Source of the DNA: Daedaleopsis sinensis
Lineage: Eukaryota > Basidiomycota > Agaricomycetes > Polyporales > Polyporaceae
DNA: 64,000 nucleotides
Direction: 5' to 3'
Assembly (NCBI GenBank): GCA_033807695.1
Contig: CM066300.1
Location: 1,674,001-1,738,000 of the forward strand
Notes under the pieces: generated by a model
What the model was told of the DNA's origin: nothing
What the model saw: the letters and a program-made list of their open reading frames with translations, nothing else
Database searches by the model: none
Shown: positions 1 to 64,000 of the stretch, piece by piece
How the letters are laid out: every line of letters starts with the position of its first letter
How positions within the stretch are numbered: position 1 is the stretch's first letter
Made by a program: the position numbers and the translations under genes

Positions 1-1244
1 TACCCGTTCGTCATGTGGTTCGGGCATTCTCTGTGAGAACGAGGTCAGGGACAGGCAGCCACAACCTCGTGCTAGCGGCGTACTCACCTAGCCCAGTGGC
101 CCATCTGGCCGCACTTGAAGCATGCTCCAGGGTCGCCGCTGTACTTCGCCGTTCGTCCGCCACCATGAGATATCTCGACACGTATCTTGTTTCCCATGAA
201 GTATCCTTCATGGTACTTCGCGACGCTCTCTTCTGCAGCTTCGCGACTGTCGAATTCCTGCAGGAAACCACGATGAGGCCCAGAAGGCACGGGTGCGCGG
301 TTTGAATGAACCTACCACAAATCCGTAGCCCACCCTGTTCACACGATGCATCGCCTTGGTTAACGTGATGTCCAGCGCTGTAAATCAACAAAGGATGGAC
401 TTACTTGAGCTCGATGTTTGCTATGTTTCCAATTTTGCCGAAACAGCTCTCCAGGTCTTCCTTGCTAGTGTGTTCGGGGAGGCCGCCGATGTAGACTTTG
501 TTCAGCTACGGACCCAGCAGAGCGCAGACGGGTGCCCAAGATAGGAGCAGCATGAGAGCAGAAGGCCGTCAGCGATCACGTCATGAAGCAGATGCCAGCA
601 AGCAGGAAGACGATGAATCAGGAAACGCGAAGAGGAGAAGGAGGAGAGCAGCGCTCAGGTGAGAACAGGGGCGCATCCCCCACAGATAGCCCAGATCGCA
701 CTGCATGGCCTGCAAGATGTACACAGTCCGTGTGCCGTACCGTACGGTGGCGAGCGCCACAACACTATCGCGAACGATGAATGCCATGTCACAAGGCCCT
801 GCGTGTCAACAAACCTCGAGCGGGGACATGGCAAGCTCCGGCCACGAGTGAGAAGAGAGTGCGGTGCAGCATGACGTCTCAGCACGAGGAGGACGGCAGG
901 TACGATGAGCAGGCGAGCAGGGCTGAGGGCGGGCCTACGAGACGACCAGCGATTGGAGAGAGTAGGAGAAGAGAGGAGGGGAGGATGTGAGGAAGAGGGA
1001 GGGCTATAAACACCACACAAAGTAGAGACCGATTAAGCACCTTGACAATCTTCTCGCCGCGCTGGGTACCGTCAGAACGTGCGACGCTGGGAGCATTGTC
1101 GACGCCGCTGCCCGAGACTGAGCTGGGGACGGGGTAGTCGGCGTCGCCGCCGGAGACAGGACGGTCATCGGGGGGATGGGGGCCGCCGTTGATATCGAGG
1201 TCGCCGCCGGGACCCATGTGGTCACGGGCGGAGTCAACGTCCAT
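1..1244 (-). CDS. RRM + CCHC zinc-knuckle RNA-binding protein (SR-like), partial at left edge
   Basis: Predicted RNA-binding protein, likely a nuclear splicing or mRNA-processing factor. Exons on the minus strand: 1041-1244, 405-505, 316-334, 88-257, and 1-30 continuing beyond the window. The acidic 68-residue first exon starts MDVDSARDH. An RRM follows, with RNP2 read as VYIGGL and RNP1 as VGYGFVEF. A zinc knuckle CFKCGQMGHWAREC has its last Cys encoded across the final splice junction. The 19-nt exon 316-334 encodes the core of RNP1. The layout (one RRM, then one CCHC knuckle) resembles plant RSZ or animal SRSF7 proteins, but the C-terminal part that would show RS repeats lies outside the window. 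The first intron (506-1040, 535 nt) is unusually long for this genome, so the first exon is less certain than the rest. The SRPK-type kinase gene is the next gene on the same strand. Confidence 0.8.
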
Positions 1245-2046
1245 AAGTCTGTTCCCAACAAACGGATGCTTGTGCGAGAGGGCTTCGGTGGCGGGAGGGG
1301 CGCGAGAGAGGCTGCCGTGCTGCAGGATGGTGACGAGCAAAGAGCAAGTCCGCTTTTCCCAAATTTCGCAGTCACGTTCTTTTTGACGCCCCTCGCCAGC
1401 GGAGCATCCATGGACTCCGCTCGCCCCAGCCAATCAAAACGGCCAGCTCTGCTTCTTTCACGTGGCGCCCATGCAAACCATTCTTCCTTCCATTCTGAGT
1501 GGTTACCATACACCGACAATATTCTAAACCAGCTGTAAGTTGAACCAATGCGCCCCATGGCCGCTGGCGAGTCCATCACAGCGGCCACGGTCAATGGATG
1601 TAGTGTTGAACCAAACCGCCATCGGCACCAGATTGACGTCCTTCCAAGCTCCAAGTATGCACCACCCCCAAAGGCATGACTATTGTGGTTCTGCACAACG
1701 CTACTGATCCCCCGTCCATCAATTGGACCACAATAGCCGGATTTCCGACATAGACGAGGACGCCGACGCCGGTCTATGAATGAATGAGGCCTCTGCGCCT
1801 CGGGCCCCGATGTCACGTTAACTTGGCACCGACTTTGGGCGGTACGCCGGCACCGACGGAGATACTGGGAAGAAGGCCCTCTGACTTCGAGTCCCTGTCG
1901 TCCTGCTGCGGATGAACGATTATCGATGCATTACTGAGTCTCGTGAGGCGGACTGCAGCTCGAGCTCGCGTGCACATGCTGGCCAAAGCACTTCTGTGTC
2001 CAACGTTATGATCGAACGACAAGGGGAACCAGACAGAACGCAAATA

Positions 2047-2197
2047 CAGCCTGAGTTCGCCCGCGGCAAAGTACAGGAACAGGGCAAGCCTCCCAAATAC
2101 CGCACACCCAAGACTCGCCAACGGTTACAGCCTGCTGAGTTCGTCCGCGACAAAGTACAGGGACAGGGCAAGCCTAGGCCTGCCAAATATCACACAG
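2047..2197. repeat. Imperfect direct repeat, two copies about 80 bp apart
   Basis: Two related blocks, about 2047-2107 and 2128-2197, share the order CAGCCTG, GAGTTCG.CCGCG, CAAAGTACAGG, ACAGGGCAAGCCT, CCAAATA and CACAC. The second copy carries small insertions. No coding function is evident. It is most likely a local duplication in intergenic DNA. Confidence 0.6.
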
Positions 2198-2361
2198 CCC
2201 ATGGCCAGGCTCGCGCAGTGTCACGGACGTTGCGAATTTGTCAATATTCGATTCTAAGTAAGAGGTATGTACAGTACACCGAGGCCGTGCAAATGTCTAT
2301 AGAGTATAGGATACGTGCAGGCGAGCGAGCCCTAGCTGGCGATTCGGTGGTATGGAGGATA

Positions 2362-2386
2362 GGGATGGGGACGGGGATGGGGATGG
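2362..2386 (+). repeat. G-quadruplex-type motif
   Basis: Four runs of three or four G separated by two-base loops (GGG-AT-GGGG-AC-GGGG-AT-GGGG) lie on the plus strand of a purine-rich spacer. The pattern fits the canonical intramolecular G4 consensus. No function can be assigned from sequence. Confidence 0.6.
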
Positions 2387-3294
2387 TGTGGAGCAATGCA
2401 CATGGAGAGAGAGACGGAGACGATGAGCAGGAGGAGGAGACACAATATATATGTAGATGTGCGAGAGTGCGAGAGACGGAGAGAGGGAGAAGGAGAACAC
2501 ATATGTACAGCCCCATAATGATATACGAACAGAAACAGCATGATGGGATGGTGAGAGGGTGGGATGGGGTTGCGCGGAGTGAGCGGGAGACGGATAGTTG
2601 TACCACGAGGGGTCGCATGTGTGGAGAGGAAGAGCCGGAGAGCAACAGCGGGAGAGCAGGGGATGGCGGGAAGGATAACGACAATTAGGCGGAGGGGTGA
2701 CGCATGCTAGTATGGAGGTGCATGGGGGCGGGGGAGGCAACAAGAATCAACCAAATGCAGTCTAGGGCTCTAGGAATCGTGGATGAGAACGTGAACGCAG
2801 ACGTGAACGTGAACGCAAAAACGTGAACACAAGCAAGAAGCAAATCGGGGGCCGGCTGTCGGTGTGCGGGCCATAACATAGGGGGCCACGATGGAGGGGG
2901 CAAGGACGGAAAATGGAAAATGCAACACGGCGAAGGGAGGAGAGACCCCAGCTGCAGACGAACAGCGAGCAAGCAACACAACAGATCCCGGGGCGCGTGC
3001 CCGCGAGATGGCGAAGAAAAACCGACGAACACACCGACAGTGGCGAATGCCAGACAAGAGCGAACGAGAACAAACCACCTCATCACCACCCGCAAGCACG
3101 CGCGCATCGCGTCACGCCTCGACGCGTCACGTCATCTCCCCGCATCCCGCACCCATCGCTCGTCACAGTGACACCCGCGTGGACCACACAGGCGCTAGCA
3201 CTGGGGTCCGCAGGTATGAATACCCCGCACATGCATCCACGCGCGCGCGAGGATCAAACACCGCGCCATCCCCGTCTTGTCTCGTGCAGGGCGT

Positions 3295-6246
3295 TCACCA
3301 CCCCCACAGGTCGTCGCTGAGCGGGTCGACGTCGAGCCACTTGTGGTCGACGAGGTCGCGCGCCTGCTTGCGCGCGCGGTGGTCGATCGCGAGCATCGGC
3401 TCCAGGAAGTCGCACAGCGCCTGCGCGTCGGCGGCCGACCACAGGTACTTCTCGACCATGACGCGCCGGAGCGGCCAGGGCTTCAGGTTCTTGATGTACC
3501 GCAGGTTCCCTGTCGGACACGGAGCCAAACGTCAGCAAGAGCTATGCCGGGCGGGGACGCCACAAGAATGCAGGCATGGCAGCAGCAGCAGGACTGCTGC
3601 ACACGCCCGAAGGGGCAAGCGAGGAACTCGGTATCACAACAACGACAACGAGCCCCGATATCAGCATAGTGCGCCGGAGAGCTCGGGACGGCAGCCTTTC
3701 ATATTTCCACGTCCGGAGCTTGCTAGCTCCGAACAGCCATCCCGTTTCGGTATGTGTCGCAGCACCCATCGCAGTCGTATATAAAGCTCAAAGAGTTGGG
3801 GCGTGCCACGTACCTGCGCTATCAAACAACTCCCTGCTGAACCTCCCGCCGAACTTCGTCTCGCCATAGTCGCCCAGGAGCTCCATGATCTGTGCCAGAT
3901 GGTCGTCGTCCTTGCCGAAGAGGTCGCCCTGGCTTTGCGGGTCGAACAGGTACTCGGCGGTGAGTAGTTCGAACAGCACGCATGCGACGGACCACATGTC
4001 CGCTGTGGCGCCCCAGTCCGTGCGGCCGACGATCGCCTCGGGAGCGCGATACTGTCTTGTCTGGATGTCCTCCGTGTAGTGCTTATGAGTCGGTGTCGCG
4101 TTACCGAGGTCGGCGATCTTGATTGAGATGGGGAGTGGGGGCGGCACTGGAACGGGTTCCAATAGGACCGCGTCGACCTGCGTCAAAGATTCGAGGTGTG
4201 GATGTAATGAAGAGGGTTGCGGATGTTGGGAGCATGTGGAGGATGAACGTGGAGGTACAAGTTTGGAGGGCGCTGTCTGTGACAGTAATGAGGGTCCGAC
4301 AGGTGGCTTGGTGGCAGGAGGTTCGGACGGTTGTGTCGGCTGGTTGTCAGACTCGTCGGACACATCAGCGGCTACTTCGGTAGCGCAAGTGCAGATGGAT
4401 GCTAAAGTAAGCTTCTCCTCCACAGGAGAGTCTGTGAAGGCCATCTTCTCGATGCCGCTGGTGATGCTCGCAATCGACGTAGGTGGGGTGTCGCTGAGGG
4501 AGGTTGCCACGCTAGACGAGACCAGAACGGAGTCGTAACGGGACGCCGAGCTGGAGGAGCCGCTCCCACTCCCACTCGAGTCATCAGACGACCTATCCAT
4601 GGGCATGGTAGTCGACTTGAAGTGGCCTGTGGTCAGGGCGAGCTTGCTAACGCTGTTCCTCCTGCCTGCATCGAGGCTCTTCGCTGATGTAAACACCGAC
4701 GCTAATGTGCTCTGCGCAGAGGCAACACGAGATATGTAGCTCAAACGGGCAGGGGAATTAGGGCAGCTGTACGATGACGGGCTGGGGAGAGGTTGAGAAT
4801 CGAAGATCTGCACCTGGCGCTCGCGGCCGGTTCTGTGGCGAGGGATCGCCACTGCGGCTCGTGTGAGTTGTTTCGGGGGTACGAGGACCTTCCTCGATGT
4901 GGGAGACGGGGAACGCGACAGCTCGGATTGGATGAGCATCTCGACGTCCGGTATCGAGATGACTGCGGAATGCGGATTAGTGTTTTGGCATGGGGCCGCA
5001 CATTACGAGAGTAAACCACTTACGGATATTCTCCGGCTTTATATCTGTGTGAACGAGATCACACTCGTCATGAAGGTACTGAAGACCGAGAAGCATCTGC
5101 TTCGCGATGACCCTGACGAGGTCAACGGCTACGCCGGTCTTCTTGTGCCGCTCGATAAGCGCCAGGAGGTTCTCGCCTAATGGCTCGAATACCAGACATA
5201 TATGACTGTCCTCCGGACCAGAGTGTTCAAAGTGATCGAGGAAGGAGACGATGTGATTCCGTCCTCGGTGCGAGGGATTGGCGTCCATGACCTGACGCAA
5301 TAACTTGATTTCGTCGCGAGCAGTCTCGGCATAACGCCCAGCAGACTTAACCACTTTCAACGCGGAATGACGGCGGGTTCTGTGTGAATGTCCGTCAGCG
5401 ACCAGCCATTGAATTTGGGTGATGAGTAGATATGATAGATTGTTGGGTCTGTGAGCTGCAGGCTTGCGCAGGTTTGCAAGGCAGGGCTCGCATGACCCGG
5501 TTTGTCCCGTCCCGACGTCTCAACGCGCCCGGCGGGGAGTCGACAGCTTACGCCGCGCGCCACAGTAGGCTCCGTGAAAAGGTGAGCAGAGCACCTTGCT
5601 CTTCGCATAGTTGTGGAAGTGTGACCCATGAGGGCAATCAGAGTAGAAGCGGACCGAATGCCCCGGTACATGCGCGTAAGCGACCTCCCGGTGTGTGCGG
5701 CATGGGCGCGGGACCCGATATATTACGCGGAACGAAGGGGGGCACAAGAGGTGACGGCAAGCAAAGTACATGTTGAGTCCTTGTGGTCGAGTGACCAGAC
5801 TGGTCCGGGAGAGGTGAGCCCTTCAGGCCGGCGGATCGGGGGACATTGTGCCACAGACATGCCAAATGGACGAGAGAAAACATGGAAGACGAAGAAAGAA
5901 AGAAACGTACTGGGTATCCTTCGCCAGCCAGACTGTCGAAAAATGGCCCCATCTGATCGTGTGATGGTTAGCAGAGTGCTAACGGCCATCCATAGGTGGC
6001 TGGATGTGGCCGTAGCCTCTCGTGAAAGATAGCAGAGTATACGGAAGAGACATACCCTAACTTGCGCAGGACAATGTACCTGCCGTCCTTGAAGGAATCG
6101 TTTATCTTGACCTGGAGATAGCCTCCGGAGTTGTAGTCTGCGGGAGCCTCTTCGTCCTTGGAGTAGACATCGGGGACGGGGACGATCTTGGGACCCGTGG
6201 GGGTGACGACGTACTGGTACTTTGCGCAGGGCTGCTTCGGAGCCAT
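3295..6246 (-). CDS. SRPK-type serine/arginine protein kinase
   Basis: CMGC-family kinase that phosphorylates SR splicing factors. Exons: 6056-6246, 5911-5952, 5024-5379, 3814-4962, 3295-3509; 650 aa. Visible motifs are a glycine loop read as LGWGHFSTVWLA, ATP-binding Lys86 (ALKVVK), catalytic loop HTDIKPENI with Asp190, DLGNA at about 481-485 (DLG in place of DFG, usual in SRPKs), then RQYRAPE and DMWSVACVLFELL. A spacer of roughly 270 residues, rich in Ser and Pro (about 206-470), splits the kinase domain between the catalytic loop and DLG. This is the hallmark of SRPK/Sky1 kinases and normally controls localisation. The C-terminus ends WLDVDPLSDDLWGW. The intron between exons 2 and 3 (5380-5910, 531 nt) is long. 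The neighbouring downstream gene is an RRM/zinc-knuckle protein, a plausible substrate class (inference). Confidence 0.92.
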
Positions 6247-8473
6247 GAAAGAGATGGGAGAGAAACGAGAGGAAGCACCGACTCTGGGTGCAGCGATGTG
6301 GCAGGTCTCAGATATGAACTCCCTCAGCCGCAGACCTCCCGAGCCCTTACATCAGCTCCATAAACGGCGCTCTCGTCTTATCGCGGCCCGCCTAGCCAAT
6401 CACCGCCCGACGATTAGCCCGGGAAAATGCCGCGCCACTGGGTGGCACTTGTACGTAAGTCACGCACTCGCGCAGACTCGCGCTGCCTTCGCCTCCCCGA
6501 CGCCCGTCTCTCGTCCTGAAAGGTTGCTACGTTGCTCATCGTACTTGCAATTGCATCCTCTGCGTTCAATTGATGCGACATCTTTGCGCTACTTATCCTG
6601 CCAGCGGCAGAATTCCAGCTCTATTAGTGCCTCGCTGTTTCCCCATATGTTTACTGGTGCCTGATTGACTCCTAAACGTTAAACTCCCGAGTCGTTCTTG
6701 CTCATCGTTTTCCCTTGAGTCAGCGCATGGACGGCAGTGCACCACTGGGCCGCAGTTTTCTCTCCCGGATACATTCTATGACCTACAAAGCTGGCCAATC
6801 GAAGCCTACAGTCATAAAATACGGTTCAAGACTCCATAGCTCGACTTCCACCGACCAGCGGAATGGCCTTCCGGGTACGCTCCTTGGTCTAGTCATGCGT
6901 CGAGTTAGTATCAGCAGACTCATCCTCAAGAAGTTGCGCTTTCATGAGTCAGTCAAAACGATTCTCTTCTGTTTCACTCTAAGCCCGATGCTTCGCGCAG
7001 TACACCAGAGTACACCCGGAAGGATCTTAGTCTTCCACCTCATCGATACTCTCCATGCTACTCGTTCGTGCAGGCAAAGGAGCGCTCCGTATGATTTCTT
7101 CACAGAACATTCACTCGAGCTCTTCCTGCTCCATCAAGGATAGCTTCTGCGATGGCGTGGTGAGCTTGAGCTTCGTGAGTATCTCCCCGAAGCAACGTGT
7201 GAAGTCGCTCACACGCCTGGGCTTCTCTCCAAATCCTCACATCTGGCTCGTCATGAGATCACTTCACGCACTGCAAGCGGAGAAAGACAGGCCGTGCTGT
7301 TGCCCTCTCCTCCCCATAATTTTCACAAAGGGGCCAATATTGTCGAGATCGGACTCGGGTAGAGACGGAGAGTCTGGAAGACCTGCCAGGGCGATTGCGA
7401 CTACTGCCGTCCCCGGCCCCCTGTGAACGATCCTCATTCATACGTGTCCACTATTTTCAGGCGGGCCGATATCATGCAAATTTCGTGCAAATTTCGCTAG
7501 CTTTTACTCCATGTGCACATCGTCGATGATACATCGGGCGTTGAGTTGTAAAAAGGGCAAGGGCGGAACGAAAGAGTGGTACTTAAGTACCTCACTCAGA
7601 ATCACAAGCCGAACGGGGGCTTACTAAGCGCGAGAGGACAAATGCGGAGGAGACCTGGAGGAGACCAGAGCCACCAAGGCGCCTAACGGCTTGCTCTCCT
7701 CCCTCACGCAAAACGTTTTAACCCACCCACCAACACGCTAGCGCTCTGGTGGTAAGTCGTGTCTTCCACCTCGCGCTTGAGCGAGATTCCGGCAGGCGAC
7801 GCGCAGCGTCGCGACATAGCCGTGCGCCAGTGTCCTCCGCGGGTACGTCCTCGAGCTCGAGTTCGCGTCGTGGAATCGCTCGCGCGGAGTTTCCCTCCGC
7901 GCGCGCAGGCAGAACCTTCCACCGTTCAGCTTGCGAGGAGCGTAGTTCCAGGCGACCACGAGAATCGTCCGGGCGACGAGCGATGCGCATTTCTGCATGG
8001 AGAACTTCGCGGATCGAGTCTTTGAGAGTCTTTGGCGCGGCACTGTTCAGAGGTCTCTGAACTTGTCGGAATCCCGTCTCATTCCAACCCACAGACTACT
8101 GGCCCAACACGGATCTATCATCTTGTCGGAAGTGCTGTAGCTAGTACTCATAGCAACCCTTAGGGCGGCTCCTCCATCTGTGGCGGTCGGTATCAAGACG
8201 CGGCTCCGCTATTTTAGGTCAAACCGCGCCGCTCGCTAACCGGTGGCCAAAAGTATAGATCATCACTGTCATCACACCTGCTTTCTCCCTCCACCATCTT
8301 GACCTATTGCTCTCTTTGCACTTGTCTGCATAGCTGTCCTGCCTTTATATGACGCGACTAGTCGCTCCCCTCTTGTCCACTGATTACCGCCTTATCACTA
8401 CCCCGCGCCTCCTAGGCCCTATTCTTGTTGTCTCTGGTCTCCAACACCGTCTTAACCAATACACCAACCGACC
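6247..8473. promoter_or_regulatory. 2.2-kb spacer between two divergent kinase genes
   Basis: This region separates the start codons of the SRPK-type kinase (minus) and the FRAY-type kinase (plus), so it must contain both promoters. A doubtful short gene lies at 7111-7437 (separate entry). About 7740-8060 is a GC-rich, Arg/Ser-coding island open in several frames, which I read as compositional rather than coding. No TATA or repeat structure stands out. Confidence 0.5.
7111..7437 (-). CDS. Possible small gene or gene remnant, unrecognised
   Basis: Two minus-strand segments look protein-like. 7272-7437 starts MRIVHRGPG and contains LAGLPDSPSLPESDLDNIG. 7111-7235 contains RRVSDFTRCFGEILTKLKL and ends MEQEELE before a stop. 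They join in frame through a GT-AG interval of only 36 nt (7236-7271), giving 96 aa. That is shorter than any other intron in the window, so the join may be wrong, or the locus may be a decayed remnant or part of a longer gene. I recognise no domain. Confidence 0.25.
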
Positions 8474-10612
8474 ATGAACGCAGTAACGGAATCCATCTCG
8501 AGGAAGTTTATAGGGGCAGTCGAGGACGAGTGGCAACTGTACAGGTGCGTCCGATATCCCATAACCATGACGTGCGGCGAGACTCACATCCCTCGCAGTA
8601 ATGACTTCTCAGACTACACGATTGGGCTACCAATCGGTTTCGGAGCATCATCTATCGTATATGCGGCCAAATATCAGCCCAAAGATGGCTCGCAACCCAT
8701 CCCTTGCGCCCTCAAGGTCCTCGATCTTGATCGCCTTCCGCCTAGTGCTCTCCGCCTCCTGCAGAACGAGACGCAGCTCATGTCCCTCTCGAAACACCCC
8801 AACGTCCTTCGTGTGCGCGGCACATGGGTCGACGGTCACAAACTCTACATCGCTATGCGTCTCATGAACGCAGGGAGTGTGGCTGACCTGATGCGCTACC
8901 AGTGGCCCGGGGGGCTCGAAGAGGAGGTCATCCGGTGCATCCTCAAGCAGGCGCTGCAGGGACTCAAGTAAGCAGATACGTGGCCTCCCCGCACACACCG
9001 TCTCACACCGGCCACAGCTATTTCCACATCAACGGACTGATCCATCGCGACGTGAAGGCGGCTAACCTGCTCATTGACGACGACGGAACCGTTCTCCTCG
9101 GCGATTTAGGCGTCGCGGCGTTCCTGTGGGATTCAGAAGGCACGCAGGCCGGACAGTCCAGCAAGGCGCGCGCCGTCAACTTCGACCCCTCTCCGCGCCA
9201 TAACCACCAACGACCTACGGGCCCAACCTCCCTACAAAAACCGTCCGTACTGGGTAAACGGAAGTCGTTTGTGGGCACGCCATGCTGGATGGCGCCGGAG
9301 GTTATCAACGGGAAGCAGTACGACGCTTCCGCGGACATCTGGTCCTTCGGCATCACCGCAATCGAGCTCGCCCAGGGCCGCGCGCCAAAGTCCCGATTGG
9401 ACCCGCACAAGGTTCTGGTCATGACGGTCACAGACGCACCGCCTACGCTCGAGCGCAATGCCGGACCCCATCGGTACTCGAGCGCGTTCGCGGAGATGGT
9501 CGCGATGTGCCTCACCAAGGATCCGTCGAAGAGGCCGACCGCGGCGGATTTGCTCCAGACGAGCTTCTTCAGGAACGCGCGGAAGCCGAGCTATCTGTGC
9601 AGCACCGTCCTGAAGGACCTGCCCCCGCTGACGCAGCGCCAGGAGCGGAGGAAGCAGCCGTCGATCTTGACGCATGCCACCATGGACAGCTGGGACTTCT
9701 CGGCGAGCTTGCCTGCGTCGCCGACGACGTCCGTGTACAGCCATAACCGACGTCCGCTGAACCTGCTCCCCTCTGACGGTGTATTCGAGATGGAGGACGG
9801 CACCGCGGACGGCGATCATGCGAATCAAGATGCTGGTGACGCACTTCCAAGCGATGATAGTCGTCCGGCCGTTGAACCTCGCAGCGACGCCGAGGCCTAC
9901 GCCTCGCACATCCGGACACGACACAGAGGATCTTCGGGTCGCAGCTGGCACTCACACAGCCGCTCGGCCTCCCACCAGTCCCTCCACTCTCATCACTCCC
10001 ACCACTCCCACTACCATGCGCGCCACCAATCTCACGAAGAGCAGTGGCCCACCGTGCACTCCATCCAAGAGGTCTTGGGAAACAGCGTGCCAGGCGAGGA
10101 GTCGTCGGACACGGATCGCGAGCCGGAGCCACCCCAGGACCCGCCTCAGGGACAAGAGGAGGTCGGAGGTATCCCTGTTGCGGCTGCGACGCTGGACGTC
10201 CCGGCGAGCGAAACTGCGCTCTCCACATCGCCCTCGCCCTCGTCGCGCTCCTCCGAGTCGGCGTCCTCCGGGAGCTCGCCCCTGACCCCCTCTACGCCGC
10301 CGCCCGCAGTGTCGCTGATGGCCTCGGCGAAGTCCCAGCGCGGCAAGCTCTGGCGCAAACTTGCTGGGAAGTCGGATCCGGACTCCGAGAAGGAGAGGGC
10401 GTCGGAGGGCGTCGCGCAGCCACAGCCGCCGCCGCCGCCGAGTGTGCGCAAGCGGTCGTTTGGGGCGGTCTTGGGCCGCACAGCGCTTATGAGCGCGGAT
10501 CTCGTCCGGACTGCGAGCCGGACCATGTCTTGTGAGTCGCCTGCGCAAATCGGATTCTGGCTGTGGCTGAGCGAGTACTGACGCGGTGTCGACAGCTTCC
10601 AAGCCGCGATGA
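8474..10612 (+). CDS. Ste20-group kinase, FRAY/OSR1/SPAK-like
   Basis: Serine/threonine kinase of the STE20/FRAY class, which in other eukaryotes acts in osmotic and ion-transport or polarity signalling. Exons: 8474-8544, 8599-8967, 9018-10531, 10596-10612; 656 aa. Motifs are GFGASSIVYAA (about 37-47), Lys63 in CALKVLD, HRDVKAAN with catalytic Asp158, DLG at 176-178 in place of DFG, GTPCWMAPE, and DIWSFGITAIELAQG. A long Ser/Pro/His-rich tail follows, with a His-Ser stretch around 330-350. I do not recognise the conserved C-terminal docking domain of animal OSR1/SPAK. Intron 1 (54 nt) is open and in frame, so a retained-intron isoform of 674 aa is possible. The last exon is only 17 nt and replaces a slightly longer read-through tail. 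Confidence 0.88.
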
Positions 10613-11425
10613 CCCGCCCTGATGACCAGATGCACGGCAGGCAGCCCCATTTTTCTGCGAATGAGAAAGCTCTCGTGGTTCCATATTCTCCGCCAGAAGT
10701 GGTCTGTACCCAGACGTTCGAGTATGAACCCGCACCACTCCACCGCGTTGCGAAACGTCAAAGTTCTCGTCGCGTGGAAGAGGAAAGGCAACTTCTACAC
10801 GCGCCTTTGTACTGACTGATCCTTGGCAGAAATTCGTGGAGCGCCTGCCGTGTTGTGTCATCTTATATGAATTATGATCATGGATGTATCACCGGACGCG
10901 TACGACGGACGTCTCTATCCTCCACCTTGGGCAGCCTTGGGCCCGATCGGAAGACCAATGTACTGTTAGACCATAATTGTTTGTGTATTACCTATCATGA
11001 CCATGTAATAAGTCGTACGCAGTACACCTCAGAACTAATCCAGCTGTTTACAAAACGATAGTACTGATTCGTCGCCGAGAAACCGTCTAGTATCTAAGCA
11101 CATACAGTAGGCTCTTAGACCAAAGTTGAGTAAGAAAGTTAACTGTTACAGTACTTACTTACTCCATCAGGCACTGAAGTACTGAGCGCCGAGCGCTGAT
11201 ATTTTGATGGGCGGTAGTAAACGTGTAAACGCGACGGTGGCGTCTAGAAGCTATCCTACGCCGCGACCGTGCGATCGTGACTAAGACTCGGAACTGAGTC
11301 TAGTACTAGTACTACCCTTGTACTACCCTCACCGCTCCTCAAGCTCACGCTTAAGGCCTCATCGACTAGAAGTTTCGACTTCAGTACAGACGTTCACGCT
11401 CGAGAACACTCGGACACCCGTGGTT
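10613..11425. other. Intergenic region, 813 bp
   Basis: Between the FRAY-type kinase and the Pol III subunit gene, both on the plus strand. It contains the kinase 3' region and the C34 promoter. AGTACT/GTACT words recur (for example about 11300-11330), but I see no gene or clear named motif. Confidence 0.5.
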
Positions 11426-13252
11426 ATGCTGCCCCGCAAGCTCAATGCGCTTGAGCGCAAGTTACACCAGGCAGCTCTCTCCCAGCCAGACAACGTAACT
11501 ACCATACCTGCCTCATGACACCGTGCATCGCTGAGCCCGTCTAATTCGTTATGTAGATCATATCTCAACAGGAGATCGATGGCCTGGAACCTCGTGCGAC
11601 AGAACGCCTTTCGGCGACCAATTTCCTGCTGAGCACGGTATGTCTGGAGTGCACTGGCAATGTTTGTTGCACATACTGACTCGCATATACTTGAAGGGTC
11701 TGTTCGTTGTCCTTAGTGGGGAGGGTTCAAAGCTGCTTTTTCGCGCGTTAACGCATGATGTGATTGAAGCGTGCGTACACGGACAAAGTCTGACTGAGCC
11801 CTACCTAAATCTACCTTATACCCCCTCTTTTCTTTTAGCATGAAGGCTCTCACTCCGGAGGAAAAGTTGGTACTTGATCGCATACGAGCATCAGGGAATC
11901 AAGGTCCGTGCCTGGCTTCGTGACCATGAATAGTTGCAGCATTTCAAGTTGTGTCAGGCATATGGACGAAGCACATCAAGTCACAGACACAATTGCATCA
12001 AACGGTTGTCGACAAAGCTCTCAAATCTCTCATCCAACGGCAGCTTGTCAAGACGGTGGATGATGTTCGGGTAGGTAAAACTTTTGCGATACGACAGCTG
12101 ATCCTAATGCTCTAAGTTACAGCATCCGACACGCAAAATATACATGCTGGCGCATCATGAGCCTGCTGCTGAACTCACTGGCGGCCCGTGGTATACTGAC
12201 AAAGAGCTTGACTCCGAGTTCATCAAATTACTGAGCGGTGTTTGCCTGAAGATTGTCAGAGACAGAGTGAGTATCTGATTCACTCTCTTGGTTACAGTCA
12301 GATGATTCACATTACGTGCTAGAGCTTTCCGAAGGCTCGAGACAATGATCGTACAAGACGCCTATTTCCACTTTCCCATCCTTCCGACTATCCCACCGCC
12401 ACTGAAATCTTGGTAAGTTTGTTGCAGCCTGAGTATAGTCTTTTGATTGTCAACCTTTCTCTGATTGGTCTATCGTGCGTGTAGGCGATATTGAAGAAAA
12501 GCAGGGTTACTGAAACCGAGCTCAATGTTCAACATGTGGAGATGCTACTAGATGTGCTCATCTTAGATGGGAAGATCGAGAAAGTCAGTCATGCATATAT
12601 CGATAGTCCCAATCCTGCTCACATGGAGTTGACGCAGATCCCCGCATCCCACACCCCGGGGACGACATTGGATGACGATGACGATGACGGTCCCGAGCCG
12701 AGTCGTATCAAACGTTTGCGCCGGATAGAGAGCGACTCAGACTCTAGCCGCATGTCCATGAGCGATGACGACTATTCCCGCAGGAGGCGTCGCCGACGCC
12801 GCTCTGACAGCGACCTTGATCAAGTGTCGTCAAGTAAGGATGTCCACTCCTCGAGAAGGAAGCGTCACCAGCAGAACTTACACAATGACCTAGATGACGA
12901 AGTCGCGGGCAAGGATGTCGATGATCGGCCACCCAAGAAACGTCGTCGTCGTCACCACGACAGAAGCCATCCCGACGACATATCTCGAAAGGGTAAAATG
13001 GAGGAGACGCCATCTTCTCATGAACTGCATGAACAGTACGGTCATCTCACATCGGAGTCCATTGGCTTCGCTCCCGCTGGCCCATTTGTCTATCGGGCTA
13101 TCCACGACGAGCGACTCACGCTGGGCTTGAGTGAGTCTCCGTGTGTCGTTTGTCCTGTTGCTAGCTTTTGCCTTGATGGAGGCCCAGTCAATCCTCAGGA
13201 ATGCGTGTATCACGACTTGTGGCTGGTTGCTGACAGTTTGCTGGCGGGTTGA
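11426..13252 (+). CDS. RPC34: RNA polymerase III subunit C34 (RPC34/RPC6, POLR3F family)
   Basis: Winged-helix subunit of the Pol III C82/C34/C31 subcomplex, used in TFIIIB contact and promoter opening. Exons: 11426-11494, 11572-11637, 11697-11770, 11839-11903, 11958-12070, 12123-12266, 12323-12412, 12485-13252; 462 aa. Family signatures are an N-terminal tandem winged helix (ATERLSATNFLLST then GLFVVLSGEGSKLLFRA), GIWTKHIKSQTQLHQ, RKIYMLAHHEPAAELTGG, WYTDKELDSEFI, and a third winged helix ending LDVLILDGKIEK. The C-terminal cysteines in ESPCVVCPVASFC and NPQECVY match the metal-binding tail of the family. Animal and yeast homologues are about 316 residues. The excess is a charged Asp/Arg/Ser-rich insertion at about 245-405. 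The short exons were fixed by phase and by matching the family order. Confidence 0.9.
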
Positions 13253-13879
13253 TGATGATCACACGAATGCGGCCACCCATAGGATACGTTCTCACTGATG
13301 TATTATTTCTTGTTTTTGCTGCTTATAGCCTATCAGGAAAAGTGTGCGTCCAAGATCATACATGACCGTCAGCGTAATGCGTGGTCACTGGGCATGCATG
13401 TACTATACATCGACCAGCCACTAATTTGGCGGGACTATCAGTACCAGATCGCGTATACCGCTTTTCGAGCCAAGTTAGTCTCAGACTAGTACCGTAACTT
13501 GTACTCAGCCTTGTAATTTAGCATATGCTTATTTGTGTAGTAGTACCTGTCATGACCGTGTAGCTCTCCACATAAAATCTAATAGCACTCGTGTACCCTC
13601 CTCTTGCAAGCTCAGCGCTCAGGCCTCAGGGATTGGCAGTGCAGCTAAGCCAAGTGTCGCAGGATGCGCGGTGCTTTCGAACGCGTTATACAGCACAGGC
13701 GCCGAGACGCGCTAGCGCGTCTGTTGTGACGTCTAGCCACGTGCAGGTTGATCTCCGCATTGGCGCCCATTAGCCAGGCGTCTTAGCCTGTCTTAGCTCC
13801 CCTTGAGCTCTCCTCCATCGCCAAGCTCCTTCCGCGCATACACTACGCCCTCTCTACCTCCCTGCTACCATCCACCGCT
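13253..13879. other. Intergenic region, 627 bp
   Basis: Same-strand spacer between the C34 and F-BAR/RhoGAP genes. A 63-codon open frame at 13298-13489 lacks family features and is best read as 3' untranslated sequence. Pyrimidine-rich DNA just upstream of 13880 is typical of a fungal core promoter. Confidence 0.5.
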
Positions 13880-16800
13880 ATGTCCTCCTCCTCCGCGGAG
13901 GCCACTGCTGCTGCACGCGCTCCTGTCGGCGGCCCGACAACGAGCACAACGCAGCTGTTCGACGACCATCTCAAGGTTCTGAGCGACTCATATCTTGTAT
14001 TCTTCAACGACAGGTACGCATGCGCGCATGTGCCTGCCTGCCGCCCCCGCTGACCGAGACCTAGGAAACAAATCGAGGAGCAATAGTGAGTCTGCCTCTG
14101 GAGCTCACGGCGGAGGCGTGCTGAAGGAGGCGGCGTGCGCGTGTAGTGTTTCGTCGCTGCTCAAGCTCCACCGCAAGGCGAAGAGCATCGAAATGTCTAC
14201 GGACGACCTTATCGAGCTCACGACCACGAGGGTCGCGTGGAGCGAGATTACGGACAACGTCGAGCGAGGTGCGCACTCTCTTCTGCCCTCTGAGGCCGTC
14301 GGCTCACAGTCGACCGTTCTCCGTTCTCCGGTCGGGGCGGGTTCGACACTCAGAGGCCAGCACGCATTCGGCGTTTTTGGAGACCCTGGTGACGCATGTG
14401 ATCGAGCCTCTGTCCACCTTCAAGGTGCGTGCTCGTGCTGTACGCGTTGCGGCCGGTGTGCGAGACGGGTGTGCGACAGGAGGAGCAAGATCGTATACGC
14501 AAGCGTATCCGGGACGACGTGAAGGACGCGATAACGGCTCATTCAGAGTTCGCAGAGAACGTCCTTCCCAGGTTGAAGCGGACATACATCAAGAAGTGCC
14601 AGGAGACTGAGGTGCGTGTTCATCTCCGGGGTGGTGCAAAACATCCATGTTCATGTTCAATGCTGTGTGTCGTCGCTCCTGGGGGTTCGGCGTGGTGCAG
14701 GAGTACAAATCGATGGCTGCGTCCGCCGCCTCCAACCCTCTGTCACCTACAGCTTCTTTAGACAACACGGCCCCGACCGCAAGACCGAACGCAAATGGCG
14801 CGAACGGTACACGGCCTGTTGTCACCGGACCGCAGCCCCTGCGCCCGCTCGACCGCCGCCCGTCCCAGAGTGCGCACAGAAACCGATCACCATCGGCGTC
14901 GACTACTTCCACTGCCCTGCAGGATCTGGCGCACCAGGGAAAGCGCCAGCTGAACCAGCTGATGACCTTTTTGGATCGCGATGGCGCGCGCACCGATAAC
15001 GCACTGCGCCAGGTGCGAGCGAAGCGCGAGGCTGATGAAGCAGGTTCGTCGTGCACGTTCTCTGACTCCACTAGGAAAGGCGACTGAGGTGCATGTGCGC
15101 GATGGTAGACAAGGAGTACCGGAAGGCCGTCCACTGGCTGGAGACATTGCGCATCCGGAGAGCGAAGCTTCTCGAATCTGGTTTTAAGGTGGGGATCCCC
15201 GCCCGCTTCGGATAAAGGCATGCTTAACACATGCTCGCAGTCGTGCGCGGCCTTCGTCCGTGAATCTTCCGAGATAATGAAGAAGGTGCTCGAGATCTAC
15301 ACAGACAGTCTGACGTGAGTGCCTTGTTCCTGAAGATCTGATCATCTGCAAACCCTGACGCGTCGGGGCGAACGCAGCGCGTCGGCAGCGACGCAGAGCC
15401 AGCTGTGCGAGCACGGGCGCCGCATGGTCGAGAAGATCTCCCCCCAGCGGGACAGCGCCGTCCTAGCACCGGTCATCTCGCGCCATATTGCGGCCTCCAC
15501 CCCGAAGCCCGTGTACTATTACAACTATAACGTGGGCGAGTGCAAGGACTTGATATTTGGGGTTAGCCTGGTGGATTACGCAACGGCGCGAGGGCCTTTG
15601 GACGGCGATATCCCGAAGATTGTGAGGATCTGCATCGAAGATATCGACAAGCGGGGATTCGACGCCGAGGGCATCTATCGAGTGAGTACGGCTGGTTGGA
15701 GCGGCCAGCATCAAGTAGCTCACGATTGTCGTAGGTGTCGGGAAGACATGCAGCGGTCCAGGAGGTGAGTAAACGCGTCGCAGCCTAGCATTGGCGATGT
15801 CTGACCGCGACTTGCTGTAGCTACAACATAAGATTGAGCGCAACGAGGCCGCATTCGCTTTCACCCCGTCAGTCGATGATGTATACAGCGTCGCGTCGTT
15901 CCTGAAGGTGCGAATCACAATGGTCGGCGATCAATCCAGAGCTAATTACCTATGACGACAGCTATACCTCCGAGAACTACCTGATCCTGTTTTCAAATTC
16001 CCGCTTCAGGACCGTATTCAACATACAGAGGGCATCGGTAAGCATGATCGATAACGCAAATGATCCGTTCGTTGTTCTGACTTTGAGCATAGACCAGCAC
16101 GTTGCAACCAACTTCGCGTTCCTGCGTTCAAAGATCAGGCGGCTGCCTCCGATCCATCAGGCCACCTTGAAAGCGGTTGTTGAACATCTTGCGCGAGTCG
16201 CGTCGCATTCTGACAAGAACAAGATGGACCCGAAGAACTTGGCTATTGTCTTTGGGACCGTCATATTTGGCGAGGATGAGATGCCAAAGGGAGCTGACCT
16301 ACTAGGCATGCAATCCTGGAAGGTATGACGAGATGCGTAGATGACCATATGATGGCAAACTGACATCGCGATATAGGATTCATTAATGGAAGACCTCATC
16401 AGCAATGCGCACGTCCTCTTCCAACAGAGTGGCTCCCCTCCTCTACCTGCGGCTCCTCTGAACGAGCCTGCGGCACCTGTGACTTATGGGTCCAACCACA
16501 CGAAGGTGACGAACATGCCCCCTCCCCCCGTGCCCACCTCGCCTCGAAAGCACGGTCACCAGAAGTCCTCTTCAATATCGACACCACGCTCCTCTGTAGA
16601 TGCTCCACGGCCAATTCTACAGGCTCCCCTAGACTTCACACCGCAGCTCCCTCCGCGTCCCATGAGCAGCATCCATCCTTCTTTGCGCGCCGGACCTCAA
16701 GCCAACTCGCCCGCACGCCAGCCGATCAACATCCGCGCAGGGCAGTTCTTCGACGAGCCAGTCCGTGTCCAACCCCACCCACAAGGCTCCACATCTTCCC

Positions 16801-17216
16801 ATTCCCATGACGGCCACACAGACGGCCCGTCGAGCTCGCTCGCTCCACCATTCTCCCCGCGACTCGGCGACGATCCCTCGGTGTCGACGAGCTCGATCTC
16901 TTCCGCGTTCACGTCGAGCTCAGCCCTCAACTCGGGTGGACCGGCGGCGGAGCCGCACTCGCGCGAACCCTCGTCGAAACGCTCCTCGCGCCAGATACAG
17001 CTGTCGGACCTCCCGGAGGAGCACGATGGCGCCGCGCCGCCCCCCGACCTGTTTTCGCCGCTGCCGTCGGGCGCGCACGAGTCCGGGGCGGAGATGTCGT
17101 CGACGGCCTCGGCCGCGGCGTTCGCGTCTGCGACGCCCTCCCCCACGTCGTCCTCGCACTCGGGGCAGTCGAGCCCGAGCAAGCGCTCCGGGCACAGACG
17201 CAAGGCGTCCGACTGA
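13880..17216 (+). CDS. F-BAR (FCH) and RhoGAP domain protein, Rgd1-like
   Basis: Predicted membrane-curvature-binding Rho GTPase-activating protein, likely acting at sites of polarised growth or cytokinesis. Exons: 13880-14013, 14065-14085, 14147-14268, 14354-14424, 14480-14611, 14701-15043, 15109-15188, 15241-15314, 15378-15681, 15735-15764, 15821-15907, 15962-16037, 16093-16322, 16377-17216; 847 aa. The N-terminal part (about 1-320) is helical and matches an FCH/F-BAR layout (FDDHLKVLSDSYLVFFNDR, SSLLKLHRKAKSIEM, then YIKKCQETEEYKS). RhoGAP begins near 365 (IFGVSLVDYA) with arginine finger Arg427 in EGIYRVSG, then LPDPVFKFPLQDR, ATLKAVVEHL and NKMDPKNLAIVFGTVIF. The last exon encodes a disordered Ser/Pro-rich tail ending SGHRRKASD. 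Exon 2 is only 21 nt. Confidence 0.88.
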
Positions 17217-17815
17217 TTTCTGCTTTCTTGGTTTTACGCTTCGGACATTTTCTTTTCGAGCTGACGATTTTCTTTGACGAGCTGAGACGATGAGACGCTG
17301 CGATAGTGATGATGATGATGTGACCCGATGGGTTGGTTGTAGTTGTTGTGAGATTATGTTGTGTTGCGATCTGTCGGGACTGTAGCCTTACTGTACGGTG
17401 CTCTTCTCGCGCTGTGACGATGGTTCCCGTGGGGTACAAGTACTAGTGTTGTGGCGGCTTGCGTTCGGTCTATATGATACCATTTGTCTCACTTACCTAC
17501 TCTATTATTTTACGTACCGTATGTGTTGTATGAATCTACTACCTATTTGTTAGGACTTTACACAACGCACACATCTTTGCTGGTTGGCGCGATCACCAGG
17601 ACTCTGCTTCTCAGTATAGTACATATCATGGACGAGAAGCGTAGCATTACATGAGGTCCGGCTTGTGTGTAGTACTAGCGGATATTGCGATAACCAGGAT
17701 AGCAGCCTCGACCATTCGAACGAGAGAGAGCAACACAAAAACAGGTGAAATAAAACGCCACAACCAACCGATGGAAAGCAAGATAACTATAGATGACCCC
17801 ATGCCTGCGGACCAA
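17217..17815. other. Convergent 3' spacer, 599 bp
   Basis: Lies between the stop codons of the F-BAR/RhoGAP gene (plus) and the Pif1 gene (minus). It has a short GAT-trinucleotide tract near 17308 and T-rich stretches suitable for 3' ends. No gene seen. Confidence 0.5.
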
Positions 17816-20800
17816 TTACTCGATCATATCCGCCCAGTACTCGAGCTCATCGTCAATATCATTATCAGGCTCGTCCCGGATGTAGGGCAGCTCTTGGGGC
17901 TTGTCCATGTACTGCGCCATCCACTGGAGCACCCGTGGATGCGCGCGGACCCTACAGATCGGGATCGCGAAGGGGCCAGGCTCAGAACGGCAGGAGGGAA
18001 CACACGAGAAAAAGCACGCACTTGCTCGGGTCGAAGTTGAGCACCTGGAGGCTCTCCATGCGCGTCGCCCGCGAGAGCGCGACGTATGCTGCAGATGCAG
18101 ATGCACACGCGCGTGAGCACGTCCGCATGAGCGGCGAAGATAAGCAAGGCCGCCACGCACCTTGTCCCTTCTCGAAGATGTTGTTGAGGTCGACCCGGAC
18201 GCGCTCCAGCGTCTGGCCCTGCGACTTGTGGATGCTCAGGGCCCACGCGAGTATCAACGGTATCTGCTCGCGCACGGCCTCGATGTTGCCCTCGGCGTTG
18301 ATCACCTCGAACGAGAGCGGCACACAGAGCATTAACGGCCCGCTCTGGAACTGCACGCACGGCCAGAGGGTGTTCAGCGCGAGGATTGCCTTGATTTTCT
18401 GCTCCCGCTGGGGGTCCCCGAGCGCATCGGTCAAATGTCCCGGGCCACCACTGCCGCCCGCCCTCCCGGCCTGTCCCTGTCCTTGGCTCCTAATGAGCTG
18501 CTGGGCGCCCTGGTAGTCACCGCGGTTTTCGGGCAGCCCGATTATCGCACCCATCGCGACCGCCTCGCGAGGCCTGTAGAAGCCGACGACGCGTCCGAGG
18601 GAGCCGTTGACGAGCACGCCTTGGATGATGTTCTGTAGGGGATTCACGAGCGGTGGGTGAGACTTTCGGCGAGTGGGAAGTCGGAAGACATCTACGTACC
18701 TTGATCAACATCACCTGGGCGCCCACCTTGAGGTGGACATACGGCAGGGCAATCATGTCGTTGAGGGCACGCTCGACGCGCTGGCGGGGGTATGGCTCGC
18801 CGTTCTCGTCTCGGCCAGCTGTGTCCAGCGCTCTATAAGGCCTAGATTCGCCCGCTATCATTGCCAGACGTTGTGCGTTCGCGCTCTCGACCTCTTGACG
18901 TTTGGGATATCTGACGACCGGGAAGGACGCCACTGTCAGGACCATTACGCTCAGACATGGAGAGATCGCTCACAGCTCGGTCGGCAGAAGGTCGTCGTTG
19001 TACTTGACGGTCCGCGCAAGCAACCGGAAGGATTTCGTGGTGGGACCGTCGAGTCGTCCGAACCGCATCGCATTCAACATGTCGACGAACTCTGCAGGAA
19101 CATCAACACTCAGACTGTCAGCGATACGCAGCGGCCGGGAGGATCGGGAAGACTCGCTCTGATCTTTTTGCCGGAAGACCTTCTGCAAGATGATAGGAGG
19201 GCCCACACATTTCTCCCAAGACTCTGAATCGAACGCGAAACACGGTGCTATCTGTGCGCCTGTCCCGCTCTTGTCGGGGACCGGCGGGAGTTGGCAAAAG
19301 TCACCCGACAAGACGAGCTGTGCGGCGCGAGAAGGTTCAGCGAAACATTGGATGCAACAGCGACTACTCCGTCTGACCTGAATCCCGCCAAACGGGAGCG
19401 CGTTCTTCCTCAGCTGGCGCGCAATATATTCCTGAGCCACGGACGTCAGCATAGCACATATGACGCCGCGACGCCGGCACTCACGAGTTTATCGAACAGC
19501 TTCCCATCGATCATCGAGACTGCACGGCACTCGGTCTAGGTCATGCACCACAGCAGCAACAAGGTAAACACGCACTCTCGTCGATGATCAGCGTCTTTAC
19601 ATTCCGCCACCGGTCGAGCACCTTCGACTTGCACGTCTCGGACGGGTCCGTGTGCAAGAACGCGAGCTCGTTCTCGTCCAACCGCACGCCCCTGTTCTTC
19701 CGCGCCCACAGCTCCCGGCGCAGCTTCAGGTCCGCCTTGTACGCGCGCGCGTGGATACCGAGGATCTTCCCGACGAGCCCGTCCGCGTCGTCCTTGCCGA
19801 GCCCGATGCCCGCCCACGAGTGCAGCGTGCAGCCGCCGATGTTGATCGACGCGATCCCCGTCGACGCGGTCACGCCGAGCGTCTTGCTTGGGTGGCCCCC
19901 GAAGTGCTCGATGATCTTGCGGAGGAGGACGGACTTGCCGGTACCCGCAGACCCGGTGAAGAACACGCTCTCGCCGTCTTTGACCTTGCCGAGCACGTAC
20001 AGCTGGTCGGGCGAGAGCTGGATGTCGGGGGCTGGCGCGCTCGGGAGCGTCCCCTCGGGCGCGACCGGTGCAGGAGGTTCCAGCCCGTTTGCTGTCTGTT
20101 CTTCCGTCTTGACGATGCCGTTTTGTAGAGCCTGAGGAGGGGCAGGGGATCGATCGCGGTCCAAGCTCGAGGTCGCCGACAGAGTGGCAGACTGAGCTCG
20201 GGAGGCCGACGGTGTCGAGGATGCAGACCCATTCTGGAGACGGGCTACATACCCGGTAGGAGGGCCCGGCAGTATCTCAATGTCCGAGTCGTAGGCATAG
20301 TCACTCGCATTCTCGGACACCGGCGTCCGACTTGGGGTCCGGGTGGGAGTCGACCACTGAGCATCGGGCGGGGGTCCATCAAGGAGCTCAATATCATCAT
20401 CGTCTACATCCATAGCTCCTATTTATTAAGGGGGGTGTTCGTCGAGCTCGTCAGCCAACGCACTGGACAACGCTGCTGAGAAGCTTACCTTCATAAGGTG
20501 ACGCTGGGGCCTGTGGGGGAGCGAGTGCTTCCGCGACACCTTGTAACCACGCCTGCGCCTCTCCTGGCGTTCGGAAACTCTTGTATTTCACGTTAGACAC
20601 CCTCGACACCTACAGAAATTCATCCAGCAGTCAGCACCATGCATATGTATAGTGAGGATACTACGCACATTAGCTTTCGCCTGGTCCACACGCGTTGTAG
20701 GGTCAACATGGCGTCGCCTCGTGAGATAACTGCAGCACGCCCACCTCGTCCCAGCTAGTGTAGATTTGGGTACCCTGCCGACCTTCATATACCGCATAGT

Positions 20801-20816
20801 ACTTGTGGTTTGTCAT
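17816..20816 (-). CDS. Pif1-family DNA helicase with N-terminal RNase H1-type hybrid-binding domain
   Basis: 5'-3' superfamily 1B helicase. Exons: 20745-20816, 20669-20680, 20489-20609, 19576-20418, 19485-19519, 19378-19431, 19158-19317, 18974-19091, 18700-18910, 18161-18632, 18022-18088, 17816-17951; 766 aa. Residues 1-60 (KYYAVYEGRQGTQIYTSWDE, AKAN, VSRVSNVKYKSFRTPGEAQA) match the viroplasmin/RNase H1 N-terminal fold that binds RNA-DNA hybrids. A disordered linker follows. Helicase motifs are Walker A GSAGTGKS (224-231), DEISMIDGKLFDKL (Walker B), LVLSGDFCQLPPV, the Pif1 signature region VFRQKDQKFVDML, PTELYPKRQEVESAN, SIHKSQGQTLERV and AYVALSRAT. Exon 2 is 12 nt, and intron 7 (19092-19157) is read as GC-AG. 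Pif1 helicases act at R-loops, G-quadruplexes and telomeres, and in mitochondria. No targeting peptide is evident on this form. Confidence 0.88.
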
Positions 20817-21080
20817 CGCACTAATAAGACGGTCCAAGGCTAGTCGTGAACAGCCGGTGTGGATTGCAGACCCGAGGGAGGTGGTGGTCAGGAGCAAGCT
20901 GCACAAAGTCCGCGTGCCCATTGTCGCCCTGGCACGACCAAGCGCCGAAACGACGCGTCGCGCACCATCACGTGCTCGAGTCGCGTTTTAAATGAGTGCA
21001 CAGCATTCTGGAATCTGAGATCTGAGATCTGACTCGGACGCGTCGAGTCCCTTCGCATTGAGTGCGTCCCGAGCAAAGAA

Positions 21081-21089
21081 GGGGGAGTT
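21081..21089. repeat. Target-site duplication, left copy
   Basis: GGGGGAGTT directly precedes the terminal inverted repeat and matches 9/9 the sequence after the element at 21373-21381. Confidence 0.8.
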
Positions 21090-21372
21090 TAGTCTCGTAA
21101 CCAGACGGTATAGGGAGGGCTCTCTGTTTGGGAGGCGGAGATCGAAAAACCCAAACACAGAACCGTCCTATAACGTCTGGTGAACTTCGTATAGATGGGT
21201 GGGGGTATCCCAAATATAGCGCTCGAGGAGCACTATGACGCAAGCGCTCTGAGGGGATACCCCCACCCCTCTATACGAAGTTCACCAGACGTTATAGGAC
21301 GGTTCTGTGTTTGGGTTTTTCGCACTCCGATGCCCCTTTCGGACAGTTCCTATACGTCTGGTTACGAGACTA
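21090..21372. mobile_element. Non-autonomous inverted-repeat element (MITE) with 9-bp target duplication
   Basis: The ends are perfect 18-bp terminal inverted repeats: TAGTCTCGTAACCAGACG at the left and its reverse complement at 21355-21372. GGGGGAGTT flanks it directly at 21081-21089 and 21373-21381. Long inner arms (about 21133-21205 and 21250-21322) are also near-perfect inverted repeats, so most of the element could fold into a hairpin. It has no coding capacity. A 9-bp duplication is characteristic of Mutator-like transposases, so mobilisation in trans by a MULE is the leading inference; the terminal sequence alone does not prove the family. Intact ends and duplication suggest recent insertion. 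Confidence 0.85.
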
Positions 21373-21381
21373 GGGGGAGTT
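21373..21381. repeat. Target-site duplication, right copy
   Basis: GGGGGAGTT directly follows the right terminal inverted repeat, as a direct repeat of 21081-21089. Confidence 0.8.
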
Positions 21382-21848
21382 ATGTGCAGGTGTATGTGCA
21401 GGTGCGCGTTGAGAGACAGATGTACTCAGTACTCATGAGCCAGCTCGGGACGACTCCTAGTCCACGGAATCGCGATTAGCTTGCATAGGCGCGACGACGT
21501 GTGTCAAGCGCGATATCATCTAGTCCTGCCAATTGCAACGGCAGAAGAAGCGATCATAACAAAGGTCGTGATTGCAGAGCTAGCCTACTCTACAACGAGT
21601 TCCTAGTCTACAAGTGCCGGGAGCCGTGCACTTCGTACGAATATGTATGTATCCAGCCCAACCATGCGGAGTCCACCAAGGTAAACAGAGATGCAGCGAG
21701 ACTAGACTGTGTGCTGTGTGTGCAAACGTTCTCAGGGATAATGATACCGTGAAGAGTGTACAGTAGGAGACGGTCGGTCGCGAGAAACAAGACGACAGGG
21801 AAATTGGTACAACACCCGAGGAAAAATATCGTGAGATGGCTGTACATG

Positions 21849-23530
21849 TCACCGCATAAACAGGAACCAGCCGCCGAGGACGAAGCCCAAGAGCACGAAG
21901 ATGGCTCGCACCACGATGACGACGATAAGCGCCTTGCGCACCGCAGCGTAGAAAGTGGTAAGTGCCGATCCCGTCCAGTTTATCCTGTGATGAGCGTCAG
22001 AAAGAAGGCCACAGATGAGGAACAACAGGACTAACCTCCTGTCGTTAGTGCCGGCTGTGCGAACGCTCGCCTCCCACCCTCTAATGACTTCACGATACCT
22101 CTTTCCGAACACCCAGATCCAGAAGTTCACGTCAGGGTACCCAAAGCGAGGGAACACGCTCGCCAGGCTGGGCGCCATCACCGGCACCCTGAGCAATTCG
22201 GCCTCTGCATCGGGGGGCAGGAGCAACGCGCTAGCACCTCCCCGTCGCGCCTCCGGTGTAGCCATATGCGCGAGCAGGTCAAGCGTCATCCCGAGCGAGA
22301 GACCCCAAAGCTTGAGGGTCTCGTCTGAGCCGTGACGGGGACGTAGCGGGAATGAACGTTGCTTCTTCACTATTGGTGGTGGAGACCCGGCGGACTCAAG
22401 TTGGGCGCGCTTCACGTCCAGAGCTTTCTCATCGGCCGCGTCGGCGAACACAGATGAGGGAATGAGGATGGCGGGGAACTTCATGCTGCCAACAAGAAGG
22501 CGTACGAGCACGCGGAGAACGGTCGAGTGACGCGGAGCTAGTCTGGCAGACGCGTCGACCGAGACCGACGACCAGCGGGGACCGTCACCGACGGGCCGAG
22601 GTAGCAGGGCTGCGAGAGGAACCCAATGGAGGGATGTGCCAGGTGATGGGTCGACCGGTGTCGTTTGGGGGGTCAACTGCAGGAACACGAAGGGTGATAG
22701 GATCATGAGAAGACGCTTGCCCAGCGAAGTCGTAATTTCGCGGTCATCCAGTTGACCGATGGGGGTGTAGGAGGACTCTGCTAGGTCGAGGCCAATTTCT
22801 TCCCAAGTCTGCCGCATGGCTGTACAACGAGGCAGTCAGTTCCTGACCCTATACATAGCCCAGATAATAGAGAAGCAGCAGTTTGATAGGACATGCCGCA
22901 ACCACCGCGTCATAGGCGTGACGCACACGACCCAGGCGCGTCGGGCTGGAAGGCGGAGATGACTTACCGGTATAGAGCCCGCCCTCATCCCCCTCTTCGG
23001 TCTTCCCTCCAGGAAAAGCTACGTGGGCCTCGCGCGTGCTCGGGCCACTCCCACTCATCCGACCGCCGTCCGCGGCCGCGTCGGGCTTGTCTCGGCGGAG
23101 GAAGAGAATCTCGGGGCGAGCGCCGGGAGCATTGACCCAGTCGAGCTGGAAGAACTCCGTGAGAGATGGCGCGGGGACGTTTGCAGGGGAGCCAGCATCT
23201 GTCGCGGCTTGCGAAGGAAGGACATAGGAGGGCGGAGGGGAGACGCGCAGGATGATTGCGACTGCTGCGCGACGCGGTTCTGGGAGCGCGAGCGGTCAAT
23301 GCGTAAACACTGATAGCGCATACAAGCAGGACGAGAGTGACATACGAGTAGCAGGAGATGCGATAATCCTTGGAGGCGTCGAGCGGATGCGATGGAGAGC
23401 TCTCGAGAGCAACGGCACAATCGTGCTCGGTTCTGTGCGAGACCAGCGGGAGTCAGAGCAGTGCTAATTGCCCGCGCGCTGCCGCGGGGAACGAGTCGGG
23501 CGACGAGGACGCACCTTTATTCGCGGCCAT
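21849..23530 (-). CDS. Nudix hydrolase, CoA diphosphatase-like, with C-terminal membrane segment
   Basis: Predicted Nudix pyrophosphohydrolase resembling peroxisomal/mitochondrial CoA diphosphatases (Pcd1/NUDT7 type). Exons: 23515-23530, 23346-23432, 22968-23279, 22036-22819, 21849-21984; 444 aa. After RRAAVAIILRV comes a Nudix box at 125-149, read as GGKTEEGDEGG then MRQTWEEIGL. Spacing fits the CoA-type box, but the usual RE is RQ; the EE metal ligands are kept. The protein is about twice the size of typical CoA diphosphatases. It has a roughly 290-residue C-terminal extension ending in a strongly hydrophobic tail (ALIVVIVVRAIFVLLGFVLG, then GWFLFMR), consistent with a tail anchor. The last intron (21985-22035, 51 nt) is in frame and open, and I chose to splice it because of its CTGAC branch site. 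Exon 1 is only 16 nt. Confidence 0.8.
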
Positions 23531-24114
23531 GGTGGTGTGGGGAAGAGAGAGGGCTGAGGGCGAGTTCCCCACACGCGGGCTGAAAGTAGTCGGGTGCGTT
23601 GTCCGGGCGCCCACGCTTTCGAACAGGAAACTCAATTGAGCTTTTATTTTCGTTGGGGATGTGACGTTCAATGGGCGCCAACAGCCACTCCTAACCCTAT
23701 CCCGGGTTCCCCAAAGTCCCAGAATGGAAACTCTCCGTAGGAATGTTGCGCCCCCGCCACAAGTCTTGGTGGTACGCGGGGCGCACGCCCCGCACCACAA
23801 GTACAGTCGGTGGTGACCTGGTTCTGACCCAAGCAATGAACCAACCCACTCGTATCGGGACACAAGGGGTTCCGCCGCAAGTACGGAGAGGAGGCGGAAA
23901 CCTTCCGTGTATTCCGAAGCAGTCGTGTGCTGCATCGGACGGACCCAGATCACTCGAGCTCGCCATCGATCACTACACATTTCATCTATAATGCAGTACA
24001 GACTAGTGACGTCGCAAGTATGCTACCGGGATATCCATAAGAGAGTATAGTAATGTAAACGATCGATCCTAAGAGTCATGAAGAGGAGACGGCCCCGTTC
24101 GAGAGTAGATCGCC
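23531..24114. other. Intergenic region, 584 bp, with a GC hairpin
   Basis: Upstream of the Nudix gene and downstream of the RTA1-like gene, both minus. A near-perfect hairpin (23765-23801) has arms CTTGGTGGTACGCGGGGCG and CGCCCCGCACCACAAG. No gene seen. Confidence 0.5.
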
Positions 24115-25741
24115 CTACACCTTCACCTCCTCGCTTCCGCTAGGCCTGTCGGGTCCGGACGCAGCATCACTGTCAACGGTGTGATCTACATCTACTACTA
24201 GCTTGTCGATCGTAGGTATCATCCGCCCCGGCCAGAACAGCGTGTACACCGCGACGGCCACGAACAGCGGCAGCGAGTCCAGCGCGTAGAAGTACACCTC
24301 GGTCGTCGCCAGGTGCCCGTGGTAGCCTTGGGACAGCTCGATGACACGGTACACACAACGGACCTGCGACGAAGACAAGCATGAGCACGGAGTGCGGATC
24401 AGATGGAAGCGAAACGGGACGCACAAAGATGCCGACGGAGCTGACGAGCAGGACACCGGACAAGGTGCGCCAATCGCTGTGCCACGGCTTGCTCGCGTCC
24501 ATCGCCCAGGTGTCGGCTTCCAGCGTCATCACGCGGTACAGGAACCGAACGGCGACCACCATGAAACAGACGAACGAGAGCAGCTGCAGAGCGAGTCCGG
24601 CGAGGAAGATCTGCAGTTCAAGACGTGCGTCAGAGACTAGTCGGCGGAGATAGGCCTCGGCCTTCACGATGTCACTTACATGCTCTCCTACTTTCGAGAG
24701 ACTGACGTTCTTCGAGATGGACATGATCGCACCTAAAGCCTGCAGCGACAGAGATTAGTTCGCTCATGAAACGGCCGAGTATCTGGCAGTACGCACTTGA
24801 ATGAGGAAGGTAGTGACATCGGATGCAACGAAGACAACCGTGATGCGTTGTGGGGAGATGAGGAGGTGCTTATTCGACTTGATGTACCGCGCGAGGCGTC
24901 CCATGAGCATGTACTCCGACGCAATGAACGCACATGGCTGCAGCAGATCGTTAGATAGGTACGAGCGGAAAAGGGCGCACAACATACCGAAAGGACAATG
25001 AAGAGGTAGTACGCAATGTATTTACCCTGGCTATCGGGGTCAACGTGCAGCCCGAAGCGCACGCCAAAGCCGACGGCCCACGCTACACCAGACACGCATG
25101 AGCACACGCCGGAACAGCGGGGAGAACGGATATAATACGCACTGAACTCTCCAATGAGCATCGCCAACATACACCTCCCGCCATATCTCCACATCAATCC
25201 TGTCTGAGCCAGCGCGACAGCGAGCACCAACGCTACACATCCCAGAAGTCAGTACGCGTTATTCGTGGACGCAAGCAGGCTGCAGACAACGGGGGGGTAG
25301 CGATTCCGCAGGGCATCCACTGAAGAAGCGACGCCTGAGATGCCGTATCACCGCAACTTCCCCGAGGCGATAGACTTCCCGCCTTCCCTTCTCCCGTCCC
25401 ATCCATCTCCGCATCCTCAACAGCGGCCCTCCAGAAAAGGCAAGCGTAGTAGTCGCACAGATCCTCCCCATCCTTCGAGCGACCCAACCCCACCCAACCC
25501 TCGGAATCGGGCGCCTGCATGCAGCCGCTGCCGTCTGACAGAAAAGACAAAGGGACGCACATATCGCGACCGCGGTGAGCGTGTTGTCCGCAATGTACCG
25601 CAGCGGGTTGAACGGGTCATTCCTGGGGTCCGTGAACACCCACGGCACCGGCATGTCGACCGCCTCCGCGCCCGCAGCGCACCCCGCGAGGCAGAGGAGG
25701 ACGGCGCACAGCCATGTTGAGGGGGAGAGTGAGGGCGCCAT
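24115..25741 (-). CDS. RTA1-like seven-transmembrane protein
   Basis: Fungal RTA1/RSB1 family membrane protein; characterised relatives take part in lipid or sphingoid-base translocation and toxicant resistance. Exons: 25561-25741, 25143-25232, 24988-25082, 24797-24937, 24680-24739, 24425-24610, 24115-24363; 333 aa. It begins with a hydrophobic signal-like segment (LCAVLLCLAGCAAGAEA). Family features include PCAFIASEYMLMGRL, HLLISPQRITVVFVASDV, a glycine-bearing ALGAIMSI helix, RTLSGVLLVSSVGIFVRCVYRVIEL and EVYFYALDSLPLF, then WPGRMIPT and a hydrophilic Ser/Asp-rich tail. I started at MAPSL, the first in-frame ATG; the upstream in-frame codons have only TTG. The substrate cannot be told from sequence. 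Confidence 0.87.
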
Positions 25742-26547
25742 CGTGCGGGGTGAGGCCGGGCTTGACAACGTCAGGTTGCGATAGGCAGGGAGGACTCAGG
25801 ACTCAGGAGGAGGAGGAGGGGCGAAGCAAGAGAGATTCGAGACAAAGGAACGAGGGAGAGTTGGGCGGCGGGGGCGTTTCGGCCGCGCACGCCTCCATCT
25901 TCAATAATGCTCTGGGAAGCCGGCGGCAGGTGGAAAGAGGAGCAGGAGCCTGTTGCCCAAGACGGTGCCGCTCACGCATGCGCTCATGGTCTGGACGGAT
26001 CACAGCATGTTATCGGGTTTGTCAGTCTCGCATCGCGGTGGTTATACTCCGTATCCGCGTTCCGTGCATCTGCTGAAGAGAGCCTGCTACCGAGCCTGGA
26101 CTTGCACTAGCAATGGTGCGGTGTCTGGGAGTCTCAATGTTTCGTACGAGACTTTGAAGACGAGGCAGAGAACAGCGTCATGAGTAGACCGGCGATAACT
26201 TGGACTTGTTGAGGCGCGAGGCGGTGACAGCTGCACCAGTCGCGATCGCGACCTTGTCCAGCGTTTACACTGCGGGACCCCGGTGATCTCGGGCACCAGA
26301 TCTCCTGAATGACATCAGCATGTTTGCGCAATTTACCCGTTTTGTGTTGTGGTTTGTTGTTGCCCGGTTGTCCGAAGGGAAGGCACCGCTAGCTGCAGCT
26401 GCTGCACTACATCATCATCATCATGGTAGCACCATGTACAAATGGACTTAGGGAGAGCATCAACGTTAGGTCTGCAGACGAACAACACAACACAACACAA
26501 TACAGCAGGTGGCATATGAGAGAACTGGTACAAGGTAGACGAAGGGT
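25742..26547. other. Intergenic region, 806 bp
   Basis: Promoter side of the RTA1-like gene and 3' side of Prp19 (both minus). It has a purine-rich GGA tract at about 25800-25870 and a short ATC tract near 26411. No gene seen. Confidence 0.5.
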
Positions 26548-28197
26548 TTATGCCTGACCCCAGATCCTCACCTCACGCCCAGTAACACCCCAGATCTCCT
26601 TGCCCTCCGCACCGAACACAACGTCCGAGACCTCTCCGCCCTCCTCGAACCGCGCGAGCTCCTCCCAGCTCTTGTGTGCAAACACGCGCAAGCCCTCGCT
26701 GCCGCCGACCGCGAGGAAGTTCGCGCTGTAGTCGTACACGACCTTGTTCACCTTGAACGCGTCCCCGAGCGCGATCGACTTCGCGATCTTCGGCTTCCGC
26801 AGGTCCCACACCGCGACGGACGCGAGCGAGTCCGGCGCGGCGAGGTGGTACCCGTTCTCCGAGAACGAGAGCGTGTTCACCGTGAACGGCGCGGCGCCCT
26901 CGGGCTTGAGCGACGCCGCCAGCGCGCCCGTGCGGATGTCGAACACCTGGATGCTCCCGCCCGGCGTGCCGACCGCGACGAGGGTGCCGTCTGGGTGCAC
27001 GGAGAGGGAGGTGAAAGCCTCCTCGTGCTCCGGTGAGCGGTACACTTGCGCAAAGGTGTTCAGGTCGTGCAGGGACCATGTGCGATCGGCAGAACTGAGC
27101 GCCATGAGCGTCGATGAGGGGTGTACGGCCAGGCCGGTGAGTTCGCCTTTGTGGGTCCGAATGGTGGCCTTGGGGATGTATTCGCCCGAGGCGGAGTCGT
27201 GTGCCCAGGCTTTCGCGATCTTGTCGGCGCTCGCGGACAGGACTAGAGTAGGCTGACCCTCCTGCTCGCGCAATGCGACATGGGTGATCTTCTTCGTGTG
27301 GCCCTTGAGCGAGGCAAGCACTTTGTCCGTGCTTCTGTCGTAGAGCTGCACGATCTTGTCGTTGCCTCCGGTGAGGAACTGGGACGGGTTTGCGGTCGAG
27401 ACAGCCAAGGACGTGATGCCGGATGGGGAGGGAGAGTGAAGAGAAGGGATAGTATGCTTGGAGGCGTACCCCTTGACGTCCGCGGCAGTTGCATAACCGT
27501 CGGGGGCCTTGCGCTTCTTGCGGGCAGCAGACAATTTATGGTGCGTCTCGTCAATTTGCTTAAGGACATCACCAGGTAGACCACCGGCGTCCTGTGCAGC
27601 ATCTCCCATCTCCACATCTCCTGCAGCGGCTGGGGCTTCCACATTCATTGTAGCAGCAACACTGCTCAACGCTCTGCAAATAGCATTGTCAGAGGTCATG
27701 TCGTTTATGGAGGCTTTCAGTACTCACTCCCGGGCCGCGTCACGTTCCTTGATCAGACGCGCCACGACGCGTTGCGCCGCGTCTTGCGCGTAAAGAGCAT
27801 AACTCAGCTCCTGACGGAGAGAGTTGTATTGTTGCCTGAGCGCGAATGTCTCCAACATGGCCGCGTCCCACTCGTTTTGGAGCGTCTGAAGGAGAGCAGG
27901 GATGGAGCTAGCATTGGGAGGCCGCGGCGGTGCAGCTTTTGGGTCTAAGTGGTTGAAAATGAGTGATTAGTACGCTCACGCTTCATGCGTGCAGTACTGA
28001 GGCGCATTCAAGCGAGAATACGTACTAGCTTTGACCGTGACAAGGTCTGCCTCCTCCAACTTGTCTCCGGTAATAGGGTCCGTGCCATTCTCGTTGATGT
28101 ACTTCAAGATCAGCCTGCGCTCGTAGACATGGCCGGACTTGGACGAGATGACGGGATCCTGGGGCGGCTCGCCAGAGATGGAGCAGAAGAAGGACAT
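26548..28197 (-). CDS. PRP19: Pre-mRNA-processing factor 19 (U-box E3 ligase, WD40)
   Basis: Core subunit of the spliceosomal NTC/Prp19 complex and a ubiquitin ligase. Exons: 28026-28197, 27728-27944, 26548-27673; 504 aa, the usual size. The N-terminal U-box spans about 1-57 ([18 protein letters not shown], then [10 protein letters not shown] and [13 protein letters not shown]). A Prp19 coiled-coil region follows (about 70-130: [38 protein letters not shown]). A C-terminal WD40 propeller begins near 215, with repeats such as [20 protein letters not shown] and [20 protein letters not shown], and ends VRIWGQA. It is head to head with the Sgt2 gene, with 188 bp between the start codons. Confidence 0.95.
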
Positions 28198-28385
28198 TTT
28201 GAAGGACGGACGAGGGAGGGGTCGAGATGAACCACTCAGGGTGTCTAGCGCCCGCCCATGCCACCGCGCAGATTGAGGGCGGGCGTGTTTGCGCCTGTTG
28301 GGCCGAGCGCCTCGCATCCGTGAGCGGAAGCCTGCGCGCGGGGTCGCGAAAGGCCTGCACCTGCTCTTTCCCAACGACCACGACC
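28198..28385. promoter_or_regulatory. Short bidirectional promoter, Prp19 / Sgt2
   Basis: Only 188 bp separate the divergent start codons, so both core promoters and 5' leaders must share this DNA. No clear TATA box was seen. Confidence 0.6.
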
Positions 28386-29699
28386 ATGTCCAACAAGCAG
28401 CGCCTCGTCCTCTCGATCATCGAGTTCCTCAACCAGTCCATCAAGGACGGCACCGTCAAGCAGGACGACCAGGAGAGCTTGGAGGTAGCCAGTGCGTCCC
28501 GCAGTCTCCCATCCCATCACTCGGAGCGCGCACGTCTTGACCGATGTTCCCTTCCTCCCGGCTCACGCAGTCCAGTGCATCGGCGAGGCTTTCGGTGTCG
28601 ACCCCAGCGACCAGGCGCAGGCCGACCGCCTCTCCGTCAAGCCCGCCAATCTCCTCTCCATCTTCGACGTCTTCCTCAAAACCAAAGACAAGCTCGCGGC
28701 GCCGTCGGGCTCCGCTGCGCCTGCTTCCACGCCCGCGCCCGCTGCGCCGTCGGCCGCGGACAAGGTCGCCGCGGAGAAGCTGAAGGTGGCTGGAAACGCG
28801 GAGATGTCCGCGAAGAAGTACGACGAGGCGATCAGCTCCTACACCAAGGCGATTGCGCTCGATCCGACCAACGCCGTCTACTACTCCAATCGCGCCGCCG
28901 CGTACTCGAGCAAGGGTGAACACAGCTCCGCGGTACTCGACGCCGAGAAGGCCATCGAGACAGACTCCTCGTTCGTCAAGGCATACCACCGGCTAGGGTA
29001 CGTATGTCCTGCCGTATAGGGAACGAAGCGTGGAATTGACTGGACGGGCGATTTCCTCGCAGGCACGCGCATTATTCGCTCGGCGACTACAGATCGGCTG
29101 CAGACGGGTTCCGTCGCGGTCTTGAAATCGATCCCTCCAACGCTGCATTGAAGACTGGTCTCCAGAACGCCGAGGCGCGCATCGTGCCGGAGGACAACTT
29201 CGACGATATGCCTCCGCTCGAGCCCGCGCCTTCTCGCAGCGGAGTATCTGCCCCGGCCGGTGCAGGTGCAGCGGCAGGTGGTGCTCCCGGCATGGCTGGT
29301 ATGGCCGACATGCTCCGCAACATGGGTATGGGCGGCGGCGGTGGAGGCGGCGCGGGGGGTGCAGGAGGGATGCCCGACATCGCTTCTCTTCTGAGCAACC
29401 CTGCGATGATGCAAATGGCCCAGCAGATGATGGCGAACGGCGGCTTGGACAGGCTGATGCAGAACCCTAACGTCGCAAACATGGTACGCTAACATAGGGC
29501 TCGCTCCGAGAAAACACACTGAAGTCTTGTCCTGCAGATGAACCGGATGCAATCCGGCGGCGGAATGCCGTCCATGGCCGATATCATGGCTGATCCATCC
29601 CTGCGCGATCTGTGAGCTTTCGTCTGGTCTCCAATAATAAGCAAACACTGACTGTTCGTTAGCGCGAGCCAATTTGGTGCAGGAGGTCCTGGTCAGTGA
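28386..29699 (+). CDS. SGT2: Small glutamine-rich TPR co-chaperone Sgt2/SGTA
   Basis: Co-chaperone that receives tail-anchored membrane proteins for the GET pathway and binds Hsp70/Hsp90. Exons: 28386-28491, 28571-28997, 29063-29483, 29538-29611, 29663-29699; 354 aa. An N-terminal dimerisation domain (RLVLSIIEFLNQSIKDGTV, then QCIGEAFGVDPSDQ) is followed by an Ala/Pro linker and three TPRs at about 110-225 (KLKVAGNAEMSAKKYDEAIS, NAVYYSNRAAAYSSKGEHSS, LGDYRSAADGFRRGLEID). The C-terminus is rich in Met, Gly and Asn (SLLSNPAMMQMAQQMM, then MQNPNVANMMNRM), the substrate-binding region of the family. A seven-Gly tract sits near 290. The ATG context (CGACCATG) and phase support the start. Confidence 0.94.
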
Positions 29700-30096
29700 A
29701 GCTAAACGACTGTGGCAATGCCACAGCACACATCCATGTCTATCTTGGGTCTCGGGCAAATGTCTCATACTCTGGAATCTATCTTGCTGGGTGATGTAGA
29801 GCCTTACAGCAGTCTAGAATCTGTATCATTACAGTACGGCTCGAGCAGCCAGCCAGTCAAGTACTTAGTACATGAAGCATACTCGGACTCCCAGAGTCAG
29901 AGGGAGCTTCTCGCCGGTCACCGGTCACCGATTACCTCGGACGCTGCGACGCAGCTGCCTGCCATTACCACTGGTCTGCGAGCTGCCCGCAGCGCTTGCG
30001 TCATCATCCTCGCTGACTACCCGTTTCTTGTTGAGCTGCCTGTTGAAGTCCAGCCCAGCTCAGCACCCAGTCTCCTGCGACAAAACGTAGAATGGC
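29700..30096. other. Convergent 3' spacer, 397 bp
   Basis: Lies between the Sgt2 stop (plus) and the kinesin stop (minus). A short duplicated CGGTCAC unit occurs near 29918-29931. No gene seen. Confidence 0.5.
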
Positions 30097-33000
30097 TCAC
30101 CGCTTCTTCTTCTTTGCCGTGAGATCGACCTCGCCCTTCCCAGGCACATATTCTACACCAGAAACAGGGCGAGCCTTCCGGTTGGGGATGATCACCGTCG
30201 AATCCTCCGGGTCCTCACTCTCGCCTAGGGAAAGCTCATCCAGGTGGAGCTCGAGCTCCTCCACGGCCTTGGACGAGCCCCGCGTCGATCTCCGCGTGCG
30301 TCCCTGCTGCTGCTGAGCTTGCGCGCGCTTGGCCTGTGCGACAGCAAGCGGCTTGCTTCCACTGCCAGTGGCCGGCGGCGGCGTTGTCTTCACGGGAGCG
30401 GCAGGCTTGCCCTTGCCCTTGGCGTTCGATGTGTTGACTCGGGCGGGGGTCGTCTCGGACGTCTCGGACTCGGACCAGCTGTCGACCGACTCTTCAGACT
30501 CGGATGCGGCCTCGGATGCTGCCTCGGATGCTTCATCTTCGATGAACGCGTCCTCGTCATCCTCGTCCTCGTCCTCGTCGTCGCTCGGGCTCGCGATTTC
30601 ATCGACGTCCATTGTGTGGTCCGACTCGGGTTGTGGGTGCGTAGTCGAAGGTTGGTTGGACCTGATGGTGGATTGCCGGTGGGGCTTGGGCTTGCCTTTG
30701 CCTGCGAGCGGAGAAGGCGTCCGGCTGCGCGCGTCCGAAGTGGAGTTCAAGTACGCATCCGAGTCGTTGCTCTCGTAGTCGGCATCGCGCTGGACGTGGG
30801 GGTATTTAGCATCTTCTTTGTGATTTGGATTCGAAAAATCACACTCACGCCTGCAATAGACGATTCTACGTCGTCGTACTCGCCCTCGCCGAAATCGCTC
30901 ATACGCAGCGGGCCGACAGCATCCGACTCGATTGAATCGGCGATGGAGTCGGAGCAGCTCCCTTCGGAACGACGATGAGAGGCATCGCGTGCGAGCACCC
31001 GAGTTCGCTGGATCATATCGAGCTTCGCATCCATCTTCTCCTCGTTGTGCTCCATCTGCCCATAAGTGAGCATCGTATAAGATCTAGCATGGAACGGGAA
31101 GAGAGCTCACCACTCGCATCAGCCGCCGCGTGAACATATCCTCCATGCTTCGCATACGCTCTTCCATCTCGACCATAACTTCTTCCCGAGTCTCGGCCTC
31201 GATGAGCGCACAGCGCAGGTGAGCCTCGAATAGTTGCATGCGGAGTTCCTCGACCTCGTCGAAGAGCGCGTTGACCAGGGGGTTAATTGGCTCCTCATCC
31301 TCTACGCTGGTCTCCTCTCCGTCGTCTACCTCCTCATCCTCTGCAGTCGATTTGTACGATCAGAGCCAGCTGACGTGCACAATTCCATGGCACGCACCTT
31401 CGAGTACCTCCAGGTGAGCTTCACTGGCCTTCTTGCCTGGCCCGCCGAGCGAGAGTGTGACTGTCCTCCGGTACGGCGCATTGACCATCCGCACACCGTT
31501 CGCCTTCGGCTTGGTCGGAGAAGGGGGAATACGAGGAGTAGTAGCAGCAGGGTTCGTGCACACCTCCCTCGCTAGGGCGGCGAACTTCATGACGTGAACA
31601 TTCTCGTCGTACCCCGTGTCGTAGGGATTCACGTTGACGATCATCACTGCACGCCCGTCGCCGACAAAGTAGTCCATCAGGATCTCCGTGAGCTTGCTAT
31701 GGCGGAAGGGTACCAATGCTAGCCCCCGTTTCACGTCGCGCGTGTCGAGCTGTGTCCCGGGCTTTACGCCTTGCTGCAGGCTCCGTGCGAGTGTGCGTTG
31801 ATTCGCGCGAAGAGTCTCCATGCATTGTCCGAGGACCATGAGCGACTTGTTGATGTTCCCCGCCTCACGAAGACGTTCTCCTGAAGTATGCGTGTGCTTG
31901 GTACGCTCCGAGCCCGCTAGGTCGACAAGTGTGAGGCGTGACGTTTGGATACAGGTCGGGTCCTATAGGAAGTCTTCAGTCCCACGTCCGAGTTGCAACG
32001 GGTGCTCTACTCACGTTGCGCTCGCCGCGGTGCACTCGTAGCACCTTGATGGTTACAAAAGCGTGGCTACGACTGCTCTGGCTGTTTGCGAGCGTCCCGA
32101 ATACGCGGCGGTGCAACTGGCCAACGCGCAGCAGCTCCTTTGCTTCGGCAGCGCTCCTGACGCGCACTTGCCGCAGACCTGCAACGTACTTGCCTCCACT
32201 TGCGCCATCTCCATCACCATCGCTGGCCGGGCACGGCTTCACAGTGAGCGCCTTCCGCGTGAGCAACAGCGGAGACGCTTTATTGGAAGGGAACGGCATG
32301 TTCAGGAAGGAGAACGTTGGTCGCGGTATACCCGAGGAAGCTTGCGCTGTGGAAGATTCCAATGCGCCGAAGAGGTCATATACCTTCTCGTTGTATACTT
32401 CGGCGTATGAGAGCCAGATGGTATACTCATAGTTTCGATCAAGCTTCAAGGCCGTCGGATCGGTATCAGTATCTGAGGTTGAAGAGGATGGTAGATCGTC
32501 TCCGAGAACATCGGCAAGAGCAGGAGACCCGTGCTTGCTTGGTAGACGGATTGTTGTCGGTTCATCGGATTCGGAGGAGAGCTCAACGCCTTGCAGTCGG
32601 ACAGGTCTGAACTGAGAGCAACCAATGCTTGATATGAGTGATAGTTGTGCGAGAGAATGTGTCCGGGTATACCTGTTCGTCTCCATGCAAGCCTTCTATG
32701 CTGTTGAAAATCACGTCGAGTGTCCGTGGTATGATTCCCGCACTGCCCTCGCCACCACCTCCTTGAATCGTGTACGTCTTTCCCGAGTTTGTGACTCCGT
32801 ACGCGAACAGTAACCCATTCCTTCCTTCCAGAACATCACGTACCAAGGGTAGAGTGGTTCTGCTGAAAAACTCGGATTGATCTGTATTCGGCGGGAAGAC
32901 GCGGGAGAAGGTATAGATGGACGATGGATTGATTGTCGACATGCGCGAATGTCTTGAAGAGGAGGACGGATCGGTCATTTGGACAGAGGTATCGGAGAGT

Positions 33001-33530
33001 GGCTCCAAATATGGTGCATAGCTTGCTTCTCCATCGTCCAAGTGAGGTCGGATTCGGAGATATGCCTAGAGCAAGTCCCTTTTTCAGCACATAGCCACAG
33101 AATAGAACTAGGCAACCAGCATGTCTCTGAGGTTGAGATCCATCCACAAGGACATGCTGCCGGTGTGACCATTTGACCGGCCTGGTTTGCGACACATTGG
33201 TCTAGCTCCTAGAGCACAATGCAAACGCACCTGGATCGGTTCTCTATCGCTGTCTGGAGGTAATTCGACAGAGCCCGCTGCTTTCAGAGGAGCAGAAGCC
33301 TTGGCTCGGGGTATGGCATTGCGGCCACTCGGCTTTGGATCCAACGAGTTGTCTGCGCTTGGCACGAGAGGCTTCCTGCCCACGGCTTTCTTGGCAGGTG
33401 CGGTCGCAGGTGCAGATGGAGTCGCCTTTCTGACGCCGCGCGTCGTGCGTGTAGGTGCAGGCAGGTCGGCAACCTGGACGGTCGACTTTGTGCGGGTGGA
33501 GGAGCGGGTAACTTTCGGTTTGCTTGCCAT
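30097..33530 (-). CDS. Kinesin motor protein, kinesin-6 (MKLP/KIF20-KIF23)-like
   Basis: Predicted microtubule motor of the spindle midzone or cytokinesis class. Exons: 33231-33530, 32673-33065, 32015-32611, 31398-31962, 31111-31340, 30849-31055, 30097-30789; 994 aa. A basic 100-residue N-terminus precedes the motor. P-loop GVTNSGKT is at 190-197, switch I NSQSSRSH at about 407-414 and switch II DLAGSE at 444-449, followed by NINKSLMVLGQC and FRHSKLTEILMDYF. Long insertions inside the motor (an acidic Ser block near 240-275 and a Pro/Ser/Gly block near 315-365) are typical of kinesin-6. A helical, Glu-rich stretch (about 640-710) could dimerise. The tail is Ser/acidic then basic, ending DLTAKKKKR. 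The subfamily call rests on the insertions and is less certain than the motor assignment. Confidence 0.88.
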
Positions 33531-33835
33531 GACGTCGGAGGCAAGCGGGGGTCGGTATCAGCAGCAGTCTGAGAGGAAGCGATGGACGTGGCACCAAGAT
33601 CGCGATGGTCGAGAGGAGAGGCTGAGATGGGTAGCGAAGACTTAAATCGATGCGCGAGGCCTCGCTCAAGACAACCGAGCCTTTCGGGCCACAAACCACG
33701 AGGGGCGCGTTTGTCACGTGCGCGACGCGTTCACCCATCGTCGCGATTCAACACGCCACCGCGTCTTGATCTCTCCCGCCATTCCTCCCCGCACGATACT
33801 CTCCTTATCTTGTTTAACCTCTTCTTGACTTGGTC
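33531..33835. promoter_or_regulatory. Bidirectional promoter between kinesin-6-like and Spc7 genes
   Basis: 305 bp separate the divergent starts of two mitotic genes. It contains a palindromic ACGCGT at 33725-33730, matching the MluI cell-cycle box bound by MBF in fungi, and a CACGTG E-box at 33715-33720. Cell-cycle control is inferred from the motif and the gene pair. Confidence 0.5.
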
Positions 33836-36800
33836 ATGTCTAAGCACTCTCCAAACAGGCGACGCTCTATTGCAACACTTGGTCACGGGCACTCGAAACC
33901 TACCACAAATCATCGGCGACGAGCATATAGCATCGCGCCAGGCGAACGCCTTAGTCCTTCTGCAAAAGCGCGTCGACTTCTGGTGAGTTCTCACAGATTG
34001 ACTCAAAGGGCATTTGGAGAGGTACAAAAGTCGCGATATCGCTCCCCTCCGGCCTCAAAAGGCTCTTGGCGAGAAAGGTAACCAGGTAGGCTGTTGTGCG
34101 GAAGTGGTCAATGAGTTCATTGGCATCGTTTTCTAATAGTCGAAGCATCTACGCCACGAACTCAGACGAGCTCTGCTGAGCCAGCTTCTTGGCTTTCGGT
34201 TGGGACATACAGGGACCTGTCTTCCGTGCGGAAGTTGCTTCACTACGACCTCATCTCTCCACTTCTACATACATAGTGGTCATGTGCTACCGGTCACCAA
34301 GCTTACACTTTGAATCCTCTGCAGGCTCCGCGGAAAAGCATACTCAAGGCCTCTTTGAATCTCCCCCAAGGTCGACCTTCCGATGCGGCCGAGTCTTCTA
34401 CATCCGGCGGAGAGGATATGACACAAGCTATGGACATGACCGAGGTCCATAGTCAAGGGCCTCGTAAAAGCCTCGCTCGTAGGGTCAGCTTTGCTGCACA
34501 CACTCACGTCCGTCTCTTTCATATCCAAAGTCCCGATGTCGGCAACCCCGACAAATCTTCATCACCCGCGGCGCCTCCTGCTGAGAGTCCTGCTCCTGTC
34601 TTTGTCACGCGCGCAGAGAACGATGAGAATGCTGTTCCGTCGCAAGGAGGCAGACGCAGCTCCTACAGAAGACGTTCGTCTACCGCATTTAGCGAATTCG
34701 GCGAGCGTTCAATGGACATGGATATCGACGATACCGCCCCCTACCCACAAGACTTTTTGCCTCAGCGTGGTGCCTTTGTGAACGTACCTGCGGTCGAAGA
34801 AGATGCGTTCAGCGATGATGATGACGATGGATCCGATATGGAGGTTACTGAGGCCATTGCACGGAACATAGAACGGAAACAGTCACTTTCAATAGGTGGT
34901 AATGGGAACCCTCTTCCCGCCCCCAGTCTACCCCATGCATCCATCATTCCTGTAGTCCATCAGCAGAACGACAACTTCCAGCCTCCGGAGGACGACTTTG
35001 ACTTCCCGGAAGACGGCGAGTCCATGGAAATGGAGGAAGTCACCGGCTCGACAGGCGAACCGATGGAATTCACCATCCCGGTTCTCCAATCCATGCGTCA
35101 ACCAAAGGAGCCCGATCCTGTCTGGCTGCAGCTTCGTGCGGTGACCCATGCGGGCAATGAGCCATATGTACCTCCCGCGCCCGAGTCTGACGACGATGCG
35201 CTTTTGATTCAACCATCGCCTGGTCAAGGGATGTCTGGTCCGTCACGACATAGTCTCGCGGACGAGGAGGACGATGGCGGCGAGCAAGACATGGACTTGA
35301 CCTCTGCGATGTCTCGTATCCAGAAGGCTCGTGCATCGCTAGGAATACCGCCTTCTCCGGGAGGGAGTGCTCTTGTTGGTATCCAACCAGAGGAAGATAG
35401 TTTCGGCGAGGGACAGGAACAGGAGATGTACCAGGATACGTTCAGCACTGAGGACAGCTTCGGAGACAATGGTGACATGAACTTGGAGCAGACGATCAAC
35501 TTCACCCAGCGTACCAGTTTGGGCACTCAAGAAGAAGCTTCAATGGACGACATTGATTCTCAAGACCGTGTTGTGAAGATGCCAGTCACCCCTGGATCCG
35601 CTCCCGTCCATCGATCACTCCCTTTGGCTGCCTCCACCTCACATCCACCTCTTGCTGCCTCCACCTCACAGCCACCTCTTGCTGTCTCTACCTCAAAGCC
35701 ACCTCTTGCTGCCTCCACGACCGCTCCCTTGCGAAACAGTGTCTTCAGCGCACCTCTTTCTTCCAGTGTGTTCTCAGCCCCACCACCAGTCGCCAAGACT
35801 TCGAGCGATCGTCCACGCTCTCCCTCAAAGTCGCCTGGCCCAGCTACGGTACCAAAGCCGTTCGTTTTTAGCCTGACCCGCGCGGTTTCCCCGTCGAAGG
35901 AAAAAGCCCCTGCACAACCTCAACCTTTCAAAGGAACCGCTGCCTTCGCTCCGCCCTCCGTACCGAAATCTCCGAAGCGGACGAACGCAGATAATCACAG
36001 TGATTCTTCATCTGTACAACACCCGCCAGTAAGCAGGCTTCCTCCCTCTAGGATCGCAGCGTTTGAGGCGGCGGCGGGCGAGTCGGCCTCGCAGCCTGTT
36101 GCTGGAGCAAAGCTAAATAGACGCGCGAGCATCAGTAGCGCTGTCCGACGTCCGTCGGGCTATTTCGCGCAACGGAAGAGTCTTGGGGCTGGTGCGCTCC
36201 CTCCGAACCCCGTCCCGCCCCGCGCTAGCAGCCCCGAGAGGGTCTCTAGTGGTGCTGGCCTCAATCGGCCACGTGCGAGCGTTGGTGCTCAACCCTCTGG
36301 CGCAGGACTGGGGCTTTCACTGTCTCGGACGCACAGTGATCCTGGCCCAGCCACGACCAGTCCCACCGGTGCAATCTATCCGAACTTGTCCCAACTCGCC
36401 CCGGAAGACCAGCGCCCTCTCAGTCCCGCCCCATACACCTCTCAGGACAAGGGTAAGGGCAAGGCATGCGAGAGGGAAGAAGTGCGTCAGGCTATCGCAG
36501 CGCCGAGCCCGACGCGTGGTTCCCCTGCACCTGCGCCGCAGAGATCGGGCTCACCAGCGTTACCTCAACGCGTAGCTTCCCCCGTGAATGTCCCTGCACC
36601 TCGCGGGCCACAAGCTACACATATCGCCCCTCCATCGAGCTCGCAGAATGTCATTGACGTCTCCATGGCCATGGATGTTTCCATGGACGCGACAGTGCCC
36701 CCGCCTCCCACTGGAGCGGGGGTTTCGCAGATGTGGCGAGAAAGCGTCCCTGAGGAGCCCATGCAAGATGACGACGAGGTATGTGATCTCTATGCATTGT

Positions 36801-38686
36801 AAAACGCTCCTGCACTGACAAATCTGGCCTTCTAGCCCGCTATTTCAATCGAACAGTTCTTCCAGATGACAGGTATCCGGTTCATGGACGAGCTGACGAT
36901 GCCTCGACCGCGCCGGTCTACGGTCGGCCCTGGACAACTTCGCCCCCGTGCCCGTAGGCGGTCATCTGCGGCGGAAGACCTCGGGGCGAGCGCAGCGGAG
37001 GAAGATCCTATTCCTCTGTCCGAGTTCGCGGTTGCGATGGCAGTCGACATGCCGCGGATCGACCTGTACACTGCGATTGCACGGGACCTTACCGCGTATA
37101 TCCAAGAGTGCAAGAAGATCTACAAGGAGGCTGAGGAGGAGGCGATCAAGGACACACCCAGTCTCTTCCGCGAGTTCGCGAACGTCGACGAGGCCGAGCA
37201 GGCCATGTTGATTGTACGTGGGCAATCAAGGATTCAATGTGAGACAGTACTGACTTTTACGCTTTCTTAGCACCAACTCAAGCTCATAAAGGCGAACAAT
37301 ATCGGTACTGCGAAATCGCAATGGTATGACTGGAAGTTGCAGTGGGTTGAGCAGCTGTACGAAAGCGCAGCCCACGGATTCACCAGCCTTGAGTCTGTCA
37401 GTATACCTCTTAAATGTGACTCGCGTCATGGCTAATCGCCTCACTCCCTAGGATGCGACTTATATTGCGGGTGTCATCAAGGAAGCGCAAGATATGCTTC
37501 CCGAGCTTCGGCAGGAGTACGAGGAGGTCGTTCGGCTCCTGGCTCAAGAGAAGGCTGACATTGACGAGATCGAGAATTCTGACAAAGACTACCTCAATGA
37601 GCTTAAATCTACTATCGCGGAGCAGAGGTATAGGCACCCGTGCACTCTCAGCAATAGTGACATTGACTTTGGACCGTCAGCACGCAAATTGAGGCGTTCC
37701 GAGCGGACGTGTCAGAAGCTAAAGCGAAGTTCGAACGCCTGGACGAGAAGCTCGCAGAGATCGAATCGCAGAAGGAGGAAGCAACGACCGCGATTAACCA
37801 GGCCAAGCACATAGTACACATTCAGAAAGAGAGCACAAGCGCTGAAGTCTTCAGGTTGAAAGGTGTGTGGATCGTCTGGAGACCCCAAGAAATGGTAAAC
37901 CCAACCCATCTACAGCGGAGCTCGAGGCTCTGGAAGAGATGCACCTGTGGCACACGACGAAGCTTTCACCCGACCGCGTCGAGCTCATCTATGCGCACAA
38001 GTACCACGTCTCGATCCCATGCACTAAATACGCCCCGCTATGCCCTCATGTTCGGGTCACCAAGACGCCAGGGGCCAAACTGAAGGAGCGCGACGCCTTC
38101 CCCCACTTCACCGCGCTGATCATCAAGACCGCCCAGGCCCTCATCACCGGCGCGCAGGAGAAGGCCGACTTGAAGCAGGTGCGTCGCTCCCCTTGCCTCG
38201 AACGCGCGACCGCGGCGCGGCGCTCACGCAGCCGGTCCTCTGGCAGATCATCGAGTGGCTCAGCGACTTCTGGGCGTCGTGCGCGCAGCTCCGCTCGCAG
38301 TTCACCTTCCTCGCGATCAAGTATCCGCTGCAGGTCACGGGCGTCGCGGACGAGCACGGGGCCGAGTATCTCAAGGCGACGGCGACCGTCATGCTCCCCC
38401 GCATCAAGGGCAAGGCATTTATCTCGTTTATCTTGGATAAGGACACGTACACCCGCTGGCCGCTGTCTATGCGGAATCTCAAGGTGGACGTCAGCGTCGC
38501 GTACGGAGATATACAGTACGTGTCCCACCCCGTTCAAGACCTCTTGACTTTGGTCTCATCGCTCCCGGCTGCAGAGAGGACGTCATACTCCGAAGCCTTC
38601 TTGAAAGCTTGTCTGGTTTCACGCCCGCACTTAACTACGGATGTCTTTTGGATGCTTGTGCCGAGGCCACAGGGCAGTTTGTATGA
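33836..38686 (+). CDS. SPC7: Kinetochore scaffold Spc7/Spc105/KNL1
   Basis: Outer-kinetochore KMN-network scaffold that recruits PP1 and, when phosphorylated by Mps1, the Bub checkpoint proteins. Exons: 33836-33982, 34325-36778, 36836-37213, 37271-37396, 37452-37627, 37681-37862, 37916-38178, 38232-38515, 38575-38686; 1373 aa. Both PP1-docking motifs are visible: SILK at 54-57 and RVSF at 102-105. MELT-like motifs follow (MDMT at 85, then MEVT, MEFT and MDLT). A disordered Ser/Pro region carries a four-copy 9-residue repeat. The Spc7 domain starts at SIEQFFQMTGIRFMDELTMP, then a long coiled coil (DMLPELRQEYEEVVRLLAQE; LKAELEALEEMHLW) and a C-terminal RWD-type segment ending EATGQFV. The last exon was chosen because the spliced frame is protein-like and the read-through is not. 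Confidence 0.93.
35621..35728 (+). repeat. Tandem 27-bp coding repeat, four units, in Spc7
   Basis: Units at 35621-35647, 35648-35674, 35675-35701 and 35702-35728 encode nine-residue repeats of the form PLAASTS(H/Q/K)P; the fourth is degenerate. They lie in the disordered middle of the protein. Confidence 0.85.
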
Positions 38687-38951
38687 TGTGGCATTAGGAT
38701 ATATACGCTTTGTACACTGTACAATATACCAACGAGATCCAGCGTGTCGTAGGAGTCGTAATGATGAGGAAGAGTCCAGAAAAGTCGTGATGGAGCATGA
38801 AGGGGCATAAGATGGGGGTACAGATGTCAAGATATTGCAGAGCAAACCACAGGGAACGAAGTAGAGAGATGACCTATGAGACGCTGTAAGCACGGATACC
38901 AAGCTCGAACCGAGTAGCACTCACGAGAAAAATCACGACGGCGGGCCCCGC

Positions 38952-41120
38952 TCAAGAGCGAGATAGTTGTGCTAAGCTGTGGTCAAGGCCTACGAGCAAC
39001 AGCGACAGCATCTCCCGATTCGCACGCACGAGCTCCCGCTCGCTTTCCGCGGTATCCCGCACACAGCACCACGCGGCCCCAGCGTCGCGCGCAGCGAGCG
39101 CGATCACCGACTTGGTCTGCGCCTGCCGCGCCTGCAACGCGGCGGCCTTGGACACGCATATCGCCTCCTCGGCCCTGCGGCTGGCGTCCTTCACGGCCTT
39201 CTCCTGCGCCGCCTGCGCCTCGCGGAGCATCTCCTCGAGGACCGCGATCTGCTCCGAGCGCTGGCCGTCGACGAGCAGGTTGCCGTGCACCTGCTGCTCC
39301 AGCTCCGAGATCTGCCGCGCGAGCTCCTCGGCGTCGCGCATGCGTGCGTGCTTGGCGGCGTGCAGCTGCTCCTCGAGCGACTGCATCTGCTTCAGCCGCT
39401 CCTGTGCGCGGCTCTCTGCCGCCGCGAGCTGCAGGCGGAGGAGCGTCATCGCGCCGCTGTCCGCTATCGGTGTGTCCGACTTCATGTTGTCAAACATATG
39501 GGTAGAGTTGTGGATGGCGGGTGACGGCGTGACATCGGGAAGCAGGACCTGGGAGATGGAGCCGTAGCCCGTGGGAGAAGGTAGTGCACTGAGGCTTGGA
39601 CTGTCCGGAATATCGATTATGCTCAGGGTAGGGGACACCGCTCCCGACCGGAAAGGTGCAGGGATTTCGGAGATCATGCGCTCAACATCCTCGTCGTCGA
39701 GAGTCTTGCTGTGTTGCGCAAGCTGCTCCCACGACAGGATAGAGCCACGGTCATTTCCAGGCTGGCGTGCCTTCGGTCGCAAGAAGGGCGAGCTGTCTGC
39801 GGATGGAGGGGCAGGGGACGCATACGACAGGTTGGCACGAGAAGGTAAGAACCCAGAACGAGAGGGTGTGTGAGGGTCACCATCATGCTCCTTGGTGCGC
39901 GTAATTCTCGGAATCGCAGGAGTGGGGGCGGTAGGCGACGCAACAGAGCCAAGCATGAACTCGACGTCATCCGCGTCGATGCTATCCGTGCTGCTCCCCT
40001 CCGATATGATCATGGGCGTGGGCGTAGTGGGCACTGAGGCACCCCGCATGTGAATGATGCCGCTCCTCGTACTCCCATTCTTGCGTGTGGAGACACGACC
40101 GAGAGGCGACTCGGGGGGAGGTGGGAGACCATTCCGGAGAGGGCTCCCGCTGACGTTGTTTAAGCGGAGAGTGTTCGAGCCCTTGAGGATGTTACCGAAC
40201 AGTGTGGGGGTGGGAGGTGAGTTTGGCGGACGAGAGGACCCGGAAAGAGAAGACGAAGCGGATGAGGGAGGGCGCGGAAGAGTGGACCGTACAGATCCCG
40301 AACCCGACACCGGAGGGGTAGAGGTCTTACTGAGTTTGGAAGCTTTCGTGGACGTAGTACGAATAGACGATGGGGAACTCTGCGGCTGGGGCGTTCCCTT
40401 GTCCTTCTTCTCTGGGGTCTGGGGTCTAACGTTCATCGCGGAGGTCAAGTTGACCTTCAACGCCCCGGGGTGAGGGACGGGAGAGATAGGACGCGGAGAC
40501 TTGGACTTGGACTTCTCTACGCGTGCGACCTCGAGGGAATCCTTCGGGGTCTTCACCTCGTCTGTATCATCCTCGGAGCTGCTCTGCTGGCGGTGCTTTC
40601 TCTGCCAGGTTGGGGACGGAGAACTCTTTGGGGGCACGATGCTAGACTCTGCGAGCACCGAGCGCGGCCTATACTTGGGAAGTCCCGAGCTAACGAGAGA
40701 GTTACGGTTGCGTACCGATAATCGGGCGCTGCCGGACTCCTTGGCCTTGGGGCTCGCGCTGTCCGACGGCGAAGAGGTCTGTTCATCGGGAGTCTGGGTG
40801 AGTTTCCTGAGCGCGGACTGCCTGCGGGAATGGCGAGTGATAGTTTTGGCGTCAGGGGAATCCTCAACGTGGTTCTTCTTCGCGAGCGGCTTGTCGACCG
40901 ACGCGCGCGAGGGAGGTGCGAGGTTGATGGCGCTGCTACGGCGAGCAGCGGTGTCCTTCTTCTTCGTGGCCTTGTCCTTCTCATTCTCCTTGGAGTCTTT
41001 ATGCATCACGTCTGCGAGAGCCTTGCCTACGGAGGAGAGGCCGAAAGATTGGCGGATAGAACTGCGTGTGGTTGGTTTAGAGCGGACTGACGCGCCACTA
41101 GCGGAGGCCTCGGCGGGCAT
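38952..41120 (-). CDS. Unrecognised Ser/Pro-rich protein with C-terminal coiled coil
   Basis: A single uninterrupted exon encodes 722 aa, starting MPAEASASGASVRSKP. I do not recognise the family. About the first 550 residues are basic, Ser/Pro/Thr-rich and probably disordered. A long helical coiled-coil segment follows at about 558-680 (LRLQLAAAESRAQERLKQMQ; EELARQISELEQQV; RSEQIAVLEEMLREAQAAQE). Short motifs worth noting are a KEN box at 44-46 and an SEIP sequence at 484-487 that fits the SxIP pattern of EB1 ligands; such short motifs occur by chance. The lack of introns contrasts with its neighbours. It lies tail to tail with Spc7. A microtubule or cell-cycle role is only an inference. Confidence 0.75.
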   Translation of the reverse strand: MPAEASASGASVRSKPTTRSSIRQSFGLSSVGKALADVMHKDSKENEKDKATKKKDTAARRSSAINLAPPSRASVDKPLAKKNHVEDSPDAKTITRHSRRQSALRKLTQTPDEQTSSPSDSASPKAKESGSARLSVRNRNSLVSSGLPKYRPRSVLAESSIVPPKSSPSPTWQRKHRQQSSSEDDTDEVKTPKDSLEVARVEKSKSKSPRPISPVPHPGALKVNLTSAMNVRPQTPEKKDKGTPQPQSSPSSIRTTSTKASKLSKTSTPPVSGSGSVRSTLPRPPSSASSSLSGSSRPPNSPPTPTLFGNILKGSNTLRLNNVSGSPLRNGLPPPPESPLGRVSTRKNGSTRSGIIHMRGASVPTTPTPMIISEGSSTDSIDADDVEFMLGSVASPTAPTPAIPRITRTKEHDGDPHTPSRSGFLPSRANLSYASPAPPSADSSPFLRPKARQPGNDRGSILSWEQLAQHSKTLDDEDVERMISEIPAPFRSGAVSPTLSIIDIPDSPSLSALPSPTGYGSISQVLLPDVTPSPAIHNSTHMFDNMKSDTPIADSGAMTLLRLQLAAAESRAQERLKQMQSLEEQLHAAKHARMRDAEELARQISELEQQVHGNLLVDGQRSEQIAVLEEMLREAQAAQEKAVKDASRRAEEAICVSKAAALQARQAQTKSVIALAARDAGAAWCCVRDTAESERELVRANREMLSLLLVGLDHSLAQLSRS

Positions 41121-41430
41121 AGTGGCGAAATGGAAGTGATATATGTATGTTTGCGAGCGGTTAGGATGTTCGTGAGGGCCGTGGAGGGCGTAGGGATGAG
41201 CGTAGAATGGGAGGAGAGCAGATCAGGGTGGGTTGCAAGCCGGTCGTCGAGGGTCGTCGCTAGAGTCGTGGACGACCCATCGTGCGAACTTTCCTCCGCG
41301 ACTTCAACTTGGCGTAACCGCGCGCCGCCGTCCGCCCAACCACAGCCGTCACGCGCCTCCTTTGCCAGGGCTCCCCGCAAACACGCGTTTTCCAATCGAC
41401 AACGCCCTATGCATGTTTCGATTCGCGACT
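41121..41430. other. Intergenic region, 310 bp
   Basis: Promoter side of the coiled-coil gene and 3' side of ALG10 (both minus). No motif stands out. Confidence 0.5.
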
Positions 41431-43291
41431 CTACCACATGAATCGTCCTACCCCTGCCCGCTCCTTATATAAGAATACCCACATCGTCACCCCGTTGATC
41501 GCCGCATACCAGAGACACTCCAACCCCAGACCCCACAACGGAACGTCCTTCACCTGTACTCTCAGCAGAATGTATGGAATCAGGAAGTACCGAGGCTCGA
41601 GAAGTGGCGTAGGAAGCAGCGTCGGAACGACGAAGACCGGAAGAAGCAGGCTCTGCAGGAGGGTCTGGTCGGGGCCTGTGAGAGAACGAAGGTCAGCCAC
41701 GGAGCGCATTCCGAGGGTGCAAGCAATGGACGCACCAATCCGGATGTACCATGCCCATGCACACGCAATATACCCCGGAACGAGGAGGTATGGCGCCAGC
41801 GGATGTATCAGAAAGACCCGCCGCCATATGTAGAATGTGTAGTGGCGATTGTCAGACAGCAGGAACGGGTGCTGGATCCTGGTGCCGCATACGTCAGTTG
41901 CGTCTCGTGGCGACTAGAAAATATTCGCGACTAACGTGAACTTATGGATTGTGAAACACATGATCGCAGAAACCACACATGTCACTGCAGCGTTCCTGTG
42001 GGGAAGGTCAGCCATGTTGCAAACAGTCGGGTCGGGGCAAGCACCTTCTGCTTCCCAACATCCGCGCGCGTATGTCTTGCACCAACGATAGAACACCCCC
42101 TTTACCGGTCAGTAGGGCGGGCCAACCGAATGCCGTTGCAAAGCCGACAAAATAGTACAGTTGCGGCACATGTAATGCAGGTATATGATTCGACTTGTCG
42201 CCTAGGGAAGCAACATGTCAGTACTGACTCTATGTCTCAGACGACTTCAAAAGCTCACCGAGTACAATGCCTCCGTTCCATACGACGAACGCTCCAAACG
42301 CCGCGATGACTAGGGCATAGGGAACAAACGCAGGGAGGATCTCTAGGAGAACTTTCGGCCCGCTGAGCACAGACCACAGCAGATCCACTACATGATCGAG
42401 GAGAGAAGGCCGCGCGTTAGCTCGGGGTTTGAGTTCAAAGTTTCGGGTCTTGACATACCGGGACGTGCTTCAAGAGCAAGCGGGTCATGTAGCTTCGGCG
42501 GAGGTTTCGTGTTCGGGGCAACGCGCCGGAACCGAAGGTACACGAGCTGGCTGGAGACATATGCGTACAGCACCCATATGATGTTGTTCTGGCGGAATGT
42601 GCAGCTGACCAGACCTAACTAACATGCTTGTTCTACGTGAATCTCCACCCAGCGATCCGCTCAGGACTCAGGAGATATGAGACGTACCAAGGCGGCGAGC
42701 CAATGCCTGCCCTGAGAGGCAAGCACGACGGTTGACACGACCGAGACTAGGCTCGGAACCTCCGTGTAGTACAAGAAGCCGAAGAACCAGGCGAGAGGAA
42801 ACGAGGCAAGGATCACCGCCTCGAGTAGGGGTGTCGTCAAAGATGGGGGTGGCCGTTCACGCTTGTGAGAGCAAACAAGCGGAGTCAAAGCAATAGGAAG
42901 TGCGAGTAGGGATAGCGTCGGGGTTAGACGGAGCATCGAGAGGTTGCACTTGAACATAAATATCTTCTTCAGGATGAGGCTGAGTACATAGCTGCACCAG
43001 ACGCTTCAGTACGTGCTCATTCTTCAGGAGTGTATAGGACTCACAGTCCAGGGGGTGTAGTGATCTTAGGGTCCCACTGCCAGTAATCGCCCTTACAGTA
43101 CGCCTGCGCCTGCGGGACATGGAACGGCTCATCCTAGACAGTTTCGGCTTTCAACTCACGGTCGCAACACTAACGTGATGAGCACGCACCATATACGGTT
43201 TAGTAACCTCCTCATTGACCGCCTTCAAGACCAATACAGCGACTGTGCAGAAGACGACATACCAAGTCGGCGCGGGCGACGAGGAAGACAT
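41431..43291 (-). CDS. ALG10: ALG10 (Die2) dolichyl-P-Glc:lipid-oligosaccharide alpha-1,2-glucosyltransferase
   Basis: ER multispanning enzyme that adds the terminal alpha-1,2-glucose to the dolichol-linked N-glycan precursor. Exons: 43190-43291, 43045-43133, 42688-42991, 42459-42618, 42259-42387, 42045-42201, 41936-41995, 41736-41878, 41431-41675; 462 aa, the usual length. Family signatures are [35 protein letters not shown], the FRQNNIIWV motif, [15 protein letters not shown] followed by [27 protein letters not shown] and YIWRR. At least nine hydrophobic segments are visible. The acceptor at 42618/42619 was chosen over a nearby AG because only it keeps FRQNN in frame. The intron 41676-41735 is in frame and could be retained. 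The start codon is 132 bp from the divergent Mtq2 start. Confidence 0.93.
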
Positions 43292-43423
43292 GGCGGTCCG
43301 CTGCCAGGTAGGAGTTACCTTTTTCGGAAGTCTGATCGCGACCATGTGCAGCGCGTAGCATACGAGCGCTATTGACCGCGACGCGTCTGTCTGCAACGTT
43401 CATGTACAACAGTAACCACGACT
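43292..43423. promoter_or_regulatory. Short bidirectional promoter, ALG10 / Mtq2
   Basis: 132 bp separate the divergent start codons. The DNA is CG-rich, with no TATA box seen. Confidence 0.55.
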
Positions 43424-44397
43424 ATGATCCCGACTCCCGACCTATCGCATTTGAAACGGGAAGACTACTTGCATGTCTATGAACCAGCTGGTGAGCCTTT
43501 CTGTGCATCACGAAAAGGAAAATATGCGAACGTAAGCGGATGTCAGAGGACACCTTCATCCTCTTGGATGCATTGGAAGAAGACGCGGACCAGTTGCGTG
43601 CATTGCACCCGAAAATATGCTTAGAGATCGGGTGAGCCCTACCATGTACGGAATTTGTGTCCAACTGACCAAGGAGCAGCTCGGGTTCCGGATGTGTTAG
43701 CGCATTCACTGGCACTATACTGGGCCCCTCGTCGCGTCGGTCCCCTGAGTTCCCAAGGATGGCTCCAGTCTGACGCGTCGCCAGTCTATCTCACAACAGA
43801 TATCAATCCACACGCGTGCCGCAGCACGAAAGCAACTGGATCACATAACCGAGTACGAACACCGTGAAGAACCGCTGATGCAGAGACTCAACAGCTTCTG
43901 CAGTAGGTTTTTATCGAGCCGATCCTAGGCTCCCTTGTTGGACCTCTTCGCAAACGTCTGAAGCACTCGGTCGATATCCTGCTGTTCAATCCGCCTTATG
44001 TCCCGACGGATACAGACGAGGCAGATATAGCGCAGGAAGATGCGGATATCGCGGGTGCCTGGGCAGGGGGGCGCGACGGCATGGCGTTGACTGATATCCT
44101 GCTTGACCAAGTGGAGGTAGGGAATCTACCTATCTCTGTGGCCAGTATCTGATTACCATCGCCTCAGGACCTCTTATCACCGCAGGGGCGTTTCTACCTG
44201 GTCGCGGTGAAACAGAATGATATAGAAGGAATCTGTCGTAGGATGCTCGAACAATTCGACCTTCACGGCGAGGTATGTTCTGACTCGAGCCCCATTGCCA
44301 ATCACCTCACATCTCTACCCTTGAGATTGCGCTACAACGTCGAGCAGGAAGAGAACACTTATACGTTTTACGATTCCTCCGGCACCATACACGCTGA
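43424..44397 (+). CDS. MTQ2: eRF1 glutamine methyltransferase (Mtq2/N6AMT1, HemK family)
   Basis: Class I SAM-dependent methyltransferase that, with Trm112, methylates the Gln of the GGQ motif in release factor eRF1. Exons: 43424-43490, 43547-43631, 43680-43735, 43785-43852, 43907-44116, 44168-44272, 44326-44397; 220 aa, matching the family. Motifs are PDLSHLKREDYLHVYEPAED, SAM-binding CLEIGSGSGCVSAF, TTDINPHACRST and the catalytic NPPY in ILLFNPPYVPTDTDEADIA. The C-terminal RRAGREHLYVLRF is also characteristic. The seven short exons were fixed by phase and by these conserved stretches. Its stop is only 64 bp from the stop of the convergent dioxygenase gene. Confidence 0.93.
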
Positions 44398-44461
44398 TAC
44401 AAACTACAAACTGCTTATATGTCACTTCCGTTGACTTCACCACCGCGAGGGAACTCCTCCC

Positions 44462-45749
44462 TTACAACTTCAAGTCCGGGTTGGCAGGGATAGGACGCTC
44501 AGCCTGCGGCGTGATACGAGCCCCGTGGCGACGCTCCCCAGTGCTGTCAAAGTCGACGATCGCAGACTATGTCGCGATCAGCCAATGTACCAAAGAGGGT
44601 GGCATAAGAGGTAAGGACGTACGTGGGCAGTGATACGGTTGTCCCACAGGACGACAGTGTTGGGCTGCCACTTCACGCGGGCCTGGTTGTCCGCACTCTT
44701 GTCGATGTGGTCGTAGAGGAAGTTGAGGATAGCATCTGCGGGTTTCGTTCAGTAAGCGACGCCTTCGTAGAAGCGAACAGATACTAACCGGACTCCTCTA
44801 ACTTCAGGCCGACGATGCGCCGGGTGAACTGACGGTTCACGTAAAGTGCTTCCTCGCCAGTGACCGGGTGGCGGCGCACAACGGGATGCACGTTTGCGAC
44901 CGGCTCACGGCGCACGACACCGCCGCGACGACCGGAACGGGAGAACTCGGCTTGCTCGAAGCCCGAGTGCGTCGCCTTGAGGGTCTTGAGGAAGGCGACA
45001 AACTCAGGCGACAGCCGCTTCAGCGTCGACACCTGCGAAGTGAAGAGCGTATCCCCACCCGAGCGCGGCTGAGAGAGGAGGAAGAACGTCGTGGTGCCGG
45101 GCGGCTGGAGCTCGTAAGAGACGTCCGAGTGCCAGACAACCGAGCGGATCCTGTCGTCCTGCTCGAAATTGTAGGTCGTATTGGCGTCCCGGTATACCAA
45201 GTGCAGCTCGGGCACGCCATCGGGGTGGCCGGAGGTAGGGTGGATGTGGAGGCGACCGAAGTGGCGACCCCACTGGCGGTAGAACTCGACGTCCGCCGAC
45301 AGGAAGTCGGTCTGGTCGCGGAAGACCACGAGGCCCCGCCTGGCGACCTATGGGTGCACAAAAGCAGATCACCGTAAGCGGGGGACAATGGGCTGGTGCG
45401 TCATCGATGGGAAGGTTCGATACGGCTAACGCACCTCTAGAGCCAACTGATCGCGACCATCGCTGTCGAGGGCAGCCAGATTGACGCCGCGAACCTCCGT
45501 GCCCAGACGCGGGGTGATCTCGATAATGCTTGTAGCGTTGTCGAGGAAGGCCCGAGGGTTGGGGTGAGACAGCGCCCGGTGACCGGGATCGACATGCTCG
45601 AATTCAGTCAAGGGCGGGTAATGCTCGTCCTTGGGGAACACGGGCAGGAGGTGAGCATATTGATACTCGTCCTTCTTCTCTTCGCCCGCTGATTGGTTGC
45701 GGAGCGTCAGCTTCGGGACGGCCTCCGTAATTGTTTCGACGGTAGACAT
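44462..45749 (-). CDS. Alpha-ketoglutarate-dependent dioxygenase, TauD/Jlp1 type
   Basis: Non-heme Fe(II)/2-oxoglutarate dioxygenase of the taurine/sulfonate dioxygenase family; characterised relatives release sulfite from sulfonates as a sulfur source. Exons: 45435-45749, 44789-45347, 44623-44735, 44462-44566; 363 aa. Metal ligands are the HxD in WHSDVSYE and the distal His in WDNRITAHSA. The 2-oxoglutarate-binding Arg lies in GERRHGARITPQ. Other family features are RRGLVVFRDQTDF, GRLHIHPTSGHP, PGTTTFFLLSQPRSGGDTLF and HPVTGEEALYVNRQFTRRI. I started at MSTVETI, the first ATG giving a normal-length N-terminus; an upstream extension is possible. The substrate is not determined by sequence. GATA motifs occur in the upstream spacer shared with the OPT transporter. 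Confidence 0.88.
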
Positions 45750-46782
45750 AGCGATCAGAGCGAGGTTAGCGATGTTCCTGAATCCGGTCCTGTTGGGAGA
45801 GGTGGGCAAGTCGATATCGACTCGCCCCCCCAGCATATAAGGTGGGTATCTTCGCAATACCCCACGGTGCACACGCAATCCTGGCGAAGTGTATGGCTTA
45901 CTCTCGCAGTAGATATGATAAGCCAGGCTTATAACTTATCCACAGAGCCCGACGGCGGACCGTGGTGGTCACGATGCATCGCGGCATGAGAGCAACACGG
46001 CGTGGCGTTAAGACGTGCTGAAGAGATAAGATTAGATGTGAGTTATCTATCTTTGTCGCATCTGAGATTAGATTCGGCGCCTGCAATGGTCCGAGAGCTC
46101 CGAAAGGCCGAGGTGGCGGCTGGGTGGCGGATCCGTTTTGGGCAGGGTTTATTGTGTCGGCCACTGCCGACTTGCGTACTAGAATGTGAGTCCCGCGTGC
46201 ATTGACAATAAGACGCATCTTCTTCATCTTCTGCACGTTCCTGGCCTGCTTTGATTCGACAGCCAGCGTGCCTGCGCTTCAGGTCCGCCTCCGATCCTGC
46301 ACAAACGTCGTAAGAGGTCATTGCGACTCCTCGATGCGAAGTTTACAGAGCCAAGAGGGCGTCAGGATCAAGGAAACAATTCGTGTACTCCATGCTCGGC
46401 GACCAATGTCGTACAACGTGCATTGGCTTAACGCGCACGGATCAATTTCACGCTCAGTGGGTCTTGTGTCCGATCTATGATCTCACCCTTATTGTTTTGC
46501 AGTATCTTATCCCGCACGCTGTTCGGACTGAAATTGGCATTTATCCAGTCATATCCCCTGGCAAGGTCGTCGCTTGGCTAGCCTCCAAAGACAATTGGAC
46601 CGTGCATGTGCCCGCCCGCTTCTCAGGTGCATTGGCTGCGATTCAAAAGGCCAGTCGGGTTCGCAATGCTGATCACCACCTCCTGCCCGCCTCCCTCGGC
46701 CCAGCCTTATCCGCGGTCCCCCCTCCCTCTCCTCCTCCATCTATATTTCTCTTCTACGTTTTCGTAGTCCGTTGCTGCCACC
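45750..46782. promoter_or_regulatory. 1.03-kb divergent spacer with GATA motifs (dioxygenase / OPT transporter)
   Basis: Contains GATAAG at 45917-45922 and 46025-46030, its reverse complement CTTATC at 45935-45940, and GATA-core sites on the opposite strand near 46042-46052. Clustered GATA sites are the target class of AreA/Nit2 nitrogen regulators. The flanking genes, a sulfonate-type dioxygenase and a peptide transporter, make nutrient control plausible (inference). No gene seen inside. Confidence 0.45.
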
Positions 46783-49523
46783 ATGGAGGCTAGGGCTCGC
46801 ACGTTCGGAAACCTTCTGCACCGCAACTCCGTACCTGATGTTCCGGAGGATGTCATGGACCATTTCAACGACCCAAACTGGGACTACTCCTCCGAGACCG
46901 CTTCTCTAACGACCTATGATGAGGAGAAGCGGCCGCGGTCCTCATGGTCCGAACGCTCCTTCCACTCTTCCGATTTGGATTCATCGCGACTCCCGACGCC
47001 TGTTGGACCGTCGAAGGTGGACTTCCGTGAAGCTCCTGCATTAAACCTGAACGAGTGAGTACTTCATGACCTCTGCAGCAGTCGTGTGGCTCATATCATC
47101 CATCCAGCGATTCGCCCTACGCAGAAGTCAGGGCGGCCGTTCCGAACTACGATGACCCTTTGATCCCCGTGAACACCTTCCGAGTGTGAGTGGTTCGCAT
47201 ATGTCTACTCAACGGTTCCTTGACGTATTTCCGCAGTTGGTTCTTGGGAATCACCATTTCTGTTATTCTTTCGGGCTTGAACCACTTCTTCACTTCTCGC
47301 TGTGAGTACCTCGCGGAAAAAGGTTTATGTCTCTTCCTCATTTTCCTGCAGGGCCCTCTGTTGTTATTAGCGCTCTCATCGCGCAGCTGGTTGCGCTTCC
47401 TGCCGGGAAACTCCTCGAATGGATCCTACCCACAACGCGGTTTAGAGCGTTCGGCATGTTCTGGTCGTTGAACCCCGGTCCCTTCAGCGTCAAAGAGCAC
47501 ACCGTGATCACCATCATGGCCAACGCTGTTTACACCGACACATACGCAACGACCATCTTCACCGCGCAGCGTTACTTCTACGGCCAGAACCCGGGTGTCG
47601 GCTACCAGCTACTCCTCACGATTTCGTCCCAGATGATCGGCTACTCGTGGGCTGGTCTCGCGCGCAACCTGCTCGTGTGGCCTTCCAGCATGATCTGGCC
47701 GTCCGCGTTGGTGAGCTGCGCGCTGCTCAACACGCTGAACCGCAACTGGGGCAAGGTGGAGACGAAGCACATGTCGCGCGAGAAATTCTTCCTCCTCGTC
47801 GCGATCGGCAGCACCTTCTACTACTTCCTTCCTGGGTTCCTCTTCACCGGTCTCAGCGTGTTCAGCTGGGTGTGCTGGATCGCGCCTCAGAACCAGACGG
47901 TCAACACGCTGTTTGGCTACAACACCGGCCTCGGCCTCGGCTTCTTGACCTTTGACTGGTCGATGATCTCCTGGCTCGGGAGCCCATTGGTTTCTCCCGT
48001 GAGTGATGTTGCGTCATCGTTCTCCAGAGTCTGTTTCTGACCATGGTTCCAGTGGTGGACTGAAGTTAACGTTTTCCTCGCTTTCGTTGTCGTCTACTGG
48101 ATTATCGCCCCCATCATGTACTGTGAGTGTCCGCCTACTCTCGTATCTTGCTCTCTCACTAAGAATCATTCGCTCGTAGTCAACAACGCGCTTTTCACAG
48201 CATACTTCCCCATCTCCTCGGCTGGTGCCTTCGACAACACCGGAGCGCCTTACAACATCTCCGCTGTGATCACTCCTGAGGGCCTCTTCGATCCGGAGAA
48301 GTACAAGGCTTACTCTCCTCTGTACATGTCGGTCACTCTCATGCTCGCCTACGGAACCCAGTTTGCGGTGATCACTGCTATCATCGTGCACACCTTCCGT
48401 GAGTTCGCAGCGCTACTAGGAATAGGGAGGTCACTGACCGTGCATTTCAGTCTGGTACAGGCACGATATCATGCGCCAGTTCCGCCGGTCCCTCCGCGAC
48501 GAGCAGGACATCCACGCTCGTCTCATGGCCGCCTACCCCGAAGTTCCCTCCTGGTGGTACGCCACGCTCTTCGTCATCGCGTTTGTGTTCGGCATCATCG
48601 CCATCGAGATCTTCCCCTCGACGCAATTCCCCGTCTGGGCCTACATCTTCGCCCTCGCGATCGGATTCATCCTGCTCATCCCTATCGGTCTCATTCGCGC
48701 CATCACGAACCAGCTGCCCGCCACGAACGTGCTCTCTGAGTTCATCGCCGGCTACGTCCTCCCCAACCGCCCCATCGGCGCGATGGTCTTCAAGACGTAC
48801 GGCTTCGTCCCGGTCTACCAGACGCTCTTCTTCCTCAACGACCTGAAGATCGGCCACTACCAAAAGATCCCCCCGCGCGTGATGTTCATGGCCCAGGTCG
48901 TCGCGTCCACGCTCGCGTGCTTCGTCACCGTCGGCGTTCAGGAGTGGCAGTTCGCGAACATCGAGGACTTCTGCAGCCCGACGCAGAAGGACGGCTTCGT
49001 CTGCAACGACATCAACACCTTCGCGACCGCAGGCATCATCTGGGGCGGCATCGGCCCCAACCGCCTCTTCTCGCCCGGGCAGATGTACAACTGGGTGCTG
49101 TACTTCTTCCTCATCGGCGCGATCCTCCCGATCCCCTTCTACATCCTCGCCCGTCGCTACCCGCTCTCGTTCTGGCGGTATGTGAACATCCCCGTATGCT
49201 TCGCCGGGCTCGCGCAGCTCCCGCCCGCGACGGGCATCAACTACTCCTCCTGGGCGATGGTCGGCGCGATCTTCCAGTGGTTCATGCGCCGGAACCACTT
49301 CCGCTGGTGGCTCCGGTTCAACTACATCCTCTCCGCCGGGCTCGACATCGGCGTCTCCGTCGGCGCCGTCATCGTCTTCTTCGCGCTCCAGTACCGCACC
49401 AACGGTGGGACGGGCCCGCAAATCAACTGGTGGGGCAACTCCGTCTGGCTCAACACGTTCGACGCGATGGGCATGCCGCGCATCGTCGCGACTGAGCCGT
49501 TCGGGCCCACGGAGTGGTCATAG
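46783..49523 (+). CDS. OPT-family oligopeptide transporter
   Basis: Proton-coupled importer of small peptides, or possibly glutathione or metal-chelate conjugates, in the plasma membrane. Exons: 46783-47054, 47108-47185, 47237-47301, 47352-47998, 48053-48122, 48180-48398, 48451-49523; 807 aa. A hydrophilic N-terminus (about 100 residues, Ser-rich) ends PVNTFRVWFLGITISVILSG. OPT signatures include RWPSVVISALIAQLVALPAG, LNPGPFSVKEHTVITIMAN, TAQRYFYGQNPGVGYQLL, WPSSMIWPSALVSCALLNTL and IAVEIFP-like FGIIAIEIFPSTQFPVW; around 14 hydrophobic segments are visible. Late signatures are GAMVFKTYGF, GGIGPNRLFSPGQMYNWVLY and NYILSAGLDIG. The start codon context CCACCATGG is near-ideal. The upstream spacer carries GATA motifs. 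The specific substrate is unknown. Confidence 0.93.
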
Positions 49524-50328
49524 ATGGTCCGCAAGTCTCACTGGTTCCCTTAGCCTAGCCCTACACTGCTTCAACATCTTCACATGTAGCACTACGTTTT
49601 CGCATTGCATCGGGCTGTCGACACCATAAGGGTGTCACCGTGTTGTATTATCCTTATGTACATTTACTTCATGCCCCTCTCCACGCGCTCACACCCATCA
49701 CGAACTATTCGCGTCTCCGTTTCCCCCCTGCTGCGATTGCACCTTCATGTCGCATGCATTTCCGTTCCTTTCTATTTCTTCACCTTCGCACGTACAGGAC
49801 ATACGCACACCCTTGTATCCTTTCTACGACTCACGACTTTGTACATCATTTTGAATGAGAATCACGTCTGCTACGTCTCAAATGATATACCTCCTTTCAC
49901 GCCGTGTTTCCGATGGTCGTGCTCGCGCGATTTTAGAGGCTCGAAGATAGTCTCGTATCAAGACCGGCCGCGTGTCAGTTACCCGAGAGGGGTTTGTGAC
50001 GAACCTAGGCTCGAAGAAACCGAGAGCATGGCCGGGGTTCTCGCATATTGAGTACCAACTATAACGTTAACGCTGTCGACGAGGAGAGGCGCGGACAGGC
50101 AAACTCTTGGTAAGTACACCAATGCCAGATTGCATTGATAGGAAAGCGCATCAGTTTAGTCGGGGATGCAAAGGATAGAAAACACAGCGGACGGCACTAG
50201 TGATATGTACACGAGAAGTGCAACAGCGACCAGGTATAGTGAGTGTCATTATGATAGAAGATCGTCCTCGCACCGAGACTAAAGCAATATCGTAGCGTCG
50301 TGTTCGTACATGCACTCAAAGTCCGAGC
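49524..50328. other. Convergent 3' spacer, 805 bp
   Basis: Lies between the OPT transporter stop (plus) and the tricalbin stop (minus). Pyrimidine-rich stretches (about 49700-49800) fit a 3' untranslated region. No gene seen. Confidence 0.5.
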
Positions 50329-53300
50329 CTAATCGTCTCGATCCGCGGCGCGCCGCCTGCTGATGGAGAACCGCGAGGGCGAGACCGACGGGGCCTTCTC
50401 GCCGCCGGAGATGGAGTGCAGCGAGCCGCGCGAGCCCTTCGTCGACAGCGGCGTGTCCGCGTCGTACTCGAGCCGGAGGTGGAGGAGGCCCTGGCCCTCG
50501 CGCAGCTCGACCGTGAGGTCCTTCGCGGGGACCACTTCCCCAGGCTGCAGGTGTTCCCAGATCTGCGGGGACGGTCAGACACGTAGATCATGAGGATATA
50601 AGTACTCGAGTTCAAATGGACTGACATCAATCTCGGCCTGGCCGAGCAGCTTGTCCTTGCCCAGCGTTTTGTGGTCCGAGACCCACAGGAAGAGCTTAGG
50701 TTGCACATTAGGTGCGGCCGAGAACACAAACGACTCGTTCCTACAAAGGGTTGAGTACACGCTGTGACTTCACCTGCTGATGGCTCACCATTCAGGACTC
50801 GACGTCTTCTGACCATGCTTCGTCTTGTGCTCCTGCGCGCCAATCCGGAGAGTAACGTACGGCTTGATATCGTCCGAAGTCGACAGGTCCTTCGCGTCCT
50901 GGATCACGACCCTGAGCGTCCCAGGCTCGGCGTTGGCATGCCCATTCGACGTAGGGAACGCAGCGGGGGCGGCGTCGGCGTAATCCACTGACTTCGACAC
51001 CACCCCAGCTGGAGGATCGTGCCGCTGGTCGGACTCATCCGAGCCGCTGCTGTTGCGCCTCTTGAACACGCCAGTGACGCCGTGGATGACGCCCTTGCCG
51101 GCGCCCATGGGCAGGTGGCCGATCTGGGTCATCGCGCGCCCGGCAGAGGAGAAGGTGGACGTGTTCTTGCGCGATTTCGCGATGATCTCGGGCGTGAACA
51201 GGAGGCGGAGACGGATCTCGCCCTTCTCGCCGTGCTTGCTCGAGGAGAGGGGCAAGCTGCGCTCGACGGCAGTGAAGGACTCGAGGTTGGCCAGGTCGAT
51301 CGTGCATGCGCCCAAGCTCTTCGCTTGCTCGATCTGGTTCCAGTCGAACACCTCCAGATGGAAGTGTGCTCCAGTACGCGACGGCTGTGAGAGGCATGGT
51401 CAGATTGGGTGGACGCGCTACATTGCTTCCTGACGTACCACTTGCACGACGAAGTTCTCGTTCCACTCGGGGTTGAGTGTCTTCTTCTTCGTCTGCGACT
51501 TGTAGACGCGCTGCCCGTTGAGGTGGAACACAACGAATGGGTCGGATTTACCTAAGACCAATGTCAGTACAAAGTCCGACCGATTGACAGCTGGGGCGAC
51601 ATACCTCCCCTGTCGGCTGCGTGGATGCTGTGACCGTCAAGGAGATCGACGCGCACCAGACCCTGGTCTATCCAGACGTCAGTCTCCTCCCTACACCTAA
51701 GCTTAAGAAGCACACATACTGTTAACGCTTTCCCTAGGGTCAAGCTTGATGGGGACGGGTAGATAACGCGTCTCGAGCGTGACGAAAGACTTCTTATCCT
51801 CGTCATCAGGATCCGCAAGGGTGAACTCAAAGGGTCCATCCTACGTGCGAAATGACCGTCAGCATCCGCACACTGTACACACAGCGACAACGACGTCCAA
51901 CGCACCATCGTCTGCTGCAAGAACGCCTTCGCGTCGCCCTTCCACTCCGCTACGACGTCGTCCTTCTCGCCCTCGTCCGCCTCGTTCAGGCGGAGCCACA
52001 CGCGGCTGAAGTCGAGCTCCTTCACGACGCCCTCCCCAATGTACTCCCACTGCGCGTGCGTGCTGCGCGGGCGGATCGTGCTGAACGCCGGCCAGTACGC
52101 GTCGTCCAGCAGCACCTCGAGCCGCGCCTTCTTGTGCAGGCGTCCGGAGAGGACGTTGAAGATGAGCACCCCGGCCTCTGCAGCAGCGCATCATCAGCCA
52201 ACGAGACCGAGACACAGATAGCACTCGTGACGCGGGAGACGTACGGTGCGTGAGGAGCTCCTCCTTGCTCATCTCGATGCCGCGCTCCTCGGGCTGCTTC
52301 TGGTCTTCCCCGGCAGCAGTCGTCCCCGTCGTCCGCACGGAGGCCATCGTGTCCGTGGACTTCGTCGCCCGATGGCCCTGCTGCTCCGCATTGTTCTCGT
52401 CGACGGGACGTGAGACGGTGACGCCGTCGGGCACGGCCGCGTCGTCCTCGTCCTCGTTCTCGTCGTGGACAGTCCCGCCATCGGAGCCGGCCGTCGCGCG
52501 CTCTGCCGCCTGCTCGATCTCGTTCGGGCCGGAGTTGAAGTGGATGCCGCGCACGGCGTACGCGGGCACGAATTCGGCCTCGTAGTGCAGCTTGCCCTTG
52601 AAAGCGCCGTTCCCGAGCTTGAGCGGCTCCTCCGCCTCGCGCATGCCGGACGACTCGTACAGGAACTCGCCCGTCTCGGCCGCGGACGGCTTCGCCAGGT
52701 CGGTCATCTTGAGCTCCGTGTACCCGAGCGAGCGGTCCTGAGATTGCACCCGTTGGGACATGTGAGAGGCAGGGCTATGCGCGCGTGGTGGCTCACCTTA
52801 GTAAGATGCTGGTAGTCCATACACTCGAGCAGCATAGTCTGGGGAAGCAACGTCAGCACACGGCCAGTGGACGAGCTTCTGTGTCCAAACGCACTTCTTT
52901 CAGGGAATGCACTACACGTGGGGAAGCTCAGCGATGCACCCGAGCGACGCAGCAGACGGACCACACATACCTGGTATATAGATAATCTGATCCCACTCAG
53001 GGTTGAGATCTGCGCATTTCCCGGTTAGGACGTCGAGAAGGTGGACAAAAACATGCACTCACTGTTATTAACGACTTCCGTGCGCCCTTGGACAACGCCG
53101 TTGACCATCACGCGGACATACGGATCGCTCTATAAGAGGAGCGACATCAGCTCCCATTCCATCCCTCGCTTTCGAGCTCATTCTCACCTTGCCTCCGAGC
53201 GTTGCCTCGACGTTCCTGCAAAGAACGGTGAGTGGCCGTCATTGCGCTATGTGATTGACCGAGTACGTACTTGACTTCTCGCGCGCGCTTCAACCACAAC

Positions 53301-55853
53301 CGCACGACGCCGATGGGGGGCACGTACTGGTCCGCCCCATGGAGACTGCCCGCCATGTTGAGCGGCTTCCAGTCCGCGGTGACCCTCAACTTTCCGCTCG
53401 GCGCACCGCTGAGCGGCCACCAGTCCTTGCCCGACGCCTTCGCTTGGAGGAGGTCGGTGAGCCGGATGCTCATGTACCCGATCACGGGGTCCTTGAGGAA
53501 GTCGCGGTCGTCGATGACCTTCGCGATGATGACGCTCGAGGCCTTGTCGGTGCACAAGAACTCCGTGCTGTCCTCCCAGACGGGGTTGTTGGTGTGCTTG
53601 ACCTTGCGCGTCACGTGCGTCGGGTGCTTGTTGGACCCAGTGTACAGCTTGACGAAGGGATTGAGGTCGTTGGTCATTGACTTCGACGAGTCGAGATCCT
53701 TGGCTTGGTGTACGGTGAGGCGTACAATCCCAACCTCTGCGGTCATGGTCAGTATGCTTCCGTGCCAACGGTCCAGAAATCACTAACTGGTGTCGGGGAC
53801 CGTCTCATTTCCACCCGAGTCGACATCCGGCTTGAGCACAGGGTAGAAGTTGACATCGAAACGAATCGTGCCGCGTTCCTTCCCGTCCTTCAGGATCGGC
53901 GCTTCGATGTTCTCCTGCGTCGCATCCGCGTCCAAGACACTGAGATCAAAGGACGCGAAGCCCAGGTCGGTGTTCGCACGGTGATCGTTGTAGTCCCAGA
54001 CCTTGAGCAGGAGATTCTCGGTCAAAGAGTTGACCAGGATAAACTTGGTCTCCATCCATGTCGGGTTGCTCCTGCAGGCGGCGTCGCGCATATCAAATAC
54101 AGCGTCAAAATCAGACCGCATACGTCATGTGGTATATATGACGTACGTGTTTTGCTTCCACTTCGTCTTCGCGAGCTCAGCACGCTCGTTGAGGCTGAGA
54201 GACACGAAGGGGTCCGGACGCCCGCCACCAAGCTTGGAACCCTTGAGGTCGCGCGCGCTCTGGACGGTGATTTGCAGCACACCAATGGCGGTGTCGATGG
54301 GCTCGCCGGACAGCATTTGCTCCAGGTTCAACGTGAATACGTTGGGCTCGTACATCATTGGACCCAGGACGCTGTGGACCGTGTCGCGGATGAATGCAGA
54401 CAAACCGGGAATCTGAAGCAATCGTCAGAAACGGGATCACATAGAGTCTGAACGCGACCATCTCACGTTGCCGATGTCGAACCCGAAGGTCTCACCACCA
54501 ATCGGCTTGAGCACATAGTCGATAACGGGCTTGTCCATGAACGACAGGTCGACGAGTTGGACATGGGGGAAGTTGGTCATCAGCTTCATGCGAATCTTCA
54601 TGTGTCCGGTGAACGTTATGTCTTCGAGCAGGATCGGCATAGCGGCGCTCGCAAAGCCCTTCCCCAGTCGAACGCTGAGGATGATCTTGGGATTAACCTT
54701 GCTAATCTTCTGCTTCTCCGTGAGCTCCGACACGTCGTTTGGCGTAAACGATAGCCACCACTCCATGAGAACGACATCATCCTCGGTACGCGGGTACGTC
54801 TTGACTTTGTCGACGTGAGGGGCTTTTGTACCCAGTGTGAACGTGCTCAGCCGGAGAGAGTCTAGGAAAGGAGGACAGCTTTGGGAGAGAATCTGGTCAA
54901 CGGAAGCTACGATGGTCCGAGAGAGTACAGGCTCGTAGATGAGCCAGAAGCGGTCGAGGAAGTTGTTGAGCCAGTCTGCAGATTCGATCTCGTTGTCGGT
55001 GCTGAGGCGGGTCTTGACCAGTTCGCGCTGAATGTCGTCGCGAGCGCGGTGTCGTGTGCGAGCCATGGAAGTCGAGTAGTATGTGTTGCAGAAGGCTAAG
55101 ACGATGAACACCCAGCCTAAGCCGAAGTGGAAGCGAGTGATGAAGTGTGTTACGAGCACGGCCTTCGAGGATGGAAATACAAGTGGTAAGTGGCCACAGT
55201 CGCCATCCTGAGTGATACTGGTACTCACCACGATGACCATAGCAGCATTGTGATACCATTCTCCATAATATTGCTCGCTCACAAACAGGGAGAGAAGCTC
55301 CTTATCCTTCTCTTCTCCCTCCGCCACATGCGGCTGGTCTACGCCAGAGACATCGCGCCATCCGACCTTGTACCACTCAGGAATCTCGGGAGCAGGCCCA
55401 TTGGGCATCGCGCCCGGTACTTGAGGGTCATCCGGGGAAGTCGGCGGAGAGGGCCAGGTCGGTGAAGTGGGTGATTGGGGCACCTCCTTCGGAGCCTTGC
55501 CATTCGGCCGCGGGCTCTTGTCCGCATCTTCGATAGTGATAGTGGGGAGTATGCTGGGCTTTGCATTGCCAGTGTCAACGGCCAATTCTGCCAGATAGCA
55601 TTCAACGACAGCTTTCAGCGCCTGGAAGGACTGCGGGAAGGGCGGCGAAGAGACTCGGCATACCTTTCCCACCGCTCTCGTCGTTGTCAATGTCTAGCTT
55701 ATATTTCTGCTTGCCAGCATCGGCACCCTTTGATTCGGGGGTCGCGTCGGGGTCGAAGGTGTGGACAGGGACACCACCCTTGGCGGAATCCCGCTCGACT
55801 AGACCGTTAACCTTGGCTTGTGCCTCTGCGGGGGTCCCGTCAGCTGAGGCCAT
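50329..55853 (-). CDS. Tricalbin / extended synaptotagmin-like ER-plasma membrane tether
   Basis: ER-anchored lipid-transfer and tether protein at ER-plasma membrane contacts. Nineteen exons: 55664-55853, 55229-55611, 54467-55162, 54147-54412, 53788-54071, 53271-53736, 53188-53215, 53063-53129, 52971-53009, 52895-52911, 52797-52838, 52245-52737, 51906-52177, 51720-51840, 51605-51667, 51439-51551, 50789-51384, 50626-50740, 50329-50562; 1494 aa. A hydrophobic hairpin lies at about 183-216 (VIVAVLVTHFITRFHFGLGW). An SMP domain spans about 235-440 (ESADWLNNFLDRFWLIYEPV; LMTNFPHVQLVDLSFMDKP). About five C2 domains follow, starting near 455, 607, 735, 1115 and 1333. One 17-nt exon completes a C2 strand (VHSLKE). 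The in-frame 66-nt intron 55163-55228 was spliced because it restores the hydrophobic segment. Confidence 0.9.
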
Positions 55854-57101
55854 GGGGACGGGGAGAGGAGATTGTGCGGGGAGGGATGGTCGTGGTGAGG
55901 TGGAGAGAAGGAATGTGGAAGAACGAGGGGCAGGACGGGATGGGTGAGGCTGTAGATGAATGAAGGCAGCCCGTTCCTCGATGACGTTCCGCCACACGCG
56001 CCTGGCGCCGTCCCTGGTCACTCCGGGGTCCCTGAGCTCTGCGCGCGGTGTTCTCACTGCGGGGCTTCCAACGACCGCTGTCGCTGGCGAGGAAAGAGTG
56101 TGGTGAGGAAAGAGATGCGGTGGACTGTTGTCGTGCGCACGATGTGCCTTTCTATCTATCACGCTAGCTGAGTTGTGATCGCTTGTGCTGCATACGATGG
56201 ATGGGCCAATATTAATGGCCACCGCTGCTTTCGGGGTCCAGGGGCGCGACGCGACGGCAAGGCACGTGAGGGCGTACTAAACAAAACACACCAGCTCCTC
56301 CGAGCCCGCCACCTACTCAACGCTCCACCTCAACAGTACTCTCTGCGATCACGATAGCCAGCAGGCATACATCATCGTCATCCGAGACCATGTCAAGCTC
56401 CGTGGACTGGTCTCGGACTGAGCTACGTTCCATCCCTACGTCAGTGTGTCAACCGAAGATGCGCACTTCCCGACAGTCTGGCAATATCCCACAAATGCAG
56501 CTGCACTGGTCTGACCCCAACATACCCACATGCATGCATTGGCTCACCTGGTGCTGGTATAAGCCTGAGACCGTGCAGAAACCAAGGTCTGTTCGCTTGC
56601 GAAGGCTTGTTTTCCGAGCAAACATCAATCAACCTCCCACTAATCCCATAATGTCCTGAGGCCGCCTATCCTTAGAAGATAAATTTGATAAGCTGATAGC
56701 AACTATAGTAGGCTATCTACTCGCGTCCATTGGGATTTCGATGTCCGGACCCTTGGGCTATGTGATTTATCCTGTCCTGATCAATCCAACCTTTCTGCGC
56801 AGCGCAGTGCAAAATTGCAGTGATACATGGATGACTCTGTTGTCCTCATCTGAGCAGCTGGCCACAGACTGAACAGTAGTACATGCGCATGCATTGAACG
56901 CGGTACCTTCTGTCAATCGAGCTCGTAGGAGGAGAAGGAGGAGAATAGCGTGAGCCCAAAGTTATGACGACATTGAGATAGCACCGTGAGAAACGACCGG
57001 CCCGAGTCAGTCGCGAAAACTCTGCGCGACGCGCGCGTGCCTGTCCTACCTCTCGTTGACCGCCAAGTCGCTCGCATCGTCGGCGCGCCCCCTCGGCTTC
57101 G
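55854..57101. promoter_or_regulatory. 1.25-kb divergent spacer, tricalbin / carbonic anhydrase
   Basis: Holds both promoters. An open frame continues upstream of the tricalbin ATG to about 56222 but is low-complexity, so the downstream MASADG start was preferred. No gene or repeat seen. Confidence 0.5.
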
Positions 57102-58385
57102 ATGAACCTCCTCTCGCGCAGGCTCTACAATGGCGGCTTCAATCACCTCAAGAGCACCTCTCACCTCCTCCGCAAGGCGCCTCGCGTCGTCGGCCACCCA
57201 GCGCTCACCCGCTCCTGCTCCGTCGCAGCAGCGAAACTCTCGGAAGATAGCTTCAATGTAAGTGAATGGCCGCGACTTGGTGCTGTAATGGAGGACGTAG
57301 TCACGCGCGTGTCTGGGTCATGCGCTGCAGCTCTCGCCGGAGTTGGAAACGTCAGCGACACTAGAAGACGACTTGGGAAGGCGCGAGGTCGTGACCTTCA
57401 CCTGCTGCATCCAATCCACGGCAATGGTTCTCCTATCTGCACTCCTCCGCGTCATACTTTCGCAATACACAAGCGAAATGGCCTCTTCACTCCACACAAC
57501 CCTCATCTCGTGGGATATCAATTGACTCGGTCCAGGATTGACACGCCCTATCTGCCCTCGTAGAAAAACCCCGCGCTAGACGACGACCGCGGCGCGCCCG
57601 ACCCCGCAAGCCTGCTCAGCGAGCCACACATGTCTGCCTACAAGGACTTTGCAAGTGCAAATGATACCTACGTCGCCGGCTTCGGCGACAAGGGCGAGCT
57701 CCCGCTCCCGCCCTCGAAGAAGCTGCTCATCGGTGCGTCGTGCTCGCCTCGCTTGTCGAGCCTCGATGAGTCATAGGCTTACTCTGGTGTCTCGCCACAG
57801 TCACCTGCATGGACGCGCGCATCAAGTGAGGCTGTCTATCACCCCCTCTCTCTAGCCGTCCCTGACTGCGGTCACAACCTTTCAGTGTCTACGCGGAATT
57901 AGGCATCCAGGAGGGCGAGGCGCATATCGTCCGGAACGCAGGCGGCTCTGCGTAAGTCCTTGAGCACGAAAGTGTCGTCTAACGTTATCTAACCCGCTCT
58001 GCGCAGTAAGGAGGCCCTGCGCTCTATCATCATCTCGCAGCGCCTCCTCGGGACGCGTGAGATCGCGGTGTTCCACCACACGGGCTGCGGCATGCTCACC
58101 TTTGACACGCCGCAGCTGCGCGCGCTCGTGAAGGACTCGGACCCCTCGAACCCTGCCCTCGGCGCTGTCGACCAGATCGAGTTCCTCGAGTTCCAGGGCC
58201 TCGAGGAGAGCGTCAAGGTTGACGTGAAGTTCCTGCAAGACAATCCTCTTGTTCTTCCTGGGACGAAGGTCACGGGGTGGGTGTACGAAGTCGAGACGGG
58301 CAAGGTGCGTCCTTCCAGGCGTGTTCACGTCTCGGGCTGCCGCTGAAACTCGTTTGGGTATATGTAGATCAAACAGATTGTTTGA
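57102..58385 (+). CDS. Beta-class carbonic anhydrase, probably mitochondrial
   Basis: Zinc enzyme interconverting CO2 and bicarbonate. Exons: 57102-57257, 57564-57732, 57801-57825, 57886-57951, 58007-58304, 58368-58385; 243 aa. The zinc-site motifs are CMDARI (Cys-x-Asp-x-Arg) and HHTGCGM (His-x-x-Cys). AHIVRNAGGSAKEALRSIII is also characteristic. The first exon (52 residues; SRRLYNGGF, HLLRKAPRVVG) is rich in Arg, Ser and hydrophobics with almost no acids until its end, as expected for a mitochondrial presequence. The second exon has an in-frame ATG at 57630 (MSAYKDF) that could start a cytosolic form. The first intron is long (306 nt), consistent with an alternative first exon or promoter. 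Exon 3 is 25 nt and the last exon encodes only IKQIV. Confidence 0.9.
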
Positions 58386-58766
58386 CCAGTTGAAAGCAAT
58401 GCTTGGTTTCAAGATCCTCAGGGTCGTCGTCCAAGTGCGATACCAAATTTGATCCCCCGATGACTTTCACACTATCGACTATACATGCTCGATATTCACA
58501 CTGTATTTGACTTGCAATGCTTCATCTTGGGTTCATTTGTCACCGTCATTTCGTTGCAAGGTGGAATCAAGGACGCGCTATCGAGAGAAAACGCGTCGCG
58601 TCGCGTCAATGACGCCATGAAACGCGACGCACGTGCTCGCGTTGCCGGGGCAGTCGGCCAGAAAAAGTTCGAGTTAGGAGCTTCGGATCGATGCACCTCG
58701 CATAGTCCTTTCGTACTCTCACAGCTATCGCATCGCATACACATCCACCAGCTTGGTTATCCTACA
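58386..58766. promoter_or_regulatory. Intergenic region, 381 bp, with CGCG-rich repeats
   Basis: Same-strand spacer before the HAD-family gene. ACGCGT at 58591-58596 begins a run of overlapping GCGTC units (58593-58607), with CGCGACGCACGTG just after. These resemble MCB/MBF-type elements. No gene seen. Confidence 0.4.
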
Positions 58767-59953
58767 ATGGCTGCTATCTCCGGGCCAACATCCTACGACC
58801 CCAAGAAACATCTGACATCATCTGGACATGCAACACCGAGGACGGCTGCTCGTCCTGGGACCGTGTTGGAAGAGTTTATACACCAGGAGGGGAGACCGGT
58901 CATTGCGATTGACTTGGATGATGTTCTCAGTCAGACAAATGAGGCGGTGGCCAAATGTGAGTCTGCGCACCCGGGGACAAGGAGCAGAGCAGAGATTCAG
59001 CAGAAATTCAGAAGAGGGCTAATACCGATCGGGGCAGGGCACAATGACGCCTACGGTACCAACATGACATTGGATGACTTCTACTGTGAGCGACATTCGG
59101 AATGATCATCGTATCGTGGGCGAGTCTGAACAGAGGGCGGCGAACGCAGACTACTACTACTGGATGGTCAGCATCGTGCCCATTCCCATTCCCTCCAGTC
59201 GCCAATAAGTACGAGCCAGTCACTCACCACCGCATAGAATCCCTACTGGGGCAACCCCGACGGGACCGTGCGCAAGGTGGAGGAGTTCTGGAAGACCGAC
59301 TACCTGGACCGCACGCCGCCGATCGAGGGCGCGTACGACGCGCTCGTCGCGCTCACGAACATGGGCTTCCGCCTCGTCCTCGTCACCGCGCGGCAGCAGC
59401 GCGAGCTCGAGCGGAGCCTCGTGTGGCTGGAGAAGCACTTCCCGGGGCTGCTAGACTGGATGATCTGCACGGGCCAGTCGCAGGAGACACTCACGGACGA
59501 GAAGGAGCTCGTGACCAAGCTGTCCAAGGCCGATGTGCGTCCCCCCATCCCCTTACTGAACTGAAGAACGAGCAAGATACATACTTGGGATGAGTGCTGA
59601 CGGGGATCTGTCCTCCCGTGTACATACTGCAGGTATGCCGGAAGATCGGGGCCAAGTTCATGATCGACGACTCAATCGAGAACGCGCTCAAGTGCGTCAC
59701 CGCGGACCCGCCCGTGCCCGTGCTGCTGTTCGGCGACTACCAGTGGAACCAGCGCGTCGGGCGGTACGCGAACGTGAAGGACGAGGTGAGCTTCGCGGAG
59801 AAGCTGCAGCGCGAGGGCGGGCGCGAGTTCTGGAAGGAGGAGAGTGCGGAGCTGAAGAACGAGATCCCGCCGGGCGCGCCGTTGACGAGGGTCAAGAACT
59901 GGGGCGAGATTCTTGAGTGGGTCGAGAAGAAGAAGGCAGAGGGCGAGTTGTAG
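58767..59953 (+). CDS. HAD-superfamily protein, 5'-nucleotidase (NT5C)-like
   Basis: Predicted HAD phosphohydrolase. Exons: 58767-58956, 59038-59085, 59150-59166, 59238-59534, 59633-59953; 290 aa. Motif I is read as IAIDLDDVLSQTNEAV with nucleophile and acid/base Asp residues. Motif II is LVLVTAR, a basic motif III lies in KLSKAD, and motif IV is IDDSIENAL. The cap region (WHNDAYGTNMTLDDFYYYYW, then NPYWGNPDGTVRKVEEFW) resembles the NT5C family of pyrimidine 5'(3')-nucleotidases. The substrate is not certain, and paralogous HAD proteins without known substrate exist in fungi. The 17-nt exon 3 encodes YYYYWM and is fixed by phase. The C-terminus ends VEKKKAEGEL. Confidence 0.82.
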
Positions 59954-60182
59954 AGCGATGTGTAGGTTGAGAGATGCCGGACAGTAGAGCTCAAGTGTAT
60001 TTGTCTGCCCGAGGTGGTGGTTCGTAGAAGAAGTGCTTTGCCGCCCTCGGTGTACAGGCGTCAGTACACGTCTGCCACTTCCCCACACGCGTGTTGGGAG
60101 CTTGACCGGTGACCACTTGCGCCGTTTGCGACTACGACTATACAGTCTCTCGAACCCTCTCACTCCGTCTACGCATACACAT

Positions 60183-63100
60183 ATGACCTCTGTCGAGGTA
60201 AAGAGACTGCTGCAGCCTCCAAACAGCGACGACGCAAACGCGCGGACGCTCGAGTACCTCAACAACACCTACAAGTCCCTCGATGATCTCGAGCACGAAT
60301 CCGACCTAGACACGCTCGTCGAGCAGGCCCGCCAGAGACTGGAGGACCTGGACACAAAGGTGCGTTCGTCCTCTTCCCCTCCATCTGCCCGAGAGCTCGT
60401 CTCACCGCGCGCCCGCCGCAGCTCAGCTCGCGCACTCCCAGTCCTCTCTCGATGCGGTCATAGCGCAGACACGCGAGAGCGCCGCGGGGCAGCTGCACAC
60501 CGCGCAGGAGCTCTCCCTCCTGCGGCACTCGCTCGCGGACGAGCTGACGTTCCTGTCGGGGGAGCTGGTGTCGGAGGGGCCGGACGGGGGCTCGACGCTG
60601 CTCGAGGACCTGGAGGCGCTGCACCGGAGCTTGAAGGAGCTGGAGAGCGTGAAGGGATATGTGCAGGTGATCCAGCATGCATTGGAGCTGAGGTGCGTGT
60701 GTATAAGCTCTTGCACGACGGATGTGCTTTAATGATGGAATAACCGCTGCTAGCGAGGCTGCAGTTGAGCAGGTGCGGGGCTCGGACACTGTGAAGGTGT
60801 CGGAGTACGAGAATCTGCAAGCGTTCGTGTCGTCCGTTGAGACAGCGTGCTCGAAGGTCGAGGAGGTGGCAAGTCAACCGGACCTGCATTTCCTCGTCTT
60901 TCTGGAGAACGTGGTCGAGCAGACCTGGCGGAATATCAAGGGCGTGCTCGCGACGTGAGTACACAACACAACTTGTGACTCGGCTTCGGGGATGGTACTG
61001 AATATGCCGTTCCAGAACGTTGATTGAGGCGGCAGAGAAACTGAAGTGGCCGAGCAAAGTCGATTACGCTGCAACCGCACCGGAGGATAGGAGAGCTTTC
61101 GAGACCGCCTTCCACAACAGTATCAAGCTGCAGAGCATGGGCGAGAAGATCCGTGGCTCCCCGAATCGTGCGAAGGAAGGCGTGTATCCGATCCAAGCGT
61201 TAGCTCAGGCCATCGCACTTCGGTTCAAGTTCCATTTCGAAGGCACACGCCAAACGAACAGGTTGGATAAAGTCTGTTCAGCTACCTACACGTTCATACG
61301 GCGAACAGCACTGATGTATTGACTTCATAGCCGGAATGGTACTTCACGCATATCGTCAACGAGGCTCACGAACACCGTCCATTCATGGAGTCGGTCATCC
61401 AGAGCCTCCTCGCGTCTACAGAATTTCGCTCGATAAATGCATGGGTGGGTCTTGTTGGCATAGTTGATCGAAAAGGCCCTGATCAATATGTATCAGCGTG
61501 AATTCACGCTCTCATTGTTGCCCGTCCTCGAGCGGAAAATACGGCGCACAATACCTGCTCTCCTCGCTCACCCACCAATCCTTGCTCATACAGTTTACCA
61601 AGCTCTTGCCTTTGACACTGCGTTGAGGGACGAGGGTTTCGACCTCTCCGGGACCACTGCGGCGTCCACGGAACCTTTCACAAATGCCGACGGCGACAAA
61701 CAAACTGGGTGGCAAGGAATGAGCGAGGTGATTCTTGGTCAGAAACAATGGTTCGAAGCCTGGGTAGAGGGCGAACGTAAATGTGTGTCTCACCCTTCTA
61801 CATCTGAGGCTTTCACCCTGATAGATCGCGCCGACAGTTGCAATGGACCAATACTTCGAGATTATCAGTGCCCCGGATGCGTGGCTCATCGCAGACGACG
61901 ACGGGGAGGACGACAGCGATGCGCGCCGAGCAGATCACGACCTCCGGCCTACACATTCCGCCCGAAGAGTGAAGGCGCTGGTCGAACAAGTCACTGGTAA
62001 GCCAGTAAACCTGCGATTTTTGAACCGTCTCTCACTCAGATCCATTGCAGACCGGTATTCGCCGCTTCCTCAGTATTCTCACCGCACGCGTTTCCTCCTT
62101 GTCGTACAACTGCCGCTACTAGAGTCCTACCACTCTCGCGTATCGTCTTCTCTGGACGCGTTTGAGACCCTTTCGTCTTCATTGCTGCGGGCGGTACCCG
62201 GGGCCTTGTCATCTGGTGATGGACGAGACGGCCGGAACCTGACGGCCGGTGTCGAGGGCATTCAACGGCTTTGCAAGGCGTTCGTCAGCGCGAAGTACTT
62301 GGCCGGGGCAATGGAGACCTGGGGAGAGGACCTAGTGAGCCCGCAGTGGACTCCAAGCCTGCAAATAGTGTGACTGATGCAATGACTGTCTTAGTTTTTC
62401 CTGGAGCTGTGGGCCGAAATCAACCGTAGGGCCAACCTACGCACCGAAGCCGAAACCAATCCTTCCCTGCCAAATCCCAAGATCGTCGAAGACGAACCTC
62501 CAGAGGGGACTATATTCGAGGAGCTTGTCCGGCATTACCAGGCCCTTGCTGGTCGTGCCGAAGAGCTCACCGTGTCGAGCGTCGCTGGAGAAGTCGAGAG
62601 TGGTCTGAAAGGGCACCTTCAGGGTGGTTCTACGTACGTCACACTCCTCATTGACTATTGCGCATCATCCTGAAACCCTGTTCTCAGACATCCAACTCCG
62701 ACGACCGGCTCCAATTCACCAGACGACATTGCTTTGATGCAGTCGCTCCTCGGGCCTCTCGCTCTCCTCTCATCTCATATAGCGTTCCTCCGTGGCACGT
62801 TGCCGCGCGCGACGGTGACCTCGCTCTACAGGCGCATTGCTGCGCGGCTTGCTGCGCACCTGCTGCAGCGGCAGGTGCTCTATCGGGGGCGCTCCAGAGC
62901 GACACTGCAAGAATGCAAGACCGTGCTCGCAGAGGCCGAGCTCTGGGTGGAGACCTGCCGCGTGGCCCTGAAGGAAGACCGCGGGCGGGTCGAGGCGCCA
63001 TGGCGACCGTTCCTGCAGGCCGCGCGGCTGCTTGCGGCGGAGGGCGACGCTTGGGACACCGTGCTAAACGCGACGTTTGGGATGGCGAGCGACGGAGAGT

Positions 63101-63195
63101 GGGAGGATGTCATGCTGGAGAGTGTTGGCCTTTGTGAGTTCCCGAGGGAGGAAGTGCAAGGAATTTTGAGGAGAAGGGAAGATTGTCATCGGTGA
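60183..63195 (+). CDS. RINT1/Tip20 family tethering protein (Dsl1/NRZ complex)
   Basis: Subunit of the ER tether that captures Golgi-derived COPI vesicles. Exons: 60183-60359, 60427-60692, 60754-60954, 61016-61271, 61331-61444, 61497-61782, 61838-61996, 62051-62334, 62395-62633, 62688-63195; 829 aa, as expected. An N-terminal coiled coil (LVEQARQRLEDLDTK, ELSLLRHSLADELTFLSGEL) is followed by the RINT1/TIP20 domain. Recognisable parts are LRFKFHFEGTRQTNRLDKPE with EWYFTHIVNEAHEHRPFM, TIPALLAHPPILAHTVYQAL, the WFEAWVEGERKFAMDQYFEI block, and the helical C-terminus with LPRATVTSLYRRIAARLA. Exon 2 uses the second of two close AGs because only that one keeps the frame. Confidence 0.9.
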
Positions 63196-63465
63196 TTTTG
63201 TGCTACACGTAGCCTCTTCATGAGCTCATAGCTAGTACCATGCATATAAGCGATTTCAGTGCTCTCGGTTGGACGTTGTCAATGTTTGAATTTCGTTTGG
63301 GGGATGGTAGTACAAGGCCAAATACGAGTAAACAAACGCCCTGGCCGAGCCGTAGCGCGGCCGCGTGCAGTGAGGAGGCCTTTGCTTTTCGCCGCCTGGC
63401 ATGACACGACTTCCCATACAACTTTGAGCTGTATCTCATCGGCGAAGACTGGGTGAACAACGAGG

Positions 63466-64000
63466 ATGGCTGCCCCAACACCGGCATCTCTGCGTGACTT
63501 GTACACCTCTCCCTCTAACGCCTGGTCTTTCGTCCCACCTTCTCTTGCCCAGGACCACTCGAATGCGACCCATCCACCTCCTGCTGGTCCCTCTGCGTCC
63601 AGCGAATGGTCTACGCGCCCCGTCCCCAATCCGCTGTTTGACTTGTCTTCATCGCTGTCTGGGGACGATTCGGGTCTCGACATTGCATCATTAGCGAAGG
63701 AATTTCTCGCCGCTGCACTCCTTCAATATGCCACCGCTGCAATAGCGCAGCCATGGGAGGTCGGGAAGACGCTGCTCCAAGTGCAATGGGTCCCGCGAGA
63801 TCCAAGCGACATCTCGTCCGAACCCGGGGCGGAGGTAGCAGAGGACGATGGAGAGGTACGTCATTCAGCCACGCAGCGGGTGTGTAGTGCTGTTCCTCAC
63901 ACGACGCGTGCGCACTGCACAACGACCGTCTAGCTGAGCGACTCGTCATCTTCAAACGAGAACGACTCGTACTTCGCGGATCCGACCGCCGACAGGCCCC
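63466..64000 (+). CDS. Mitochondrial carrier-like protein, Ugo1-like, partial at right edge
   Basis: Start of a predicted mitochondrial solute-carrier-fold protein. Exons 63466-63855 and 63934 to beyond 64000. A disordered Ser/Pro-rich N-terminus of about 85 residues precedes EFLAAALLQYATAAIAQPWE, continuing VGKTLLQVQWVPRD, which contains the carrier motif P-x-(D/E)-x-x-(K/R). The long leader and the PWEVGKTLLQVQ form resemble fungal outer-membrane fusion protein Ugo1 more than a transport-active carrier. The rest lies outside the window, so this assignment is tentative. The start ATG is the first in a clear frame, 270 bp after the RINT1/Tip20 gene. Confidence 0.65.

What the first reader, a model, noticed from the sequence alone, without database searches (positions are those of the whole stretch)
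17816..20816. Hybrid-binding domain fused to a Pif1 helicase
Three small 5' exons (72, 12 and 121 nt) splice in frame to add an RNase H1/viroplasmin-type domain to the N-terminus of a complete Pif1 helicase. Pif1 enzymes preferentially act on RNA-DNA hybrids, and the RNase H1 N-terminal domain binds such hybrids. The fusion would give a helicase its own R-loop targeting module. I know Pif1 and RNase H1 as separate proteins and cannot tell how widespread this fusion is.
Basis: partly seen in the sequence, partly recalled or inferred. Interest (0 to 1): 0.75.

Follow-up and report, generated by a model that had tools for sequence, protein, structure and literature searches.

The report
Mushroom Pif1 helicase with hybrid-binding domain
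Many mushroom-type fungi carry a second form of the DNA helicase Pif1 whose front end is the RNA:DNA-hybrid-binding module of RNase H1, which probably tethers the helicase to RNA:DNA hybrids; the combination looks old and conserved, its function is untested here, and the open-access papers we searched do not describe it.

Summary
A 12-exon minus-strand gene (17816-20816) encodes 766 residues: an RNase H1-type hybrid-binding domain (HBD; PF01693, 54.6 bits, E 1.2e-14) from exons of 72, 12 and 121 nt, a low-complexity linker and a complete Pif1 helicase. Among the 120 best-listed database relatives, 56 carry a near-complete HBD and about 15 a partial one, in at least six orders of Agaricomycetes. 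In helicase-only trees they share one clade with the window gene (100/99 in a 44-row tree rooted on ordinary Pif1), apart from Pif1s of ascomycetes, two Pucciniomycotina, Tulasnella and the window genome's own second Pif1, in which no HBD was found. So this is an Agaricomycete paralogue, not a one-off. Five relatives lack exactly the four residues of the 12-nt microexon and two run on into the next intron, which supports that exon. Hybrid-contact residues Y29, R35, W43 and K59 (human numbering) are mostly kept; K60 is Ser or Gly in 54 of 57 rows. Best reading: the HBD tethers the helicase to RNA:DNA hybrids. Binding and function are untested. Eight literature searches on the fusion found no description. 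New variant of a known kind.

The parts
20745..20816 (-). exon 1 (72 nt): ATG and first half of the HBD, residues 1-24
   Evidence: models P0077, P0093 and P0113 leave the family sequence at this exon end with a V codon, as in read-through of a GT donor (inference)
20669..20680 (-). exon 2, a 12-nt microexon coding AKAN (residues 25-28)
   Evidence: five of 57 aligned rows lack exactly these four residues; P0006 and P0050 keep them and then run on
20489..20609 (-). exon 3 (121 nt): second half of the HBD and start of the linker, residues 29-69
20547..20804 (-). genomic span of the HBD (residues 5-49), introns 1 and 2 inside
   Evidence: PF01693 54.6 bits, E 1.2e-14; 3bsu E 4.3e-6
19576..20418 (-). 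exon 4 (843 nt): linker (about residues 54-200), Walker A, up to Walker B LIIDE; holds a possible internal start MDVDDDD
19485..19519 (-). exon 5 (35 nt), Pif1 helicase
19378..19431 (-). exon 6 (54 nt), Pif1 helicase
19158..19317 (-). exon 7 (160 nt), Pif1 helicase; GC donor behind it
18974..19091 (-). exon 8 (118 nt), Pif1 helicase
18700..18910 (-). exon 9 (211 nt), Pif1 helicase, into the 2B domain
18161..18632 (-). exon 10 (472 nt), end of 2B match, variable insert, motif KSQGQT
18022..18088 (-). exon 11 (67 nt), motif YVALSRA
17816..17951 (-). exon 12 (136 nt), C-terminus and stop

Best explanation
The gene is an Agaricomycete Pif1 paralogue fused to an RNase H1-type HBD; the ordinary Pif1 is a separate gene in the window's genome. 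Shown: the fused reading frame, its conservation, its clade, its exon structure. Inferred: the fusion arose before the orders of the class split; the HBD, on a long low-complexity leash, binds RNA:DNA hybrids (R-loops, perhaps RNA primers or telomerase RNA on DNA), holds the 5'-3' motor there and so helps it strip the RNA. It would supply, with a folded module, a hybrid preference that yeast Pif1 draws from its disordered N-terminus by another route.
For: Complete HBD and complete Pif1 motor in one frame. Of 120 listed relatives, 56 have a near-complete HBD (40 or more profile positions of my own model) and 15 a partial one; independently, 61 of 120 rows show precomputed PF01693 by my count of the listing. 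Helicase-only tree of 125 rows: 101 rows in the HBD clade (56 near-complete, window included, 15 partial, 30 without; SH-aLRT 90), 19 in the ordinary clade (0 with); a careful tree of 44 chosen rows splits 28 from 16 at 100/99. Pairwise identity 0.44 in the HBD against 0.07 in the linker (1596 pairs of 57 rows that were chosen for having an HBD). Contact residues in 57 rows: Y29 53, R35 53, W43 48, K59 as K 47 or R 7. Predicted Coprinopsis HBD is b-b-a-b-a, pLDDT 83-97 in residues 11-50, 38-50 in residues 61-90. Of 23 tabulated 'lgn' rows with a full or partial HBD, 8 lie on contigs too short for the window's 700 nt of introns, as spliced transcripts would be. Premises in print: PMC8998199, PMC6628001, PMC8677849, PMC3999857 (passages).
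Against: K60, which contacts DNA phosphate (PMC9603397, passage), is S 41, G 13, A 1, T 1, K 1 of 57; the W43/K59/K60-A mutant has dramatically reduced hybrid affinity (PMC8677849). Seven of eight HBD rows of an 18-row sub-clade lack W43. Thirty of 101 clade rows show no HBD; some are truncated models (P0028 against P0024 of one locus tag; P0049 starts inside exon 3), others may be real losses. P0011 and P0014 start at an exon-4-like ATG. In yeast, removing the N-terminal domain lowered hybrid stimulation but raised binding to the hybrid fork about 5-fold (PMC6628001), so a tether is not the only way. No binding, localisation or genetic data were available.
Confidence: 0.65

Rival explanations
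1. The fusion is real but the HBD is now mainly a protein-interaction or general nucleic-acid tether (for instance to RPA-coated DNA, dsRNA or dsDNA) without preference for RNA:DNA hybrids.
For: K60 replaced in 56 of 57 rows, W43 lost in a sub-clade. RNase H1's HBD region is also reported to contact RPA (recalled, no call).
Against: Y29, R35, W43 and K59 kept in most rows; the RPA contact that I recall uses R57, which is not conserved here (commonest V 14, I 10, S 7, K 6 of 57).
Confidence: 0.2
2. Exons 1-3 are a separate small upstream gene or non-coding; the helicase is translated from the ATG in exon 4.
For: The exon-4 ATG is in frame; models P0011 and P0014 begin at a similar place.
Against: Unbroken frame and splice sites; the same N-terminus in 56 of 120 relatives; short contigs that hold the fused frame.
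Confidence: 0.05
3. The gene is a mobile-element product: a Helitron-type Pif1 that captured a viroplasmin domain.
For: A Pleurotus Helitron carries a viroplasmin-domain gene, capE (PMC4289320, passages); the genome has 86 PIF1 matches, many in very long frames that I take for Helitrons without testing them; a palindromic repeat lies just upstream.
Against: Best match is cellular Pif1 (yeast E 4.7e-106, Helraiser 9.3e-17); gene of twelve exons without a close second copy, near a RhoGAP gene; no Rep domain among the families listed.
Confidence: 0.03

Closest known systems
Pif1 family helicases (S. cerevisiae Pif1, human PIF1)
   Same: Whole Pif1 motor; closest solved sequences and folds are Pif1s (for the Coprinopsis model).
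   Different: Yeast Pif1, Rrm3 and Pfh1 have N-termini with mitochondrial signals, human PIF1 has its signal in the C-terminus (PMC8998199, passage); that they lack an HBD is recalled. The window gene lies in a separate clade from ascomycete Pif1s.
RNase H1 (HBD of human 3bsu, yeast 1qhk)
   Same: Full HBD profile match; Y29, R35, W43 and K59 kept in the window.
   Different: No RNase H catalytic domain found; K60 is Ser; exon borders differ from this genome's RNase H1-type genes, whose HBD is split at or just after the tryptophan (ORFs only, splice sites not modelled).
Second Pif1 gene of the same genome (C5:3140907-3142420)
   Same: Pif1 helicase, pieces 36-87% identical to the window gene.
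   Different: No HBD match above noise in the 8 kb examined and none on contig C5 among 17 genome-wide PF01693 hits (such searches see a split HBD only in pieces); groups with ordinary Pif1.
capE of Pleurotus Helitron HELPO1.3
   Same: PF01693 gene in an Agaricomycete (PMC4289320, passage).
   Different: A separate cargo gene, not fused to the helicase.

Membership tests
Pif1 family helicase | PIF1 motor profile with Walker A, Walker B and C-terminal motifs | tested here: met
   PF05970 139 bits and Pif1_2B 28.9 bits, both over cut-off; GSAGTGKS, LIIDE, KSQGQT, YVALSRA in the translation (motif roles recalled)
Pif1 family helicase | closest relatives are cellular Pif1 rather than Helitron or RecD | tested here: met
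   yeast Pif1 E 4.7e-106, Helraiser 9.3e-17; fold rows 1-8 are human, Candida and yeast Pif1 (Coprinopsis model)
Pif1 family helicase | 5'-3' unwinding, hybrid preference | not testable with these tools
   needs enzyme assays
RNase H1-type hybrid-binding domain (PF01693) | profile match over the curated cut-off, whole length | tested here: met
   54.6 bits, positions 1-44 of 44
RNase H1-type hybrid-binding domain (PF01693) | beta-beta-alpha-beta-alpha fold | tested here: inconclusive
   predicted order E9-14 E20-22 H25-32 E39-43 H46-57 in relative P0052; the fold rows covered only residues 96-590
RNase H1-type hybrid-binding domain (PF01693) | contact residues Y29, R35, W43, F58, K59, K60 | tested here: inconclusive
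   window: Y, R, W, Y, K, S
RNase H1-type hybrid-binding domain (PF01693) | binds RNA:DNA hybrid | not testable with these tools
   needs a binding assay
RNase H1 | RNase H catalytic domain | tested here: not met
   no RNase H family among the 21 families listed at E<=1
Helitron RepHel | Rep nuclease domain in frame with the helicase | tested here: not met
   not among the 21 families listed

The most novel reading that the evidence does not exclude
Agaricomycetes have a dedicated R-loop helicase built from two known parts, with a built-in switch: a conserved 12-nt microexon codes the end of HBD helix 1, just before the RNA-binding loop, and its skipping keeps frame, so splicing could toggle between hybrid-binding and non-binding isoforms; Ser or Gly at K60 would tune affinity so that the motor can move on.
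Probability: 0.12. Interest if true: 0.8.

Novelty: new variant of a known kind. Interest (0 to 1): 0.58.

Why it matters
Whether Pif1 helicases act directly on R-loops in cells is hard to separate from their other roles. Here evolution has attached a hybrid-binding module to one Pif1 and left a Pif1 in which no HBD was found in the same genome, so one gene pair allows a clean test. It also offers a natural hybrid-binding helicase as a tool, and shows that gene models can miss a conserved domain that is split by a 12-nt exon.

Tried and rejected
A search with residues 1-100 of the window protein found nothing at E<=1 (73 candidates). That is not evidence of rarity: the helicase-region search found relatives with the HBD; a domain of about 45 residues probably scores too little among 5.8 billion sequences.

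Helitron origin was considered and set aside. Recent exon shuffling from this genome's RNase H1-type genes was considered: exon borders differ, so it is not supported; an old origin from RNase H1 is not excluded. A Pfam scan of two of those RNase H1-type pieces reported only the HBD, no RNase H domain; I call them RNase H1-type from a DGACKGNG motif (recalled). No HBD tree was made, as 45 residues carry too little signal.

The fold search covered only the helicase; the HBD alone was not folded and searched. An in-frame upstream ATG at 20921 would add 35 residues; its hydrophobic moment is no better than shuffles (0.334 against a mean of 0.338), so a mitochondrial signal is not supported.

Limits. 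Only the best 120 of 5616 and of 7876 scored hits were listed. Outside Agaricomycetes the basidiomycetes recognised were two Pucciniomycotina, no Tremellomycetes or Ustilaginomycotina. An ordinary Pif1 beside the HBD form is shown for the window's genome only. P0088 was dropped from the 125-row tree for too little helicase. The 44 rows of the careful tree were chosen by me after the first tree, and the root was set on the ordinary Pif1s; three of those 16 rows are unnamed. My HBD model was seeded with the window and retrained on its hits. The label '<689' printed is wrong; the test used 700 nt. P0121, a further 'lgn' row with an HBD, was not in that table; that 'lgn' means assembled public read sets is my guess. 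Orders are or, where not looked up there, recalled.

Full report
What is there. On the minus strand, 20816 down to 17816, twelve exons join to a 766-residue protein. Introns are 53-72 nt; ten donors are GT, one GC. Residues 5-49 match the whole RNase H1 N-terminal profile PF01693 (54.6 bits, E 1.2e-14); the rest holds PIF1 (139 bits) and the Pif1 2B domain. Nearest solved relatives are the HBD of human RNase H1, 3bsu (E 4.3e-6), and yeast Pif1 (E 4.7e-106).

How widespread. A search with helicase residues 203-480 found 5616 proteins at E<=0.001 among 7995 scored and listed 120. By my count of that listing 61 of 120 show precomputed PF01693. My own HBD model, seeded with the window, human and yeast domains and retrained on its hits, matches at i-E<1e-3 in 71 of 121 rows, window included; 57 rows, window included, cover 40 or more profile positions. 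In 51 of these 57 the match starts at residue 8 or earlier. Carriers include Phanerochaete, Fibroporia, Grifola, Coprinopsis, Hypsizygus, Pleurotus, Paxillus, Rhizopogon, Dentipellis, Coniferiporia and Serendipita. Orders looked up: Boletales, Russulales, Polyporales, Agaricales, Hymenochaetales, Sebacinales. A second search from the Serendipita protein added 70 listed proteins, many of them ascomycete; 3 of 70 have the HBD, P0121, P0123 and, degenerate (20.5 bits), P0124 of Ceratobasidium, Cantharellales.

Its place in the family. A helicase-only tree of 125 rows has 101 rows in one group (56 near-complete HBD including the window, 15 partial, 30 none; SH-aLRT 90), 19 in another (18 database Pif1s without HBD and the window genome's C5 gene; 93), four divergent own paralogues, and one long-branched row, P0009. 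A careful tree of 44 chosen rows separates 28 HBD-clade rows from 16 ordinary Pif1s (ascomycetes, two Pucciniomycotina, Tulasnella, the own C5 gene and three unnamed rows) at 100/99. So the window's genome has both forms. The 30 rows without HBD are partly truncated models (P0028, P0049) and partly, perhaps, real losses.

The microexon. In the HBD alignment five of 57 proteins (Paxillus, Dentipellis, Phlebia, Ephemerocybe, Coniferiporia: five orders) lack exactly the four residues coded by exon 2. Amanita P0006 and Bondarzewia P0050 keep them and then run on through what reads as the next intron; P0077, P0093 and P0113 leave the family sequence right at the end of exon 1 with a V codon. Without DNA of these species this is inference, but it agrees with a 12-nt exon at this place in several orders. 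Whether skipping is biology or gene-finder error cannot be told here. In the Coprinopsis model the four residues (28-31) lie in helix 25-32, just before the loop that corresponds to the RNA-binding loop D51-A55 of human RNase H1 (PMC9603397, passage).

Is the HBD functional? Mean pairwise identity over all columns is 0.44 in the HBD, 0.07 in the linker, 0.52 and 0.58 in two helicase parts (1596 pairs of rows that were chosen for having an HBD). By human numbering G34 is kept in 57 of 57, F61 in 56, Y29 in 53, R35 in 53, W43 in 48; position 59 is K 47, R 7, Q 2, A 1; position 60 is S 41, G 13, A 1, T 1, K 1; position 58 is H 29, F 10, Y 7, G 7 and others. The window has Y29, R35, W43, Y58, K59 and S60. 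W43 and F58 form the DNA groove and Y29, K60 and R57 hold phosphates (PMC9603397, passage); the W43/K59/K60-A mutant has dramatically reduced hybrid affinity (PMC8677849, passages). So most of the site is kept and one lysine is consistently changed. In a sub-clade, P0067, P0075, P0078, P0079, P0083, P0085 and P0118 have lost the tryptophan too, while P0095 keeps it.

Is it one transcript? No RNA of this species was at hand. Of 23 tabulated 'lgn' rows with a full or partial HBD, 8 lie on contigs too short to hold 700 nt of introns besides the coding frame, as spliced mRNA would be.

How it likely works. [quoted passage not shown] yet the truncated form bound that fork about 5-fold more tightly, so the yeast domain is not a simple tether (PMC6628001, passages; also PMC8998199). 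A Pif1 monomer can strip RNA from a hybrid (PMC3999857, passages). In the mushroom form a folded hybrid-binding module on a leash (59-213 residues from the end of the HBD match to Walker A in 48 of 57 rows, 170 in the window) would hold the motor on the hybrid. This is inference.

Is it in print? Eight searches of the open library asked about the fusion or the gene family (two more, asked about residues and hybrid preference). I saw listings only, capped at 20 of 44 and 20 of 583; none of the listed titles or abstract starts describes a Pif1-HBD fusion. The one paper that holds both Pif1 and PF01693 is a Helitron paper in which, in the passages I read, they are separate genes (PMC4289320). Most subscription papers are not covered. 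The domain pair is visible in precomputed Pfam lists: annotated but, as far as these searches reach, undescribed.

Noticed in passing
window 21088-21372: Palindromic repeat (arms 21136-21211 and 21254-21329, 76 nt, 96% complementary) about 270 bp upstream of the ATG; 38 matches in the genome, self and second arms included, several 98-100% identical: MITE-like and perhaps recently active.
   Followed up: partly
window 20816-20921: In-frame upstream ATG at 20921 would add 35 residues; hydrophobic moment no better than shuffles.
   Followed up: partly
G000 C4:3455169, 3474665, 3569789, 3587748, 3284590, 3364342; C11:2002612, 3020657; C7:495948; C6:3604505: Family of HBD matches in single frames (WYVVTAGRRVGIWREW and the like) unlike RNase H1 or Pif1, on C4 in pairs of opposite strand; perhaps akin to HBD cargo such as capE.
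   Followed up: no
L039, L040, L041 (C7:24544-26079, C3:4704177-4705707, C3:4834644-4836156): Three similar copies of a very divergent Pif1-like gene, one about 25 kb from a contig start and one about 35 kb from a contig end.
   Followed up: no
L043 (C7:4302892-4303076 minus, 4307755-4307935 plus) and L042 (C3:4728519-4728721 plus): Two RNase H1-type HBD genes facing away from each other about 5 kb apart, and a third on C3; two of the three were seen to be followed by a DGACKGNG motif (recalled as RNase H), though Pfam reported only the HBD.
   Followed up: partly
related proteins P0042/P0118, P0030/P0089, P0044/P0056, P0038/P0046/P0101, P0005/P0017/P0036/P0054: Several species list two to four genes of this clade with near-by locus numbers or the same longest contig length, suggesting tandem duplication.
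   Followed up: no
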